The position numbers and the translations under genes were made by a program. Under the pieces are notes generated by a model. It was not told where the DNA came from and did no database searches. It saw only the letters and a program-made list of their open reading frames with translations. Positions 1 to 64,000 of a stretch of DNA of 64,000 bases are shown piece by piece. How positions within the stretch are numbered: position 1 is the stretch's first letter; the number at the start of each line of letters is the position of its first letter. The DNA comes from Streptomyces erythrochromogenes (GTDB taxonomy: Bacteria; Actinomycetota; Actinomycetes; Streptomycetales; Streptomycetaceae): the NCBI RefSeq assembly GCF_036170895.1, contig NZ_CP108036.1, positions 7,351,501-7,415,500 of the forward strand, read 5' to 3'.

Positions 1-465
1 GATCCGCATCTGGTGGTGCTCGACGAACCGACCGAGGGACTCGACCCGTTGGTCCAGGAGACGTTCTTCGCACTGCTGGGCGAGGCGGCTGCCAACGGAC
101 GCACCGTGCTGCTCTCCAGCCACATCCTGCCGGAGGTGCAGCGCACGTGCGAGCGGGTGGCGATCATCCGGGACGGACGACTGGTCACGGTCCAGAGCGT
201 CGCCGGCCTGCGCGAGGCCCGTGCCCGACGCATCAGGCTGTCCTTCGCGGACGGGCAGGGAGCACGGCCACTGGGCGACGCAGAGCGTTGGACCCCGCGC
301 TGGCACGGGGACCGGGCGGAGCTGCTCGTACCCCCGAGCGAGGTGGTGGACGCCCTGCGCACACTGCTCGGCCTGCCGGTGGCCGACGTCACGGTGGAGG
401 AAGCCGGGCTGGACGAGGCCTTCATGGACCTGTATCGCAACGGCGCCGTGCGGGAGAAGCCGTGA
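1..465 (+). CDS. ABC transporter ATP-binding protein, C-terminal part (cut by window edge)
   Basis: The frame is open from base 1, so the 5' part with Walker A lies outside the window. What remains starts just before Walker B (LVVLDEPTEGLDP), followed by the D-loop and H-loop region (LLSSHILPEV) and a roughly 80-residue C-terminal extension typical of DrrA/CcmA-like ATPases that drive ABC-2 permeases. It would energise a membrane exporter from the cytoplasmic face. The stop overlaps the GTG of the next reading frame, the usual ATPase-permease coupling, but that partner is broken. Family assignment is firm; the substrate cannot be told. Confidence 0.85.
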   Translation, partial: DPHLVVLDEPTEGLDPLVQETFFALLGEAAANGRTVLLSSHILPEVQRTCERVAIIRDGRLVTVQSVAGLREARARRIRLSFADGQGARPLGDAERWTPRWHGDRAELLVPPSEVVDALRTLLGLPVADVTVEEAGLDEAFMDLYRNGAVREKP

Positions 466-763
466 AACGGCAGTGGCCGCTGCTGTGGCTCGCCCTGTAC
501 CGGCGGCGGGACGACGGCGGGCCCAGGTGGTCGGCGCGACCATTGCGATCGGAGCCGTGGGATTCGCCGTCAACTTCATCGCTCTGGCATGGGCCCCGGC
601 AGCCCAGCTGAGGTTCCTGAGCCCGTTCCACTACTACGCGCCGGGCGACGCCCTGGCCGAAGGCGGTGTGCTCTGGCCCCAGCTCGGGATCCTTGTCGGA
701 GCGGGAGTGCTGGGCGTCCTGCTGGCTCACCTGCTGCTCCAACGCCGAGACCTCGCGCCGTGA
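462..763 (+). pseudogene. ABC-2 type permease remnant (internal deletion and frameshift)
   Basis: A GTG start overlaps the ATPase stop, and the first 16 residues (MKRQWPLLWLALYRRR) look like the start of an ABC-2 permease. The reading frame then runs into unrelated sequence. A different frame, from about 520 to the stop at 763, encodes the C-terminal end of such a permease, with two hydrophobic segments (AIGAVGFAVNFIALAW and LGILVGAGVLGVLLAHLLL) and a basic tail. The whole piece is about 100 codons against several hundred in the family. I read this as a large internal deletion that joined the two ends out of frame. Confidence 0.7.
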
Positions 764-824
764 GCGCAGCTGCGGTCGAGGGGTCGGAGCAGCGGCCGAC
801 CCCGTCCCCGAGGGCGCGGTGGCC

Positions 825-3185
825 TCAGTACGGCCAAGACCAGTCCGCGACCTCCGGCAGGTCCGTGCCGTGCTCGCGGATCCAGCTGTGGTGGCGGATG
901 CGCTGGTCGGCCATGGCCTGGCGGAGTCCCTCGGCGCGACCGGCGAGGCCGGGGACGCGGTCGATGACGTCCATGACGAGCCGGTAGCGGTCGAGGTCGT
1001 TGCGCACGACCATGTCGAAGGGGGTGGTCGTGGTGCCGGACTCCTTGTAGCCGCGGACGTGCAGCTGGGGGTGGCCGGTCCGGCGGTAGGCGAGGCGGTG
1101 GATGAGCCACGGGTAGCCGTGGTAGGCGAAGATCACCGGCTTGTCTGTGGTGAAGAGCGCGTCGTACTCGGCGTCCGTCATGCCGTGGGGGTGTTCCTCG
1201 TGGGGCATGAGCCGGGCGATGTCGACGACGTTGACGACGCGGACGGCCAGCGAGGGGAGGTGCTCTCGGAGCAGGGCCGCTGCGGCCAGCACCTCCATGG
1301 TGGGTACGTCACCGGCGCAGGCGAGTACGACGTCCGGTTCGCGGGAGCCGTGGTCGGTTCCCGCCCACTCCCAGACGCCTGCGCCGCGCGTCACGTGGGT
1401 GCGGGCCTCGTCGATCGGCAGCCAGTCGAAGCAGGGCTGCTTGCCGGCGACGATCACGTTGACCTGATCGCGGCTGCGCAGGGCGTGATCGGCCACGGCG
1501 AGGAGGGTGTTGGCGTCCGGCGGCAGGTAGACCCGTACGACCTCGGGGCTCTTGTTGAGGACGTGGTCGACGAAGCCGGGGTCCTGGTGGGAGAAGCCGT
1601 TGTTGTCCTGGCGCCAGACGTGCGAGGTGAGCAGGTAGTTGAGAGATGCGATCGGGGCCCGCCAGGACAACTCGCGCGCTGCCTTCAGCCACTTGATGTG
1701 CTGGCCGACCATGGAGTCGACGATGTGCGCGAAGGCTTCGTAGGTGGAGAAGAGTCCGTGGCGGCCGGTGAGGAGGTACCCCTCCAGCCAGCCCTGGCAG
1801 ACATGTTCCGACAGGATCTCCATGACGCGGCCATCGCGGGACAGGTTGCGGTCCGTCGTCTCCGTCATGCCCTGCCAGGCTTTGCCGGTGGCGTCGTACA
1901 GGTCGTCCAGCCGGTTGGAGGCGGTCTCGTCCGGTCCGACGACCCTGAAGTCCCGCCGCGCGGCGGTGTCGCGCATGATCCGGGTCAGGAAGCGCCCGAG
2001 GACGCGGGTCGGTTCGTGGAGGCTGCTGCCTCGCTTTTCGACAGGGACGGCGTAGGTGTCGAGGGCGGGGAGCGGGAGGGGCCGCAGGAGCCGGCCACCG
2101 TTCGCGTACGGGACGGCGCCCAGGCGGTGATCGCCCTGCGGGAGACAGGCGAGGACCTGCTCGGTGGGGCGCCCGTCGGCGTCGAAGAGCTCCTGCGGCC
2201 GGTACGAGCGCAGCCAGTCCTCCAACTGCTTCAGGTGCGTCGGGTTTTCGCGTACCCCGGCCAGTGGGACCTGGTGGGCCCGCCACGTGCCCTCGACCGG
2301 GTCGCCGTCGACGGTCGCGGGGCCGGTCCAGCCCTTGGGGGTACGCAGCACGATCATCGGCCAGCGTGCGCGCTCGCGCTGCGTGCCGATACCCGCTGCC
2401 CGGGCTTCCTGCTGGATGAGCGCGATGCGGTCCACGGCGTGGTCCACGGCGCGGGCCATGGCGTGATGGACCTGGGCGGGGTCGCTGCCGGTCACGTACA
2501 GCGGGTCGTGCCCGTAACCGCGCAGCAGCGCATCGAGCTCGTCCGCAGGGATACGGGACAGCACCGTCGGATTGGCGATCTTGTAGCCGTTGAGGTGCAG
2601 GATCGGCAGGACCGCGCCGTCGTGGACCGGGTCGAGGAACTTGTTCGAGTGCCAGGACGCCGCCAGCGGCCCCGTCTCGGCCTCGCCGTCCCCGATGACG
2701 CAGGCGACCAGCAGGCCGGGGTGGTCGAAGGCGGCTCCGTAGGCGTGGGCCAGGGCGTATCCGAGCTCGCCGCCTTCGTGGATGGAGCCGGGCGTCTCGG
2801 GGGCCACGTGGCTCGGCACGCCGCCGGGGAAGGAGAACTGCCGGAACAGCGCGCCCATGCCGACCGCGTCCCGCGTGATGCCCGGGTAGGTCTCGGTGTA
2901 CGTGCCTTCCAGCCAGGAGTTGGCGAGGACGGCCGGACCGCCGTGGCCCGGACCCCAGACGCACAGGGCGTCGAGCGAGCGGTCCTTGATCACACGGTTG
3001 AGGTGGGTGTGGACGAGGTTCAGGCCGGGGGAAGTGCCCCAGTGGCCGAGCAGCCGCGGCTTGATGTGCTCCGGCCGTAGCGGCTCGGTGAGCAGCGGGT
3101 TGTCCATGAGGTAGATCTGGCCGACTGCCAGATAGTTGGCTGCGCGCCAGTGCGCGTCGAGCTCCGAGATGGGGTACGAGGTCAT
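825..3185 (-). CDS. xfp: Xylulose-5-phosphate/fructose-6-phosphate phosphoketolase
   Basis: This thiamine-diphosphate enzyme splits xylulose 5-phosphate or fructose 6-phosphate with phosphate to give acetyl phosphate plus glyceraldehyde 3-phosphate or erythrose 4-phosphate. It is cytoplasmic and forms the core of the phosphoketolase shunt. The 786-residue product has the family's usual length. It carries the GPGHGGP motif (about 78-84) and the ThDP/metal motif GDGEAETGP (about 165-173), and conserved blocks such as [16 protein letters not shown] extend to the C-terminus (SWPY). The ATG at 3185 ([13 protein letters not shown]) was chosen over in-frame upstream codons because it matches the family N-terminus. 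It stands alone, divergent from a broken USP gene. An operator-like 15-mer at 3291-3305 suggests control with the dormancy island downstream. Confidence 0.96.
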
Positions 3186-3290
3186 GCCCGCTCCTGAGTA
3201 CGACGGTCCGGGACGTTCGTCGACTGAGCCGACGCCTCCACACTGCCGTCCCCGCATCGGCGCCGCGAGGGGAGGACCGGCCCTGGGGGA

Positions 3291-3305
3291 GGGACCGTCG
3301 GCCCC
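3291..3305. promoter_or_regulatory. OsdR/DevR-like operator box upstream of phosphoketolase
   Basis: The near-palindrome GGGACCGTCGGCCCC lies in the 236-bp gap between xfp (start 3185, leftward) and the USP remnant (start 3422, rightward). It fits the 15-mer RGGMCSNNNSGKCCC that recurs upstream of the USP and CBS genes in this window (10016, 10036, 12890, 12949, 21321, 21342). A shorter related palindrome, AGGACCGGCCCT, sits just upstream at 3273-3284. Assignment to the DevR-like regulator at 19508-20206 is inference. Confidence 0.5.
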
Positions 3306-3421
3306 TGTGTGCCACGGCGTTCAGCCGGGAGGGTGAGGTCAGCGGCGCCGGTCCCCCCGGCCGGCGCGGCTCCCCTGACGACCGACGGCGATGCCCCGGC
3401 ATCGGTACGGAGGACAGACTC

Positions 3422-3760
3422 GTGAAGCAAACCCTGGTTGTCGGAGTGGACGGATCCCCTCAGAGCCGGGCCGCGGCGGACTGGGCCGCACGGGAAGCCG
3501 TATGGCGTGACCTGCCCCTGCACGTGGTCCACGCCTGGCTTGGCAGCCGCTCGCAGCACCGATCGTCCAGGACCGGGACACGAAGCCCGCCGCGCCGACG
3601 ACGTCCTGAAGGAGGTCGAGGGCGAGCTCACCCGCCGGTACCTGGGGCTGGCCCTCACCGCGGAAGTGCTCTCCGACGCGCCCGTGCCGGCCCTGCTGCA
3701 CGCCGCCAAGGGTGCTGAGATGCTGGTCATCGGCACGCGCGGGCACGGAGCCCTGGTCCA
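3422..3760 (+). pseudogene. Universal stress protein remnant, frameshifted and 3'-truncated
   Basis: A good ribosome binding site (GGAGG) precedes a GTG, and the first 40 residues (KQTLVVGVDGSPQSRAAADW) are a clear USP N-terminus. After HVVHAW the homology moves to another frame (QPLAAPIVQDRD) and then to a third (RADDVLKEVEGELTRRYLG to VIGTRGHGAL). At least two small indels therefore break the gene. The homology stops near residue 110 of a family usually 140 or 290 residues long, and the next bases belong to an unrelated open frame. Originally it was probably a tandem-domain USP divergently transcribed from phosphoketolase. Confidence 0.8.
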
Positions 3761-3835
3761 TTGTTTTCCGCCCCGCCGCTGCCGCAGGCTCCCGCCGGCA
3801 GCGACGGTGCGAACGTTCACCGCACGATCCGCATC

Positions 3836-4363
3836 ATGCTCGAAGACATCGCGCTCTCACCGTTCCAGGACTCCCTGACCGAGCACAACCGCTTCACCGT
3901 GCTCTCCGACCTCGACCGGCTGCCCGTCGCGGCCCGGGCCGAGTGGGGCCACCTGCTCTTGGACATGCTTCGCGACGTCCCGGAAGTGCCTGCAGGTCAC
4001 TGCAAATGGCGCTTCCGGCGCATGCTCGACGCCGACGGCACACGCCAACTCATCGTCGGCGCCGCGACCCGCTTCGACCGTGACGTTCAGGCGGCGTTCA
4101 CCGCCTACGTGCCGCTTCGGCACCATGAGGTCACCAATCGCACCGGCCGGACCAAGGAATCATCGGCGCTCGGCGTCCTGCTCACCCCGCGCCACGATGG
4201 GCGACGGCCGTGGAACACCAGCTCCGTGCGCGTCCACGGGGACCTCGAACCGCCTCCGCAGGACTTGCAGATCTACAGCGAGGTCTGGAACCGGGCCTTC
4301 GACAAAGGCGGCGCAACCGATCAGGACCGGGCCGAACAGCCTCCAGCACCGACCGGCAGGTGA
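3836..4363 (+). CDS. Hypothetical protein, probably the 3' part of a longer gene
   Basis: This open frame of about 175 codons reads as a real soluble protein (for example SPFQDSLTEHNRFTVLSDLD), with a charged and aromatic composition unlike shadow frames. I do not recognise its family. There is no convincing start: the frame stays open upstream to about 3761, into the USP remnant, and the ATG at 3836 has no clear ribosome binding site. It is likely the C-terminal part of a gene whose 5' end was lost when it was joined to the truncated USP. It converges on the GNAT gene that ends at 4376. Confidence 0.45.
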   Translation: MLEDIALSPFQDSLTEHNRFTVLSDLDRLPVAARAEWGHLLLDMLRDVPEVPAGHCKWRFRRMLDADGTRQLIVGAATRFDRDVQAAFTAYVPLRHHEVTNRTGRTKESSALGVLLTPRHDGRRPWNTSSVRVHGDLEPPPQDLQIYSEVWNRAFDKGGATDQDRAEQPPAPTGR

Positions 4364-4375
4364 GAGGAACAGACC

Positions 4376-4870
4376 TCACGTGACGCTGGGGCTTCGGCGC
4401 TCCAGCAGAACCACGTCCCGCCAGGCGCCGTGATGGCGGCCGATGCGCTCGCGGGTGCCGATGACCCGGAACCCGGCCCGCGCATGGACGGCGAGGCTGG
4501 CGGCGTTCTCGGGGAAGATCCCGGACTGGATCGTCCAGATCCCCGCGGCCTCGGTCGACTCCACCAGCGCCGCCAGGAGCTGCCCGGCGACACCGCGGGC
4601 CCGGGCGCCGGGGTGGACGTAGACGGAGTGCTCGACAACGCCCGCGTACGCGCAACGGTCGGAGACCCGGGTGGCGGCAACCCAGCCGAGCACCTTGCCG
4701 CCGGTGTCGAGCGCGGCGAAGCGGTGCTCGGGTAGCCTCGCCGCGTCGAACTCGGCCCAGGTCGGGGCGGTGGTCTCGAAGGTGGCGTTGCCCTCGTCGA
4801 TACCCGCCTGGTAGATCGCCAGGACCTCGTCAGCGTGCCCGTCGGTCAGCGGCGTGATGGTGATGCTCAC
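4376..4870 (-). CDS. GNAT-family N-acetyltransferase (phosphinothricin acetyltransferase-like)
   Basis: A 164-residue GNAT enzyme predicted to move acetyl from acetyl-CoA to an amine. The start ITPLTDGHADEVLAIYQAGI, the acetyl-CoA loop HPGARARGVAGQLL (about 90-105) and the end of the fold (ENAASLAVHARAGFRVIG) match the PAT/BAR-like subfamily, which is about this length. The GTG start at 4870 overlaps the last bases of the ArsR-type gene, so the two are co-transcribed. Linked PAT-like acetyltransferases are known in arsenic loci (ArsN-type), so an arsenic-related substrate is possible. Phosphinothricin or another amino acid cannot be excluded. Confidence 0.85.
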   Translation of the reverse strand: MSITITPLTDGHADEVLAIYQAGIDEGNATFETTAPTWAEFDAARLPEHRFAALDTGGKVLGWVAATRVSDRCAYAGVVEHSVYVHPGARARGVAGQLLAALVESTEAAGIWTIQSGIFPENAASLAVHARAGFRVIGTRERIGRHHGAWRDVVLLERRSPSVT

Positions 4871-5232
4871 GCGGTGGCCGCGCGGGTGAGGAGCTGGCCC
4901 ATGGCCGCGAGGACGGTCGGTTCGACCCGGTAGTACACCCAGGTCCCGCGCCGTTCGGAGGAGAGCAAGCCCGCCTCGCGGAGCTTCTTCAGGTGGTGGG
5001 AGACGGTGGGCTGGGAGACGCCGACGTCGGAGATGTCGCACACGCACGCCTCACCGCCCTCGTGGGAGGCGACGGCGGAGAACAGGCGCAGGCGTACCGG
5101 GTCGCCGAGGGCCTTGAACATCAGGGCGGTCCGTTCGGCCTCCTCTGCCGTCAGTGGGCGCTGGGTCAGGGGCGGGCAGCACGGGGCCACGGCATCCGGC
5201 TCCAGCAGCGGCAACACCTTCACAGTGGACAT
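4867..5232 (-). CDS. arsR: ArsR-family winged-helix repressor
   Basis: This 121-residue ArsR/SmtB-type regulator has the recognition-helix region VSQPTVSHHLKKLREAGLL followed by the wing (ERRGTWVYYRVEP). A CxC pair (EACVCDIS) at the helix before the recognition helix is the classical As(III)/Sb(III)-binding position. A further CC pair lies near the N-terminus (APCCPP). The ATG at 5232 was chosen because the upstream in-frame codons would run through the operator region. It leads a two-gene unit with the GNAT gene and is divergent from the flavoprotein at 5346. Three operator-like palindromes in the 113-bp gap suggest autoregulation and metalloid induction of both sides. Confidence 0.9.
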   Translation of the reverse strand: MSTVKVLPLLEPDAVAPCCPPLTQRPLTAEEAERTALMFKALGDPVRLRLFSAVASHEGGEACVCDISDVGVSQPTVSHHLKKLREAGLLSSERRGTWVYYRVEPTVLAAMGQLLTRAATA

Positions 5233-5253
5233 GCCCCCATCATCCTTTGAACT

Positions 5254-5327
5254 TCGACAGATGTCTATGTTGACCAACGTCGATATCGAGTGCAGTCTTA
5301 AGGCGTCAGGACATCGACAGACGTCGA
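5254..5327. promoter_or_regulatory. ArsR operator cluster in the divergent promoter
   Basis: Three related dyads lie between arsR and the flavoprotein gene: TCGACAGATGTCTA (5254-5267), TCGATATCGA (5280-5289) and TCGACAGACGTCGA (5314-5327). The first and third share the pattern TCGAC-n4-GTCKA and are exactly 60 bp apart, about six helical turns. The last one ends 18 bp before the flavoprotein GTG. Their position and similarity fit ArsR-type operators controlling both directions; binding itself is inferred. Confidence 0.6.
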
Positions 5328-5345
5328 ATCAATGGGGAGCCCGTC

Positions 5346-6713
5346 GTGAACGCATCCACCGAAGCCCTGCCCGTCGCCGTGATCGGAGCCGGCCCCGCCG
5401 GCCTGGCGGCCGCAGCCCACCTCACCGGGCGCGGCATCAAGCCCCTCGTCCTGGAAGCCGGAGCGGCCGCCGCCACCGCGGTACGCGAATGGGGTCACGT
5501 TCGGCTCTTCTCCACCTGGTCCGAGCTCGTTGACCCGGCCGCCGAGAAGCTTCTGGCTCCTACCGGCTGGACGGCACCCGACGGCGCGACGTACCCCTCC
5601 GGTGCCGACTGGGCCGCCTTCTACCTCCAGCCCCTCGCCGACGTCCTCGGGGAAAGGGTCCGCTACGGCGCCACCGTCATCGGCGTCTCCCGCCTCGGTC
5701 GCGACCGGATCGTGGACGCCGACCGCGAGCAGCAGCCCTTCACCGTGCGCATCGCGAACGCGGACGGCACCGAGGAACGCATCCTGGCCTCCGCCGTCAT
5801 CGACGCCTCCGGCACCTGGTACACCCCGAGCCCCATCGGCGGCGACGGCCTGCCCGCCCTCGGCGAGAAGGCTGCCGGCGACCGGATCTCCTACCGCATC
5901 CCCGACCTCAAGAACCCGGCCACCCGGGCCCGGTACGCGGGCAAGCGCACCGCCGTCATCGGCTCGGGCGCCTCCGCCTTCACCGCGCTGGCCTACCTCG
6001 CCGACCTCGCCGAGGCCGAGGACGCCACCGGCACACATGCCACCTGGATCCTGCGCCGCGGTATCTCCGGCTCCACCTTCGGCGGCGGCAGCGCCGATCA
6101 GCTCCCCGCCCGCGGAGCCCTCGGCCTCGCCGCCAAGGCCGCCGTCGACAACGGCTACGCCGACGCCGTCACCGGCTTCCGCACCGACGCCATCCAGCGC
6201 GGCAGCGACGGCCGCCTGATCCTGGTCGCCGAGGACGGCCGCCGCCTCGACGCGGTCGACGAGGTCATCGTCCTGACCGGACTGCGCCCCGACCTGTCCT
6301 TCGTCTCCGAGCTGCGCCTGGGCCTGGACGAGCGCCTCCAGGCACCGGTCGAGCTCGCGCCGCTGATCGATCCGAACCAGCACTCGTGCGGCACCGTCTA
6401 CCCGCACGGCGTGAACGAGCTGTCCCACCCCGAACAGGGCGTCTACATCGTCGGCATGAAGTCCTACGGCCGCGCGCCGACCTTCCTCGCCATGACCGGC
6501 TACGAGCAGGTCCGCTCCATCGCCGCCCACCTCGCCGGCGACCAGGAAGCCGCCGAACGCGTCGAACTCACCCTCCCCGAGACCGGAGTCTGCGGCGGCG
6601 CCGGCCTCTTCGACCAGCCCGCGGCCGCCGAAGAGACCAGCGGCGGCGGCTGCTGCGCGGCACCCGAGACCCTCACCGTCGGCGCCCCCGCCCCCTCTTC
6701 CGGCGGCTGCTGA
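5346..6713 (+). CDS. FAD/NAD(P)-dependent flavoprotein (ArsO-like)
   Basis: This 455-residue two-dinucleotide-binding flavoprotein has an N-terminal FAD motif [13 protein letters not shown] (about 12-24) and a second Rossmann motif [13 protein letters not shown] near residue 205. The late FAD-contact segment ([23 protein letters not shown]) is also present. The C-terminus is rich in Cys ([16 protein letters not shown] at the end), suggesting metalloid or metal binding. Flavoproteins called ArsO occur beside arsR in streptomycete arsenic clusters, and the divergent ArsR with shared palindromes supports that role. The reaction (organoarsenical or redox chemistry) is unproven. Translation starts at a GTG, and a decayed MFS transporter gene follows six bases after the stop. 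Confidence 0.8.
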
Positions 6714-6718
6714 ACACC

Positions 6719-7212
6719 ATGCCGCACACCGAGGCCGGCGTGGCCGCGACCGGGACGGGGGTCCGGTCGCGGCCACGCGCCGCACTGCCCGCCCTGTGCG
6801 TCACCCAGATCACCAGCTGGGGCATCCTCTACTACGCCGTCCTGGCCTGCCGCACCGGCGCGACCGCCCGAACCACCGCCCTGTTCGGACTCGGCGGCCT
6901 CACCACCGCCGCTCTCGGGGTCATCGCCGGGCCCTACACACTCTTGGTCGCACTCGCCGGTCGCGGGAACAGTCCGCGGCAACCTCACCCTCCTCCAGGC
7001 CACTGCCGTCACCGACCGCTGGGCACCACCCACTACGGCCGCCTCTCCGGGCTCCTTGCCGCACCAGCCCACACCGCGGCCGCCCTCGCCCCCTTCGCCT
7101 TCGCCCCCTTCGCCGGCGCCGCCCTCGCCGCACCGCTCGGCGGCTACCCCGCCCTGTTCGTACTCCTCGCCCCTCTCTCCGCCGTGGCTGCCGTCACCAG
7201 CCTCGGAACCCA
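6719..7212 (+). pseudogene. MFS transporter remnant (internal deletion, frameshifts)
   Basis: An ATG six bases after the flavoprotein stop opens a frame whose first part is a recognisable MFS N-terminus ([18 protein letters not shown]). The next residues ([17 protein letters not shown]) belong to the middle of such transporters, so most of the N-terminal half is missing. The homology then moves to another frame ([15 protein letters not shown]) and back ([14 protein letters not shown] to [22 protein letters not shown]). The gene probably once encoded the efflux partner of the arsenic-type locus. No functional membrane protein can be made from it. Confidence 0.7.
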
Positions 7213-7215
7213 CCC

Positions 7216-7372
7216 GCCGCAGCGCGGCTGGCAGGTGCGTGGACAGCACCGCCAGGACCGCCAGGGCGAACGCGATGTCCGTGGCCATCGGGACCGCCCA
7301 GCCCACACTGCTGCCGCCGCCCGCCGTGGTGGTGGCCAGGTAGAGGGCGGCGGGTACGGCCATCCCGCACAA
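7216..7372 (-). pseudogene. nhaA fragment (middle part), reverse orientation
   Basis: Read on the minus strand, this stretch encodes [16 protein letters not shown], then [21 protein letters not shown] and THLPAALRR. This is the conserved region of NhaA Na+/H+ antiporters that contains the essential [13 protein letters not shown] helix. Neither the N-terminus nor the continuation is present on this strand. The C-terminal part of the same family lies 36 bp away on the opposite strand (7409-7675), so the gene has been split by an inversion. Confidence 0.75.
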
Positions 7373-7408
7373 CGCGGCGATGACCGGCAGCGCGGCTGTG
7401 GCCGCCCG

Positions 7409-7675
7409 ACCTCGCCTGGGCCGATGTCCTGGGCCTGTCCGAACTGGCCGGGATCGGCTTCACCGTCGCCCTCCTCATCGGGGAACTCGCCTTCCCCGGC
7501 GGCCGGACCGGCGAGCACGTCAAGGCAGCCGTGCTCGTCGCCTCGCTGATCGCCGCGGTCCTTGCAGCCGTCCTGCTGCGTCGACGCAACACCGTCTACC
7601 GGCGGCTGTACGAGGCGGAGAACACTGACGCCGACAACGACGGCATCCCCGATGTCTACCAGCACGACACGGCTG
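7409..7675 (+). pseudogene. nhaA fragment (C-terminal part), forward orientation
   Basis: The plus strand encodes [20 protein letters not shown], then ELAFPGGRTGEHVKAAVLVA and a final helix with RRRNTVYRRLYEAE and DADNDGIPDVYQHDT. This is the end of an actinobacterial NhaA, in which GIGFT is a conserved late-helix motif. The frame has no start codon of its own that fits the family. Together with the inverted middle piece upstream, it shows a broken and rearranged Na+/H+ antiporter gene. Confidence 0.75.
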
Positions 7676-8055
7676 CCGAGAGCACCACAGCATACGGACG
7701 GGCTGCCCACCTGATGGCCGGCGGCGATGATCGCTGCTGGCGCCCGTCATCGTCATCGCCGCGATGGTCATCCGCACGGCCATCAGCGAGCTCCGGCATC
7801 CGGGAGACGGCCGTTGGCTCGCATGCGCGCCCGGCCGACACTGGTGCGCGCCCGAGGTTGGGACATCCTCGCCGTCTACGGCCGCCCCCCAACGCGGTTC
7901 CCGGCCTGGGCGGAGGTGGCGGTACCGTCGCTGACCTTGCCGCCGAGGCCGCGGTCCACGGGCTACGAGCGTCCGTCCAAGCTGCTGCAGACCGCCGTAC
8001 CCGACCACGCCGCCACCCTCGGGAAGAACTGAACCGCAGTAGGCGCCGGTGGTGT
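7676..8055. other. Non-coding/decayed stretch
   Basis: About 380 bases between the nhaA tail and the Acg-like gene hold no intact gene. One short segment can be read as a hydrophobic helix (LLAPVIVIAAMVIRTAI near 7736-7790) followed by unrelated codons, so it may be another membrane-gene remnant. I see no RNA gene, repeat or terminator. Confidence 0.5.
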
Positions 8056-9048
8056 CTACTCCCGGATTTCCAGGACCTCGGTCAACGGGCGGCGGGGCGT
8101 GTCGGGGCCTGTGGGGCCGTAGCCGAGGCGGAACACCATTTGCACGTGTCCCATGGCCGCGACCGGGTCGCGAACCGTCCAGCGCAACTCCGGCCATTCC
8201 AGGGGATGAGACGTCATCGACGTGGCGAGGCCGTCGGCAGTGGCCTGCAGAAGGACTCGCTCCATTGCCTGGCCGGCACGCAGCCAGTCGGCTCTCGTGT
8301 CCCCCGGGGTGCTCAGCAGAGCCAGCTGCGGCCTCTTCTCGAACACGGCCCAGCCGCGATCCGGTATCGGGTTGGCCCAACCGAAGTCACGTACGGGCGT
8401 GCGGCCGCCAGAAACCTTCGGTCCGAACGCGGCGGCGGGAATGCCGTCACTACGCGTGCCCGAAGCGTCCTGCGTGGGGGAGGTCCAGGCGGCGGTCTCC
8501 GCCCGGGCGAGCGGATCGATCTCCTCGCGGTGTTCTGCGTCCCGTACCAGCCCGAGCACGGTGTCGATGTGCCAGGTGTCCGGGACAGTGAGGCGGCAGC
8601 CTTCCACGTGGGCGGCGGCCCACAGACCGTCGAGCAGTGCGGTCGGCACCGGCTCCTCGCTGAAGGGGTAGCGGCTGGTGTGCCGACGCCGGACGGCGTC
8701 GTGCAGGGAGGCGAGCTCGTGGTCCGCGCCCGCAGTTTCGTCGATGGTCACGGTGGCGAACAGCCATGGTTCGGCGTCGTCGGGCAAGAGCTGGACGCGG
8801 ACCGGTAGACCGATCCAGGCCGCGGACACGCGCAGGTTGAACAGCGCCGCGGCGCAACCGAGGTGGAGGCTGCGGTGGTTCGGGTCGGTCCGCTTCATCG
8901 CGCGTTCCGGATCGCCGTACAGGGCGAGGCCACCGCTGCCGGCATGGAAGACGAACTTCCATGGCTGGGCGTTGTGCATGGACGGCGCGGTGACGGCGTC
9001 GCCGACGAGCTGGATGACGGTGTCGGGGTCGAGGTGTGTTGCGGTCAC
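8056..9048 (-). CDS. Acg-like nitroreductase-family protein
   Basis: This 330-residue protein resembles the Acg/Rv2032 group, an atypical FMN-binding nitroreductase family belonging to the DevR dormancy regulon in mycobacteria. The N-terminal block VGDAVTAPSMHNAQPWKFVF is the family signature. Two half-domains follow: RRHTSRYPFSEEPVP around 125-140, and QAMERVLLQATADGLATSMT near 265 with the C-terminal RLGYGP. Acg proteins are thought to sequester FMN rather than turn over. The GTG at 9048 follows the upstream USP stop by 24 bp, so the two are probably one transcript driven from the paired operator boxes at 10016-10050. Confidence 0.88.
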   Translation of the reverse strand: MTATHLDPDTVIQLVGDAVTAPSMHNAQPWKFVFHAGSGGLALYGDPERAMKRTDPNHRSLHLGCAAALFNLRVSAAWIGLPVRVQLLPDDAEPWLFATVTIDETAGADHELASLHDAVRRRHTSRYPFSEEPVPTALLDGLWAAAHVEGCRLTVPDTWHIDTVLGLVRDAEHREEIDPLARAETAAWTSPTQDASGTRSDGIPAAAFGPKVSGGRTPVRDFGWANPIPDRGWAVFEKRPQLALLSTPGDTRADWLRAGQAMERVLLQATADGLATSMTSHPLEWPELRWTVRDPVAAMGHVQMVFRLGYGPTGPDTPRRPLTEVLEIRE

Positions 9049-9072
9049 GGCACTGGTCCTGTCTGTGCGGCT

Positions 9073-9951
9073 TCAGTCGTGCGCCACGACGGCGACCGGT
9101 GAGGTGGCGTGGTGCATCACCGCGTGGGTGATGGGGCCGATGCGGGCGCCGAGTGCCGGACGGCGGATACGCCGGCCGACCACGACGAGTGCCGCGCCGG
9201 ACGCGGCGTCCAGGATCTGGATGGCGGGCTGGCCGATGACGATGCGGGCATCGAGGTCGAGCCGCGGGTACTTCTTCTCCCAGGGGCTCAGCAGCTCGCG
9301 AAGCGTGGTCTTGAGTCCGTCGGCCATCTCCTTCTCGACGCCGGGATCGAGGACGGGAGCGTAGGAGAGGACCGGCGGGAGCGACCAGCCGTGTACGACG
9401 ACGAGCGGGCAGGCCCGCAGGTCCGCTTCCTCGCAGGCGAAAGCGAGGAGCCGGTCGCAATTGCTGCGCAGGTCCACTCCGAGCACCACCGGTCCGGCAT
9501 CACCCGCGTGGCCGGGCGGACGGTCTTGGCCGTCGGCGGAGCGCACGAGGACGACGGGCGTGTCGGTCTCGGGGATGGTCGCCGAGCATGTCGAGCCCAC
9601 GACGAACCCGGCAATGGCGCCGAGGCCGCGTGAGCCGAGCACGAGCAGGTCCGCATCGGCCGCGGACGAGGCGAGGACCTTGGAGGCCGCGAGTCCTTTG
9701 GTGCCGTGGGTGCTGATGTCGAGCGTGCCGTATTCGCGCAGCAGCCGGTCCCGTGTGTGCGAAAGGAGCTCCTCGGCCCACTGTTCACGCGGTTCGGGGA
9801 GCGGAACGGCGAAGGGACCGTACTGTGCCCAGTCCTCCGCGTGGACGAGTTCCAGCGCTGCGTCACGCAATTCGGCCTCGTGGGCGGCCCAGTCGGCTGC
9901 GGCGGTGTCGGCGCCCGATCCGTCCAGACCTACCGTGATCCGGTTCGACAT
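9073..9951 (-). CDS. Universal stress protein, tandem USP domains
   Basis: This 292-residue cytoplasmic protein contains two USP folds. Domain 1 starts ITVGLDGSGADTAAADWAA and ends with the ATP-loop-like GSRGLGAIAGFVVGS (about 108-122). Domain 2 starts near 160 (VVLGVDLRSNCDRLLAFA) and ends HHATSPVAVVAHD. In domain 2 the phosphate loop is degenerate (VVVGRRIRRPALGARIG). Its partner downstream is the Acg-like gene. Two operator boxes, 20 bp apart, lie 65-99 bp before the ATG. A role in survival under low oxygen or stasis is inferred from family and context. Confidence 0.9.
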   Translation of the reverse strand: MSNRITVGLDGSGADTAAADWAAHEAELRDAALELVHAEDWAQYGPFAVPLPEPREQWAEELLSHTRDRLLREYGTLDISTHGTKGLAASKVLASSAADADLLVLGSRGLGAIAGFVVGSTCSATIPETDTPVVLVRSADGQDRPPGHAGDAGPVVLGVDLRSNCDRLLAFACEEADLRACPLVVVHGWSLPPVLSYAPVLDPGVEKEMADGLKTTLRELLSPWEKKYPRLDLDARIVIGQPAIQILDAASGAALVVVGRRIRRPALGARIGPITHAVMHHATSPVAVVAHD

Positions 9952-10015
9952 GGTGTTCCTCCCGGGGTCGCATGGTCGGCTTCTCCCAGCCTCTTCCGCT
10001 TGCGGCGCCCTGGGA

Positions 10016-10050
10016 AGGACCGAGCGGCCCATCCGGGGACCGACCGGCCC
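10016..10050. promoter_or_regulatory. Paired OsdR/DevR-like operator boxes
   Basis: AGGACCGAGCGGCCC (10016-10030) and GGGACCGACCGGCCC (10036-10050) are near-palindromic 15-mers whose starts are 20 bp apart, about two helical turns. They sit in the 110-bp gap upstream of the leftward USP-Acg unit. They match the motif seen at 3291, 12890, 12949, 21321 and 21342, and the arrangement resembles the tandem sites used by DevR-type NarL-family regulators. Confidence 0.6.
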
Positions 10051-10061
10051 TGCGCGCCCAC

Positions 10062-10658
10062 TCAGCTCGGCTCGGCTTCGGCGCAGGTCAGTCTGTTGTC
10101 GACGTCGACGACCCCGTCGACGCTCTGGCAAAGACGCACCACCACGGGCAGCAGCCCGGGCTGCGGCATGGTGCCGCTGAGCGTCACCAGGCCGTCGTCG
10201 ACTTCGACGGTGATGGCCGAAGGAGCCAGGTGGAGAGTCCGGGTGAGGACGTCCTCGAGGATCTCTTCCTGTATCGCGCGGTCGCGGCGGAGGAAGAGCT
10301 GGATCAGATCGCTACGACTGAGGACGCCGACCACGCGGCCTTCCTCATCGACGACCGGTAGCCGCTTGACCCGGTGGCGCTGCATGACCCGGGCCGCGCG
10401 GACCGCACTCCACTCGGGGCGGGCTGTGACAGCCGGGCTCGTCATCAGCGCCTCGGCCGTCGCCGCACTGCCGGCGGGCCGCCGGCGGAGAAGGTCGGCT
10501 TCGGAGACGACGCCGACCGGGTGCCCGGTTTCGTCGATCACGGGCATGGCGGTGATGTCGAACTCTTTCAGGAGCCTGGCGATCTCCTTGAACGCGGTCG
10601 TGCGCCGGACGGTGACGGCGGTGGGCGTCATCAGGTCCGCGACGCTACGGTGCCTCAT
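10062..10658 (-). CDS. CBS-domain pair plus BON domain protein
   Basis: A 198-residue protein with two CBS motifs (SVADLMTPTAVTVRRTTAFK and MTSPAVTARPEWSAVRAARV, separated by the SEADLL signature) that form one Bateman module. A BON domain follows from about residue 130 (EDVLTRTLHLAPSAITVEVD). Bateman modules bind adenosyl ligands; BON domains bind membranes or polymers. This architecture is typical of actinobacterial stress islands and may report energy charge. The gene follows the CBS-BON gene at 10672 by 13 bp, so the two are co-transcribed. Confidence 0.9.
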   Translation of the reverse strand: MRHRSVADLMTPTAVTVRRTTAFKEIARLLKEFDITAMPVIDETGHPVGVVSEADLLRRRPAGSAATAEALMTSPAVTARPEWSAVRAARVMQRHRVKRLPVVDEEGRVVGVLSRSDLIQLFLRRDRAIQEEILEDVLTRTLHLAPSAITVEVDDGLVTLSGTMPQPGLLPVVVRLCQSVDGVVDVDNRLTCAEAEPS

Positions 10659-10671
10659 GGCGGTGATGCCC

Positions 10672-11274
10672 TCATGCGGAGACGGGGACGGTGAAATCCG
10701 TCTTGACGTCGACCACGCCCGGTACGGTACCGGCGGCGCGTACGACGACGTCTTCCATCGCGGGGTCCGGCAGCGATCCGTTGAGGTAGACGATGCCGTT
10801 GGCGACGTGGACGTGTACTTCGGCGGAACCGTGCGGGATCAGCTGGTACATGATCAGTTCACGGATCTCGGCGCCGATGTCCTCGTCGGGGCGCAGGAAG
10901 ACCTTGAGCAGGTCGCCGCGGCTGACGACGCCGACGAGGCGGCTGTCGCGGTCGACCACGGGAAGGCGCTTGAGGTGCCCGCGGGCCATCAGGCGCGCCG
11001 CGGCGGGGATGGTGGCGCTCTGCGTGACGGTCACTGCCGGGCGGGTCATCAGCTGCTCGGCGGTGGTGTCGTGGGCGGTGTCGCTGGCTTTGGGCTTGAG
11101 CAGCAGGTCGGCTTCGGAGACGACGCCGACCACCTGTCCGTCCTGTGCCAGGACGGGGAGCGCGCTGACGTTCCACATCCGCAGCGCTTCCACGATGTCC
11201 TTGAACGCGGTTCCTTGGTCGACGGAGATCACGGCGTGTGTCATGACGTCCTCGACGCTGCGCAGGTGCTTCAT
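10672..11274 (-). CDS. CBS-domain pair plus BON domain protein
   Basis: A 200-residue paralogue of the neighbouring CBS-BON protein. CBS1 (SVEDVMTHAVISVDQGTAFK) ends with SEADLL. CBS2 covers about 72-122 (MTRPAVTVTQSATIPAAARL to [13 protein letters not shown]). The C-terminal BON domain includes VHVHVANGIVYLNGSLPDP. The RPDEDIG linker between CBS2 and BON is shared with the paralogue at 20299. It lies 113 bp downstream of the USP gene at 11388-12257 with no evident promoter box between, so it is likely part of the leftward CBS-USP-CBS-CBS transcript. Confidence 0.9.
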   Translation of the reverse strand: MKHLRSVEDVMTHAVISVDQGTAFKDIVEALRMWNVSALPVLAQDGQVVGVVSEADLLLKPKASDTAHDTTAEQLMTRPAVTVTQSATIPAAARLMARGHLKRLPVVDRDSRLVGVVSRGDLLKVFLRPDEDIGAEIRELIMYQLIPHGSAEVHVHVANGIVYLNGSLPDPAMEDVVVRAAGTVPGVVDVKTDFTVPVSA

Positions 11275-11387
11275 GGCCTTCCTCCTCGATGAAACGGCCG
11301 GTACCCGTGATGGTCTGAAGGGCGACCCGGCCGTGGGTAGTGCCGTCCGGGGGTTTCGAGGCGGGCTCCGGCCCCGGTACCGCTCCT

Positions 11388-12257
11388 TCAGTCGTGGGCG
11401 ATGACGGCCACGGGGGCTGCTGCGTGGTGCAGGACCGCGTGGGCGACCGAGCCCAGGTGCGCGCCGAGGGCCGAGCGGCGCACATGGCGTCCCACGACGA
11501 CGAGTTGCGCGCCCTGCGCGGCCCGGACGAGATGATCGCCCGCGGATCCCATGAACACGCTGTGGCTGACGTTCACGTCGGGGAACTTGTGCCGCCAAGG
11601 CAGCAGCATGTCGTCCACCATGTGTGTGACGCTCCTGCCGATGTCTCGTTCGTTGTCCGGATCGAAGAAGGGGACGTAGCTGTAGGCAGCGGGCATCTTC
11701 CAGCCGTGCACGACCCGCAGCGGGCAGTCGCGCCGGTCCGCCTCTTCGAAAGCGAAGCTGAGGACCCGGTCGCACGCTTCGTGGATGTCGACCCCCACGA
11801 CGACCTCGGCGCTCGAGTCCGTGCCCAGGCCGTCCGGGTCGTCGGCGACGCGAACGATGACGACCGGCGTGCCGGTCGCGACCAGGGTGGACATGGCGAC
11901 CGAGCCGGCGATGAAGCCGACCAGGCCGCCCAGGCCGCGCGATCCCAGGACCAGCAGCCCGGCGTCGGCGGCCTCGGCCGCGAGGGCGGCGGCCGGCCGT
12001 GCTGTCAGGCAGCGGGTCGTGATCTCCAAGTTCGGGTGGCGCCCGTGCAGCTCCTGCGCGGCTTCGGTCAGGGCCTGGTCCGCCCAGCGGTCCACGTCCT
12101 GGCGGCCCAGTCCGGGGAACACCGGGTCCAGGGGCCAGTCAACGGCGTGCACGAGCCGCAGCGGCACCTGCCGCAGGACGGCCTCCCGTGCTGCCCAGCG
12201 CGCTGCCGCCCGGCTTTCCGGGGAACCATCGACTCCGGCGGTCACGTGGTCTTCCAT
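11388..12257 (-). CDS. Universal stress protein, tandem USP domains
   Basis: This 289-residue double USP has domain 1 from VTAGVDGSPESRAAARWAAR to GSRGLGGLVGFIAGSVAMS, and domain 2 from VVVGVDIHEACDRVLSFAFE to HHAAAPVAVIAHD. Domain 1 keeps a GS-R-GLGG loop of the ATP-binding type; domain 2 has VVVGRHVRRSALGAHLG. It is closest in layout to the USP at 9073, including the HGW motif before the linker, so the two are probably duplicates. It lies 34 bp downstream of the single-CBS gene. Confidence 0.9.
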   Translation of the reverse strand: MEDHVTAGVDGSPESRAAARWAAREAVLRQVPLRLVHAVDWPLDPVFPGLGRQDVDRWADQALTEAAQELHGRHPNLEITTRCLTARPAAALAAEAADAGLLVLGSRGLGGLVGFIAGSVAMSTLVATGTPVVIVRVADDPDGLGTDSSAEVVVGVDIHEACDRVLSFAFEEADRRDCPLRVVHGWKMPAAYSYVPFFDPDNERDIGRSVTHMVDDMLLPWRHKFPDVNVSHSVFMGSAGDHLVRAAQGAQLVVVGRHVRRSALGAHLGSVAHAVLHHAAAPVAVIAHD

Positions 12258-12291
12258 GGCTGCGATTCCCTTCGGGCGGGTCCGGCGTCCA

Positions 12292-12801
12292 TCACCAGGG
12301 CATTGCGTGCCGGGCATGGTCCGCGTGCGTACTTGCCGTGTCGTCGGTGCGGGCGGTGACACGCGATGCCACAGCGACGACCCCGTCGAGTTGTTCGACG
12401 AGGGTGAGGAGTGCGGGGAGCTGGCTCCGGCGCTCGACCTGGCCGCCCAGGGTGACGATGCCGTCCACCACATGGACGTCGACGTCCCCGGTCGGCACAC
12501 CGAGCACCTCCGTGAGGACCTCGTCGGTGACGCGTCGGCGTATCTCGGAGTCCGGGCGCAGGACCGCGGACGGCGGCCCAGCCACCGTGCTGCTCTGCTC
12601 GGCGGGATGGGAGCCCGACACTGTGTGGGCCAGCAGGTCGGTCTGCGGGACGACACCCACCACGTGGTCCTCGTCGTCCAGGACGGGGACTCCGGAGATG
12701 TCGTACTGGGCGAGGAGCTTCGCGACGTCCTTGAAGCCGGTGCCCGGGGCCACGGAGACGACCTCGTCAGTCATCAGGTCCGCCACCTCGAGGCGCTTCA
12801 T
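12292..12801 (-). CDS. Single-CBS plus BON protein (one CBS domain missing)
   Basis: This 169-residue relative of the other CBS-BON proteins has only CBS1 (EVADLMTDEVVSVAPGTGFK), ending in PQTDLL instead of SEADLL. A short linker (TVSGSHPAEQSSTVAGPPSA) then runs straight to RPDSEIRRRVTDEVL and the BON domain. The second CBS motif has been lost in frame, so the usual Bateman pair cannot form within one chain; dimerisation could rebuild one. It is the first gene of the leftward stress operon, divergent from the USP gene at 13052, with two operator boxes between them. Confidence 0.85.
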   Translation of the reverse strand: MKRLEVADLMTDEVVSVAPGTGFKDVAKLLAQYDISGVPVLDDEDHVVGVVPQTDLLAHTVSGSHPAEQSSTVAGPPSAVLRPDSEIRRRVTDEVLTEVLGVPTGDVDVHVVDGIVTLGGQVERRSQLPALLTLVEQLDGVVAVASRVTARTDDTASTHADHARHAMPW

Positions 12802-12889
12802 GAGGCCCTCCTGTTCCGCCGTGTCACGCGAGGCTGGTGTTCGGTTCGGGTGTGCCTCCCACCATCCGCCGGTGACCGCTGGTGAGCGA

Positions 12890-12963
12890 GGGCCGAACGG
12901 TCCCGTCCAGGGGCCCGTAGGGGTCCGGGGTGCCGGGCCGCGACGGTGGGGACCTTTGGTCCC
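12890..12963. promoter_or_regulatory. Two OsdR/DevR-like boxes in a divergent promoter
   Basis: GGGCCGAACGGTCCC (12890-12904) and GGGACCTTTGGTCCC (12949-12963) lie in the 250-bp gap between the leftward CBS-USP-CBS-CBS operon and the rightward USP-USP-ATPase operon. The second is a perfect six-base inverted repeat and the best copy in the window. It resembles the DevR core GGGACT-n2-AGTCCC but has a 3-bp centre. The two starts are 59 bp apart, so one box could serve each direction. Confidence 0.65.
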
Positions 12964-13051
12964 GCCTGGGGTTCCGGGCGGCCCTCTTCCCAGGGCGTCG
13001 ACGGTGCCAGGGTGAGGGGTGTCCCTCATCGGCTCTCGGTTGGGAGGAATC

Positions 13052-13960
13052 GTGGAAAGCACATTCCGCACTCCGGACACCAGCTCGGTCGTCGTCGGCG
13101 TGGACGGCTCGGAGTCGGCGCGCGCCGCGGCCCTGTGGGCGGCCAAGGAAGCTGTGCGCCGCGGCCGTCCGCTGCACATCGTCTACGCCTCCGACACCGA
13201 CGGCAGGGCCTTGTACCTGTCGGCGGAGACCATCGAAGGGGTACGCGTCAACGGACGGGCGCTCCTGGACGACACGGCGAAGGCTGTGTCGGCCGAGTAC
13301 CCCGGCCTGAACGTGACCACCGAATTCAGCCGCGCGGGCGCCGTCGACAGCCTGCACCGGGCCGGCGGGCTGAACGGCACGGTCGTGGTGGGCAACCGCG
13401 GCCTGGGCGGGTTCAACTCCCTCATGCTCGGCTCGGTCGGACTGGACACCGCGGCCATCGCCATGACGCCCGTCATCGTCGTCCGAGGCATCGACGGGGC
13501 CGAGGAGACCGGCACCGTCCTCGCGGCGATCCGCGATGAGCACGACCTCCTGATCGCCCGGTACGCCGCCAAGGAGGCGGAGCTGCACAAGGCCTCGCTG
13601 CGGCTGCTGCACGTGTGGAACGTGCTCCAGTCCGTCGGTGAGGTGGTCAGCATGCTCGACGGCGTCGACGAGATCGCGGGCGGGCACGCGGAGACCCTGC
13701 GGGCCGTCTCGGACGTGGTCCGCGGCGAGTTCCCCGACCTGGACGTGCAGGCCGATGTGGAGAAGAGCGTCTCCGTGGCCGGCGTCCTGGTCGAGGCGTC
13801 CCGTCACGCAGACCTGCTCGTCATGGGCGGCCGCCGTGTTCCAGGGCCCCTCGGGCTCGCCCCCAACCTGGGGAAGGCCACGCACAGCCTGCTGCACCAC
13901 TCCCACTGCCCCGTCCTCCTCATCCCCCGGACCGGAAGCGACTTCGGGAGCCGGTCATGA
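13052..13960 (+). CDS. Universal stress protein, tandem USP domains
   Basis: This 302-residue double USP has domain 1 from VVVGVDGSESARAAALWAAK with the loop VVGNRGLGGFNSLMLGSVGL. Domain 2 is clearer at its end (LLVMGGRRVPGPLGLAPNLG, HHSHCPVLLIPRTG). The GTG at 13052 is preceded by an excellent ribosome binding site (GGGAGGAATC). The stop overlaps the ATG of the next USP gene, so USP-USP-P-ATPase-DUF1918 forms one rightward unit downstream of the operator boxes at 12890 and 12949. Confidence 0.9.
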   Translation: MESTFRTPDTSSVVVGVDGSESARAAALWAAKEAVRRGRPLHIVYASDTDGRALYLSAETIEGVRVNGRALLDDTAKAVSAEYPGLNVTTEFSRAGAVDSLHRAGGLNGTVVVGNRGLGGFNSLMLGSVGLDTAAIAMTPVIVVRGIDGAEETGTVLAAIRDEHDLLIARYAAKEAELHKASLRLLHVWNVLQSVGEVVSMLDGVDEIAGGHAETLRAVSDVVRGEFPDLDVQADVEKSVSVAGVLVEASRHADLLVMGGRRVPGPLGLAPNLGKATHSLLHHSHCPVLLIPRTGSDFGSRS

Positions 13961-14820
13961 CCAGCCGCCAGGCAGGACCCCATGACATCGTCGTGGGCAT
14001 AGACCCGGTCCGGGACTGGCACCTTGCCCTGGCCTGGGCCGCCGGCGAGGCACAACGGCGCCGGCTCCCGCTGTGCCTGGTGCTCGCGGTACCGCCCCAG
14101 CACGACACCCATCACGTCGATGACACCCCCGGCCAGACGGCCCTGCAGCAGGCCGGATCCGACCGACTCGAACAGGCGTGCAACTGGGTACGTGACCGCC
14201 ACCCCGAGGTGAGTGTCACCGGTGATCTGCTCGGCGGCTTCCCCGCCCCCGTCCTGGGTCGTGCGGCGCGGGACGCCCGCATGATCGTCCTCGGCTCCCG
14301 GCACCTGAGCCGCACCGCCGAGTTCTTCAGTGCCGGCTCGCTCGTGGTCCCCGTCACCGCCCAGGCCGATTGCCCGGTCGTCGTCGTGGGCGACGCCGAG
14401 CACATCAGCCAGCAGCCGCCCTGCGTCGTCGCGGGTATCGACGGCAGCGCGTCCGCCACTGCCGCGCTGGCCTTCGCCTTCGACGAGGCCGACCTTCGGG
14501 GGGCTGCGCTGCGGGTCGTCTGCGTGTGGCAGCCGCCGCTCATCATGCTGGACGACGAGGAGGTGGCGCTGCAGGCCCAGCGCACCTTGCTCTCCGAGGC
14601 CACCGCCGGCCTGTCGGAGAAGTACCCGGACGTCCACGTGACGCACGAGGTCCTCACCGGCCACCCGGTCGAGGAACTGGCCCGGGCCGCCGAGCACGCG
14701 CTGGCCGTCGTCGTGGGCCGCCGCGGCCGCGGTGGATACACCGGCATGAGGATCGGATCCGTGGTCCATGGCCTGCTGCACCGTGCACACTGCCCGGTGA
14801 TCACCGTCCCCACCGGATGA
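13957..14820 (+). CDS. Universal stress protein, divergent tandem domains
   Basis: This 287-residue double USP is translationally coupled (ATGA) to the gene before it. Domain 1 is degenerate: it starts DIVVGIDPVRDWHLALAWAA and its loop is VLGSRHLSRTAEFFSAGSLV. Domain 2 is closer to consensus (CVVAGIDGSASATAALAFAF and VVGRRGRGGYTGMRIGSVVH, ending HCPVITVPTG) and could bind ATP. The cation ATPase gene follows after 7 bp. The close pairing suggests joint regulation or a USP heteromer acting with the transporter; that is inference. Confidence 0.88.
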   Translation: MTSRQAGPHDIVVGIDPVRDWHLALAWAAGEAQRRRLPLCLVLAVPPQHDTHHVDDTPGQTALQQAGSDRLEQACNWVRDRHPEVSVTGDLLGGFPAPVLGRAARDARMIVLGSRHLSRTAEFFSAGSLVVPVTAQADCPVVVVGDAEHISQQPPCVVAGIDGSASATAALAFAFDEADLRGAALRVVCVWQPPLIMLDDEEVALQAQRTLLSEATAGLSEKYPDVHVTHEVLTGHPVEELARAAEHALAVVVGRRGRGGYTGMRIGSVVHGLLHRAHCPVITVPTG

Positions 14821-14827
14821 GCCCGCC

Positions 14828-17401
<2,574 letters not shown>

Positions 17402-17403
17402 CC

Positions 17404-17682
17404 ATGAACGCATCTTCACCTGCGGACGGGCACGGGATCCACGCCGAGGTGGGCGACCAGATCGTCGTCGGCGGCTTCACCGTCGGAAAGCCCGGCCGTG
17501 ACGGCGAAGTCATCGCCCTGCACCATGAGGACGGCACCCCGCCGTACGACGTGCGCTGGTCCGACACCGGTCGTACCAGCCTGTTCTTCCCCGGCCCGGA
17601 CGCCCACGTCCGGCACCTGCACGACGAAGCCGGCACGCCGCGGCACGAGGAGAGGCCGAGCGGCGCAACGGCCTCCCACTGA
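17404..17682 (+). CDS. DUF1918 domain protein
   Basis: A 92-residue protein with the small beta-barrel-like DUF1918 fold: VGDQIVVGGFTVGKPGRDGE, then PPYDVRWSDTGRTSLFFPGP. DUF1918 proteins are common in actinobacterial stress loci and their role is unknown. Here it closes the USP-USP-ATPase operon, with the ATG two bases after the ATPase stop. The stop codon lies in the loop of a small hairpin (TCCCAC-TGA-GTGGGA, 17674-17688). Confidence 0.85.
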   Translation: MNASSPADGHGIHAEVGDQIVVGGFTVGKPGRDGEVIALHHEDGTPPYDVRWSDTGRTSLFFPGPDAHVRHLHDEAGTPRHEERPSGATASH

Positions 17683-17755
17683 GTGGGAAGGCCAGGCTCT
17701 CCGGCCGGGGATACCGTGGACGTGATGGCCCTCTCGCCATCACTTCCGGCCGGAG
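17674..17755 (+). promoter_or_regulatory. Nested dyads before the sensor kinase gene
   Basis: A short hairpin spans the DUF1918 stop (TCCCAC/GTGGGA, 17674-17688). After it, an outer pair CTCCGGCCGG (17699-17708) and CCGGCCGGAG (17746-17755) encloses an inner stem GTGATGG/CCATCAC (17722-17728/17737-17743). The right outer arm contains the first bases of the kinase ribosome binding site (GGAGG, seven bases before the ATG). The structure could therefore hide it in a read-through transcript or act as a weak terminator. There is no T-run. Confidence 0.45.
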
Positions 17756-17761
17756 GCGGGC

Positions 17762-19492
17762 ATGAGCACAGGGGAACAGCCCACCGGAAGCGGTGTTCCC
17801 CGACTGCGGCTCGACGAACTGCTGGACGAGCTGCAGGTGCGGATCGACGAGGTCAGGGGCACGCGCGACCGGCTGAACGGTCTGCTCGAGGCCGTCATGT
17901 CCGTGGGCCGGGAACTCGACCTGCCGCAGGTGTTGCGCGGCATCGTCGAGGCCGCCGTGGTTCTCGTGGACGCCGAATACGGGGCCCTCGGAGTCATCGG
18001 AAACGACAGGAAACTGGCCGAGTTCCTTCCCGTCGGCATCAGCGACGACCTCCGCGCACGGATCGGAGACCTGCCCTCCGGCCACGGCATCCTCGGCGAG
18101 CTGATCCGCCATCCCGAACCACTGCGGCTGTCGGAGCTGTCCGAGCACCCTGCCTCGTACGGGTTCCCGGACCACCACCCGCCGATGCACTCCTTCCTGG
18201 GTGTGCCGATCCGGGTCCGCGAGGACGTCTTCGGCAACCTCTATCTGACCGAGAAGCGCGGTGGTGCTGAGTTCGACGCCGAGGACGAGGCGGTCCTGTC
18301 CACCCTCGCCGTCGCGGCCGGCATCGCCATCGAGAACGCCAGGCTCTTCGAGGAGGTCCGGCTGCGCGAGCGCTGGCTGGAGGCCAGCTCCGACATCACC
18401 AGCGCCCTGCTCTCGGGAGCGGCCGAGGGCGAGGTCCTCGAGGGCATGCTGGAGCGGGCCAAGGACATCACCGGCGCCGACATGGGCGTCTTCTACCTGC
18501 TCGGCTCCGCCGGTGAACTGCGAGGCTCCCTCGCGCTCGGGGAGGGAGCCGAGGCGCACCGCGGGATCGTCCTGCCCAGCACCCGGGGCACTCTCGCCGA
18601 GGCCGCGCTGGCCGGCAACGGCCTCATCACGGTTCCCGACGTGGCGGCCGACGAGCGCGTCACTGTGCAACCCGAGCGGTGGACGGGCTTCGGCCCGGCC
18701 GTGGCCGTCACCGTTGGCACCAAGGAAAGGCTCAGCGGCGTCCTGATGCTTGCCCGGCGACACGGTCGCCCCGCCTTCGCCACCACGGAGGTCGCCGCGC
18801 TTCCGGGGTTCGCGGGCCAGGCCGCCCTCGCGTTGGAGCTTGCCGACCGGCGCCGCGACACCGAGCAGATGAGCCTGCTGGAGGACCACGACCGCATCGC
18901 CCGCGACCTGCACGATCTGGCCATCCAGCGCCTCTTCGCCACCGGCATGACCCTCCAGAGCGCCCAGCGCTTCGTCGACCACCCCCAGGCGTCCGAACGC
19001 CTCGCACGTGCCGTGGACGACCTCGACGCCACCATCAAGATCATCCGATCGACGATCTTCGGACTCCGCGACCACGAAGTCCCCGGTCAGGTGTCCAAAC
19101 TGCGCTCCCGCCTGGTCCAGGCCATGGACGAGGCCGCTGCAGCCCTCGGCTTCGCGCCGGCCCTCAGGATGGAGGGGCTGATCGACACCGACGTACCGTC
19201 GGCCGTCGCGGACGAGGCCCTCGCCGTAGTGGGGGAAGCTCTCACCAACGTCGCCCGCCATGCCGAGGCCACGCAGGCAGAGGTCTCGATCTCCGCGGCC
19301 GCCGGAACCCTGACCATCACCGTGGCCGACAACGGCGTCGGCCTGCCCGAGGGCGGTCGGCGCGGCGGACTGCGGAACCTGGCAGAGCGTGCCAAAAGGC
19401 TGGGCGGCCGGATGGACGTCGCAGCGCGGGGCGACGGTGAGCCGGGCACTCGCCTGCAGTGGAAGGTGCCCCTGGTCCCGCCCCCGCAGTGA
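17762..19492 (+). CDS. GAF-GAF sensor histidine kinase, DevS/DosT (OsdK)-like
   Basis: This 576-residue soluble sensor kinase has GAF-A (about 50-195), GAF-B (about 215-360), the dimerisation/phosphoacceptor region RIARDLHDLAIQRLFA with His384, and a HATPase domain (EALTNVARHA N-box, DNGVGLPEGG G-box). GAF-A retains GFPDHHPPMHSFLGVP. By my alignment His139 falls at the haem-ligand position of M. tuberculosis DevS (His149) and Tyr161 (FGNLYLTEK) at its distal Tyr171. A haem-based redox, O2, NO or CO sensor is therefore likely. It converges on the response-regulator gene with a 15-bp gap. It could also be read through from the ATPase operon. Confidence 0.9.
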   Translation: MSTGEQPTGSGVPRLRLDELLDELQVRIDEVRGTRDRLNGLLEAVMSVGRELDLPQVLRGIVEAAVVLVDAEYGALGVIGNDRKLAEFLPVGISDDLRARIGDLPSGHGILGELIRHPEPLRLSELSEHPASYGFPDHHPPMHSFLGVPIRVREDVFGNLYLTEKRGGAEFDAEDEAVLSTLAVAAGIAIENARLFEEVRLRERWLEASSDITSALLSGAAEGEVLEGMLERAKDITGADMGVFYLLGSAGELRGSLALGEGAEAHRGIVLPSTRGTLAEAALAGNGLITVPDVAADERVTVQPERWTGFGPAVAVTVGTKERLSGVLMLARRHGRPAFATTEVAALPGFAGQAALALELADRRRDTEQMSLLEDHDRIARDLHDLAIQRLFATGMTLQSAQRFVDHPQASERLARAVDDLDATIKIIRSTIFGLRDHEVPGQVSKLRSRLVQAMDEAAAALGFAPALRMEGLIDTDVPSAVADEALAVVGEALTNVARHAEATQAEVSISAAAGTLTITVADNGVGLPEGGRRGGLRNLAERAKRLGGRMDVAARGDGEPGTRLQWKVPLVPPPQ

Positions 19493-19507
19493 CCGTCGCC
19501 GACGTTC

Positions 19508-20206
19508 CTACTGCTTTGCGGTCCCGACGTCGTGCTCGTGTACATGGGCGGCGATCACGGCAGCCTGGACCCGCCGCTCCACGCCGAGCTTTCCCAGCAG
19601 CCGTGAGATGTGGTTCTTGACCGTCTTTTCGGACAGGTAGAGCCGCTTCGCGATCTGCCGGTTGGTGAGGCCCTCACCGATGAGCTCCAACACTGCCCGC
19701 TCGCGTTCTGACAGAGCCGCCAGCCGGGCGTCTTCCGGTTCCTGGGCGGCCTCGGGGTCCCGCAGGGAGTGCATCAGACGGGCGGTGGTGGCCGGGTCCA
19801 GCATCGACTGGCCTGTCGCCACCGTCCTGACGGCGGAGACCAGGTCGGAACCCTTGATCTGCTTCAGTACGTACCCGGCGGCACCCGCCATGATCGCGTC
19901 CAGCAGCGCGTCCTCGTCATCGAAGGACGTCAGCATCAGACAGGCCAGGCCGGGCATGCGAGAGCGCAACTCGCGGCATACAGTGACGCCGTCGCTGTCG
20001 GGCAGCCGTACGTCGAGCACGGCCACGTCCGGGCGCAGCGCCGGCCCGCGGGCCAGTGCCTGTTCGGCCGTGCCCGCCTCGCCCACGACGGTGATGTCCG
20101 GCTCGGCGTCCAGGAGGTCACGCAGCCCGCGCCGGACCACCTCGTGGTCGTCCAGGAGGAACACCTTGATCGGCGCCTCGGCGGATGCCTTCGGATCATC
20201 GGACAT
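19508..20206 (-). CDS. NarL/LuxR-type response regulator, DevR (OsdR)-like
   Basis: A 232-residue response regulator. The receiver runs from [19 protein letters not shown] and has the phosphoacceptor Asp in [13 protein letters not shown], the switch Thr ([12 protein letters not shown]) and Lys ([10 protein letters not shown]). The C-terminal HTH ([20 protein letters not shown], then [20 protein letters not shown]) is the LuxR type, very like DevR. It probably receives phosphate from the adjacent convergent kinase and binds the 15-mer boxes found across the island. The ATG at 20206 was preferred; an in-frame upstream ATG could add 12 residues. Confidence 0.92.
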
Positions 20207-20298
20207 GATCGCCCCTGGTTCGGTCCCCATGACGCTTTCCATCCGCATTGTCTCAGGAAGGTGCGCAACGCACCCCGTGGCCGTGAAGGCACTAGGCA

Positions 20299-20937
20299 CT
20301 AGGCAGCGACGGCGCCGTTCAGCTCCATCCGGACGTCCACGACACCCTCGACCGCGCGGATCGCCCGTGCGAGCAGGGGGACCAGGGCCCGGTCCCGCAG
20401 CGGGCCGCGCAGAGTGACGACGCCGTCCTGTACGGCGAAGTCCACGTTCACGCCGGGTGTCAGCTCGGCGAGCACGCTCTGGCGGATCTCCTCCTCGAGC
20501 TCCTCGTCGGGCCGCAGGAACACCTTGAGGAGGTCGCTGCGGCTGACCACACCCTCCAGCATGCCGAGCGCGTTCACCACGGGCAGGCGCTTGACGTGCT
20601 TGCGCGCCATGATCCGGGCGGCTTCGGCAACGGGCGCGTCGGGATGCACGGTGATCGCCGGGCTCGACATGAGCTCCTCGGCCAGCACCCCGGCGGCCTT
20701 CGACGCCTCCTCCAGCTGACCGGGCAGAGAGGGATCCGTCCGCCGGAACTCTTCCTTCGGCAGCAGGTCCGCCTCGGAGACGACACCGACGACCCGTCCC
20801 TCGCCTTCCAGGACGGGAACCGCGCTGACCTTCCACTGGTGCATCAGCTCGACGATCTCCTTGTAGGACGCTTCGCGGCCGATGGCGACAGCCGTGTGCG
20901 TCATGACATCACTGACGGTGTAGCGGGATGCGGGCAT
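20299..20937 (-). CDS. CBS-domain pair plus BON domain protein
   Basis: This 212-residue protein is the longest of the four CBS-BON paralogues. CBS1 ([20 protein letters not shown] to [11 protein letters not shown]) is separated from CBS2 ([20 protein letters not shown] to [19 protein letters not shown]) by a charged linker of about 20 residues. The BON domain follows ([19 protein letters not shown]). It lies 26 bp downstream of the broken cNMP-binding gene, whose promoter region (boxes at 21321 and 21342) probably drives it. Confidence 0.9.
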
Positions 20938-20963
20938 GACCGGCTCCTTCGCCGTGCGGACGA

Positions 20964-21262
20964 TCAGAGGAAGCTGCCGCTGCCGTAGGGCGCGTACAGA
21001 TCGATAAGGCGCCCGCGGGCGGCCTGCAGCCGACCAGTTGGCCGGCGCCGAGGCTCTCGATGACGGCGGCGCGCCGCCCGGGCACATGGACGTCCAAGGT
21101 CACGGTGCCGGACCGGACGATCCAGAACCGGTCGGCGTGGCCACCTTCGCGGAAGAGATGCGTCCCTTCGTCGAAGTTGACCTCTTGGGCCAGTTCCACC
21201 AGACGAGAACGGCAGTCGGCGGGGAGCGCCTCGGAGACACGCGTGGGTGAATGGGTACTCAT
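20964..21262 (-). pseudogene. Cyclic-nucleotide-binding (Crp-like) protein remnant
   Basis: From the ATG at 21262 the frame encodes the first part of a cNMP-binding beta-roll (EVNFDEGTHLFREGGHADRF to VTLDVHVPGRRAAVIESLGA, ending GQLVG). It then loses homology. Another frame, ending at 20964, supplies a plausible C-terminus (AARGRLIDLYAPYGSGSFL). The central beta-roll, including the phosphate-binding cassette, is missing. The two ends are joined out of frame, about 100 codons in all. As it stands it cannot make a ligand-binding domain. Confidence 0.7.
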
Positions 21263-21311
21263 GGACGGCCTCCTGTTCGAGTCCGTCTTCAGTCTTGACG
21301 TTCCCGCCGTT

Positions 21312-21364
21312 CCCGGGCATGGGCCCTGTGGCCCCGACTGTGGGCCGACCGGCCCATGCCCGGG
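21312..21364. promoter_or_regulatory. Large dyad containing two OsdR/DevR-like boxes
   Basis: A perfect 14-bp inverted repeat, CCCGGGCATGGGCC (21312-21325) and GGCCCATGCCCGGG (21351-21364), encloses 25 bp. Inside it two operator-like 15-mers overlap the arms: GGGCCCTGTGGCCCC (21321-21335) and GGGCCGACCGGCCCA (21342-21356), starts 21 bp apart. The element lies 50 bp upstream of the leftward cNMP remnant/CBS unit and 70 bp before a small rightward gene. It is therefore a candidate bidirectional operator. Confidence 0.55.
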
Positions 21365-21432
21365 GTTGGTGCAGCCGGAGATCCTGGCAGCAGATGGCCG
21401 GCACGCGGCCGTCGACCCCGTCCACCCGGTAG

Positions 21433-21639
21433 GTGCGCGATGTACTGGAATTCTCGTGGTCCGCGCCCTCAGGCGAGACGGTGCGGACGGGCGCACAGCA
21501 CCCGCGCCGCACCCAGCCTCAGACAAGGGCCGAGAGGCTTCTCGCGGAACGATTCGCCGGAGGCGAGATCGACGACGAGGAGTACGGTCGGCGGCTCGCG
21601 GTGCAGCGAAGCCATGCCCCTGGGCCCACGCCCCTTTGA
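21433..21639 (+). CDS. Small SHOCT-like protein
   Basis: A GTG opens a 68-codon frame whose C-terminal half reads TRAERLLAERFAGGEIDDEE then YGRRLAVQRS, a good match to the short SHOCT oligomerisation helix pair. The N-terminal half has no recognisable domain and no membrane segment, unlike many SHOCT proteins, so it may be a shortened relic. No strong ribosome binding site is seen. It lies 58 bp before the PPOX-family gene on the same strand. Confidence 0.45.
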   Translation: MRDVLEFSWSAPSGETVRTGAQHPRRTQPQTRAERLLAERFAGGEIDDEEYGRRLAVQRSHAPGPTPL

Positions 21640-21697
21640 GAAGCCGACAGCGGACAAGGGCGCCAGCGTCCCGCCCGCTTGACCAAGGATGCACACG

Positions 21698-22168
21698 ATG
21701 AAGAGCGACCCGGCCGTTACGACCCCCAGCTCGCCTGCCGTCAGCATGCCCGGACGACAGATGGAAGAGCTCAGCGCGGACGAGGCGCTGCAGTTGCTGG
21801 GCACCGTCGAACTGGGCCGGATCGTGTTCACCCGTCACGCGCTGCCCGCCGTGCGTCCGGTCAACCACCTTCTCGACGCGGGCGACATCATCGTCCAGGT
21901 CCAGGACGGCTCGACGCTGGCAGCCGTGCTCGCAGCCCAGGGCGATGCGGGGGTGGTCGTCGCGTACGAAGCCGACGCCATCGATCAAGGCGAACGCCTG
22001 GGGTGGAGCGTGGTCGCCACCGGCTACGCCACCGTCGTCACCGCCCCCAGCGAGATCGAACGCTACGCGCATCACCTGCAGCCCTGGGTCCAGGGCACTG
22101 CGTCGGACGCGATCCGGATCAGGCCCGACATCGTCACCGGCTTCCGTCTGCGGGAGAGCAGCACGTAG
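21698..22168 (+). CDS. Pyridoxamine 5'-phosphate oxidase-fold protein
   Basis: This 156-residue split-barrel flavin/F420-type protein has a typical N-terminal helix and strand (EELSADEALQLLGTVELGRI), then VFTRHALPAVRPVNHLLDAG, and a middle strand VVVAYEADAID. Small proteins of this type are frequent in actinobacterial stress islands, where they may bind FMN, F420 or haem; which one is not shown here. The ATG at 21698 has AAGGA 8-12 bases upstream. It is the last intact gene of the dormancy-type island before the SulP remnant. Confidence 0.85.
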   Translation: MKSDPAVTTPSSPAVSMPGRQMEELSADEALQLLGTVELGRIVFTRHALPAVRPVNHLLDAGDIIVQVQDGSTLAAVLAAQGDAGVVVAYEADAIDQGERLGWSVVATGYATVVTAPSEIERYAHHLQPWVQGTASDAIRIRPDIVTGFRLRESST

Positions 22169-22254
22169 CGGTCGGCTCACTCGCGCGCTTCACCTCATTG
22201 CAGCCCTCCGACCGGCACGATGTGACCACAGCCGGTTGGAGTCCCGGAGGCGCC

Positions 22255-22940
22255 ATGCCGAAGCACGGACGGCGCACTGCGATCCCTCCCGCCTTCCGTG
22301 GCTACCGGCGACCTGCGCCGGCCCACGACCGTAATGGCCGCGGGCTGCCTGCTCCTGCTGTTCACCCTGCCCCTGCTGTGGCGGGCTCTGCCCGGACCAC
22401 TCGTTGTCCTCGTTCTCGCCACGGCGGTGGTGGCGGTCTTCGCGCCGGACGAGCAACAGGGAATCGACGTCATCGGCGCGGTCCCGACCGGCTTGCCGGG
22501 TTTCGCCCTGCCCGGGCTGACTGACCTCGCCGACCTGGTCCTGCCGGCTCTCGGCGTTCTGCTGGTCGGCTACACCGACGTCGTCCTGACCGCACGCGCG
22601 TTCGCCCGGCACGACGACCCACACCCCCTGGACGCCAACCGCGAGCTGTCGGCCCTCGGCACGGCAAATATCGGCGCCGGAGTCCTGCACGGCTTCCCGG
22701 TCAGCAGGAGCGCCAGCCGCACCGCCCTCGCGGACTCCTCGGGCGCCCGCACAGAGGCGTACTCCCTCGTTGGCGCGGCTGCGTGGCCGCCGTCCTGCTC
22801 TTCCTGCGCCCGCTGCTGGCCCACACGCCGCCCTCGGCGCGATTGTCGTCTACGCCGCCCTACGCCCGATCGAGGTGGGCGAGTTCCGCAGGCTGGCAGC
22901 CGTCCGTCGCCGCGAGTTCCTGCTCGCCCTGGGCTGCGGT
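22255..22940 (+). pseudogene. SulP-family anion transporter remnant
   Basis: A strong ribosome binding site (CCGGAGGCGCC) precedes an ATG and a short SulP-like N-terminus (IPPAFRGYRR). The homology then jumps to the middle of the transporter in another frame (MAAGCLLLLFTLPLLWRALP; VLLVGYTDVVLTARAFARHD; NIGAGVLHGFPVSRSASRTA). It changes frame again for GAIVVYAALRPIEVGEFRRL and stops at EFLLALG. The first transmembrane half and the STAS end are lost. The 3' break abuts the tail of the kdpE remnant on the other strand. Confidence 0.8.
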
Positions 22941-22946
22941 CTCGGA

Positions 22947-23465
22947 CGACCGGGGTGGGTGATCAGGATCTTCACCAGGTGCCATTCGGTCGGGGTGAGC
23001 CGTACGCTGCGCTCGCCCCGCCACACCTTCCTCGCGACCAGGTCGATGGTGAATTTCGTCGGGCGTGACGACGGAGACCTCGGTCGCCTGCGAGGCCGCC
23101 GGGGCTTCCTGTCTACGGGCGGCCACCCGGAGGCGGGCCAGGAGTTCGTCCGTGCTGAACGGTTTCGTCACGTAGTCGTCGGCGCCGGCGTCCAGGGCCC
23201 GGATCTTGTTCTCGGAGGTGTGGCGCGCGGAGAGGACCAGGATGGGGATCTCGCTCCAGCCGCGGACGCCCTTGATGACGTCGATGCCGTCCATGTCGGG
23301 CAGGCCGAGGTCCAGCACGATGACGTCCGGCTTGCGCGCCGCCGCGAGCCACAGGGCCGCGCTGCCGTCGCCGGCCTCCTCGACCTCGAACCTGCGCGCC
23401 TGGAGGTTGATCCTCAGCGCGCGGACGAGCTGGGGATCATCCTCCACCACCAGCACCCGGGTCAT
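22947..23465 (-). pseudogene. kdpE: kdpE response-regulator remnant, frameshifted and truncated
   Basis: The receiver domain is intact (MTRVLVVEDDPQLVRALRIN; phosphoacceptor in VIVLDLGLPDMDG; Lys in DDYVTKPFSTDELLARLRVA). The frame fails at the start of the DNA-binding domain: an extra base in the AAA run near 23052 shifts FTIDLVARKVWRGERSVRLT into another frame. The homology ends for good at LVKILITHPGR, so the winged helix is missing. No kdpD lies between it and kdpC. The KdpDE control of the kdp operon is therefore lost at this locus. Confidence 0.8.
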
Positions 23466-23595
23466 CGGTGTGCGGCCTTTCCTTCGGTACGGGCACGGTG
23501 GGAGCCGACGGGGGCGTTGCTCTCCCCCCACCCCCCTGCCGAGGCCGGGGGGATCGGCACGCCCCGCAGGCTCCCGGTGCGTGCGTTGTGGCGCA

Positions 23596-24312
23596 TCAGC
23601 TCTTGGAGAGCGCCTTCAGGGCGATGTTGAGTTCGAGGACGTTGACGCGCGGTTCGCCCATGAAGCCGAGGGTGCGGCCCTGGGTGTTGTCCTCCACCAG
23701 CTTCTCCACCTGGGCGACGGCGAGGCCGTTCTGCTCGGCGACCCGGTGGACCTGGAGCTTGGCGTACTCGGGGGAGATGTTCGGGTCGAGGCCGGAGCCG
23801 GAGGAGGTGACGGCGTCTGCGGGGACGTCCTCGGGCTTGACCCGGTGGCCCGCGGTGGAGTTGTCGGCGATGACGGCTTCCTTGGCGGCGACGACCCGGG
23901 CGCAGAGGGTGCCCTCCTCAGCGTTCTTGGTGCAGACACCGTTCACCGCGCCGTTGTCGGCGGACCGGTTGGTGGCGCCGGAGAGGATCAGCGAGTACCG
24001 GGTGTTGGCGCTGTTGCTGCCCAGGCCGTTGGAGGGGCGCGGCTGGAACCACTTCAGGTCCGGCCGGGCCGCCTCCTCGGCGTCATTCGGATCGTTCTTC
24101 GGGAGGGTGTACGTCTGCCCGATGAGGGAGGAGCCGACGACGGTGCCGCTCTTGTCCTTGATCTCGGAGCCGTTGGCCTTGTCGTTGAACAGGGCCTGGG
24201 CGATCCCGGTGACGGCGAGCGGGTAGAGCACACCGCAGATCACCGTGAGGACCAGCAGGGCCCGCAGGCCCGCGCCGATCAGGCGCGCCGTGTTGCCTAC
24301 AGAGTTGTTCAT
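23596..24312 (-). CDS. kdpC: K+-transporting ATPase subunit KdpC
   Basis: This 238-residue single-pass subunit of the KdpFABC potassium pump has an N-terminal membrane helix (GLRALLVLTVICGVLYPLAV). Conserved periplasmic-side blocks follow: SLIGQTY, WFQPRPS, ALTSSGSGLDP-type text (DAVTSSGSGLDPNISPEYAK) and the end GEPRVNVLELNIAL. KdpC stabilises the complex and affects ATP and K+ affinity. It lies 6 bp after kdpB. Confidence 0.96.
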   Translation of the reverse strand: MNNSVGNTARLIGAGLRALLVLTVICGVLYPLAVTGIAQALFNDKANGSEIKDKSGTVVGSSLIGQTYTLPKNDPNDAEEAARPDLKWFQPRPSNGLGSNSANTRYSLILSGATNRSADNGAVNGVCTKNAEEGTLCARVVAAKEAVIADNSTAGHRVKPEDVPADAVTSSGSGLDPNISPEYAKLQVHRVAEQNGLAVAQVEKLVEDNTQGRTLGFMGEPRVNVLELNIALKALSKS

Positions 24313-24318
24313 CGCAGA

Positions 24319-26424
24319 TCAACCGATTCCGGGGATGAGGGAGATGAGGACGTCGATGAGCTTGATGCCGATGAAAGGGGCGATGAGACCACCCACGCCG
24401 TACAGGCCGAGGTTGCGGCGGAGCATCTTGTCGGCGCTGGTGGGCCGGTACCGAACGCCCTTGAGGGCGAGCGGTACGAGGGCGATGATGATCAGCGCGT
24501 TGAAGATGACGGCGGACAGGATGGCCGACTCGGGGGAGGACAGGCCCATGATGTTGAGCTTGTCCAGGCCCGGGTAGACCACGGTGAACATGGCCGGGAT
24601 GATCGCGAAGTACTTCGCGACGTCGTTGGCGATGGAGAAGGTGGTCAGGGCTCCGCGGGTGATGAGGAGCTGCTTGCCGATCTCGACGATCTCGATGAGC
24701 TTGGTCGGGTTGGAGTCGAGGTCCACCATGTTCCCGGCCTCCTTGGCGGCCGAGGTGCCCGTGTTCATCGCCACGCCGACGTCGGCCTGCGCCAGGGCCG
24801 GTGCGTCGTTCGTACCGTCGCCGGTCATCGCGACCAGCTTGCCCCCGGCCTGTTCGCGCTTGATGAGGGCCATCTTGTCCTCGGGGGTGGCTTCCGCGAG
24901 GAAGTCGTCCACGCCCGCTTCTTCGGCGATGGCCTTGGCGGTGAGCGGGTTGTCGCCCGTGATCATGATCGTCTTGATGCCCATGCGGCGCAGTTCGTAG
25001 AACCGCTCGCGCATGCCCTCCTTGACGACGTCCTTGAGGTGGATGACGCCCAGGACGCGGGCGCCCCGACCGTCCTTGACGGCGACGAGGAGCGGCGTGC
25101 CACCGGCTTCCGAGATCCTGTTGGCGAGATCGTCGGCGTCGTCGGAGACCTGACCGCCCTGTTCCCGCACCCAGGTGATGACCGAGCCGGCGGCGCCCTT
25201 GCGGGTCTGCTTGCCGTCCACGTCGACCCCCGACATACGGGTCTGCGCGGTGAAGGCGATCCACTCGGCCTGGGCCAGTTCGCCCTGGTGGCGTTCGCGC
25301 AGCCCGTACTTCTCCTTCGCGAGGACCACGATGGAGCGGCCCTCGGGGGTCTCGTCCGCGAGGGACGACAGCTGGGCTGCGTCGGCGAGTTCGGCCTCCG
25401 TGGTGCCCTTGACCGGGACGAATTCAGAGGCCTGGCGGTTGCCGAGGGTGATGGTGCCGGTCTTGTCGAGCAGCAGGGTCGAGACGTCGCCGGCGGCTTC
25501 CACGGCACGACCGCTCATCGCGAGGACGTTGCGCTGGACGAGCCGGTCCATGCCCGCGATGCCGATGGCGGAGAGCAGCGCGCCGATCGTGGTCGGGATC
25601 AGGCAGACCAGCAGGGCCGTCAGCACGATCATCGACTGCTCGGCGCCCGCGTAGATCGCGAACGGCTGGAGCGTGACGACCGCGAGCAGGAAGACGATCG
25701 TGAGGGACGCGAGGAGGATGTTCAGTGCGATCTCGTTGGGCGTCTTCTGCCGGGCCGCGCCCTCGACGAGGGCGATCATGCGGTCGATGAACGTTTCGCC
25801 GGGCTTGGTCGTGATCTTGATGACGATCCGGTCGGAGAGGACCTTCGTGCCGCCGGTGACGGCCGAGCGGTCGCCGCCGGATTCGCGGATGACGGGCGCG
25901 GACTCGCCGGTGATGGCCGACTCGTCGACGGACGCGACGCCTTCCACGACGTCACCGTCGCCGGGGATGACGTCGCCGGCCTCGCAGACGACCAGATCGC
26001 CTATACGCAGCTCGCCTCCCGGGACCTGCTCCTCGCTCCTGCCATCACCGGTCAGGCGGCGGGCGACGGAGTCGGTTTTGGCCTTGCGCAGGGTGTCGGC
26101 CTGGGCCTTGCCGCGGCCCTCGGCGACGGCTTCGGCGAGGTTCGCGAAGATCGTGGTCAGCCACAGCCAGGCGGTGATGGCCCAGCCGAACCAGTCCGTC
26201 GGGTCTTTGATCGCCAGGACGGTCGTGACCACCGAGCCGATCAGGACCACGAACATGACCGGGGACTTGACCATGATGCGGGGGTCGAGCTTGCGGACCG
26301 CGTCGGGGAGGGACTTCAGCAGCTGCTCGGGGTCGAAGAGGCCGCCACCGACGCGGCCGGCGTCCGGCTTGTGGCCGGTGGGCACGTCCTGGTGCGGAGC
26401 CCTCGTGGGGGTGATGGTGCTCAT
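24319..26424 (-). CDS. kdpB: K+-transporting ATPase catalytic subunit KdpB
   Basis: This 701-residue P1A-type ATPase is the ATP-hydrolysing subunit of KdpFABC. Motifs are actuator [10 protein letters not shown]4 [14 protein letters not shown], phosphorylation site [15 protein letters not shown] (the Asp that becomes phosphorylated), the nucleotide-domain KGA-type region ([11 protein letters not shown]) and hinge [20 protein letters not shown]. The length matches the family. The ATG overlaps the kdpA stop by 4 bp. The ATG at 26424 ([14 protein letters not shown]) was chosen because the longer open frame upstream lies within kdpA. Confidence 0.97.
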
Positions 26425-28085
26425 GCTGCGAGCCCTTCGGCGAGCGGACCCAGCGCCAGCGCCGGGAAGTAGGTGAGTCCGGCGATGATGAGGATGGTGC
26501 CGACGAGCAGGCCCGCGTAGAGCGGCTTGTCGGTGCGCAGGGTGCCCGCCGTCTCGGGGACGGGCTTCTGCTCGGCCAGCGAACCGGCCAGCGCGAGGAC
26601 GAACACCATCGGCAGGAAGCGGCCGAGCAGCATGGCGATGCCGATGGTGCTGTTGAACCACTGGGTGTCGGCGTTCAGGCCGGCGAAGGCCGAGCCGTTG
26701 TTGTTGGCGCCGGAGGTGTAGGCGTAGAGGATCTCGGAGAAGCTGTGCGCCCCGCTGTTCGTCATGGAGTTGGCCGGGGTGGGCAGGGCCATGGCGGCCG
26801 CGGTGAAGCACAGCACCAGGGCGGGGGTGATGAGGATGTAGCAGGCCGCGAGCTTGATCTCGCGGGTGCCGATCTTCTTGCCCAGGTACTCCGGGGTGCG
26901 GCCGACCATCAGGCCGGCGATGAACACGGCGATGATCGCCATGATCAGCATGCCGTAGAGGCCGGAGCCGACACCGCCGGGCGCGATCTCGCCGAGCTGC
27001 ATGCCCAGCATGGTGATGCCGCCGCCGAAGCCGGTGTAGGAGGAGTGGAAGGAGTTGACCGCGCCCGTGGACGTCAGGGTGGTGGCCACCGCGAAGATCG
27101 AGGAGCCGCCGATGCCGAAGCGGGTCTCCTTGCCCTCCATCGCCCCGCCGGCGACGTCGAAGGCCGGGCCGGGGTGCGCGAACTCCGTCCACATCATCAG
27201 CGCGGTGAAGCCGAGCCAGATGATGCCCATGGTGGCGAGGATCGCGTAGCCCTGCTTGACCGAGCCGACCATCTTGCCGAAGGTGCGGGTCATCGCGAAG
27301 GGGATGACCAGGATCAGGAAGATCTCGAACAGGTTCGAGAAGGGGGTGGGGTTCTCGAAGGGGTGGGCCGAGTTGGCGTTGAAGTAGCCGCCACCGTTGG
27401 TGCCGAGTTCCTTGATGACCTCCTGGGAGGCGACCGCCCCGCCGTTCCACTGCTGGGTTCCGCCCGTGAACTGGCCGACCTCGTGGATCCCGGCGAAGTT
27501 CTGGATGACGCCGCAGGCGACCAGGACGATCGCGCCGATCACGGCGATCGGCAGCAGGATGCGGACGGTGCCGCGGACCAGGTCGGCCCAGAAGTTGCCC
27601 AGCTCACCCGTACGCGAACGGGAGAAGCCCCGTACGAGGGCCACGGCGACGGCCATGCCGACGGCCGCGGAGACGAAGTTCTGCACCGCCAGGCCGCCGG
27701 TCTGCACGACGTGGCCCATGGCCTGCTCGCCGTAGTACGACTGCCAGTTCGTGTTGGCGACGAAGGACGCGGCGGTGTTGAAGGCCTGGTCGGGGTCGAT
27801 GGAGACGAAACCGAGCGAGCCGGGCAGGCTGCCCTGCAGGCGCTGCAGCAGGTAGAGGAAGAGGACGCTGACGGCGGAGAAGGCGAGGACGGCACGCAGG
27901 TAGGCGGGCCAGCGCATCTCGGCCGACGGGTTGGCGCCGATGGCCTTGTAGATCCACTTCTCCGGGCGGTAGTGCTTCTCGGAGGAGTAGACGCGGGCCA
28001 TGTAGTCGCCCAGGGGACGATAGGCCAGCGCGAGCGCGGCGATCAGCGCGAGCAACTGGAGCACGCCAGCGGTTACGGGGCTCAT
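26421..28085 (-). CDS. kdpA: K+-transporting ATPase channel subunit KdpA
   Basis: The 554-residue potassium-selective channel-like subunit has four repeated membrane-pore-membrane units typical of the superfamily of K+ transporters. Selectivity-loop regions appear as [54 protein letters not shown] and [19 protein letters not shown]. These are conserved KdpA signatures. Length and N-terminus ([20 protein letters not shown]) fit the family. It follows kdpF by 8 bp. Confidence 0.97.
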
Positions 28086-28093
28086 ATCAGTGC

Positions 28094-28183
28094 TCAGAAC
28101 CTCTCCGGGTACACGAGGGCGAGGACGAGGTAACCGAGCAGGGAGACGGCGACCAGCAGACCGACGATGTTCTCAACCGTCAC
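28094..28183 (-). CDS. kdpF: K+-transporting ATPase subunit KdpF
   Basis: This 29-codon gene encodes a single membrane helix ([20 protein letters not shown], ending LVYPERF). It has the size, hydrophobicity and position (directly before kdpA) of KdpF, the lipid-like stabilising subunit of the pump. It starts with GTG, and its first bases overlap the stop of the preceding 27-codon gene (GTGA), so translation is coupled. Confidence 0.92.
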
Positions 28184-28263
28184 AGCTTGGTCACCCCCCG
28201 GGCGATGAAGGCCACCAGCGCGAAGACCGCGACCGTGGTGACGACGAAGGCCAGGTCGGCCAT
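28180..28263 (-). CDS. 27-residue membrane peptide leading the kdp operon
   Basis: An ATG with a good ribosome binding site (GGAGCTCACG) begins a 27-codon frame, MADLAFVVTTVAVFALVAFI followed by ARGVTKL. It is a single hydrophobic helix with a basic end. It is coupled to kdpF through a GTGA overlap. It is not KdpF itself, which follows. Similar tiny frames may precede kdpF in other streptomycetes; I state that from memory and it needs checking. It could be a second accessory subunit or a leader peptide for translation. Confidence 0.7.
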   Translation of the reverse strand: MADLAFVVTTVAVFALVAFIARGVTKL

Positions 28264-28422
28264 CGTGAGCTCCTGGATGAAGAGGGAAGTGATGAATCGG
28301 CCAGATGGCCGATGACGAGATAACCGTGTCTTCATCCCGGCGTTAAGACGCTTTGACGGGGTCTATACGGACGTCGCGGAACTCTTGATGCCGTCCTTAC
28401 GCGAGGGGCCGTGCATCGCCGC
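28264..28422 (-). promoter_or_regulatory. kdp operon promoter/leader region with palindrome
   Basis: This 159-bp gap upstream of the kdp operon contains a perfect 18-bp palindrome ATCGGCC-AGAT-GGCCGAT at 28296-28313, 33 bp before the first start codon. It also contains relatively AT-rich bases (GATAACCGTGTCTTCATC) that could hold the promoter. The palindrome is a candidate operator. I see no c-di-AMP riboswitch-like fold by eye. Confidence 0.5.
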
Positions 28423-28745
28423 TCACCCCTGGTGGAACAGGCCGGCCGTGTCCAGGGCGGCTCCTGCCTGCGCCGTCAGGGCGACGGCCACCAAGCGGGC
28501 CTCTTCGGGCCGGCGTACTCGGTGATCCGGTCGCCGCGGCGCAGCCACAGGCCGCCGTCGTGCTCAAGGCGGGGGAAGTGCCCGATGAGACTGCCGTACT
28601 GGAAGCGACAGCCGCGAAGCCCCAGCAGGCCGACGAGCTCCCGCCGCACACGGACTGCCAGCTGCGAGACGATCAACCCGACGACGAGCAGGAGAACGGC
28701 CGTCTGGATCTCCTCGCCGTTGTCGATGGCCAACTGTCGCGCTGA
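28423..28745 (-). pseudogene. Sensor-kinase-like (membrane/GAF) protein remnant
   Basis: The minus strand carries three pieces of what looks like one family. They are a membrane helix plus start of a coiled region (EEIQTAVLLLVVGLIVSQLA, VRVRR), part of a GAF-like domain (ELVGLLGLRGCRFQYGSLIG, PRLEHDGGLWLRRGD) and, in another frame, a C-terminal helix (EARLVAVALTAQAGAALDTA). The joins are abrupt and the total is about 105 codons, so the parent gene has lost most of its middle. I know this layout from streptomycete KdpD-like or DUF4118-type sensors. It may be the last trace of a membrane sensor near kdp. Confidence 0.55.
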
Positions 28746-28947
28746 CTGCCGTCGCTGGGGATGGACAGCGACAGTGCCTCGTCGTCCCGGGTGACCTCGC
28801 GCAGGGCGGCTGCGCCGGACTGGTACGCGACCGGGTCGGTGAGCGGAGCCGGATGTGCCCGCCCGGGATGAGACGCTTGAGCTCCTCGGCGGTGCCCTGG
28901 GCGGCGATCCTGCCGTCGTTCAACACGGCTGTCCAGTCGGCCAGTTC
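28746..28947 (-). pseudogene. DrrA-like ABC ATPase C-terminal fragment
   Basis: The minus strand reads ELADWTAVLNDGRIAAQGTA, then EELKRLIPGGHIRLR, and in the next frame DPVAYQSGAAALREVTRDDE and ALSLSIPSDGSQR. This is the region after the H-loop and the C-terminal domain of daunorubicin-type ABC exporters. No Walker motifs are present and a frameshift divides the piece. It is joined directly to a lysA fragment upstream and to the sensor remnant downstream. Confidence 0.65.
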
Positions 28948-29102
28948 GGGGAGAGGAACGCCTTGGCCGCGTACAGCACGTCCGCGTCGGGGAAGGCGTC
29001 GCGATACGTCCGGCAACGCCCGCGCACCTCGCCCTCGTCCAGCACGTGGGTCGGGGTGTCGCTCCGGTCGGCGATCTCGCTGAGGGCAACGGCGGTGGTC
29101 AT
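28948..29102 (-). pseudogene. lysA (diaminopimelate decarboxylase) 5' fragment
   Basis: From the ATG at 29102 about 50 codons resemble the start of a diaminopimelate decarboxylase-type PLP enzyme: DTPTHVLDEGEVRGRCRTYR, then DAFPDADVLYAAKAFLSP. The YAAKA lysine would form the cofactor Schiff base. The rest of the enzyme is missing, because the frame passes into ABC-ATPase sequence. It must be a relic of a second copy or a displaced gene. Confidence 0.7.
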
Positions 29103-29116
29103 GGTCTGCTCCCCCT

Positions 29117-29502
29117 TCAGACCGTGCGGGCCGTGGTCTCGGGCACCCGTGGGAACGGGGCTCCGGCGGGTCCCGCCGTACCCGCCGCAGGGACCGCGGG
29201 CGCGGTGAGAACCGGATCGACGGTCAGGGGGGGGCGCCGAGCGGCCGGGCCATTGCGCGCAGTGCGGCCTCGAAGAGCCGGATCCAGGGCTGGGCCGTAC
29301 CGAGAGTGGCGGCCAGCCGTTCCGGGCTGGTGAAACCGACGGCGGTACGGGCTCCCAGCGGAGTGCGGAACAGCCGCACGACGACGTGCGCTCCTCCCGG
29401 CCGGGCGGCCACGTAAAGAGGCCCGGCCGGGCTCTGTTCCTCGGGCTCGGAGTCGGATCCGTCGTACTGGAACAAGCACAGGGGCCCTCCTCGGGGAACC
29501 AC
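29117..29502 (-). pseudogene. SAV_915-family protein, frameshifted at a C run
   Basis: From the GTG at 29502 the frame encodes CLFQYDGSDSEPEEQSPAGP, then VVVRLFRTPLGARTAVGFTS and IRLFEAALRAMARPLG. This is close to the small SAV_915 family of streptomycetes (function unknown). At about 29230 a run of seven C (minus strand) puts the last part (LTVDPVLTAPAVPAAGTAG to the stop at 29117) in another frame. One indel would restore a protein of about 128 residues. This could be a recent mutation or a sequencing error in the homopolymer. Confidence 0.6.
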
Positions 29503-29641
29503 GAGTGGCAGGTACGTCCCGGCGCGGGGAGGCAGTCCGGGACGTGCAACCGAAGCTATCCCCCCTCCCGCACCTCAGCGGGCACCCCGTAACGGGACCC
29601 GTACGGCCACCGGCCCACTCCATACGGATCACTGACGGCAG

Positions 29642-30080
29642 GCGGCGACCGGCCTGGCCGCTCGGCACCGGGCAGCCGCGGAGGCCCGCGTACGTGAGGC
29701 GGAGCTGAGGGTCGTCCTGGTGTGGCAATCACGGGGCGGCGAACTCGGCAGCAGAAACGGGCTCAGCCCCTCCGCCCTGGCGGAATGCCGTCCCACTGCC
29801 GTCGGGAGACGTCGCGAGGTGCTCGGCGCGGCGTTACCGTGCGGCGAAGCCCGGAGCCGCCTTCGCGGGCCTTACCGACGGGGCACACCCGGCGCCGTCC
29901 TGGTGGACACCGCCCGTGGCGTGAAGGACCTCTTGGTCGTCGGCACCGGCTCACGTGCCCCGTTCCGCCGCCGCACGCGCCCCTCGCTGGCCCGCTACGG
30001 CCTCGCGCACGCAGCCTGTCCCTTACTGGTCGTGGCGCCGTTGCCCCTACAGACCGAGCTGGGCACGGTGCACCGCCGCA
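29642..30080 (+). pseudogene. Universal stress protein fragment
   Basis: A frame open through 30151 without a credible start reads AATGLAARHRAAAEARVREA, ELRVVLVWQSRGGEL and later DLLVVGTGSRAPFRRRTRPS, LARYGLAHAACPLLVVAPLP. These are pieces of a second-domain USP, including a variant of the GxG phosphate loop and the C-terminal strand. The start of the protein is absent, and the region between the two halves is shorter than normal. A MerR-like fragment lies just downstream on the other strand. Confidence 0.55.
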
Positions 30081-30249
30081 GTTTCTTCTGGCAGCCGCTT
30101 CCGTCCTCACCCGCGCTCTTCGTCCTACAGGAGCAAGAGCGGCGCCGCTGACTGAGCCACCAGGTGCCGACGGCGAGCACGGCCGGGACGGCGGCCACGG
30201 TGGGCAGCCGGCCCGGCACCGCACCCGCGTCGGCCCCGACGATGCCCGC

Positions 30250-30421
30250 GGTGATGAGGAACGGGCAGCGCCCAGCAGGCCGCGCAGGTGGTCAGGTCGT
30301 CGCAGCCTGCCTCGACGGCGGTCGCCAGGGTGGTGCGGATGGTGGCGAGGTCGGCGATGTTCGTGTCGACCTCGGCGAGCTCGGCCGTGGCACGCTCCTG
30401 GAGACCGGCGACGGGTCGCGT
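30250..30421 (-). pseudogene. MerR-family regulator C-terminal fragment
   Basis: The minus strand encodes ATAELAEVDTNIADLATIRT, then TLATAVEAGCDDLTTCAAC. This resembles the long dimerisation helix and the Cys-containing end of a MerR-type metal regulator (the DLT-C pattern). There is no HTH upstream and the coding context is lost, so it is a fragment. Confidence is limited because coiled-coil sequence is easily imitated. Confidence 0.4.
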
Positions 30422-31129
30422 GACGGCGGTCGAGCGCGCCGCCGTCACGCCGTCGTCGCGCGAACCCCCATGCGTGGATGTACGGGAGGGGCTCCGACTG
30501 GCCGTCGAGTTTGAGTCACAGTCCTGAACGGTCGCAGGTGCGCTCAGGCGCCGCAATCCCCCGGAAATCAGGGAGGTATGGCGTGCCCGACGTCGAGCCC
30601 GGTGAGAAGGGAAAGGCTTTCGGCCATTGAATGCCAAGATCACTTGCGCCGGATAGGTGCTGTGTGAAAGGTTCGTTCTCGGCGCGAAGATCAACGCGCT
30701 CCTGGCGGGGTCCACGGGGCTCGCCGAAATGTGTACGGGGGAGATTTAAGAATGTACTACCAGTGTGATCCAATTCACTTCGCGAGTGTTGCCGCGTGTG
30801 GTTTCGTGACGGGTCGAGCCCCAGTGGAATCGGCTCCCCGCTAGATCGAAATTGATTCTTCCGCCAGGTAGGTGGAAGTCGGGCCTCTTGGTGCCCTTTG
30901 TCAGTGCGCCCTGCATCCTTCTGTGCGGGTATGGGCGTCCATGTATGGACGCCGCATCCTCTGCAGGCTCTGCCGTGCCGTCGTCCCGTTGCCTCCCATG
31001 TGCAAGTCAACGGGCACGGATGAACGTCATCAGGTGCAAAACAGGGATCAGTCTGCTCTTGGCGCGCCCGGAGGCAGTGGCCGGGCGTCGTCGTGCGCAG
31101 AAACCACCCTTTCAAGAGTCGGAAAGTCT
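30422..31129. other. 700-bp gene-free region upstream of the RiPP operon
   Basis: No frame here looks protein-coding; the long minus-strand frame has an unnatural His/Arg/Pro-rich composition. The stretch 30540-31130 is visibly less GC-rich than the rest (for example GAGATTTAAGAATGTACTAC near 30741). This is typical of a promoter and leader zone or of acquired DNA. It must hold the promoter for the 31130-43184 operon, but I cannot name the -10 and -35 boxes with confidence. Confidence 0.5.
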
Positions 31130-32107
31130 ATGGAAGCCGGAAATCGCGACGGCATAGTCGTATCCCTTCACGAAATCTCGAAACACTACGGCAGTCGCAA
31201 AGCGCTGGACGGGGTTGGCTTCGATATCCGTGATGGAGAAGTGTTCGGTCTGCTCGGTCCGAATGGAGCAGGGAAGACCACGCTCCTGGAGTGTCTGACG
31301 GGTCTGCGCCGACCGACCGCAGGCTCCGTCAGAGTCCTGGGCCACGACCCTGGGTCACGCGCGCCGGAGCTGAGGAGACTCATGGCGGTGCAGCCGCAGG
31401 AGGCAGCGCTGTTTCCGCAGCTGTCGGTTCGGGAGACAGTCGACCTCTGGGCCTCCGTCTACGGGGACCACGAGCGGGTCGACGAAGTCCTGGACCGTGT
31501 CGGCCTGGCGGCGCAGGCGTCCCAGCGCGTCAAGGCACTGTCCGGCGGGCAGGCCCGACGTCTGCTGCTGGCCGTCACCGTGATCGGCCGTCCGCGCCTT
31601 CTCGTTCTGGACGAACCGGCTGCCGGACTCGACCCGCAGGCCAAGGAACACCTGTGGGACGTCATCCGGAAGCAGCGCGAGGCCGGGGGCACCGTGCTGC
31701 TCACGACGCACGACATGAACGAGGCCACGGAGCTGTGCGATCGGGTGGCCGTTCTCGTCGGTGGGCGCATCGCGGCGTGCGACACACCTGCTCGACTCGT
31801 GTCGGCGCTGGCGTCCACCAGCACGGTCACCTTCACGACTCCGGCAGGGACGGACCTCGGGTCGCTCGACGCCCTGCCCGGAGTGACCGCCGTCGAGGTC
31901 AAGCAGGAAGCGGAAGGGCGCCGGTCCGTGCAGTTGCGCACGACCGACGCTGACCTGACGCTGCGCCGCATAGCGGCAGACGAGCGATTGGTCGCCTCGG
32001 ACCTCGACATCAGCAGGGGCGGGCTCGACACGGTGTTCCGCAGCCTCGCCACGGAGAGCGCAGGCAGCCAGGAGGCAGCCCGAACCAAGAAGGAGGTGAC
32101 TGAGTGA
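31130..32107 (+). CDS. RiPP operon ABC transporter ATPase
   Basis: A 325-residue DrrA/CcmA-type ATPase with Walker A LLGPNGAGKTTLLE, Q-loop (MAVQPQEAALF), signature LSGGQARRLLLA, Walker B LLVLDEPAAGLDPQ and H-loop LLTTHDMNE, plus a C-terminal domain of about 100 residues. It should power export of the mature peptide or give self-resistance together with the next gene. The ATG at 31130 was chosen because homology starts soon after (VSLHEISKHYGSRKALDGVG); the ribosome binding site is weak (GGAAAG). Its stop overlaps the permease GTG. It is the first gene of the RiPP operon. Confidence 0.93.
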   Translation: MEAGNRDGIVVSLHEISKHYGSRKALDGVGFDIRDGEVFGLLGPNGAGKTTLLECLTGLRRPTAGSVRVLGHDPGSRAPELRRLMAVQPQEAALFPQLSVRETVDLWASVYGDHERVDEVLDRVGLAAQASQRVKALSGGQARRLLLAVTVIGRPRLLVLDEPAAGLDPQAKEHLWDVIRKQREAGGTVLLTTHDMNEATELCDRVAVLVGGRIAACDTPARLVSALASTSTVTFTTPAGTDLGSLDALPGVTAVEVKQEAEGRRSVQLRTTDADLTLRRIAADERLVASDLDISRGGLDTVFRSLATESAGSQEAARTKKEVTE

Positions 32108-33144
32108 ACGCGGCACCCTCCGCACTGCGGGAGATGGTCAAGACCAACGCGCGAGAACTGTTCCGCGACGGCAAGACCGCCTTCTTCACCGTGCTCTTTC
32201 CGCTGCTCTTCCTCGCGATGTTCCTGGGCCTCGGGGCGCTCACGGCCGGAGGCTCCTACCGGATCGCCGTGGTGGACTCACCGGAACAGCAGACGTTCGT
32301 CAACGAGTTGGCGCAGGTCGAGGGATTCCATGCAGAGCCCTGGAAGGGGTCGGGACCGCTCCCGGCCGGCGAGCTGGGCGGCTATGACGCGGTTGTCGCC
32401 GTCTCCGGGGGACAGGCATCAGTGGTCGTCGACGCCTCGAGGTTCGGCGCACTGAAGGGTTTGCGGTCCGCGCTCGCCGCAGGTGGGGTCGACGATTCCC
32501 GCACCGACTTCCGCACCCCGGACGGCGGTGTGCCCTTCGACCCGCTCAAGGCGGCACTGCCCACCGGCCTGCTGATGGCGCTGATGTCGACGGCCTTCTT
32601 CGGCACGGCAACCCCCTTGATAGCCCTGAGGACACGTGGAACCTTGCGGTTGCTGGGGACCACACCGCTGGGCCGATTGACCTTCGTACTGGCCCAGGCC
32701 CCGGTCCGGCTGGCTCTCGTCGTCGTCCAGCTGGTCATCCTGGGCATGGTCGCCGTCGCCATGGACTTCATGTCCCTCGCCGACACCCTGCGGCTGATGG
32801 GCACAGGTCTACTCGGCGCGATCATGCTGTTCGCCTTCGGCTATCTGATGGCGGCCCGCCTGCGCAACGCAGAGGTGGTCAACGGACTGTTGGGCCTGCT
32901 GATGCCGGTACTGCTCTTCTTCAGCGGACTGTTCCTGCCCCTGAGCATGCTGCCGTCCGTCATCACGACGGTCTCCGACGCGCTGCCCACCACATATCTG
33001 GTGGACGCCTTCAACCACGACCTCAACGAGGCCGCCTCCGTGCACAGCCTCACCACCGACTGGCTGGTCCTCCTCGCCGCGACGGCTGTCTTCGGTGGGC
33101 TCGCCGCCCGTCTGTTCCGATGGGACCAGGGAGAAGACCGATGA
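32104..33144 (+). CDS. RiPP operon ABC-2 type permease
   Basis: A 346-residue ABC-2 permease with one N-terminal membrane helix (TVLFPLLFLAMFLGLGALTA), an extracytoplasmic loop of about 130 residues, then five helices (GLLMALMSTAFFGTATPLIA to LVLLAATAVFGGLAARLF). It is the membrane partner of the ATPase before it (GTGA overlap) and overlaps the YcaO gene after it (ATGA). Tight coupling on both sides supports a dedicated exporter or immunity pump for the cluster's peptides. Confidence 0.92.
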   Translation: MNAAPSALREMVKTNARELFRDGKTAFFTVLFPLLFLAMFLGLGALTAGGSYRIAVVDSPEQQTFVNELAQVEGFHAEPWKGSGPLPAGELGGYDAVVAVSGGQASVVVDASRFGALKGLRSALAAGGVDDSRTDFRTPDGGVPFDPLKAALPTGLLMALMSTAFFGTATPLIALRTRGTLRLLGTTPLGRLTFVLAQAPVRLALVVVQLVILGMVAVAMDFMSLADTLRLMGTGLLGAIMLFAFGYLMAARLRNAEVVNGLLGLLMPVLLFFSGLFLPLSMLPSVITTVSDALPTTYLVDAFNHDLNEAASVHSLTTDWLVLLAATAVFGGLAARLFRWDQGEDR

Positions 33145-34475
33145 ACGCACCCGCCCTGCAGGCCGGCCTCGGCCGACTCACCGACCTCGACGCCCTCGTG
33201 GGCCCCTACGGCCTGGTGGAACGGACCCACCGGCTGCCCAACCACCCCGGGGACCCGCGGTTCCCGATCTTCTCCGCATCGCTCGGCGACCTCGCCCAGG
33301 CCGTCGACAACATCGCCGAGTCCACCCGCGGCCGCAGTGCCCGCGGGGAAATGGACGGCGCCGGCGGTGCCGTCGATCCTGAGCGTGCGGCCCGCCTCAG
33401 CGTCGCCGAGGCCTTGGAGCGCTACTCCACCTCCGTCGTCCAGCCGGACGGCGTGGTCTGGGCGACGGCGGAAGAACTGGGCGACGAAGCACTCGACCTG
33501 ACGACGATGCCTCGCTGTTCTCCGGCGGAACTGGCCCACCCCAGGGCCATCACGGTCGATGTCGACACCAAGGCACCGATGCGCTGGGTACGGGGCTGGT
33601 CCCTCACCGCGCGGAAGACCCAGTGGGTGCCCGCCGTGGGTGTGTGGATGCACATCCCGCCCCTGTCCCGGGCGGAGCGGTACGCGAATCCCATTTCCAC
33701 GGGCTGCGCCACGCATACCGACCTGGCGCAGGCTCTCGTGAACGCGGTGTGCGAGGTCGTGGAGCGCGATGCCATCGCACTGACCTGGTACCAGCGCCTG
33801 TCGCTGCCGCGGATCGACTTCGACGTCGTGCCGGAGAACCTGGCGCCGTTCCTGGAGAAGTCACGCAACAGCCTCGTGGAGACCGCCTTCTTCGACGCGA
33901 CCACGGACCTCGGGATCCCGACGGTGTACTCGGTCGACCTCTCGCCGCACAACGAGGTGCTGGGGCAGATGGTCATGTGCAACACGAGCCTGGACCCGGT
34001 CGACAGCGTTGCCAAGATCGTTCGGGAGTCGGCATCCTCACGCATCGCCATGCAGGTGCCGCGCGAGATGCCACCGTCGGTGGACGACTTCCTGCACGTC
34101 TTCCACGGGGCTGCCTACATGGGCCGACCGGAGCGGAGGCCGGACTTCGACTTCCTGCTCGAAGGCGACGCCCGCCGGCCCCTCAGCGAACTGCCTGTGC
34201 TCACCACCGGCGACAGCGGGCAGGACCTGGCCTTCCTCGTGCAGCGGTTGAAGCGGGCCGGATGCGACGTGATCGCCGTGGAGTGCACGACGGACGAGGC
34301 CCGCGACGTCGGATTCCGTGTCGTGCGCGTCATCATTCCGCAGCTCATGCCGCTGTCCTTCACGCATCGTGCCCGCTACCTCGCGCACCCCCGGCTGTAC
34401 GAGGCGCCGGCCCGGATGGGCCTCCCCGTGCACGCGGAGGCGGACATCAATCCGCATCCCCAACCCTTCGCCTGA
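33141..34475 (+). CDS. YcaO-family cyclodehydratase
   Basis: This 444-residue YcaO enzyme uses ATP to activate peptide backbone amides so that Cys, Ser or Thr side chains form azolines. Family landmarks are a central ATP-binding block (ERYANPISTGCATHTDLAQA, then LVNAVCEVVERDAIALTWYQ) and the Pro-rich C-terminus HPQPFA (PxPxP type), which completes the active site in azoline-forming members. Its partner proteins for leader binding are the next two genes. The ATG at 33141 overlaps the permease stop. Confidence 0.95.
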   Translation: MNAPALQAGLGRLTDLDALVGPYGLVERTHRLPNHPGDPRFPIFSASLGDLAQAVDNIAESTRGRSARGEMDGAGGAVDPERAARLSVAEALERYSTSVVQPDGVVWATAEELGDEALDLTTMPRCSPAELAHPRAITVDVDTKAPMRWVRGWSLTARKTQWVPAVGVWMHIPPLSRAERYANPISTGCATHTDLAQALVNAVCEVVERDAIALTWYQRLSLPRIDFDVVPENLAPFLEKSRNSLVETAFFDATTDLGIPTVYSVDLSPHNEVLGQMVMCNTSLDPVDSVAKIVRESASSRIAMQVPREMPPSVDDFLHVFHGAAYMGRPERRPDFDFLLEGDARRPLSELPVLTTGDSGQDLAFLVQRLKRAGCDVIAVECTTDEARDVGFRVVRVIIPQLMPLSFTHRARYLAHPRLYEAPARMGLPVHAEADINPHPQPFA

Positions 34476-34500
34476 CGATCCGACGAGCAGGTCCATTTAC

Positions 34501-35226
34501 ATGAATGGGAAGCCAATGACCAAGGTGCACGTGCTCGCCGTCGGCGGGTTCGGTGAGGCCGTCGCTGATCGGCTGCGCCGTGAACGCGATGACCTGGAGG
34601 TCTCCACCGACCGGGCCGGTTCTCTGGAGCTGTCCGCGAGCTGGCCCGAGGCAGCCCTGCGCATCCTCGCCTCCTGGCGGGAGACACCGCGACTCGCCGA
34701 GTTGCTCGACGCCCGGTCGGCCGACTGGGGCACCCCGTGGTTCCCCGTCCTCGCCGAACACCCCCGCTTGCGAGTGGGCCCGGTGGTCGTCCCGGGTGCC
34801 GGCGCCTGCTACCGCTGCTTCCGCAAGCGCCGTTCGCAGCACGAGCGGGACGCGGCGCACGTCGCGACCCTGCACGCGCGTTACGACGCCTCGCCCGAGG
34901 ACGGCCCCGGCGGGTTCCTTCCCCACCACGTGGACATGGCCGCGGGGATGGCCCTGGACGTGCTGCGGCGGTTCGACGCGGGTGAAGGCGAGCTCTTCGC
35001 CGGCACCGTCCGTCACTGGCACCTGCTGGAACAGCACCTCTCCGGGGGGCGCGTGGTCGCGGTGCACGCCTGTCCCCGGTGCCGCCGGCGCAGGGAGGTC
35101 CCGGCCGAGTCCACCTGGGCGGACCTGGCCAGGGACCTGACACCCCTGCTGACCCCCCTGGACGAGGGCGCGGTCTCCACTCCGGACGGGCCTCCGGCCC
35201 CGTCGTCGACTTCCGCTCGTCAGTGA
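34501..35226 (+). CDS. E1/ThiF-like TOMM partner protein with two CxxC motifs
   Basis: A 241-residue protein with an N-terminal dinucleotide-fold start (VHVLAVGGFGEAVADRLRRE) and two Cys pairs, GACYRCFRKRR (about 101-104) and HACPRCRRRRE (near 199-202). Together these probably hold a structural Zn2+, as in E1-like proteins of azole RiPP clusters. Such partners present the precursor to YcaO and stimulate it. It lacks the catalytic Cys and full ATP site of true ThiF enzymes. The ATG at 34501 lies 26 bp after YcaO; an in-frame ATG at 34516 is an alternative. It is likely the short partner of the longer protein encoded next. Confidence 0.8.
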   Translation: MNGKPMTKVHVLAVGGFGEAVADRLRRERDDLEVSTDRAGSLELSASWPEAALRILASWRETPRLAELLDARSADWGTPWFPVLAEHPRLRVGPVVVPGAGACYRCFRKRRSQHERDAAHVATLHARYDASPEDGPGGFLPHHVDMAAGMALDVLRRFDAGEGELFAGTVRHWHLLEQHLSGGRVVAVHACPRCRRRREVPAESTWADLARDLTPLLTPLDEGAVSTPDGPPAPSSTSARQ

Positions 35227-35235
35227 GGTAGTGCC

Positions 35236-36909
35236 TTGGCCGACAACAAGCTGATCTCCGCAGAGGAGATGCGCCGCGCAGTCGCGCAAGACCCCCAGTT
35301 CAGCGCCCCCGAACGGCCCGCCCTGTGCCGCGGCCTGGTCGTTGTGCCCTTCGCCGACGGGATCCTCGTCGAAGGCGCCCCGACCCGGCAGGTCCTGCGG
35401 GGAGCGGCGGCGCGTGACCTGGCAGCGAGGGTGTTGCCGCTCCTCGACGGAACGAGGGACGTGGCGCAGCTCGCGCAGCAGACGGACGCGCCGGTGCAGC
35501 ACATCGAACAGGTCGTCGCGCTCCTGTACACCTGTGGACTCCTTGAGGAGGGGGCGGGTGACGACGGGGTCGACGATCCTGCCGCCGTGTTCTGGTCACG
35601 GAGCCTTGACTCCACCCGCGTCAACCGCAATGCGGCCGAGGCGATGAAGCTGCTGACCGGCACTCGGGTGGCTGTGGTCACCGACGGCGGGACCGGAGAA
35701 CGGCTCCGGGACGCCCTGTCGGACAACGGGTTCGGCGACGTGGAACTCGTCGATTCGGCCGCCGCTCTCAGCGGTGTTCCAGACCTTCTCGTAGCGGTTG
35801 ACGAAGGCGGTCGTTCGGAGCTGGGTGAGACCGCACGGTGGTGCGCCGCCCGCGGCGTACCGATGCTCCCCGCTCACCTCCACGGCGCAATCCTGGACTT
35901 GGGCCCCTACATCGATCCGGGGTTCACCATCTCCTTCGGCGAAGCGGACCGCCAGCGCAGGGCGCACCCGCCGGAGGCCCGCCCCGAGGCCGCCGGCGGC
36001 AACGCCGTGCACACCATGGCCACAGCCCTGATCACAGGTCAGGTGACGGCCATCGCGAGCAGGGTCGGCGCCGTGTCCGTGCTGCGCGGCATGGTCCGAA
36101 CCGACCTGGAGTCATGGCGTCAGGACATGTACGTCATGGCGCCGGTACCGGACCACACGGATTCCCGGTCCTCCCTGACGGCGGCGGACGTGCCGCTCGC
36201 CCTGGCCTTCGAGACGTCGGTCGCCTTCCCACCGCGGAAGCTGCTCAACCCCCGCGACCACCAGATGCACTACAAGCCCGGCAATATCGCCCTGCAACAC
36301 GAGAGCAAGCGGTGGCCGAGCGCCCGCACCCTCACACTTCCCCGGACGGGGATCCACCCGCAGGCTCCGTTGGAGCCGTCCGGGACCGCGTCGGCCGGCC
36401 AGGTCGGCCTGGCCCATCTCGCATCCCTGCTCCTGCTCGCCGTCGGGCGGCAGGAGGAATCGGCGCCGGGCCGCCCCAGTGTCCCCCGATGGGCGCCCAC
36501 CGGCGGTAATCTGGGCTCCGCCAATCTGCACGCCGTGGTCCGCGACGTCGAGGGGGTTCCGGCCGGCTTCTGGGGGTACGACTCGGCAGCCCACCGGCTG
36601 GCCCGGCTGCCCGATGCCGTGGACCCCGCCCGGGTGTCCGGTGCGGACGCCGCAGCCACACTCGTCCTCACCGGTTCCCTGGCCCGGGTCGCATCGAAGT
36701 ACTCCACTTTCGCCTGGCGCATCGTGCACCTCGACGGCGGAGTGGCGATCGCCCAGCTGGCGCACGCGGCGCGGTCCTTCGGGCTCCGGGCCCGGCCCCT
36801 GGACCGGTGGGACGACCTGGCTCTCGCCGCCGCATTCGACCTCGACCTGGACGCCGAGCCCATCACCGGCGTCGTGGAACTCCGACCCTTCATCGCAGAC
36901 GAGGCCTGA
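35236..36909 (+). CDS. Fused leader-binding E1-like/SagB-type dehydrogenase
   Basis: A 557-residue protein with two parts. Residues 1-100 look like a RiPP recognition element (GLVVVPFADGILVEGAPTRQ, winged-helix end VVALLYTCGLLEE), followed to about 330 by an E1-like fold (GTRVAVVTDGGTGERLRDAL). From about 335 a nitroreductase/SagB-like flavoprotein fold follows (RWAPTGGNLGSANLHAVVRD; FAWRIVHLDGGVAIAQLAHA). It would bind leaders and oxidise azolines to azoles with FMN. It starts at TTG with AGGT upstream, 9 bp after the previous stop. Fusion of these activities in one chain is less usual than separate genes. Confidence 0.85.
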   Translation: MADNKLISAEEMRRAVAQDPQFSAPERPALCRGLVVVPFADGILVEGAPTRQVLRGAAARDLAARVLPLLDGTRDVAQLAQQTDAPVQHIEQVVALLYTCGLLEEGAGDDGVDDPAAVFWSRSLDSTRVNRNAAEAMKLLTGTRVAVVTDGGTGERLRDALSDNGFGDVELVDSAAALSGVPDLLVAVDEGGRSELGETARWCAARGVPMLPAHLHGAILDLGPYIDPGFTISFGEADRQRRAHPPEARPEAAGGNAVHTMATALITGQVTAIASRVGAVSVLRGMVRTDLESWRQDMYVMAPVPDHTDSRSSLTAADVPLALAFETSVAFPPRKLLNPRDHQMHYKPGNIALQHESKRWPSARTLTLPRTGIHPQAPLEPSGTASAGQVGLAHLASLLLLAVGRQEESAPGRPSVPRWAPTGGNLGSANLHAVVRDVEGVPAGFWGYDSAAHRLARLPDAVDPARVSGADAAATLVLTGSLARVASKYSTFAWRIVHLDGGVAIAQLAHAARSFGLRARPLDRWDDLALAAAFDLDLDAEPITGVVELRPFIADEA

Positions 36910-36912
36910 CCC

Positions 36913-37662
36913 ATGCAGACGACGTCACCGCTCCCCGCGCTGTTGGAACACAACGAGCTGATGCGGAACCTCCAGCTGCGTTCACGCCTCGACGCGGCAG
37001 CCCTCAGGGCGGAGCCCGCCGCGCCGGACACCGCGCTGCGCGGAACGCTGCGGTCCGCCGGTGAGGGGAAACACCTGGTTCCCGCCGGGATCGCACCCGC
37101 AGGTACGGAACCCCTGGAATCCCTGCTGCGCCGCCGGGCATCGGTACGCACCTACGCGCCGCGGCCCGTCGCAGCCGACGTGCTCGCCGCCGTCATCGAC
37201 CGCGCCGCGACATTCGACCGCGAGGCGTGGCACGACCACGACGCGGGGGTCGAACTGGAGTTCCTCGTGGCGGCACGTGACGTGGCCGGACTGCCCGTGG
37301 GGCTGTACCTGTACTCCCCGGCGGGGGGCGGGTTCACCCGCCTCTCAGATCTCCCCGCCGGCGACGCGGCCGCAGAACTCGTGCTCCAGCTGGAATTCGC
37401 ACACGCGCCCGCGATCGTCATGGTGTGCGGACCGCTCGCGGCGTCCTTGGACCGCCACGGCGAACACGGCCACCGGCTGCTGCTCACCCGGGCCGGAGCC
37501 GCCGCCCACACCGCCTGGCTCACCGCTCTGGACCGGGGCCTGGTCGGCAGCATCTTCGCCGGCTTCCTCTCCTCGGCCCTCAAGCCGCTCGTGCCGGTCG
37601 ACGGCTACCGCAGCGCACAGCTGCTGGCGTTCTCCTGCGGCCATGCCGCACAGGCCGGCTGA
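36913..37662 (+). CDS. SagB/nitroreductase-like FMN oxidoreductase
   Basis: A 249-residue flavoprotein of the SagB/nitroreductase type. The FMN-binding start is LRRRASVRTYAPRPVAADVL. The middle reads LYLYSPAGGGFTRL, and the family end is RAGAAAHTAWLTALDRGLVG. It lies 3 bp after the fused protein, so the operon has two dehydrogenase-like domains. One may be the active azoline dehydrogenase and the other structural, or they may act on different residues. It is the last gene before the precursors, with a 121-bp gap that could hold an internal promoter. Confidence 0.88.
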   Translation: MQTTSPLPALLEHNELMRNLQLRSRLDAAALRAEPAAPDTALRGTLRSAGEGKHLVPAGIAPAGTEPLESLLRRRASVRTYAPRPVAADVLAAVIDRAATFDREAWHDHDAGVELEFLVAARDVAGLPVGLYLYSPAGGGFTRLSDLPAGDAAAELVLQLEFAHAPAIVMVCGPLAASLDRHGEHGHRLLLTRAGAAAHTAWLTALDRGLVGSIFAGFLSSALKPLVPVDGYRSAQLLAFSCGHAAQAG

Positions 37663-37783
37663 CACCCCGAGACCACGGGCGCACACCACACCAGACTCCG
37701 CACTCCGGAAGGGGCGCGGCTCCCATCGGCGGTTCCCGCAGCTGCGGCCGCCGGTCATCCATCACACAAGAACGGAGGGCGTC

Positions 37784-37957
37784 ATGCCCAACGACATCGA
37801 CCTCGCGATCGACCTGTTCGCCGAGGACACCACCGCCCTGACGGTCGACGAGCTGCCCAACGACTCGTCGCTCGCCTCGGTTTCGACGGCCGGCACCTTC
37901 GGCTGCCTTCTCGGCTCCACCGTCGCCACCGCCGGCACGGCCAGCTCCCAGGGCTGA
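37784..37957 (+). CDS. RiPP precursor peptide 1
   Basis: A 57-residue peptide with a strong ribosome binding site (ACGGAGGGCGTC). The leader holds the acidic motif IDLFAEDTTALTVDELP, shared with the next two small genes. The C-terminal half is Ser/Thr/Gly/Ala-rich (ASVSTAGTFGCLLGSTVATA, ending GTASSQG) with one Cys at 41. Ser, Thr and Cys there are potential sites for azoles and dehydroamino acids. The leader/core boundary is not marked by a clear protease motif; it lies somewhere after residue 25. Confidence 0.9.
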   Translation: MPNDIDLAIDLFAEDTTALTVDELPNDSSLASVSTAGTFGCLLGSTVATAGTASSQG

Positions 37958-37995
37958 GCTCCGCTTCCAACCCGCCTTCACGAAAGGACATTCCA

Positions 37996-38172
37996 GTGGG
38001 AGAGACCATCAACCTCGACCTCTTCGCCGAGGACATCACCAGCGAGCTGACCGCCGAGGTCCTCGACAACGCGGCCCTGCTGGGCACCTGGGGCTCGATC
38101 GGCACGTTCGGCAGTGCCACCTGCCCCGCCTCCACTGCCTCGACCGGCGGCAGCGCGTCCTCGTCCGGCTGA
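37996..38172 (+). CDS. RiPP precursor peptide 2
   Basis: A 58-residue peptide starting at GTG after AAAGGACATTCCA. The leader motif is INLDLFAEDITSELTAEVLD. The probable core ALLGTWGSIGTFGSATCPAS then TASTGGSASSSG has a single Cys at 43 and the only Trp among the three peptides. GTFG is shared with peptide 1; ALLGT and CPA are shared with peptide 3. Tandem precursors under one enzyme set should give a family of related products. Confidence 0.9.
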   Translation: MGETINLDLFAEDITSELTAEVLDNAALLGTWGSIGTFGSATCPASTASTGGSASSSG

Positions 38173-38231
38173 TCAGCTTCCCGACCGCATCTGCGTCCGG
38201 GAACCACCGAAACCCTACTGAAAGGAACATC

Positions 38232-38411
38232 ATGATGAACACGCTCAACCAGGACGTGATGGCCATCGACCTGTCCGTTGAGGACATGACGGTCGAGACG
38301 CTCGGCGACAGCGCCCTGCTCGGCACCGCCGCCTCCTTCGGCACCGCTGCCTCCGCCAGCTGCCCGGCGGCGTGCTTCGGTACCGCCAGCTCCGCCTCCT
38401 CGGCCGGCTGA
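38232..38411 (+). CDS. RiPP precursor peptide 3
   Basis: A 59-residue peptide with GAAAGGAAC before two adjacent ATG codons (38232 and 38235). The leader motif is AIDLSVEDMTVETLGD, slightly diverged from the other two. The core ALLGTAASFGTAASASCPAA then CFGTASSASSAG carries two Cys (44 and 48). All three peptides end in a Ser/Gly-rich tail. The hairpin at 38442-38482 follows directly. Confidence 0.9.
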   Translation: MMNTLNQDVMAIDLSVEDMTVETLGDSALLGTAASFGTAASASCPAACFGTASSASSAG

Positions 38412-38441
38412 CAACCGAACCGCTGACACCTGGATGAAGAC

Positions 38442-38482
38442 GCTGTCCGGCCGGCACTGGCTCAGAGTGCCGGCCGGACAGC
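38442..38482 (+). terminator. Strong hairpin between precursors and downstream enzymes
   Basis: A perfect 17-bp inverted repeat, GCTGTCCGGCCGGCACT (38442-38458) and its complement (38466-38482), has a 7-nt loop. It lies 30 bp after the third precursor stop and 30 bp before the M50 gene. There is no T-run, which is usual for streptomycete terminators. As a partial terminator or 3' stabiliser it would favour precursor over enzyme expression. Confidence 0.75.
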
Positions 38483-38512
38483 GGCCCCAGCATTATCCCT
38501 CAGGAGCCATTC

Positions 38513-39688
38513 ATGCGATCACCAGCCGCGGCCGATCACCAGCAGCAAGCCGTGCCAGAAAGCAGCGAAGCGGCGACCAAGGAGAAGAGCAGCGCGGACA
38601 CTGCGTGGCTCGAGACCGAGCTGCTGGCCGTGCGAGACACCATCGAACTCACGGACGGCCTCGACGGCCGTCCCCTCCTGTTCGACTCCGACACCGGCAA
38701 GTACGTGGCGGTGTCCAAGGCGGGCACCGTCATCCTGACGCTCCTCGACGGCGAGACCACCGCCCGTGGCGTGGTGCGCCGGGTGGCCTCGCCGTCCGCC
38801 GACCCGGTCCGCGCCGAGACCGCTGTCATCCGGTTCCTGACCGAACTCCGCCAGGCCGGGGTCCTCACCCTCGAACCGCAGGAGGAAAAGCGCCGGGAAC
38901 GGGTCCTCAAGTACTCGCTGCGGCAGAGGATGCCGCGCAAGCCGTTGACCCGTTCCGTCCACATCCTGCTCGAACCCGTCGCCAAGGTGCTGCAGAAGCT
39001 GCCCGTACCCGTGGTGGTCGGCATGTGGATCCTGCTGACGGGCGCGGGCCTGGCCACGGCGGGGTACGCCCTTGCGACCCGGAGCCTGCCGGACTACACG
39101 GTTTGGTCCGGGATCGCGGCGCTCCTGCTGATCCTCCAGATCGCCGTCCACGAGCTGGCGCACGCCCTGGTGTGCCAGTCCTTGCGGGTCCCGGTCCGGG
39201 AGGCAGGCATCACCCTCATGCTCTATGTGATGCCCGTGGCGTACGTGGACCGTACGGACGCCTACCGGGTGCGGGGCCGCGCACCACGCGCCCTCATCGC
39301 GCTCGCCGGACCCATGAGCGACGCCATCTGGGCGGGAGCCACCGCTCTCGTCCTGCTGCACACCAGCGGGACCGTACACGAGGTCGCCGGCGCGCTGCTG
39401 CAACTGCAGGTGCTGCTCATGATCGTGAACCTCAATCCGCTGCTTCCCTCGGACGGATACCACGCACTGGAGTCCGCCATGGGCTCCGTCAATCTCCGCG
39501 GCCGGTCCTTCGCCTTCCTCGTCCACCTGGCCACGAGGGCCCCGCTGCCCAGTCACCTGCTCGTAAGCAGCAAGCTCAAGCGTGTCGGCTACTGCGCCTT
39601 CGGCGTCCTGTGCGCTCTCTACGGAGTGTTCATGGTCGGGGTCGTCCTGACGTGGTGGTGGCACCTCATCGAAGGGCTCCTCGGATGA
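38513..39688 (+). CDS. PqqD-like domain fused to an M50-type membrane metalloprotease
   Basis: A 391-residue protein. Residues about 45-125 form a PqqD/RRE-like winged helix (PLLFDSDTGKYVAVSKAGTV, ILTLLDGETTARGVVRRV) that could bind leader peptides. From about 155 it is a multi-pass membrane protein with the zinc motif HELAH in VHELAHALVCQSL and a second M50 site NLNPLLPSDGYHAL, where Asp is the third ligand candidate. M50 enzymes cut within or near membranes. Here it could remove leaders during export, or serve as a receptor. The stop overlaps the LanB ATG. Confidence 0.85.
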   Translation: MRSPAAADHQQQAVPESSEAATKEKSSADTAWLETELLAVRDTIELTDGLDGRPLLFDSDTGKYVAVSKAGTVILTLLDGETTARGVVRRVASPSADPVRAETAVIRFLTELRQAGVLTLEPQEEKRRERVLKYSLRQRMPRKPLTRSVHILLEPVAKVLQKLPVPVVVGMWILLTGAGLATAGYALATRSLPDYTVWSGIAALLLILQIAVHELAHALVCQSLRVPVREAGITLMLYVMPVAYVDRTDAYRVRGRAPRALIALAGPMSDAIWAGATALVLLHTSGTVHEVAGALLQLQVLLMIVNLNPLLPSDGYHALESAMGSVNLRGRSFAFLVHLATRAPLPSHLLVSSKLKRVGYCAFGVLCALYGVFMVGVVLTWWWHLIEGLLG

Positions 39689-42303
39689 CTCCCCTCCCGA
39701 CCGCGCCCCAGCTCCGGACGACACCGGACGCCACACCACCGGCTGCCGCGCGGCGTGCGCAGCCCGGGGCCCGCGCCCGGGGCGGGCGGAGCCCAGTGGT
39801 CTCGGCGTGGGCGGTTCACCGCGTCAACAGGCTGCCCGTGGAGACGCTGGACCTCGCCCTGGCCCGCACCTCGGACTCACTGCGGCGCGAGACGGAGTTC
39901 GAGGAGCAGCTCGCCGAGCGGGCCGACTTCCTCACCGATGCCCTGCACGCCGCTGTCCCGACGCTCGACGATGCGCCGCACCTCCGTCGCGCGGTCCTCA
40001 AGCTGCGCCGCTGCATACACAACGGCCGACCGGTGCAACTGTCGGAAGACATCATGGCGGGGCTGCGCGAAACGCTGGGCGGCCCGGCGGCCCTCGCGCT
40101 GACGGACTGGCTTCACGGTATGCGCGACCTCTCCGCACTGCGCGAGCGGACCGACGCCCTGTACGAAGAGGAGCGCGGGCGGGCCACCGGACGCCTGCGG
40201 GAAGTCCTCTCCGATCCGGTCTTCGCCCAGGGACTCGCACAGGCGAGCCCCCATCTGCTGGACCACGTGACGGCCAGGCCGCTCGAACCGAACAGCAAGG
40301 CTGCCCGTTCGGTGCTCGGCTACGTCTCCAGGGCTGCGGTGAAGACCAGTCCGTTCTCCCGGCTGACCGCGTTGGCCCTGGAGGGTGGGGAAGCGGACGG
40401 AACCGGCCACAGCTACGTCGATCAGCAGCACGTCCGTGCCTGGCTGGACACCCTGGCCCGCGACAAGCGCTTCGCCGCAGCCTTCCAGGTCGAGCCCAAC
40501 AGGTCGTTGCGCCGACCGGGCGGACGCGCGTACCTGCTGACCCCTGCCCACCCCGGTCCGGGCGAATCCGCCTGGCGCACGGATTCGATCGCCGACGCCT
40601 CCCGCCATGTCGAGCTGATCGGCGCCTTGGCCTCGTGGCCCCGCATGACGATCGCCCAGGCCCTCGTACGCATCGGGGGCAGAGACCCGTTCGGAGGGTT
40701 CCTCAGACTGCTCGACACCGGGCTGCTGCAGCTCGTGCTCCCCTGGACGGCAACGGAACCGCACCCCATCCGTTCCCTCGCACGGAGTCTGCAGTGCCTT
40801 TCCGACCCGGTCGCGCGGCGCACCCGTGCGCTGCTGGAGGACCTCGGGAAGGAGGCGGCGGGACTCCACCTGCTCTCCGGGAGCGAACGCGCCCGATCGG
40901 TCAACCGACTTGCCGCACGCATCGGCTCCGGCACTGCGGACGATCCGCGGCCCGCCATCCCCTACGCCGCATACGAGGACGCCCTGTCCGACGTCCCGGC
41001 GGACCTGCCGGCCGAAGCCGTCCGGGAGGACCTCGCCGAGCTGGGCCGTCTCCTGCGCCCCTATGTCTTCCGCTCGCACGTCTACGACTGGCTCCGGGAC
41101 GAGTTCGTGGCCCGGTACGGCGCCGGCGGGCACTGCCCCGACCTGTTCGAGTTCCTCTGGGCCGTCGCGGCATCTCCGGGGTTCGAGGCGAACCTCTACC
41201 GAGCCCTGCAGAAGGACCACGGGGAGTCGGGACGCCCCACCGAACGCGCGTGGCTGCCCGTGTCCGCGTCAAGCGCGCCGCCGACGGCAGCCGTGCTGTA
41301 CCAGGTCGCAGCACGGTCTGCCGACGCTGTCCGCAGTGGCGACTACCGGATCGTGGTGAACCAGTACAACTCGGGAGTGGGCGGGCTGCTCGCGCGCTTC
41401 CGCCACCAGCTGGACGGCCCGACTGCCGACCGCGTCGGGCTCACCCGGCACCTGCGGCACTGGATCGCGGAGCTGTTCCCGCACGCCGCACCGCGCCAGC
41501 TCACCCTGTCCGGTGACGTGAACGGGATGCACCGCGCTGCCGATGGTGTACTGCCGGCGTTCCGCTGGCCGGGGGAGCCCTCCCACGCCGGCGAGGCCGT
41601 GCACGAGGCGGCGCCCGCGACCATCAGCCACTGCCCGGACACGGACACGCTGGAGTTCGCGGACGGCACCGGTCGCGCACTCGCGCCCGTCTACCTCGGC
41701 GTCGTGCCGCAGCACCTCATCCCAGGCGTCGCGCGGTTGCTGCTGTGCCTCGCCGACCCGTGGATCAACGGATCCCGGTTATGCTGTACGCCGAACCCGG
41801 TGGACGGCTCTCCACCCGTCACCGGCGAGGACGTAGAAGTCGTCCCGCGCAGGGTTCACGACCGCCTGGTCCTCGGACGCCGTACCTGGCGGATCGCCCC
41901 CGAAGCCCTGCCCCAGCCGACCAAGGGCGAGCAGCCTTCGGCCTACTTCCGGCGGGTGCACCGGTGGCGCATCGGCCTGGGCCTCCCGGACGAAGCGTTC
42001 GTGTCCGTCGAATTCCCCTTCACGGCGGCAGGAGTGTCCTCCTCCCGGAGCAAGCCCTTCTGGCTCTCCTTCCAGAGCCCGCACGCGATCTGGGCGGCGG
42101 CGAACCACATCGGCAAGGCGAAGGACGCGACGGCCGTCCGGCTCGCCGAAACGTGCCCGGACCGCTCCGCCTACTGGCTGCGGGACGACAGCGGGAGCCG
42201 CCGGGCGGCAGAACACGTCTCCCTGCTGCGCTGGCAGCGCCCCTCACGGCATGCCCGGCCCAACGGTGAGCCCGAAACCCACAGCGCGGAGGCGAGCTCG
42301 TGA
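39685..42303 (+). CDS. LanB-type dehydratase, glutamylation protein
   Basis: An 872-residue protein with the lantibiotic dehydratase N-terminal fold: RAAVKTSPFSRLTALALEGG around 215, FRSHVYDWLRDEFVARYGAG near 465, and YRIVVNQYNSGVGGLLARFR around 555. These enzymes transfer glutamate from Glu-tRNA to Ser and Thr side chains. The protein is shorter than full LanB (about 1000), and its elimination domain is the separate next gene (GTGA overlap). This is the split arrangement known from thiopeptides and goadsporin. ATG 39685 overlaps the M50 stop. Confidence 0.92.
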   Translation: MTPLPTAPQLRTTPDATPPAAARRAQPGARARGGRSPVVSAWAVHRVNRLPVETLDLALARTSDSLRRETEFEEQLAERADFLTDALHAAVPTLDDAPHLRRAVLKLRRCIHNGRPVQLSEDIMAGLRETLGGPAALALTDWLHGMRDLSALRERTDALYEEERGRATGRLREVLSDPVFAQGLAQASPHLLDHVTARPLEPNSKAARSVLGYVSRAAVKTSPFSRLTALALEGGEADGTGHSYVDQQHVRAWLDTLARDKRFAAAFQVEPNRSLRRPGGRAYLLTPAHPGPGESAWRTDSIADASRHVELIGALASWPRMTIAQALVRIGGRDPFGGFLRLLDTGLLQLVLPWTATEPHPIRSLARSLQCLSDPVARRTRALLEDLGKEAAGLHLLSGSERARSVNRLAARIGSGTADDPRPAIPYAAYEDALSDVPADLPAEAVREDLAELGRLLRPYVFRSHVYDWLRDEFVARYGAGGHCPDLFEFLWAVAASPGFEANLYRALQKDHGESGRPTERAWLPVSASSAPPTAAVLYQVAARSADAVRSGDYRIVVNQYNSGVGGLLARFRHQLDGPTADRVGLTRHLRHWIAELFPHAAPRQLTLSGDVNGMHRAADGVLPAFRWPGEPSHAGEAVHEAAPATISHCPDTDTLEFADGTGRALAPVYLGVVPQHLIPGVARLLLCLADPWINGSRLCCTPNPVDGSPPVTGEDVEVVPRRVHDRLVLGRRTWRIAPEALPQPTKGEQPSAYFRRVHRWRIGLGLPDEAFVSVEFPFTAAGVSSSRSKPFWLSFQSPHAIWAAANHIGKAKDATAVRLAETCPDRSAYWLRDDSGSRRAAEHVSLLRWQRPSRHARPNGEPETHSAEASS

Positions 42304-43184
42304 AGGACCCTCTCCTGCAGGCGGACTGGTGGTACGCACGTCTCTACCCCGGCGGACTCGACCACTTGGACCAGGCCGTTGTCCGGTGCTTGCCGCCTCT
42401 TGTCGATCTCGCCCAGGAACTCGGTGCCGACCGGTGGTTCTTCATCCAGTACACCGACTGGAAGGGCCCACACCTCAGGCTCCGGATCCACGGCGAGCGC
42501 GACACGGTGGACCGGCTCCACAGAAGGCTCCCGCGGATCGCCCTCGACCTCGAAGTACTCGCCCGCGAGTCCGTCCCGAGCCGTGGCGCCCTGGTCCCGT
42601 TCGAGTCGGGCCCGTTCAGCGGGTGCCACGCCGGCGTCGCAACGGCTCTCTACGAACCCGAGGAGGGAAAGTACGGAGGGCCCCTGGGGACCGAACTCGC
42701 AGAAGAGGTCTTCCAGCACTCCAGCGACCTCGCCCTGTGGGCCGCAAACCTGCAGCGCCACCCCGACCGCGCAGCCCTCGCGACACTGTTGCTGCGCGCC
42801 TCGGCAGCTGCCCTGCAGGAGCACGTCACGGGTACCGACACCGCGTGGTTCTGGGAGCGCCACCTTGCCTGGTGGACCCATGACGGCGGACGAGGTGCCG
42901 CAGAACTCCGTACCCGTCTGCGGACGTGCGCCGCTACCGACGAGCCGGGAATCCGCAGCCGAGTTGCCGAGTTGGCGCATGATCCGGAAGTGCGGGTCCG
43001 CCTACGGGCCTGGACCGAGGTGCTGTCCGCCTACCTCGGGAGGGCCGCGGCCGGCCAAGTTCCCTACAGCGCGGGGCACCTGGTGTTCCACCAGGCCCAC
43101 ATGATGTGCAACCGGCTGGGAGTGCTTCCGCGAGAGGAGGCCCTCCTCGGGATCCTGGCAGCCGAGGAACCCGGTTTCACCTGA
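42300..43184 (+). CDS. SpaB_C/thiopeptide-type elimination protein
   Basis: A 294-residue stand-alone domain of the LanB C-terminal/thiopeptide type. The start LLQADWWYARLYPGGLDHLD and the block WFFIQYTDWKGPHLRLRIHG are the family signature. It should eliminate glutamate from glutamylated Ser/Thr to give dehydroalanine and dehydrobutyrine. Related proteins catalyse the pyridine-forming cycloaddition of thiopeptides. Because only one such protein exists here and the LanB lacks the domain, elimination is the likelier job. It is the last gene of the operon. Confidence 0.9.
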   Translation: MKDPLLQADWWYARLYPGGLDHLDQAVVRCLPPLVDLAQELGADRWFFIQYTDWKGPHLRLRIHGERDTVDRLHRRLPRIALDLEVLARESVPSRGALVPFESGPFSGCHAGVATALYEPEEGKYGGPLGTELAEEVFQHSSDLALWAANLQRHPDRAALATLLLRASAAALQEHVTGTDTAWFWERHLAWWTHDGGRGAAELRTRLRTCAATDEPGIRSRVAELAHDPEVRVRLRAWTEVLSAYLGRAAAGQVPYSAGHLVFHQAHMMCNRLGVLPREEALLGILAAEEPGFT

Positions 43185-43237
43185 GCCCGTATGGTGCTCC
43201 ACCAGCAGGTGTTGGCTGTGCGTGGCACAATACGTGT

Positions 43238-43453
43238 ATGACACACGATGGTAATTCCGGAAGCCGTTCCCTTGGTATCGGCCTGGCCGTGGGCATGTCG
43301 CTCGGCGTCGCAGTTGGGCTCCTGCTCGGGCTTTTCGTCTTCGACAACGTCGGCATGGGCCTGGGCCTCGGGATCGGGATCGGGAGCGCTGCCGGCATCG
43401 GCCCCGCGGTGCGACGCCGTGCCCACGGCGCACCCTCGGGGGAAGAGGGTTGA
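43238..43453 (+). CDS. Small glycine-zipper membrane protein
   Basis: A 71-residue protein whose middle is one long or two short membrane helices packed with Gly (LGIGLAVGMSLGVAVGLLLG, then GLGIGIGSAAGIG), ending in a basic, Gly/Pro tail. Such glycine-zipper proteins are common and uncharacterised. The ATG at 43238 has no clear ribosome binding site (ACAATACGTGT before it), so the message may be leaderless. It lies 53 bp after the RiPP operon and might be read through from it, but nothing in it suggests peptide immunity specifically. Confidence 0.7.
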   Translation: MTHDGNSGSRSLGIGLAVGMSLGVAVGLLLGLFVFDNVGMGLGLGIGIGSAAGIGPAVRRRAHGAPSGEEG

Positions 43454-43525
43454 TGCTTGCCGTCGCCCGCTTTCTGGCCCTGTAAGAGAAGTAGTGTCGA
43501 TTCTGAAGCATCGAAAGGATGCAAA

Positions 43526-43954
43526 ATGCGCTTACCTGCCTCCAGGGCGGCTGTTGTCGCCATGGCTTTGACTGCCTCCTCGTTCGTCGCCGGTTCCGCA
43601 TCAGCGGCGGAGAGCGGCTGGTTCAAGGCCTATGACGGTGCGGTGATCACGGGGAAGCGCCATTCTGAACGTGAACTTCCGTTTTCTGTGCTCTCCACGC
43701 TCGTGATCAAAGGTGAGTTGAAGAACACCGGCAACGACTGCTACTCCCTCTGGGCCAAGTTGGGCATCGGCAGTGCGCCGGCCACAAGAGCCGCCACCCA
43801 GTGCGGTCCGGGTGCGGCGACATTCGATCTGCGTTCGGTGCCGGCCATGAACCCCGACGGAACGCTCTTCCTCTGCAAGGGCGAGGCCACCCAGAACTGC
43901 GGTCCGCGGTTCTCGGCGCGCGAGTTCCCCGTCAGTGCGCTCCCGATCCGCTGA
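43526..43954 (+). CDS. Small secreted protein of unknown function
   Basis: A 142-residue protein with a clear Sec signal (RLPASRAAVVAMALTASSFV, cleavage expected after ASA) and a ribosome binding site GAAAGGATGC. The mature part of about 110 residues contains four Cys (NDCYSLW, TQCGPG, LFLCKGE, QNCGPR) likely to form two disulfides, suggesting a stable extracellular beta-rich fold. I do not recognise the family. It is separated from the membrane protein by 72 bp. Confidence 0.8.
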   Translation: MRLPASRAAVVAMALTASSFVAGSASAAESGWFKAYDGAVITGKRHSERELPFSVLSTLVIKGELKNTGNDCYSLWAKLGIGSAPATRAATQCGPGAATFDLRSVPAMNPDGTLFLCKGEATQNCGPRFSAREFPVSALPIR

Positions 43955-44256
43955 CGAAGGACGGACCTCCGCCCCGGCTTGCCCCGCGGGCGTGGCCCTT
44001 GGCATGCGTTCGCACCCGGCGCCACACGCCCCCCATCGGCATGTTCCCGAGCCTGTTCGATCACCTCGAACGGCATGCCCCTCTGGTAGGCCCCGACCCC
44101 GTGCGAGGTTGCGGCCCACCACGGGCTCGGGGTGGGCGCGACTCGCCATCCGTGGCCTCCGTACGCTGCGCTCGTGGGACCGGCTCGTCGTCGATGACAC
44201 CGATGCGGAGCGAGCAACCGTGATCAATCGCAGGTCGTCCCCATAGGGTCGGGGGC
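43955..44256. other. Gene-free interval
   Basis: About 300 bases between the secreted protein and the PPOX gene contain no supported coding region. No strong hairpin or repeat was found by eye. The promoter of the PPOX gene must lie in its last part (CCATAGGGTCGGGGGC before the ATG). Confidence 0.4.
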
Positions 44257-44916
44257 ATGACAGCATCCCCTGCCGGCAGTGCCTTCGACTCCCTCCGCCT
44301 CGACGCCGTGCCCGATCAGGACGCGTTGCGCCGGGTATACGAACTGCCCAAGGACACGGCCCTGCGCAAGCAGATGACCGAACTCACCGACCAGACGCGG
44401 CGGTTGATCGGCTGCTCCTCGCTGGTCCTGGTCGCCAGCGCGGACGTCGACGGCAACTGCGACGTCTCCCCGCGCGGCGGACCCGCCGGCTTCGTCGCCG
44501 TCCTGGACGCGCGGACGGTGGCGATTCCGGACGCCACCGGCAACAAGCGTCTGGACACCCTGCGCAACGTCGTCGCCACCGGACGGGCCGGGCTGCTGTT
44601 CATCATCCCGGGGCGCACCACGACGCTCAGGGTGAACGGCCGGGCCTGCGTCTCCACCAGCCCGGAGCTGCTGTCGCAGCTGACCGCCGTCGGCAAGCCG
44701 CCGGCCAGTGCGCTGGTGCTGGGCATCGAGGAGGTCTACCCGCACTGTCCCAAGTCGCTCCTGCGCAGCGGGGCCTGGAAGCCGGAGCAGTGGCTGCCCG
44801 CCGACGCCCAGCCGACCTCGGCCGAGGTGACGCTGGCCCAGCTGCGGATGCCGGAGCTGACGATCGCCGCCATCGAGCAGGCGGAGGCGGACTCGCTGAA
44901 GTACCGCTACGAGTAG
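44257..44916 (+). CDS. Pyridoxamine 5'-phosphate oxidase-family flavoprotein (MSMEG_1061-like)
   Basis: A 219-residue PPOX-fold protein. The signature is CSSLVLVASADVDGNCDVSP then RGGPAGFVAVLDARTVAIPD, followed by TGNKRLDTLRNVVATGRAGL and a C-terminal RSGAWKPEQW block. This matches the MSMEG_1061-type subfamily, predicted to use FMN for redox chemistry on small molecules; the substrate is unknown. It has a G-rich ribosome binding site (GTCGGGGGC). The gene stands alone, convergent with the glycohydrolase gene. Confidence 0.88.
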   Translation: MTASPAGSAFDSLRLDAVPDQDALRRVYELPKDTALRKQMTELTDQTRRLIGCSSLVLVASADVDGNCDVSPRGGPAGFVAVLDARTVAIPDATGNKRLDTLRNVVATGRAGLLFIIPGRTTTLRVNGRACVSTSPELLSQLTAVGKPPASALVLGIEEVYPHCPKSLLRSGAWKPEQWLPADAQPTSAEVTLAQLRMPELTIAAIEQAEADSLKYRYE

Positions 44917-45038
44917 CGGCCCTCCGGCGATGGCCGAACGACCGGCCCGCCGCCCCGGACCGACATGCCGCGAGATCAACCGCGGTGCGGGCGCCGGCAG
45001 CTGAGAACCGTGCCGACTGCGCCTCCTCGTCGCAGGTC

Positions 45039-45944
45039 TCAGTCGAGCGGCGGCAGTGGTTCGCGGGCCGCGTGCCAGGTGGGCGGGAGGGCGGCGACGC
45101 CCGTGCGGGCGGCGATCACCCCGCCCGCGATGGCGCAGGTGGTGTCGATGTCGCCGCGGCCGGCGACGGTGGACCACAGGCCCTCGTGGAGGTCGTCGAG
45201 ATGTCCCGCGGCGCACCAGAGGGCGTAGGGAACGGTGTCGGGACCGGACATCCGGTAGCCGGAGCCCAGGACCTCCGCGGCGTGCCGGACCGAGGCGCGT
45301 GCCGACATCCGGGCCGCGACCCGCACCCCCGACCGGACGTCGCTGTCGGGCAGTCGTGCGGCGACCGCCCGGAGGAAGTCCGGGCGGGCCGGCGCCGGGC
45401 CGCCCCGGCTGCGCGTCGCGAGCGCTGCGGCGACGGCCACCGCCACCGCGCCGGCCACCGCCTCCGGATGGTGGTGCGAGACCACGCTCTGCTCAGCGGC
45501 CCGTTCGGCGACGGCGTCGAGGTCGGCGGCGTGCCAGGCGCCGAGCGGGGCCACGCGCATGGCCGCGCCGTTGCCCCAGGAGCCCTGGCCGTCGAACTGC
45601 CCGGCCACCACCTCCCGCCACGGCTCGCCCGCACCGATCCGGCGGAGCACGTCGTGCATCGAGGCGCCGTACCCGCGGTGCGTGTCGCCGGCGTAGGCCT
45701 CGGCGAGGCGGCGGGCGAAGCGGTCCTGGTCGACCGTCCCGCCGCCCTCGGCGAGTTCCCGTACGAGGACGACCGCCTGGGCGGTGTCGTCGCTCCACTG
45801 CCACAACGGCTCCGGGGGCACGATCCGTGCCTCCAGGGCCGCCGGGCCTTCGCGGCGCAGGATGCCGAACCAGCGGTCGCCGAAGGCATCGCCGAAGGCG
45901 AGTCCGGACAGCGAGTCGAGAGCGGCGGCAGGCAGATCGATCAT
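45039..45944 (-). CDS. ADP-ribosylglycohydrolase family protein
   Basis: A 301-residue ADP-ribosylglycohydrolase-like protein with the Mg2+ site motifs GLAFGDAFGD (about 14-23), WQWSDDTAQA (near 49-58, the SDDT acidic pair) and the C-terminal GRGDIDTTCAIAGGVIAA with DxD-T. Family members remove ADP-ribose from proteins or small molecules. The ATG at 45944 was chosen as the family start (IDLPAAALDSLSGLAFGD); an upstream ATG would add about 12 Pro-rich residues. It is monocistronic. Confidence 0.92.
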   Translation of the reverse strand: MIDLPAAALDSLSGLAFGDAFGDRWFGILRREGPAALEARIVPPEPLWQWSDDTAQAVVLVRELAEGGGTVDQDRFARRLAEAYAGDTHRGYGASMHDVLRRIGAGEPWREVVAGQFDGQGSWGNGAAMRVAPLGAWHAADLDAVAERAAEQSVVSHHHPEAVAGAVAVAVAAALATRSRGGPAPARPDFLRAVAARLPDSDVRSGVRVAARMSARASVRHAAEVLGSGYRMSGPDTVPYALWCAAGHLDDLHEGLWSTVAGRGDIDTTCAIAGGVIAARTGVAALPPTWHAAREPLPPLD

Positions 45945-46102
45945 CGGATCAGTATCACAAGGCGACGGCGCCCCCGGCATTCCGTTTGTGCGGGCCGGTA
46001 CAGGTCCCGGACCTCCGGGCACGGCCGGAAGCCGGCCGGCGCCCATCGGTTCGAGCAGACCGGGCCCGGCCGGGCCCGCCGACCACACCGTCGCGGCCCT
46101 CG

Positions 46103-46843
46103 TCAGGGGGCCGGGGGTCGTTCGACCAGGCGGCCGTCGCGCAGTTCCACTACGCGGTCGGCGAGTTCGATCAGGTTGGGGTCGTGGGTGGCGACGAGGA
46201 TGGTGACCGACTCGCTGCGCACCACCGCGCGCAGCAGCTCCATGATCGACCGGCCCGTCTCGGAGTCGAGCTGGCCCGTGGGCTCGTCCGCGATGATCAG
46301 GTCGGGGTCGTTGGCCAGGGCGCGGGCCACCGCCACGCGCTGCTGCTGGCCGCCGGAGAGTTCGCCCGGGCGCTGCTCGGCGTGGTCCGCGAGGCCGACC
46401 AGGGCGAGCAGGGTGCGGGCCCGCTCCTCGCGTTCCTTCGCCGGCATGCGGCGCAGCCGCATCGGTACGCCGACGTTCTCGGCGGCGGTGAGGACCGGTA
46501 TCAGGCCGAAGGACTGGAAGACGAAGCCGATGCGGTCGCGGCGCAGGGCGAGCAGGTCCGGCTCGCCCAGGGTCGCCAGGTCGGTGCCGTCGACGCTGAT
46601 CCGGCCGCTCGTCGGGGTGTCGAGGCCGCCGACGAGGTTCAGCAGGGTGGTCTTGCCGGAGCCCGACCGGCCCTTGAGGGCAGTGAGTTCGCCCCGGCGG
46701 ACCTCGAAGGACACGCCGCGCAGGGCGTGGACGGCCTGCGCCCCGCTGCCGAAGCTGTGGTGTACGTCGTCCACGACGACGATCGGTGTGCCGCCGGCCT
46801 CGCGCGCCGCCGGGACCGTGGCCGTTTCCTGGTGGTCCGTCAT
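46103..46843 (-). CDS. MacB-type ABC transporter ATPase
   Basis: A 246-residue ATPase of the MacB/LolD type, with Walker A LKGRSGSGKTTLLNLVGG, Q-loop FVFQSFGLIPVLTA, signature LSGGQQQRVAVARALAN, Walker B LIIADEPTGQLDSETG and H-loop VATHDPNLIEL. These ATPases act with FtsX-like mechanotransmission permeases. It is divergent from the two large permease genes, which also have their own ATPase at 53208, so two ATPases may serve the same system. Confidence 0.93.
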   Translation of the reverse strand: MTDHQETATVPAAREAGGTPIVVVDDVHHSFGSGAQAVHALRGVSFEVRRGELTALKGRSGSGKTTLLNLVGGLDTPTSGRISVDGTDLATLGEPDLLALRRDRIGFVFQSFGLIPVLTAAENVGVPMRLRRMPAKEREERARTLLALVGLADHAEQRPGELSGGQQQRVAVARALANDPDLIIADEPTGQLDSETGRSIMELLRAVVRSESVTILVATHDPNLIELADRVVELRDGRLVERPPAP

Positions 46844-47044
46844 CGCCTGTACCCCCCGTTGGGTCGTCCGAGCGGAGCATCTGGCTCCGGATCTCGCGCC
46901 CGCTCACGCTGCCGCTGCAACATTCTGATCGCATTTGCGCATCCGTCGCACCAATCACGCAAGCCCCTTCCGTCCATGGCCCGAATCTGACAACATCGTC
47001 CGCTATCCGGTACCTGGGGTCCGGACGGGGGAGGAACACAACAC
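46844..47044. promoter_or_regulatory. Divergent promoter region
   Basis: The 201 bp between the leftward MacB ATPase and the rightward permease genes must contain promoters for both. Stretches less rich in GC (CATTCTGATCGCATTTGCGC near 46921 and CTGACAACATCGTCCGCTAT near 46987) are candidate -35/-10 zones. The permease start at 47045 is preceded by GGGGGAGGAACACAAC, a clear ribosome binding site. No palindrome stands out. Confidence 0.45.
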
Positions 47045-50000
47045 GTGCTCGGCTTCGTCGTGCGCCGGCTGCGCGGGCGATGGCCGCTCGCCGTCGCCGT
47101 GCTGCTCACCGTATTGATCACCGCGACCGCTCTGACCGCACTGACGGCCTTCACCCGTGGCGTGGGGGAGGAGGGGCTACGGCGGGCCCTGACCGGCCCG
47201 GAACAGCCCCGGACCGCCGTCGTGATCACCAGCGGCCACCCCGCAGACTCCCGCACCAAGGACGGCGAGTCCGTCCGGGCCTACGCGGACGAGGTGTTCG
47301 GACGGCTCCCCGTGACCACCGAGAGCGTGGCCCGCAGCCGTTCGTACGGACTCCCCGGCGCCGCCGCCTCGGGCCAGGACGCCGACCTGACCCTGCTCGC
47401 CGCCTTCGGCCGGGAACACCTACAACTGCTCACCGGCCAGTGGCCCGGGCCCGTCACCGCTCCCGGCACCACCACGGCCACCGCCCCGGCACCCGTACAG
47501 GTCGCCGCGCCGCGCGCCGCCCTCGCCCGGCTCGGCCTCGCCGAGTCCGCCCTGCCCGCACCGGTCCGGCTCGACGACCGGTTCGGCGGCCCCCCGCTCA
47601 CCGTGCTCGTCACCGGTGTGTACCGGGCCGCCGACCCGGACGCCGGGTACTGGCGGCTCGACCCGCTCGGCGGCCGCGAGGTCCAGTCCAGCACCCTCGC
47701 CACCTACGGCCCGCTCCTGGTGGACGACAGCGCCTTCACGACGGGCGCACTCCTGCAGAACTACCGCCTCACGCTGCTCACTCCGGCCCTCGGCACCATC
47801 CGCAGCACCGACGCCGAGGCGATCCGCAGCGCCACGGAACCCGCCGCGGCCACCCTCGAGCGCAGCACCTCCCTCCGGGCCGCCACCGAACTGCCGAAGG
47901 TCCTCGCCGAGCTGGACTCCGGCCTGCGCGTCGCCCGCTCGACCCTGATGATGGGCGCCCTCCAGCTCGCCGTCCTCGCCACCGCCGCACTGCTCCTCGT
48001 CTCCCACATCGTCACCGTCCGCCAGGAGCCGGAGCGCGTCCTGCTCACCGCCCGCGGCGCCTCCCGCCGCCGGCTCGGCGCCCTGAGCGCGGCCGAGTCC
48101 CTGCTGCTCGCCCTGCCCGCCGCCGTCCTGGCGCCGCTGCTGACCCCGCCCCTGCTGCGCCTGTTCAGCCGGTTCGGACCGCTGGAGCGGGTGCACCTGG
48201 AGATCCCGGACACCTGGCTGGTCTGGCCCGTCGCGGCCGGCTGCGCCCTGGCCTGCGTCCTGCTCACGACCCTGCCCTCCGTCCTGCGCGGCGCCTCGGC
48301 CGCCGTACTGCGCCGCGCCGGCAGCCGCCAGGCGGTGGTGACCGGCGCCGCCCGCTCCGGCCTGGACCTGGCCGTGGTGGTCCTCGCCGTCCTCGGCTAC
48401 CAGCAGCTGTCGCAGCGCGGCGGTACGGACGCCCCGCCGCCCGCCACCGGTTTCGGCGGCGGGCTCGGCGTGGACCCCGTCCTGGTCGCCGCCCCGGCCC
48501 TCGCCCTGTGCGGAGGCACGCTGCTCGTCCTGCGGCTGCTGCCGTTCGCCGCGCGCGCCGGAGGCCGCCTGGCCGCGCGCGGCCGGAGCCTGGCCCCGGC
48601 CCTCTTCGGCTGGCAGCTCGCCCGGCGCCCCGGCCGGGCCACCGGGCCCGTGCTGCTCCTCGTACTCGCCGTCTCCAGCGGCATCCTGGCCCTCGGCCAG
48701 GACTCCGCCTGGTCCGCGTCCCAGCGCGACCAGGCCGACTTCGCGACCGCCGGCGGCCTGCGGATCTCCGCGAGCAGCATGCCCGCGATGGGACAGGGCG
48801 GACGCTACGGGGCACTGCCCGGCGGCGACCGCCTGAACCCGGTGGTCCGCCGCGAGCAGCAACTGCCCGGCGGGGTCGTCGCCGACGTCCTCGCGCTCGA
48901 CGCCCCCAAGGCCGGCGAACAGGTACCGCTGCGCGCCGACCTGCGGGGCGGCCGCGACATGCGCGAGCTCTTCGCCCCGCTCGCCGACACCGCCGCCCAG
49001 GCCCCCGGCGTCGCACTGCCCGGCAACCCGCGCCGGGTCGACCTCGACGTGTCCGTACGGTCCTCCGGTACCGGCTGGGCCGCCGTCAGCGTGCTGCTGC
49101 GCGACCGGTTCGGGGCGGTCCACGCCACGCAGTCGGTCACCCTGCCCGCCGGCGGCGACGCCACCCTCGCCTTCCCCCTGGACACGCTGACCGGCGCCCC
49201 GGTCGGATCGGCCGCGGCCCCGCTGACCCTGGCGGGCCTACGCCTCTCCTACGCCGGGGACGGCGGCCCGCCCGGCGACGGCAGCGAACTGACCCTGCGC
49301 CGGATCGCCGTCTCCGACACCGTCGACGGCGCCGCGTCGGCGGTCCCCGCACCCGCCACCGCCGGCCCGGCCGGCTGGCGCTCCCTGCCCCCGCAGGGGC
49401 AGCGCATCCAGCGGGCCCCCGAACCGGCCCCCGTCCCGACCGGATCCACGGACCTGGCGCGGCTGCGCTACTGGGGCGGGTTCGGCACCGACCGGGGCGT
49501 CACCGTCGTCCTGTTCCCGGCGCCGGCCGCGCCGCCCGCCGACGCGGTCCCGGCCGTCGCCACCACCCACTACATGCGCAGCGTGGGCGCCGCCGTCGGC
49601 GACACCGTCCCGGTCCCGATGGACGGGGCGACCGTCCCCATGCGGATCACCGCCGCCGTGGACTCCCTCCCCGTGGCCGGACGCACGGCGCTCGCCGCCG
49701 ACCTGCGCACGCTCGGCCGTTTCCTGCTGGAATCCGCCGGCCGGCAGCCGGGCGCGCCCACCGAGTGGTGGCTGCCCGCCGCCTCGGCCGCCGACCCCGT
49801 CCCGGCCCGCGCCGCCGCCGAACTGCGCGCGGGGGTCAGGACCGAGCGCGTCCAACTCCGCGAGGAGATCACCGACCGCCTGCTCGACGACCCGCTGAGC
49901 GCCGGCCCGCAGAGCGCGCTTACCGCCCTCGCGATCGCCTGCGCGGTCCTGGCGGCCATCGGCTTCGCGACCTCCACCGCAGCCGAACGAAGGGTACGCG

Positions 50001-50326
50001 GCCGGGAGTTCTCCGTCCTGCTCGCACTCGGCACACCGCGCCGGTCACTGGCCGTGGCGGCCGCCGCCGAGGGCGGCGTGCTGATCCTCATCGGGACCGC
50101 CGTCGGGACCGGGCTGGGCCTGGCCCTCGTCCATCTGATGGCACCCCTGATCGTGCTGACCCCCTCGGCCGGCCGGCCGTTCCCGCCCGTGCAGGTGCAC
50201 ATGCCGCTCTGGCAGATCCTGCTGACGGCCGCCGCCATCGCCGCCGTTCCCCTGCTGTCGGCCGTCTTCAGCGGCCCCCGGGGCCGCGACATCGCCGCCC
50301 GGCTGCGCCCCGTGGAGGAGATGTGA
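47045..50326 (+). CDS. Large FtsX-like ABC permease
   Basis: A 1093-residue permease. It has an N-terminal helix (WPLAVAVLLTVLITATALTA) and an extracytoplasmic domain. An FtsX triple-helix block around 300-420 (MMGALQLAVLATAALLLVSH) is followed by further helices, a second large extracellular domain (about 560-910), and the C-terminal FtsX domain (ALAIACAVLAAIGFATSTAA; RGREFSVLLALGTPRRSLAV). This duplicated MacB/FtsX layout is typical of streptomycete exporters of unknown substrate. It starts with GTG after GGAGGAACAC and overlaps the next permease by 4 bp. Confidence 0.9.
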   Translation: MLGFVVRRLRGRWPLAVAVLLTVLITATALTALTAFTRGVGEEGLRRALTGPEQPRTAVVITSGHPADSRTKDGESVRAYADEVFGRLPVTTESVARSRSYGLPGAAASGQDADLTLLAAFGREHLQLLTGQWPGPVTAPGTTTATAPAPVQVAAPRAALARLGLAESALPAPVRLDDRFGGPPLTVLVTGVYRAADPDAGYWRLDPLGGREVQSSTLATYGPLLVDDSAFTTGALLQNYRLTLLTPALGTIRSTDAEAIRSATEPAAATLERSTSLRAATELPKVLAELDSGLRVARSTLMMGALQLAVLATAALLLVSHIVTVRQEPERVLLTARGASRRRLGALSAAESLLLALPAAVLAPLLTPPLLRLFSRFGPLERVHLEIPDTWLVWPVAAGCALACVLLTTLPSVLRGASAAVLRRAGSRQAVVTGAARSGLDLAVVVLAVLGYQQLSQRGGTDAPPPATGFGGGLGVDPVLVAAPALALCGGTLLVLRLLPFAARAGGRLAARGRSLAPALFGWQLARRPGRATGPVLLLVLAVSSGILALGQDSAWSASQRDQADFATAGGLRISASSMPAMGQGGRYGALPGGDRLNPVVRREQQLPGGVVADVLALDAPKAGEQVPLRADLRGGRDMRELFAPLADTAAQAPGVALPGNPRRVDLDVSVRSSGTGWAAVSVLLRDRFGAVHATQSVTLPAGGDATLAFPLDTLTGAPVGSAAAPLTLAGLRLSYAGDGGPPGDGSELTLRRIAVSDTVDGAASAVPAPATAGPAGWRSLPPQGQRIQRAPEPAPVPTGSTDLARLRYWGGFGTDRGVTVVLFPAPAAPPADAVPAVATTHYMRSVGAAVGDTVPVPMDGATVPMRITAAVDSLPVAGRTALAADLRTLGRFLLESAGRQPGAPTEWWLPAASAADPVPARAAAELRAGVRTERVQLREEITDRLLDDPLSAGPQSALTALAIACAVLAAIGFATSTAAERRVRGREFSVLLALGTPRRSLAVAAAAEGGVLILIGTAVGTGLGLALVHLMAPLIVLTPSAGRPFPPVQVHMPLWQILLTAAAIAAVPLLSAVFSGPRGRDIAARLRPVEEM

Positions 50327-53211
50327 CCACCCCGCCGTCCGCCACCCCGCCGCCGTCCGACGCCCGGACGCCCGCCGCACCGCGGTCCGGGCCGCGGCCC
50401 GCGCCGTGGGTACGGACCCGGCTGCGCGCGGCCCCGCTCGGCACCCTCCTCGCCGCCGCGCTGGCGTTCGTCGCCGTCCTGCTCGCCGCCGCGCTGCCCA
50501 GGGCCCAGGACCGCGGCGCCGACCAGGCCCTCAGGTCCTTCCTGAACGACAGCGGATCGAGCCGCACCAGCCTCCAGGCGACCGCGCCGGCACCGGCGTC
50601 CGGGCAGAGCGCCCAGGCACTGGACCAGACGCTGAAGAGCCTGCTAGCCCGTACCGGGAACACCTTCCACGTCGAGGCCGAGAAGGTCGTCCACGGCACG
50701 CGGACCAACAAGCGGCAGCCGCTGATGAATCCGGAGCTGTCCCGCCCGCACGGCCTCCCGCCCGAGATGTCCCTGCTGTACGTGCAGCAGGCGCAGGACC
50801 ACGTGAAGCTGGTGGAGGGGCGCTGGCCGAGCGGCGCCCCCCGGCCCGCCGGAGGCGCCGCGTACGAGCCGCCGCTCCAGGTCGCCATCTCGCAGCAGGC
50901 CGCCGAGACCATCGGCGCCCGCGTCGGGTCCGTCCTGGCGAGCGCCGCCCTGGTCGACGGCACGCCGTCCGTGGAGGTCGTGGGCCTCTTCTCGGTCCGG
51001 GACGAGACCGAGGACTTCTGGGTGGGCATGGACTGCCTCCCGCGCGCCTGCAAGAAGTTCGTCGGGGAGAGCTACCTGTGGGAGGCCGACGCCCTGATCG
51101 GGGCGGGCGACCTCGACCGGATGGACCTCTGGGGCCACGACGCGCAGGACTTCTGGCGCCTCCCGGTGGACGTCGACCGCCTGCGGGCCGACCGGCTCGG
51201 CGCCACGAAGAAGGAGATCGCCTCCTATGTGGCCGGCCCCACCGCCGCCACCCTGTCGTTCGAGACCCGTCGCGAGCGGCTGCGGACCACCTCGTGGCTG
51301 CCCGAACTGTTCGAGCAGGCCCACGAACGCAGGCAGGCGGCGGCGCCGCTCGCACTGATCGGACCCGCCGGGGTCGGCGGGGTCGCCTTCGTCGTCCTCT
51401 GCCTCGCCGGAGCGCTCGCCGCGGACCGGCGGGACGCCGAACTGCGGCTGCTGCTGGCGCGTGGCGGCTCCCGCTCCGCCATCGTCGGCCGGCTCCTCAG
51501 GGAGGGCGCCGTCACCGTCCTCCCGGCCGCGGCCGCAGCCACCGGCCTCGCCGTACTCCTGCTGCCCACCCCCCGGCTCGCCCCCGCCCTGCTCTCGGCC
51601 GCGACCGTCGCCCTGCTCGCACTGCTGGCCTTCCCGGTACGGGCGGCCGTGCTGCTCACCCCGGCGCGCCCGGCCGGGCGCTGGCGCCGGCCCGTGGCCG
51701 AACTGCTCGTCCTCGCCGCCACGGCCGCCGCCGTCCTGGAGGTCCGCCGCCGCGGGGTCGCCCCGGCCGGCAGCGACCCGGACCCGCTGCTCGTCGCGTC
51801 TCCGCTGCTGCTCGCCCTGTGCGGGGCGCTGCTGCTGGCCCGGGTCCAGCCGGTGGTGACCGGATGGTTCGCCCGGATGGCCGGCCGCCGCTCCGGTCTG
51901 GTCGGCTTCCTCGGACTGGCCCGGGCCGCCCGCGGCTCCGGCGCCCGCGGCGCCGGCAGCTCGGGCCCCTCGGTCCTGCCGATGGTCGCCCTGCTGCTCG
52001 CCATCACCACCGGGGGGTTCGGAGCCGCGGTCCTGCAGTCCGTGGAATCGAACCGGCTCGGCGTCGCCCGGCTGACGGTCGGCGGCGACGCCGCGATCTC
52101 GGCCTTCGGCAAGGCGATCCTCCCGGACGGCCTCGCGAAGGCCGCCGGCGAACTGCCCGGCGTACGGACGTCCGTGCCGCTGTGGATCGACCACGACTCC
52201 GCCCTCGTCGGCACCGTCCAGCGCTCCAGCCAGGTCAACCTGATCGTCGTCGAGCCGGCCGCGTACGCCGAACTGTCCCGTGTCCTCGGCTGCGGCTCCT
52301 TCGACCCAGCCCTGCTGGCCACGGGCGGCGGGCAGCCCGCGGACGCGCCGGTGCCCGCGCTGTTCAGCTCCGGCGTGGCGCGCCTGGGCGGCTCGGGCAC
52401 GTTCACCGTCCAGCCCGGCAACGGCGGCGAGGTGCGGGTCCGGGGCGCCGCCGTGGTCGACTGCACCCCGGCGGTCCCGGCCGCGGACGCCGCGACCGTC
52501 GTCCTGCCCGCGGACCGCGCGACGGCCCTCATCGGCGGCTCCGACCGCCCGAACCGGTGGTTCGGCCTCGGCCCCGTCGACGGGGACCGGCTGCGCGCGC
52601 TGGTCCGCTCCGCGCTCCCGCCGGATTCCGCGACCCCGGCGGCTGCCCCGGCGGCGTCCGCGTCCCCGGTGGCGTCCGCAACCCCGGCGGCCCCGGCCCC
52701 CGGGACGCAACCGGCCGACGAGGTGTATCCCGTGCGCACCAGCGCCGACGCCGTCGCCGAGCTGGGCGCCGACCCGCTGCAGCGGTCGGCGGAGCGCCTC
52801 TTCTGGGCCTCCGTCGCCGGAGCGGCCGGCTTCGCCCTGCTGGCCGTACTGCTGACGCTGATGCGGACCGTCCCCGAACGCGCGGCGCTGCTGGCCCGGC
52901 TGCGCACGATGGGCCTGCGCCGCCGGCAGGGCGTCGCGCTGATCCTCGCCGAGACCCTGCCGCAGACCCTGGCCGCGGCACTCGGCGGGGCCCTGGTGGC
53001 CGGCGCCGCGGTGGCGCTGCTGGGTCCGGCGATGGACCTGTCCACCCTGGTCGGCGCGAGCGTGCCGACCGGCGTACGGCTCACGGCAGGGCCCGTACTG
53101 ACCCAGGCCCTGGGCCTGGCCGCCCTGGTCGCCGCGGCCGTGCTCGTCGAGGCGGCGACATCCGGGCGACGGCAGATCACCACCGAGTTGAGAGCGGGAG
53201 ACCAGCGTTGA
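50323..53211 (+). CDS. Second FtsX-like ABC permease
   Basis: A 962-residue permease built like its neighbour. It has an N-terminal helix (GTLLAAALAFVAVLLAAALP), an extracellular domain, a middle set of helices with the FtsX-type cytoplasmic turn RRDAELRLLLARGGSRSAIV, and a C-terminal set ending LRTMGLRRRQGVALILAETL. An Ala/Pro-rich linker (residues about 765-800) precedes the last domain. The GTG start overlaps the previous stop and its own stop overlaps the TTG of the ATPase gene. The three are one translation-coupled unit. Confidence 0.9.
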   Translation: MTTPPSATPPPSDARTPAAPRSGPRPAPWVRTRLRAAPLGTLLAAALAFVAVLLAAALPRAQDRGADQALRSFLNDSGSSRTSLQATAPAPASGQSAQALDQTLKSLLARTGNTFHVEAEKVVHGTRTNKRQPLMNPELSRPHGLPPEMSLLYVQQAQDHVKLVEGRWPSGAPRPAGGAAYEPPLQVAISQQAAETIGARVGSVLASAALVDGTPSVEVVGLFSVRDETEDFWVGMDCLPRACKKFVGESYLWEADALIGAGDLDRMDLWGHDAQDFWRLPVDVDRLRADRLGATKKEIASYVAGPTAATLSFETRRERLRTTSWLPELFEQAHERRQAAAPLALIGPAGVGGVAFVVLCLAGALAADRRDAELRLLLARGGSRSAIVGRLLREGAVTVLPAAAAATGLAVLLLPTPRLAPALLSAATVALLALLAFPVRAAVLLTPARPAGRWRRPVAELLVLAATAAAVLEVRRRGVAPAGSDPDPLLVASPLLLALCGALLLARVQPVVTGWFARMAGRRSGLVGFLGLARAARGSGARGAGSSGPSVLPMVALLLAITTGGFGAAVLQSVESNRLGVARLTVGGDAAISAFGKAILPDGLAKAAGELPGVRTSVPLWIDHDSALVGTVQRSSQVNLIVVEPAAYAELSRVLGCGSFDPALLATGGGQPADAPVPALFSSGVARLGGSGTFTVQPGNGGEVRVRGAAVVDCTPAVPAADAATVVLPADRATALIGGSDRPNRWFGLGPVDGDRLRALVRSALPPDSATPAAAPAASASPVASATPAAPAPGTQPADEVYPVRTSADAVAELGADPLQRSAERLFWASVAGAAGFALLAVLLTLMRTVPERAALLARLRTMGLRRRQGVALILAETLPQTLAAALGGALVAGAAVALLGPAMDLSTLVGASVPTGVRLTAGPVLTQALGLAALVAAAVLVEAATSGRRQITTELRAGDQR

Positions 53212-54164
53212 ACAGCGACCAGCCGACGTACGAGGAGCTGCGCCGCCGGGCGACGGCCGCCGCGGAGCCCCGCACCCCGGCGACGGACGCCGCCATCGCC
53301 TGCGACCGCCTGGTCCGGATCTTCAGCACGGACGGCATCGAGGTGCAGGCCCTCCAGGGGCTGGAGCTGACGGTGGCGCAGGGCGACCTGGTGGCCCTCG
53401 TGGGCGCCTCGGGCAGCGGCAAGTCCACCCTCCTGAACATCCTGGCGGGACTGGACGTCCCGACGGCGGGCAGCGCGGCGGTCGCCGGCTACGACCTGCT
53501 GGAACTGACGGCCCGGGACCGGCTGCGCTACCGGCGCGAAGCGGTCGGGTTCGTCTTCCAGCAGACGGCCCGCAACCTGCTGCCGTTCCTGACGGCCGCC
53601 CAGAACGTGGCCCTGCCGATGCAGTTGAAGGGCAGCGGCTCCCGGCGCGGCGCGGGCGCCCGCCACTCGGCCCGGGTGGCGGAGATCCTGGACGCCCTCG
53701 GCATCGGCGACCTGGCACACCGGCGCCCGGCGGAACTGTCCGGCGGCCAGCAGCAGCGCGTCGCGATCGCGGTGGCGATGGCCAACGACCCCAAGGTGCT
53801 GCTGGCCGACGAACCCACCGGCGAACTCGACTCGGAGACGGCCGCGGCCGTCTTCGAGGCCTTCCGCACGGTCAACAAGGAACTCGGCGTCACGGTGGTC
53901 ATCGTGACGCACGACCCCATGGTGGCGGGCGAGGTCCGCCGCACGGTCGCGATCCGCGACGGCCGCACCAGCAGCGAGGTCCTGCGCCGCCTGGTCACCG
54001 ACGAGCACGGCGAGGAATCGATCAGCGAACGCGAGTACGTCGTCCTGGACCGCTCGGGACGCGTCCAGCTCCCCGCGAAGTTCCTGGAAGCCCTGGGCAT
54101 GGAGCACCGCGTGGCGGTGGACCTGGCGGCGGACCACATCGAGCTCCGCCCGGACCGCGTCTAG
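53208..54164 (+). CDS. MacB-type ABC ATPase with C-terminal AbrB-like tail
   Basis: A 318-residue ATPase. Walker A is VGASGSGKSTLLNILAG, Q-loop FVFQQTARNLLPFL, signature LSGGQQQRVAIAVAMAN, Walker B VLLADEPTGELDSET and H-loop VTHDPMVAGEV. After the ATPase core (about residue 255) an extra 60 residues include YVVLDRSGRVQLPAKFLEAL then GMEHRVAVDL. This reads like a SpoVT-AbrB swapped-hairpin barrel; such a tail might dimerise or regulate the transporter. The TTG start overlaps the permease stop. A strong hairpin follows the stop immediately. Confidence 0.9.
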   Translation: MNSDQPTYEELRRRATAAAEPRTPATDAAIACDRLVRIFSTDGIEVQALQGLELTVAQGDLVALVGASGSGKSTLLNILAGLDVPTAGSAAVAGYDLLELTARDRLRYRREAVGFVFQQTARNLLPFLTAAQNVALPMQLKGSGSRRGAGARHSARVAEILDALGIGDLAHRRPAELSGGQQQRVAIAVAMANDPKVLLADEPTGELDSETAAAVFEAFRTVNKELGVTVVIVTHDPMVAGEVRRTVAIRDGRTSSEVLRRLVTDEHGEESISEREYVVLDRSGRVQLPAKFLEALGMEHRVAVDLAADHIELRPDRV

Positions 54165-54223
54165 GCCGTCTCTTCCGGATCTTGTCGGACGGCGCGGGCC
54201 CGGCAAGATCCGGAAGGGACGGC
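54165..54223 (+). terminator. Long perfect hairpin after the ABC operon
   Basis: GCCGTCTCTTCCGGATCTTG (54165-54184) pairs with CAAGATCCGGAAGGGACGGC (54204-54223): 20 bp with a single T/G wobble position and a 19-nt loop. It starts directly after the TAG stop, so it is almost certainly the terminator of the permease-ATPase operon. It lacks a T-run, as usual in streptomycetes. The remaining 240 bp to the next gene show nothing else certain. Confidence 0.85.
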
Positions 54224-54464
54224 CCCAGACCGGACCGCGCCCAGACCGGGCCGCCCGGCCAGGACCGGCGGCAGGGCCGTCCCGGCGGGGCGGCCTGACA
54301 TGCCGTCACCCGGCCCCCTACGCTGCAGTGCACGCATGCTCCGGCATGCCGGAGCGCGCCGCTGTCGCGACCTCACGCGCCGCCCGACAGTGCCCGGACC
54401 CGTCGGCGAGGTCTCGCCCGATGACGGGCCCGCCCCCGAACCCCGGCCGAAAGGTCTGCCGCCG

Positions 54465-55868
54465 ATGACCCCCCGCACCCTGGGCGGGCCCCCGCCCACC
54501 ACCGCCCGACGCCGCCGCGCGCGCTGGGCCCTCCCGCTGGCCGCCGCCCTCCTCCTCGGCCTGGCCGGCCCGCCCGCCGCCTCGGCCCCCGCCCCGGTCC
54601 CCGGCCGCGCCGCGGTCGGGGACATCACCGAGTACCCGCTGGCCGCCGGCAGCGCGCCGAGCGGCATCGCCACGGGATCCGACGGCAACCTCTGGTTCGC
54701 CGAGACCGGCACCAGGAAGATCGGTCGGCTCACCCCTTCCGGGAAGCTGACCGAGTTCCAGCTGCCCGGCGTCGCCAACGACGCGCTCGGGATCACCGCG
54801 GGCCCCGACGGCAACCTGTGGTTCACGGACGTCAGCGGCCGGATCGGGAAGATCACCACGGCGGGTGCCATCACCGAGTACGACCTGCCCCCGGACAGCG
54901 GCCAGCCCTTCGCCATCACCGCCGGTCCGGACGGCAACCTGTGGTTCACCGAGGACCCCGGTGACCGGATCGGGAAGATCACCACAGCGGGCGTCATCAC
55001 CCGGTACGCCCTGCCCCACGAGGGCAGCGGCCCGGAGAGCATCGTGACCGGACCCGACGGCAACCTCTGGTTCACCGAGATCCTCGGCAACCGGATCGGG
55101 AAGATCACCACCGGCGGGACGGTCACCGAGTACGACCTGCCGCACCCCGACAGCGGACCGGACACCATCACCGCGGGTCCCGACGGCGCGCTGTGGTTCA
55201 CGGAGCTCTTCGGCAACCGGATCGGGAAGATCACCACCGCCGGGACGGTCACCGAGTACGACCTGCCCACCGCCGACAGCGGCCCGGACGGGATCGCCGC
55301 CGGGCCCGACGGCAATCTGTGGTTCACCGAGCAGCTCGGGAACGGCATCGGCCGGATCACCCCCGCAGGGCGGTTCGCGCACTACCCGCTGCCCGCCCCG
55401 GCGAGCTTCCCCACCCGGATCACCGCAGGTCCCGACGGCGGCATGTGGTTCACCGAGATCGTCGGCGACCGCGTCGGGCGGGTCGAGGCCGGCGCCGGCC
55501 GGCCCAGGGCCGACCTGGCGGTCCGCCTGAGCGCGCCGGCCACCGTACGGGAAGGCGATCAGTACACCTACACCGTCACGGTGACCAACAACGGGCCCTT
55601 CGCCGCGGCGGACACGGTGGTCACCCTGAACCTGCCGCGCGGGGCGCAGGTCACCGGCACCGCTCCGGTCGCCGACCGGGGCGGCACCAACCGGGTGAGC
55701 CGACGGATCGAGGCCCTGGGCGCCGGACAGCTGCGGGTCTTCCACGTCACGGTGCGGGCCGCCCAGCGGCCCGTCGTCATCGCGACCGCCGAGGTCCACT
55801 CCCGTACGCCGGACCCGAAGCGGAACAACAACACCGACAGGACGGTGACCCGGGTGACCCGTCCCTGA
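54465..55868 (+). CDS. Secreted Vgb-like seven-blade propeller protein with DUF11-type domain
   Basis: A 467-residue protein. The signal peptide RRRRARWALPLAAALLLGLA ends near ASA. Seven repeats of about 42 residues follow, each with the core AGPDGNLWFTE and GNRIGKITTAGTVTEYDLP, making a seven-bladed propeller of the virginiamycin B lyase type. From about 350 a DUF11/CARDB-like beta domain is attached (DLAVRLSAPATVREGDQYTY). True Vgb enzymes are cytoplasmic streptogramin lyases of about 300 residues. Export and the extra domain argue for a cell-surface or extracellular binding role instead. AAAGG lies before the ATG. Confidence 0.88.
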   Translation: MTPRTLGGPPPTTARRRRARWALPLAAALLLGLAGPPAASAPAPVPGRAAVGDITEYPLAAGSAPSGIATGSDGNLWFAETGTRKIGRLTPSGKLTEFQLPGVANDALGITAGPDGNLWFTDVSGRIGKITTAGAITEYDLPPDSGQPFAITAGPDGNLWFTEDPGDRIGKITTAGVITRYALPHEGSGPESIVTGPDGNLWFTEILGNRIGKITTGGTVTEYDLPHPDSGPDTITAGPDGALWFTELFGNRIGKITTAGTVTEYDLPTADSGPDGIAAGPDGNLWFTEQLGNGIGRITPAGRFAHYPLPAPASFPTRITAGPDGGMWFTEIVGDRVGRVEAGAGRPRADLAVRLSAPATVREGDQYTYTVTVTNNGPFAAADTVVTLNLPRGAQVTGTAPVADRGGTNRVSRRIEALGAGQLRVFHVTVRAAQRPVVIATAEVHSRTPDPKRNNNTDRTVTRVTRP

Positions 55869-55885
55869 ACGTCCCGCCGCGGAGC

Positions 55886-56278
55886 TCAGTCCACGTCGAT
55901 GTGGACGCTGGTGGACTTCACGCGGGCGATGGCCCGGACGCCGACCGCGAGTCCCAGTTCCTCGACCGCCTCGCGCGTCAGCAGGGAGACCACCCGGTGC
56001 GGTCCCGCCTGGATCTCCACCTGGGCGGCGACCTCGCCGAGCGTCACCGCGGTGACGATGCCGGGCAGCGCGTTGCGGACGGACGTCGCGACCTCGCCGT
56101 CGCCCTCGGCGGGCTCCCGGGCGAGCTCCACGCAGAAGGCGGCCAGGTGCACGCCTTCCACCATCCGCCTGGTGCCGTCCCGCCGGGTCGGGAAGCGTCC
56201 GGCATCCGCCCAGCGGCGGGCGGTGTCGGTGCTGACGCGGAGGAGTTGGGCTGCCTCGCCGATGGTGTAGAGCTGCAC
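55886..56278 (-). CDS. MerR-like HTH plus TOBE (molybdate/tungstate-binding) protein
   Basis: A 130-residue protein with an N-terminal excisionase/MerR-type HTH (YTIGEAAQLLRVSTDTARRW, ADAGRFPTRR) and a C-terminal TOBE/Mop domain (RNALPGIVTAVTLGEVAAQV to VKSTSVHIDVD) that binds oxyanions such as molybdate. This small ModE-like layout is widespread in actinobacteria. It probably regulates molybdenum genes, none of which is adjacent. It is divergent from the MpaB-type gene with an 86-bp gap. Confidence 0.9.
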   Translation of the reverse strand: MQLYTIGEAAQLLRVSTDTARRWADAGRFPTRRDGTRRMVEGVHLAAFCVELAREPAEGDGEVATSVRNALPGIVTAVTLGEVAAQVEIQAGPHRVVSLLTREAVEELGLAVGVRAIARVKSTSVHIDVD

Positions 56279-56364
56279 GCCGCAACTCTATGCCGCCCGC
56301 TGCCCCGCGGGCGCCCGTCTCGGTAGGCTGGAGCCGCCGGGCGCCTGCGACGGGGAGGTACGGG

Positions 56365-57294
56365 ATGGGGAACACCGCGACCGGTCCCGGGCCCCGGCCC
56401 GGGACGGGAGCCGGAGCCGGCGCCGACCCCGGGCTCTACGGCCCCGCCTCCGTCACCTGGCAGTGCCACGGCGACCCGATGATGTGGATCGCCGGGGTCC
56501 GCGCCCTCTACCTCCAGGCACTCCACCCGCGCGCCGTCCGGGGCGTCATGGAGAACTCCGACTTCCGGCGCGACGCCTGGGGCCGACTGCTGCGCACCGC
56601 CGACTTCGTCGGAACCCTCACCTACGGCACCACCGAGGCCGCCGAGCGTGCCGGCGGTCGGGTCCGCGCCATCCACCGCAGGCTGTCCGCCACCGATCCG
56701 GCCACCGGCCGCACCTTTCCCGTCGACGATCCCGAGCTGCTGCTGTGGATCCACTGCGCGCAGATCGACAGCTTCCTGCACGTCCTGCGCCGATCGGGCC
56801 TTGCGCTCACTCCCGCCCAGGCCGACCGCTACGTCGACGAGAACCGCGTCAACGCACGCCTCGTCGGCCTCGACCCGGCCGGCGTCCCCGCCGACACCGC
56901 CCAGCTCACCGCCTACTTCGAGAAGGTCCGCCCCGAGCTCGCCGCCGGCCCCGACGCCCTCGCCGTGGACGACTTCCTGCGCGGCCCGCCCGTCCATCCC
57001 CTCCTCGTCCCTGGCCGAAACCTGCTGTGGCGCCCGCTCGCCGGCCTTGCGTACGGTTCCCTCCCCGGCTGGGCGCACCAGCTGTACGGGCGGCCCGCTC
57101 CCGCCCCGCGCAGCGTCACCCGGCGCCTGCGCCTCACAGGACGCGTGCTGCGCAGCATTCCCGCAGGTCTGCGCTGGAAGCTGCCGCCAGGTCACATCTT
57201 GAAAGCGATGCGTCGCATGGGCCCCGGGAGCCGCCCCTCTCCGTACACACTGCGTACATCAGCGGCCATACTGGACCGGCCGGGGAGGGCGTAG
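56365..57294 (+). CDS. Oxygenase MpaB family protein (DUF2236)
   Basis: A 309-residue protein of the MpaB/latex-clearing-protein-like family. It has LYLQALHPRAVRGVMENSDF, RTADFVGTLTYGTTEAAERA, RRIHRRLS-type text (VRAIHRRLSATDP), LLLWIHCAQIDSFLHVLRRS and YFEKVRPEL. Conserved His residues (LHPRA, IHRR, WIHC) could bind haem b as in latex-clearing oxygenase. The substrate is unknown. The ribosome binding site GGGGAGGTACGGG precedes ATG 56365. The kinase gene follows after 26 bp and may be co-transcribed. Confidence 0.9.
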   Translation: MGNTATGPGPRPGTGAGAGADPGLYGPASVTWQCHGDPMMWIAGVRALYLQALHPRAVRGVMENSDFRRDAWGRLLRTADFVGTLTYGTTEAAERAGGRVRAIHRRLSATDPATGRTFPVDDPELLLWIHCAQIDSFLHVLRRSGLALTPAQADRYVDENRVNARLVGLDPAGVPADTAQLTAYFEKVRPELAAGPDALAVDDFLRGPPVHPLLVPGRNLLWRPLAGLAYGSLPGWAHQLYGRPAPAPRSVTRRLRLTGRVLRSIPAGLRWKLPPGHILKAMRRMGPGSRPSPYTLRTSAAILDRPGRA

Positions 57295-57320
57295 CGCGAC
57301 AACGGGGGCGACTTTAAGAC

Positions 57321-59468
57321 ATGGCGGAGTCCAGACTGATCCAGGGCCGGTACCGGTCGCTCGATCTGATCGGGCGCGGCGGCATGGGCGAGGTATGGCG
57401 CGCCCGGGACGAATCGCTGGGCCGGCAGGTCGCCGTGAAGTGCCTCAAGCCGATCGGCGCCGATCAGGACGCCCACTTCACGCAGGTGCTGCGCGAGCGC
57501 TTCCGGCGCGAGGCGCGCGTGGCCGCCTCCCTCCAGCACCGCGGCGTCACCGTCGTGCACGACTTCGGCGACGACAGCGCTGCCGGCGGCCCCCTCTACC
57601 TCGTCATGGAGCTGCTCGAAGGCCGCAACCTCAGCCAGCTCATGGAGGACAACGAGACCCGCCCCCTCCCCGTGGACGTGGTCGTCGACATCGCCGAGCA
57701 GATGGCCGCCGCCCTCGGCTACACCCACGACCAGGGCGTCGTCCACCGGGACCTGAAACCGGCCAACATCATGCGGCTCGTCGACGGCACCGTGAAGATC
57801 TGCGACTTCGGCATCGCCCGGCTCGCGCACGACATCGGCTTCACCGCCAAGCTCACCGGCGGCGGCATGGCCATGGGCACCCCGCACTACATGTCGCCCG
57901 AGCAGATCGCGGGCGGCGAGGTCGACCACCGCAGCGACCTCTACTCCCTCGGCTGTGTCCTGTACGAGATCGCCACCGGCGCCCCGCCCTTCGACCTCGG
58001 CGACTCCTGGTCGGTGCTCATCGGCCACCGCGACACCGCGCCCGTGCCGCTGCGCGAGCACCGCCCCGAGCTGCCCGGGTACTTCGAGCAGGTGGTCCTG
58101 GACCTGCTCGCCAAGTGCCCGGACGACCGCCCGCAGGACGCCCGCCACGTGCACCGCACGCTCGTCGAGTCCCGGCTCGGCCCCGGCGGGCTGCCCGGCG
58201 CCCTCGGCCCGCTCCCGGCGTGGGCCCGCGGCATGACCGCCGGCCGCAAGGCCGGCATCGAAGCACGTCCCGCGAGCGGCCGGTGGGCCGTGCTCACCGG
58301 CTCCTGGACGGCCGTGCGCCCCAGCGGCGCGCAGCCCGTCCTGCGCCCCGGCGGCGCGCAGCCCGTCCTGCGCCCCGGCGGCGCGCAGCCCGTCCTGCGC
58401 CCCGGCGACGAGCGGCACGGCACCATCGTGCGCCCCGCGCCCGCCGAGGACCCGCGCCTCACCGCGGCCTACGGGTTCCCGCGCCAGGCCGGCCCGCGCG
58501 AGACCGGCCCCGACGCGCTCGCGGCCGGCCACGCCCGCGCCCACACCCTCAGCCGCGCCGGCCGCCCCGAGGAGGCGCTCTCCGTGTACGCGGCCGTGGC
58601 CGACGGGCGCGCCCGGGTCCTCGGCCCGGACCACGCCGACACCCTCGCCGCCCGCCAGGAGGCGGCGTACGAGATGGGCCGGCTCGGCCGCCACCAGGAG
58701 GCGCACGACGTCTACCGCGCGGTGCTCGTCGCCCGCGAGCGGACCATGGGCCAGCTCCACCCCGATACGCTGCGCTGCCGCCACAACCTGGCCTGCGCCC
58801 TGCGCGCGCTGGGCCGGTACGCGGACGCCCACACCACGGCCGTCGCGGTCGCCGCGGACCGGGAGGCCGTCCTGGGCGCCGAGCACGCGGACACCCTGCT
58901 GACCCGGTACGAGGCGGCGTACGCGCTCGGCCGCCTCGACCGCTGGCAGGAGGCGCTGGCCGGCTTCCGCGAGGTCGCCGCCGCACGGGAACGGGTCCTC
59001 GGCCGCGACCACCCCGACACCCTGGCCGCCCGATACGAGGTCGGCATCGCCCTCGGCCGCACCGGCGGCAGCGCCCAGGCCCTCGACCTCTTCCGGTCCC
59101 TGGTCCGCGACCGCACCCGCGCCTACGGGGCGACCGACCCGGAGACGCTCCGCGCCCGGCACGTCCTCGGCGTCAACCTGGGCCGCCTGGACCGCTGGGA
59201 GGAGGCGGTGGCCGAGGCCCGCCAGGTGGCCGCCGTACGGGCCGAGGTGCTCGGCGCCGAACACGCGGACACCCTGGTCAGCCGCCGGGAGCTCGCCGTC
59301 GGCCTGGGCCGGCTGGGCCGCTGGGACGAAGCCCTGCCGATCTACCGGGACCTGTCCGGCATCCGTGAACGGTCGCTGGGCGACGAGCATCCCGAAACGG
59401 TGCTGGCCCACGCCGACGAGGCCCACTGTCTGGAGCGGCTCGGCCAGGTGTGCTACCAAGAGCCATGA
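57321..59468 (+). CDS. Ser/Thr protein kinase with C-terminal TPR repeats
   Basis: A 715-residue soluble Hanks-type kinase. The catalytic domain (about 10-285) has the Gly loop GRGGMGEVWRARDE, Lys in VAVKCLK, catalytic loop VHRDLKPANIM and DFGIARL. A Pro/Gly-rich linker with three exact 9-residue repeats follows (GGAQPVLRP units, 336-362). About six TPR-like repeats of 42 residues come next, of kinesin-light-chain/NB-ARC type (VLGPDHADTLAARQEAAYEM and similar). There is no membrane helix or PASTA domain, so it likely senses through protein contacts. Its stop overlaps the flavoprotein ATG. Confidence 0.94.
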   Translation: MAESRLIQGRYRSLDLIGRGGMGEVWRARDESLGRQVAVKCLKPIGADQDAHFTQVLRERFRREARVAASLQHRGVTVVHDFGDDSAAGGPLYLVMELLEGRNLSQLMEDNETRPLPVDVVVDIAEQMAAALGYTHDQGVVHRDLKPANIMRLVDGTVKICDFGIARLAHDIGFTAKLTGGGMAMGTPHYMSPEQIAGGEVDHRSDLYSLGCVLYEIATGAPPFDLGDSWSVLIGHRDTAPVPLREHRPELPGYFEQVVLDLLAKCPDDRPQDARHVHRTLVESRLGPGGLPGALGPLPAWARGMTAGRKAGIEARPASGRWAVLTGSWTAVRPSGAQPVLRPGGAQPVLRPGGAQPVLRPGDERHGTIVRPAPAEDPRLTAAYGFPRQAGPRETGPDALAAGHARAHTLSRAGRPEEALSVYAAVADGRARVLGPDHADTLAARQEAAYEMGRLGRHQEAHDVYRAVLVARERTMGQLHPDTLRCRHNLACALRALGRYADAHTTAVAVAADREAVLGAEHADTLLTRYEAAYALGRLDRWQEALAGFREVAAARERVLGRDHPDTLAARYEVGIALGRTGGSAQALDLFRSLVRDRTRAYGATDPETLRARHVLGVNLGRLDRWEEAVAEARQVAAVRAEVLGAEHADTLVSRRELAVGLGRLGRWDEALPIYRDLSGIRERSLGDEHPETVLAHADEAHCLERLGQVCYQEP
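58326..58406 (+). repeat. Three perfect 27-bp tandem repeats in the kinase linker
   Basis: Units 58326-58352, 58353-58379 and 58380-58406 are identical, starting GGCGCGCAGCCC and encoding GAQPVLRPG. A multiple of three keeps the frame. Exact identity points to recent slippage, so copy number may vary between strains and change linker length. Confidence 0.95.
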
Positions 59469-61036
59469 CGACCTTCGGGCGGGACGTGTACGACGATGTG
59501 ATCGTGGGCGGCGGGCACAACGGTCTGGTGGCAGCCGCCTACCTGGCCCGGGCCGGCCGCTCGGTGCTGGTGCTGGAGCGGCTCGGGAACACCGGCGGGG
59601 CGGCGATCTCCAGCAGACCCTTCGTGGGCGTCGACGCCCGCCTCTCGCGCTACTCGTACCTGGTCTCCCTGCTGCCCGACAAGATCGTGCGCGACCTGGA
59701 GCTGAACTTCGCGGTACGCCGGCGCACGGTCTCCTCGTACACGCCGACCGAGCGCGACGGACGGCCCGGCGGACTGCTCGTCGGCGGGGGAGAGGAGCGC
59801 ACCCGGGCGTCCTTCGCCCGGCTGACCGGCTCGGACCGCGAGTACGAGAGCTGGCGCGGCTTCTACGAGACCACCGGCCGGGTGGCCCGCAAGGTGTTCC
59901 CGACCCTGACCGAACCGCTGCCCACGCGGGCGGAGCTGCGGGCCCGGATCGACGACGAGGCCGCGTGGCGGATGCTGTTCGAGGAGCCGCTGGGACAGGC
60001 CGTGGAGCGCCACTTCGCCGACGACCTGGTCCGCGGGGTGGTCCTGACGGACGGCCTCATCGGCACCTTCGCGGACGCGCACGACCCCTCCCTGGCCCAG
60101 AACCGGTGCTTCCTCTACCACGTCATCGGCGGCGGGACGGGGGACTGGGACGTGCCGGTCGGCGGCATGGGCGCCCTGACGGACGCCCTGGCGGCGGCCG
60201 CGACCAAGGCCGGGGCGGAGATCGCCACCGGCCACGAGGTGCTGCGGATCGACACCGACGGGGTCGGTCCGGCCGAGGTGGTGTTCCGTACGGCGACCGG
60301 CGAAGGCCGCGTCGTCGGCCGTACGGTGCTGGTGAACGCCTCGCCGCAGGCGCTGGCCGAACTCCTCGGCGAGACCCCGGCCCAGGACCCTGCGACGGCC
60401 CCCGAGGGTGCCCAGCTCAAGGTCAACATGCTGCTGCGCCGGCTGCCCCGGCTGCGGGACACCACCGTCGACCCGCGCGAGGCCTTCGGCGGGACCTTCC
60501 ACATCGCCGAAGGGTACGAGCAGCTCGCCCGGGCCTACGCGGAGGCCGCGGCCGGGGAACTGCCGTCCGTACCGCCCTCGGAGATCTACTGCCACTCGCT
60601 GGCCGACCCGACGATCCTCGGGCCGGAACTCGTCGAGCAGGGCTACCAGACGCTCACCCTCTTCGGCCTGCACACCCCGGCCCGGCTGTTCGGGCACGAC
60701 AACCAGCAGGCCCGCGAGGTGCTGCTGACCGCCACCCTGGCGCAGCTCGACGCCCACCTGGCCGAGCCGCTCACCGACTGCCTGGCCTTCGACGCGGACG
60801 GCCGCCCCTGCATCGAGGCGAAGACCCCGCTGGACCTGGAGCGCGAACTGCGGCTGCCCGGCGGCCACATCTTCCACCGCGACCTGTCCTGGCCCTACGC
60901 GGACGAGGACGGCGGCCGGTGGGGCGTGGAGACGGCCCACCGCAACGTCCTGCTGTGCGGCGCGGGCGCGGTCCGCGGCGGCGGCGTCAGCGGGGTCCCC
61001 GGCCACAACGCGGCGATGGCGGTGCTGGAGTACTAG
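59465..61036 (+). CDS. Phytoene-desaturase-like FAD oxidoreductase (PYROXD2/CrtI type)
   Basis: A 523-residue flavoprotein. The N-terminal FAD motif VIVGGGHNGLVAAAYLARAG is followed by the second E/R cluster LVLERLGNTGGAAIS. The C-terminal FAD-contact block is VLLCGAGAVRGGGVSGVPGH. It belongs to the NAD(P)/FAD oxidoreductase family of CrtI/PYROXD2 type, which saturates or desaturates polyenes or other lipids. No carotenoid genes are nearby, so the substrate is unknown. The ATG overlaps the kinase stop (ATGA), an unusual partner that suggests joint expression. Confidence 0.9.
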   Translation: MTTFGRDVYDDVIVGGGHNGLVAAAYLARAGRSVLVLERLGNTGGAAISSRPFVGVDARLSRYSYLVSLLPDKIVRDLELNFAVRRRTVSSYTPTERDGRPGGLLVGGGEERTRASFARLTGSDREYESWRGFYETTGRVARKVFPTLTEPLPTRAELRARIDDEAAWRMLFEEPLGQAVERHFADDLVRGVVLTDGLIGTFADAHDPSLAQNRCFLYHVIGGGTGDWDVPVGGMGALTDALAAAATKAGAEIATGHEVLRIDTDGVGPAEVVFRTATGEGRVVGRTVLVNASPQALAELLGETPAQDPATAPEGAQLKVNMLLRRLPRLRDTTVDPREAFGGTFHIAEGYEQLARAYAEAAAGELPSVPPSEIYCHSLADPTILGPELVEQGYQTLTLFGLHTPARLFGHDNQQAREVLLTATLAQLDAHLAEPLTDCLAFDADGRPCIEAKTPLDLERELRLPGGHIFHRDLSWPYADEDGGRWGVETAHRNVLLCGAGAVRGGGVSGVPGHNAAMAVLEY

Positions 61037-61121
61037 CGCCAATGCCCAGAGGGAGGGCCGGCCGTCGTGGCGTGTCCGAAACCGGCCGGTCACGGGTGCG
61101 CCCGAGCCTAGGGTGTTACCC

Positions 61122-62126
61122 ATGCGTAACATGAGTGGTGTGAGTGACATCGGTGGCGCGGAGCGTCCCGGCGGACGGTCACGGCGCGGGGTCCTGAGGG
61201 CCGCCGTCGCCGGAGCCGGAGCGGTCGCGGCGGTGGGCGCGGGGGCCTCCGCCGCGACCGCGGACGCGCGGAGACGGGGCGCACCCGTCTTCGTCCTCGT
61301 CCACGGCTCCGGAAGCAACTCCTACGGCTGGGGCCCGGTCCTGCGGGAGCTGGGCCTGCGCGGGCACCGGGCCATCGCGGTGGACCTGCCCGGCCACGGG
61401 CCCGGCGCCTACTTCCCCGTCTCCTACCAGACCCCGCAGGACCTGGAGCGGCTGGCCACGGAGCCGTCGCCGATCAGTGCCGTGACGCTGGCGGACTTCG
61501 CGGCCCACGTCGTCGGGACCGTGCGCGCCGCGCACCGCAACGGCCCGGTCGTCCTGGTCGGCCAGAGCCTGGGCGGGGTGACGCTGAACGCGGTCGCCAA
61601 CCAGGTGCCCGAGCTGATCTCCCACCTGGTGTACGCGTCCGCGTTCTGCCCGACGCGGCACAGCTCGGTGATGGAGCTGATGACGACCCCGGAGGCCGCC
61701 TCCAGCGCCCTGTTCCGGATCCCCGGCTTCAAGACCCCGCCGGAACTGGGCGTCAACCGGGTCAACTGGCGTTCCGGCGACCCCGCCTTCTTCGCGGCGG
61801 TGAAGGACGCGCTGGCGGCCGACTGGTCGGACGCGGAGGTGCGGACGCTCCTGAACATCCTCGAACCGGACGAGTCGGCGGCGATCGGCGCCGCCGACGC
61901 CCGCGGTCTGCCCGACCGGTGGGGGCGGGTGCCGCGCACCTACCTGCGGTTCGGCGAGGACCGGGCCATCCCGCCCGCCCTCCAGGACCTGATGATCCGC
62001 GAGGCGGACGGGACGACGCCGCGCAACCGCTTCCGCGTACGGTCGCTGGCCGCGCCGCACGTCGGTCCGCGGGACCCGGCCGTGTGGGCGGACGAGCTGG
62101 AGCGCGTGGCGCGCACGTGCGGCTGA
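61122..62126 (+). CDS. Tat-exported alpha/beta hydrolase
   Basis: A 334-residue protein. A twin-arginine signal (GRSRRGVLRAAVAGAGAVAA) precedes an alpha/beta hydrolase fold of the salicylate-esterase/HNL-like group. The oxyanion strand is FVLVHGSGSNSYGWGPVLRE and the nucleophile elbow VLVGQSLGGVTLNAVA (Ser). A late Asp segment (YLRFGEDRAIPPALQ) and His in AAPHVGPRDP complete a triad. Substrate is unknown, probably a small ester or lactone outside the cell. Start candidates are GTG 61113, ATG 61122 and ATG 61131; 61122 has TAGGGTG upstream. Confidence 0.88.
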   Translation: MRNMSGVSDIGGAERPGGRSRRGVLRAAVAGAGAVAAVGAGASAATADARRRGAPVFVLVHGSGSNSYGWGPVLRELGLRGHRAIAVDLPGHGPGAYFPVSYQTPQDLERLATEPSPISAVTLADFAAHVVGTVRAAHRNGPVVLVGQSLGGVTLNAVANQVPELISHLVYASAFCPTRHSSVMELMTTPEAASSALFRIPGFKTPPELGVNRVNWRSGDPAFFAAVKDALAADWSDAEVRTLLNILEPDESAAIGAADARGLPDRWGRVPRTYLRFGEDRAIPPALQDLMIREADGTTPRNRFRVRSLAAPHVGPRDPAVWADELERVARTCG

Positions 62127-62179
62127 GGTGATGCGGCCGCCGGGGTGATGCGGCCGGGGTGACGGGCCCGCCGGCGTGC

Positions 62180-62629
62180 CTACGCGGCGGGCTCGATCAC
62201 CACGATCGGGATCTCCCGGTCCGTCTTGGCCTGGTACTCGTCGTAGGCGGGCCAGTGCTTCACCATCACCGGCCAGTACGCGGCGCGCTCCTCGGGGTCC
62301 GCGGTGCGCGCCGTGCCCTGGAGGATCCGCGGGCCGACCTGGATGCGGACCTGCGGGTTCGCGCTCAGGTTGCGGAACCACAGGGGGTGTTCGTCGGCGC
62401 CGCCCTTGGAAGCGACGAGCAGGTAGCGGCCGTCGGCCTCACCGTAGATGAGCGGCGTGCGCACGGGGTTCCCGGAGACCCGGCCGACGGTGGTGAGCAG
62501 GAGGGTCTGGGTGCCGTTCCAGTACTGGCCCTCGGTGCCGCCGGAGCCCACGTACTGCTTGACGTGTTCCAGCTGCCAGCTCCCGGCCCGCGGGTCGGTC
62601 GGGTGGTCCCAGTCGATTCCGGTCGTCAT
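62180..62629 (-). CDS. Deazaflavin (F420)-dependent nitroreductase-family protein (Ddn-like)
   Basis: A 149-residue split-barrel protein of the Ddn/F420-dependent oxidoreductase family: TQTLLLTTVGRVSGNPVRTP, LIYGEADGRYLLVASKGGAD then EHPLWFRNLSANPQVRIQVG. These positions bind the F420 tail and phosphates in relatives. The C-terminus (YQAKTDREIPIVVIEPAA) is typical. It probably reduces quinone-like or other small substrates with F420H2. It lies 39 bp downstream of the FAD monooxygenase gene in the same direction, so the pair forms an operon controlled by the palindromes at 63905-63952. Confidence 0.92.
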   Translation of the reverse strand: MTTGIDWDHPTDPRAGSWQLEHVKQYVGSGGTEGQYWNGTQTLLLTTVGRVSGNPVRTPLIYGEADGRYLLVASKGGADEHPLWFRNLSANPQVRIQVGPRILQGTARTADPEERAAYWPVMVKHWPAYDEYQAKTDREIPIVVIEPAA

Positions 62630-62668
62630 GGGGTGTCGCCTGCCTTCGTTTCGAACGGTCAACGAACC

Positions 62669-63880
62669 TCACCAACGAGTGCCAACGCCCTTGGGTGCGC
62701 CCTCCATTCCGGCCGGAAGGGTGAACCCGTCGAAGAGGCCGTCCATCGCCCGGTGCGCCACAGCGGCCGGGGTGGCGCGGACGGCGAGGTCGCGCAGGGC
62801 CGCGGCGAGGGGGTGGGTGAGGGCGGCGATCCGGCCCGCGCGCCGGGCCCGGACGCGGATGGCGTCGGTGCGGGCGCAGCGGGCCGCGCTGTAGGCGGCG
62901 AGGGCCGCCGGAACGCCACCGGTGCCGGCCCCGTCCAGCAGGTGGGCGAGGACCACCGCGTCCTCGACGGCCTGGCACCCGCCCTGGCCGAGGTTGGGGG
63001 TCATGGCGTGGGCGGCGTCGCCGAGCCAGGCCAGGCGCCCGTGGTGGAAGCGGGGGAGCGGCGCCGCCAGGTCGTAGAGGTCGTGCTGGAGCACGGCCGC
63101 AGGGTCGATCCGTTCCAGCAGGGCCGGGATCGGTTCGTGCCAGGTTCCGTAGCGGCGCAGGAGTTCGGCGCGGACGTCGGCGGGGCGGTAGCCCTCGGGG
63201 GCGACGGCGGTGGCGTAGACGTAGCTCCTGCCGTCGGCGAGCGGGACCACGCCGAAGCGCTCGCCGCGGCCCCAGGTCTCGGCGGTCGCCGCTCCGGCCG
63301 GGCTCGCGCCGGCCGGCAGGACGGTGCGCCAGGCGGTCTCCCCGCTGTGGCGCAGGCCCGGGTGGTCCGGGAAGTACCGGCGGCGCAGCGGGCTGTGGAT
63401 GCCGTCCGCGGCGACCACGAGGTCGGCGGAGCCGTCGAGGTCGCCGGCCGTGGTGCGGACCACCGGGAAGCCGTCGGCGCCGTCCACGGTGGTGACCGTG
63501 ACGCCGTAGCGGACCGTCCCCGCGGGGAGCGCGGCGGTCAGGGCGTCGGTGAGGGCCGAGCGGTGCACGGCGAGCGGCGGGCCGCCGTAGCGGGCGGCCA
63601 GGGCCGCGGTGTCGGCGCGGCTCAGCCAGCGGCCGTCGGGGCGGCGCAGGCCCATGGCGGCCGGCAGGGCACGCCCCGCCGCGCTGCCGATGTCGAAGCC
63701 GATGGCGTCGAAGGCGCGCAGGGCGTTGGGGGCGAGGACGATCCCGGCGCCCACGGCGGCCGGGCCGGGGGCCCGCTCGCACACGGTCACCCGCCAGCCC
63801 TTGCGGTGCAGGGCCAGGGCCGCGGTGAGTCCGCCGATCCCCGCCCCTGCGACGACCGCGTGACGCTGAACTGCCGACAT
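62669..63880 (-). CDS. FAD-dependent aromatic-ring-type monooxygenase
   Basis: A 403-residue group A flavin monooxygenase, of the salicylate/3-hydroxybenzoate hydroxylase or TetX-like type. It has the FAD motif VVAGAGIGGLTAALALHRKG, the DG motif VVAADGIHSPLRRRYFP (about 160) and the GD motif RLAWLGDAAHAMTPNLGQGG (about 285). NAD(P)H and O2 would be co-substrates. The divergent regulator at 63958 and two palindromes in the 77-bp gap suggest induction by a small aromatic or drug-like ligand. The ATG at 63880 follows a plausible ribosome binding site (GGAAGGCAGGGATCC). Confidence 0.92.
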   Translation of the reverse strand: MSAVQRHAVVAGAGIGGLTAALALHRKGWRVTVCERAPGPAAVGAGIVLAPNALRAFDAIGFDIGSAAGRALPAAMGLRRPDGRWLSRADTAALAARYGGPPLAVHRSALTDALTAALPAGTVRYGVTVTTVDGADGFPVVRTTAGDLDGSADLVVAADGIHSPLRRRYFPDHPGLRHSGETAWRTVLPAGASPAGAATAETWGRGERFGVVPLADGRSYVYATAVAPEGYRPADVRAELLRRYGTWHEPIPALLERIDPAAVLQHDLYDLAAPLPRFHHGRLAWLGDAAHAMTPNLGQGGCQAVEDAVVLAHLLDGAGTGGVPAALAAYSAARCARTDAIRVRARRAGRIAALTHPLAAALRDLAVRATPAAVAHRAMDGLFDGFTLPAGMEGAPKGVGTRW

Positions 63881-63904
63881 GACGGATCCCTGCCTTCCTC
63901 CGAG

Positions 63905-63952
63905 CCTCTACATCTGTAGAGGATGACGGTTTCACTCTACAGCTGTAGAGTG
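63905..63952. promoter_or_regulatory. Two palindromic operators between divergent genes
   Basis: CCTCTACA-TC-TGTAGAGG (63905-63922) and CACTCTACAGCTGTAGAGTG (63933-63952, a perfect 20-bp palindrome) share the half-site CTCTACA. Their centres are 29 bp apart. The second ends 5 bp before the ATG of the gene leaving the window, overlapping its ribosome binding site. This is a typical layout for a TetR-type repressor that controls itself and the adjacent monooxygenase. Confidence 0.85.
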
Positions 63953-63957
63953 GTCCG

Positions 63958-64000
63958 ATGTCCACCCCTCCCCCTGCTGATCGCAGAACGCTGATCGCCG
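63958..64000 (+). CDS. 5' end of a divergent regulator gene (cut by window edge)
   Basis: An ATG five bases after the second palindrome opens a frame ([14 protein letters not shown]) that stays open to the end of the window. Start position, direction and operators suggest a TetR-family (or similar) transcriptional regulator of the FAD monooxygenase operon. Too little is visible to see an HTH. Confidence 0.5.
   Translation, partial: MSTPPPADRRTLIA

Follow-up and report, generated by a model that had tools for sequence, protein, structure and literature searches.

A Streptomyces operon predicted to make three linear azole- and dehydroamino acid-containing peptides of the goadsporin type

Results

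Gene content of the operon

The window analysed here, a stretch of 64,000 nucleotides from Streptomyces erythrochromogenes, holds an operon of twelve genes at 31130-43184, all on the + strand:

31130..32107, + strand: ABC transporter ATPase (DrrA-like); PF00005, 116.6 bits
32104..33144, + strand: ABC-2 permease (DrrB-like); PF12698 and PF01061 over cut-off
33141..34475, + strand: YcaO cyclodehydratase (D protein); TIGR03604, 295 bits (cut-off 219), and PF02624
34501 or 34516..35226, + strand: E1-like partner of the TOMM leader-binding type; TIGR03882, 56.6 bits (cut-off 36.9)
35236..36909, + strand: RRE, E1-like domain and SagB dehydrogenase half (RRE-E1-SagB); KY pair kept, RRxSxR motif absent
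36913..37662, + strand: SagB2, the probable complementary nitroreductase half; RRRASVR kept, without KY; PF00881
37784..37957, + strand: precursor P1, 57 aa; RBS and start, grammar parse, orthologues in loci L005, L006 and L011
37996..38172, + strand: precursor P2, 58 aa; orthologues at other loci, grammar parse
38232..38411, + strand: precursor P3, 59 aa; orthologues at other loci, grammar parse
38513..39688, + strand: PqqD-like domain and M50 intramembrane metalloprotease (PqqD-M50); PF05402 and PF02163 over cut-off
39685..42303, + strand: LanB-type tRNA-Glu-dependent Ser/Thr glutamylation protein; PF04738
42300..43184, + strand: SpaB_C protein, putatively for glutamate elimination; PF14028 and TIGR03891

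The gene list, strand, coordinates and domains given in the initial annotation were all recovered, but not its description of the genes as joined by mostly 4-bp overlaps: these occur at just 4 of the 11 junctions, the other seven being gaps of 3 to 121 bp. A promoter scan returned 0 sites against 0.4 expected. Pfam or NCBIfam cut-offs are passed by the YcaO protein, which ends in ...PHPQPFA, by the E1, M50, PqqD, LanB and SpaB_C matches and by the ABC pair; a Pfam search with the E1-like partner (34501-35226) gave no match. The SagB part of 35236-36909 stays below the cut-offs (PF00881, 20.0 against 23.5 bits; TIGR03605, 60.8 against 78.4), and SagB2 is over the cut-off for PF00881 only (37.2 against 23.5 bits, the match spanning positions 1-166 of 167). 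Both SagB calls therefore rest also on the family alignment and the model. In the PqqD-M50 protein, which is likely the leader peptidase, the motifs HELAH ... NLNPLLPSDG align across relatives; the daptide M50 family NF041824 matches it at 124 bits, under the curated cut-off of 300. The ABC ATPase would serve in export or self-protection.

A family of related loci

Rarity of the cluster had been implied initially, and its PqqD-M50 protein was taken as unusual; this kind of operon, with its M50 protein, is present in 40 further loci. All seven core enzymes are found together in 38 of the 41 window-type loci and an M50-like match in every one of the 41, and at many mapped loci the ABC pair adjoins the operon on its upstream or downstream side. 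Hosts of the family include Streptomyces, Planobispora, Planomonospora, Streptosporangium, Sphaerisporangium, Nonomuraea, Kitasatospora, Nesterenkonia and Actinomyces, with plasmid copies in Anoxybacillus (Bacillota) and in the alphaproteobacterial Paracoccus, the latter with a rearranged gene order. No published account of exactly this operon family was found among the open-access papers listed, nor in passages of two on Planobispora rosea and on airway bacteria.

Related gene sets carry one to six precursors, with core ladders of 8 to 14 triplets. A database search with P3 gives 16 relatives at E <= 0.1; precursors of this sort already carry the NCBI name 'thiocillin family RiPP'. Orthologues in the corresponding position of other genomes, together with core changes that are mostly synonymous against the closest loci (2 synonymous and 0 non-synonymous for P3 against L006), argue that the precursor genes are not there by chance. 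Two YcaO genes are present in 18 of 39 other loci, and the cores are near-contiguous runs of S/T/C in 15 of the 17 two-YcaO loci where peptides were found.

The triplet grammar of the cores

The predicted cores of the window, 27-29 residues long, are as follows:

37874-37954, + strand: P1 predicted core, ASV STA GTF GCL LG STV ATA GTA SSQ G; 8 azole sites
38083-38169, + strand: P2 predicted core, 29 residues as cut here; 9 azole sites
38322-38408, + strand: P3 predicted core, 29 residues as cut here; 9 azole sites

When 86 distinct cores were aligned on the C of CP, taken as position 0, nine S/T/C positions emerged at a spacing of three with one phase shift, positions -12/-9/-6/-3/0/+4/+7/+10/+13 being S/T/C in 94/100/100/100/100/93/93/94/92% of the cores. 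The residue following each of these positions is S/T/C in 1-12%, but in 22% at +14 and in none at +1, the last by construction, this residue being the Pro of CP. Overall, the sites are occupied at 96.2% against a mean of 58% and a maximum of 62% in 1,000 shuffles, and all nine are filled in 77 of the 86 cores against at most three in any shuffle.

The goadsporin enzymes place an azole at the middle residue of X1-(S/T/C)-X2 and do not accept Glu at either X1 or X2, nor Arg, Tyr or Trp at X1 (PMC5303826). Our cores follow a tripeptide grammar of this type: across the 86, X1 is never E, R, Y or W, and X2 is never D or E. In the assumed P1 and P3 cores every S/T/C falls under the grammar, and P2 has one extra; the one or two Cys of each window core all lie at grammar azole sites.

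A probable two-part dehydrogenase

The second SagB-like protein, listed initially as a further member of the operon, is probably better read as the split-off half of one two-domain dehydrogenase, since, by profile matches, the two SagB halves lie in a single frame at 36 of the 39 other loci, and a model of the RRE-E1-SagB/SagB2 pair can be superposed on one solved nitroreductase of two domains. The motifs are complementary, with KY but no RRxSxR in RRE-E1-SagB and RRRASVR but no KY in SagB2. Six rows were left out before the SagB2 profile was rebuilt (L010, L012 and L013, picked within the RRE-SagB frame, and L009, L017 and L018, picked with an early start); KY is absent from all 35 clean rows that remained. 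Among the 23 rows from outside Actinomyces, 11 fit one pattern for the SagB2 motif and 12 show RR(S/A)xR or, in L007, RDRVAVR; the last Arg is present in none of the 12 Actinomyces rows, which have RRSS only. A loose pattern finds the motif in 22/41, a count that includes rows wrongly picked. On the side of the RRE-E1-SagB partner, one of 40 rows (L043) carries RTVSDR, which we take as a chance match.

An independent second oxidoreductase that acts on another site or precursor is the rival reading: SagB2 is encoded separately, has its own start and keeps an FMN-binding-type N-terminal motif, and when Foldseek itself fits the pair to 3eo7 the agreement is looser (rmsd 8.8 over 491 columns). Nevertheless, such independence is unlikely, being disfavoured by the modelled pair, by the halves that share one frame elsewhere and by the SagB2 rows without KY.

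Predicted dehydration by separate LanB and SpaB_C proteins

Among solved LanB structures, goadsporin's 9jhq comes closest to 39685-42303 (E 1.1e-58); 6ec7, which we take to be TbtB, follows at E 5.6e-17. Glutamylation and elimination are predicted on two stand-alone proteins. The SpaB_C motifs HxRxR, PExxKYG and HMxxNR are kept in 41 loci, with HI in place of HM in some, and the best sequence alignment is to the elimination region of MibB. In the comparison with the SpaB_C model, TbtD and PbtD, both pyridine synthases, fit almost as closely as MibB, so that the fold does not discriminate, and it is residues and gene count that underlie the proposed elimination role.

Could SpaB_C instead be a pyridine synthase that, like the one of thiomuracin, closes a macrocycle by [4+2] reaction of two Dha and releases the leader? 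The TIGR03891 match ('thiopeptide-type'), the near-equal fit of TbtD and PbtD and the NCBI precursor name would accord with a thiopeptide or pyritide, which we nonetheless regard as very improbable, because SpaB_C keeps elimination-type residues and aligns best to MibB, and because its single gene would leave no elimination enzyme to make Dha. A second candidate [4+2] enzyme was not found by Pfam and NCBIfam among the nine operon proteins, which include one SpaB_C protein. Further, the P2 and P3 cores open at -13 with Gly rather than Ser, and an M50 protease would be superfluous. Residues and gene count speak against SpaB_C as a pyridine synthase, a matter on which the fold comparison alone is indecisive. 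As LanB and SpaB_C correspond to the halves of a lanthipeptide dehydratase, a class I lanthipeptide-like chemistry might also be imagined, with few or no azoles and with Dha/Dhb reacting with cysteines. This is scarcely credible, however, as no LanC cyclase matched among the nine operon proteins (Pfam/NCBIfam), the few Cys of the window cores all occupy azole sites, and the YcaO, E1 and SagB genes are conserved across the family.

Discussion

What would the operon make? It is probable that its products are three linear goadsporin-type peptides containing azoles and dehydroamino acids; the initial proposal of azole- and Dha/Dhb-containing peptides from three cores stands as the best reading and as a prediction. 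In the order of reactions that we infer, the RRE domain of RRE-E1-SagB would bind the acidic leader, and the YcaO protein with its E1-like partner would cyclise the middle S/T/C of every X1-(S/T/C)-X2 tripeptide. RRE-E1-SagB and SagB2 would jointly oxidise the rings to thiazoles and (methyl)oxazoles, with 8 predicted ring sites in P1, 9 in P2 and 9 in P3. LanB would then glutamylate Ser/Thr at X1 ahead of an azole and SpaB_C would carry out the elimination, yielding up to 3 (P1), 4 (P2) and 3 (P3) Dha/Dhb; in goadsporin, the two Dha (S4, S14) depend on the azoles following them (PMC5303826). Finally, PqqD-M50 would cut off the leader and the ABC pair would export the presumably active products. 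For the cores assumed here, the predicted monoisotopic masses are 2240.93 for P1 with its 8 azoles, falling to 2186.90 with 3 Dha, 2368.86 for P2, falling to 2296.82 with 4, and 2285.81 for P3, falling to 2231.78 with 3.

Goadsporin (god cluster, Streptomyces sp. TP-A0584) shares with the operon the X1-(S/T/C)-X2 grammar, Dha at a Ser that precedes an azole, a split LanB and the lack of a [4+2] enzyme; the comparison drawn in the initial annotation is borne out by both the closest solved LanB and the cores. It differs in its single precursor, whose core has 19 residues and six azoles (PMC5303826), against three precursors with 27-29 residues, and in its fused cyclodehydratase (Cox 2015, PMC4603692), against discrete YcaO and E1 genes, and has neither the split dehydrogenase nor the M50 protease of the operon. 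The GodB peptidase-ABC transporter and the GodH N-acetyltransferase had no match among the nine operon proteins and ten chosen flank frames, the search covering, for the ABC ATPase, the best 25 of 194 NCBIfam families.

The spongiicolazolicins A and B (Streptomyces sp. CWH03) are linear peptides of 29 and 28 residues, close to the 29 of the P2 and P3 cores, and, according to another paper, they are modified in a pattern that closely resembles Dha/Dhb-azole-residue tripeptide blocks. Judged on length and block pattern rather than sequence, they may be characterised members of the family; their name is absent among the 120 of 462 relatives listed. The coryneazolisins (Cox 2015, Corynebacterium) likewise combine YcaO with lanthipeptide-like dehydratases and have no cycloaddition enzyme, but they have two YcaO proteins and near-contiguous S/T/C cores. 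Our two-YcaO loci resemble them, a lead drawn from compared loci that include no Corynebacterium. Thiopeptides such as thiomuracin and lactazole have YcaO, SagB and a split LanB in common with the operon, for which no separate pyridine synthase was found and no macrocycle is expected. The lactazole elimination domain is fused to a dehydrogenase, and the thiomuracin enzymes put in successive azoles (PMC5303826), in contrast to the azole at every third residue predicted here. The dehydrazoles (carnazolamide) also join YcaO azoles to a Dha ahead of an azole, but with LanM-type DUF4135 dehydration, a proteusin leader and an S8 protease; membership in this class is ruled out, as the operon has LanB, not LanM. 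The substrate code of the operon family is the main new result.

Why should there be several precursors? Of 111 cores, 95 have a nearer counterpart in another taxonomic family than among the paralogues of their own locus (10 are worse and 6 equal), which suggests, at the level of sequence, a conserved multi-peptide set. The three precursors may instead form a diversified library of redundant variants without joint action. This has somewhat less than an even chance: it would suit the single precursor at 11 of 12 Actinomyces loci and at the Kitasatospora locus L024, such counts being lower bounds from a filtered peptide finder, but fits less well with the 95 cross-family likenesses and the mostly synonymous core changes among the closest loci. 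Such likeness could also come from shared descent of whole operons, without joint action. A bolder proposal, which we hold to be possible but doubtful, is a cross-phylum multi-component polyazole class, with three to six different nine-ring peptides made by a single enzyme set, an obligate heterodimeric azoline dehydrogenase and a conserved ensemble acting on a shared target. The ensemble idea may be likened to the two-peptide lantibiotics, with more partners.

The authors of the goadsporin study saw in motif-recognising azole installation a unique example and expected more to be discoverable (PMC5303826). The operon family offers many candidates for it. Its triplet code allows ring positions and masses to be predicted from sequence, its probable split dehydrogenase offers a natural case of complementary half-sites, and its conserved sets of different cores turn joint action into a testable question.

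Operon organization and surroundings

Every gene named in the initial annotation was found at 31130-43184, while its description of the junctions as mostly 4-bp overlaps was too strong, since four of the 11 junctions overlap by 4 bp. From left to right, the operon reads:

31130, + strand: start of the operon, with the ABC pair
+ strand: YcaO protein
+ strand: E1-like protein
+ strand: RRE-E1-SagB protein
+ strand: SagB2, the second SagB-like protein
37784-37957, + strand: precursor P1
37996-38172, + strand: precursor P2
38232-38411, + strand: precursor P3
+ strand: PqqD-M50 protein
+ strand: LanB glutamylation protein
+ strand: SpaB_C protein, end of the operon at 43184

A single 557-residue protein carries the RRE, E1-like and SagB parts, the last of which does not reach the cut-off of either Pfam or NCBIfam. 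The upstream kdp genes on the opposite strand and the downstream PNPOx-type gene were taken as lying outside the operon. Elsewhere in the 8.6-Mb genome, outside the window, three more YcaO genes cluster at C1:875753-888546, probably as another RiPP locus.

A triplet grammar in the precursor cores

What do the precursors of such operons have in common? The LanB protein as a query gave 50 relatives (the close ones that carry names are mostly from Streptomyces), and a scan of named genomes gave 79 loci from the best 80 of 129 matches. All were mapped together with the window, and 41 window-type loci (the window and 40 others) were separated by gene layout. Small peptides preceded by an RBS and rich in S/T/C/G in their second half were sought in the three forward frames, which yielded 131 precursors (126 distinct) across these 41 loci, one to six each; 117 contain one Cys-Pro, six none and eight several. 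NCBI names such precursors 'thiocillin family RiPP', a label that looks wrong for these linear-type peptides.

We aligned 86 distinct cores on their sole Cys-Pro, so that Cys at 0 is held fixed and +1 is necessarily Pro; neither the period nor the phase was chosen. Ser, Thr or Cys occupies positions -12, -9, -6, -3 and 0 in 94, 100, 100, 100 and 100% of cores, and +4, +7, +10 and +13 in 93, 93, 94 and 92%, compared with 1 to 12% one residue past each of these positions (22% at +14). Pooled occupancy of the nine positions is 96.2%, against 58% in within-core shuffles (n=1,000; highest 62%), and all nine are filled in 77 of the 86 cores, against at most three in shuffles. The cores can thus be parsed into five triplets, a single spacer residue and four further triplets, usually followed by one terminal residue to give 29 residues in total. 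P2 (GTW GSI GTF GSA TCP A STA STG GSA SSS G) and P3 (GTA ASF GTA ASA SCP A ACF GTA SSA SSA G) follow this plan; P1 (ASV STA GTF GCL LG STV ATA GTA SSQ G) is without the SCP triplet. Eight single-precursor Actinomyces peptides comprise 10 to 14 triplets with no phase shift, and the Anoxybacillus and Paracoccus precursors tile too, although a shift is needed for one of the Anoxybacillus peptides. Single precursors were found in Actinomyces loci L035-L037, L039-L044, L054 and L059, and in several of them a nine-residue unit recurs (SCP ASA ASA or a variant); Actinomyces L032, by contrast, has four.

According to the goadsporin study (PMC5303826), the azoles arise at the central position of X1-(S/T/C)-X2, where X1 excludes E, R, Y and W and X2 excludes Glu; added triplets gave more azoles, up to twelve, one swapped mutant carried an azoline at another place, and the dehydroalanines at S4 and S14 required the following azoles and the whole core. 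Across the 86 cores, X1 is drawn from S, G, T, A, F, N, M, Q and C, with no E, R, Y or W, and none has an acidic X2; acidic residues appear beyond this set, in the triplets SCE and STE of Actinomyces, STE of Anoxybacillus and DCL of Paracoccus. Applied to P1, P2 and P3, the goadsporin rule predicts 8, 9 and 9 azoles and up to 3, 4 and 3 Dha/Dhb residues. As cut here, the P1 and P3 cores have every S/T/C accounted for by the grammar, and P2 has one Ser left over.

The predicted dehydration enzymes

Among solved structures, the LanB protein is closest to the goadsporin protein 9jhq (E 1.1e-58), followed by 6ec7 (E 5.6e-17), which we take to be TbtB. The SpaB_C protein matches the MibB elimination region (E 2.7e-11), with TsrE far behind (E 0.21). 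Elimination domains and pyridine synthases match its model (pLDDT 93) to a similar degree, so the fold is not decisive; what decides for an elimination role is the conserved residues and the presence of one gene copy. NisB Arg784 and Arg786 are retained as HxRxR (chain index of the MibB alignment), and Arg826 is replaced by Lys (K124 in the window protein), as in 34 of 34 family alignment rows. The His of HMxxNR, presumably equivalent to NisB His961, pairs with a MibB His in a second, weak alignment segment. We assume all four NisB residues to be of the elimination type.

Distribution and known relatives

All seven core enzymes are present in 38 of the 41 window-type loci; L015 and L040 start at a contig end, and in L054 the LanB frame is split in two pieces. 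The genera are Streptomyces, Planobispora, Planomonospora, Streptosporangium, Nonomuraea, Sphaerisporangium, Kitasatospora, Nesterenkonia and Actinomyces. Matches at E 1e-20 to the SpaB_C protein, taken by itself as a marker, are patchy: they were found in seven of 199 genomes of the genus, the window's own included, with identities from 35 to 81% in the other six, and the family alignment matched four of 396 genomes of a phylum sample, own included, a count that may be low with just six candidates scored per genome. Two records of a plasmid collection matched. Anoxybacillus amylolyticus (Bacillota) pDSM15939_1 carries a complete window-type operon with the same YcaO-to-SpaB_C order and the ABC pair after SpaB_C; comX and skfA/skfB genes lie nearby. 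Paracoccus aminophilus pAMI4 has the operon genes in rearranged order; there, SagB and SagB2 are fused in one 780-residue protein, and a YcaO/TfuA pair adjoins.

The likeness to goadsporin is one of chemistry; its fused cyclodehydratase, GodB and GodH were not found in the operon. Spongiicolazolicins, of 29 and 28 residues and reported to be very similar in pattern to central-azole tripeptide blocks, may be products of this family, judging by length and block pattern. LanB and SpaB_C also belong to a second locus type, the 39 other mapped loci (L023, L030, and L045-L083 minus L054 and L059). Both SagB halves share one frame in 36 of these, and 18 have two YcaO genes, with near-contiguous S/T/C cores in 15 of the 17 loci where peptides were found. 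As a lead, coryneazolisins (Cox 2015) appear closer to this type than to the window-type loci.

Conservation of the peptide sets

Among the closest loci the cores look conserved at the codon level. P3 differs from its L005 and L006 counterparts by one and two synonymous changes, and P1 from that of L006 by seven, all with no non-synonymous change. More distant pairs differ more: against L011, synonymous and non-synonymous changes number 8 and 6 in P1, 7 and 1 in P2, and 10 and 3 in P3, and P2 against L007 shows 11 and 6. For 102 of the 111 precursors whose partners could be compared, the core is closer to one from another locus group, as set by us, than to its neighbors; in a stricter comparison by taxonomic family, assigned from genus names (for the window, from its relatives), 95 are closer elsewhere, 6 equal and 10 less close. 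Judged from these sequences, the pattern fits distinct peptides that would have been kept together as sets over long times, and it suggests, rather than shows, that the members of a set act jointly.
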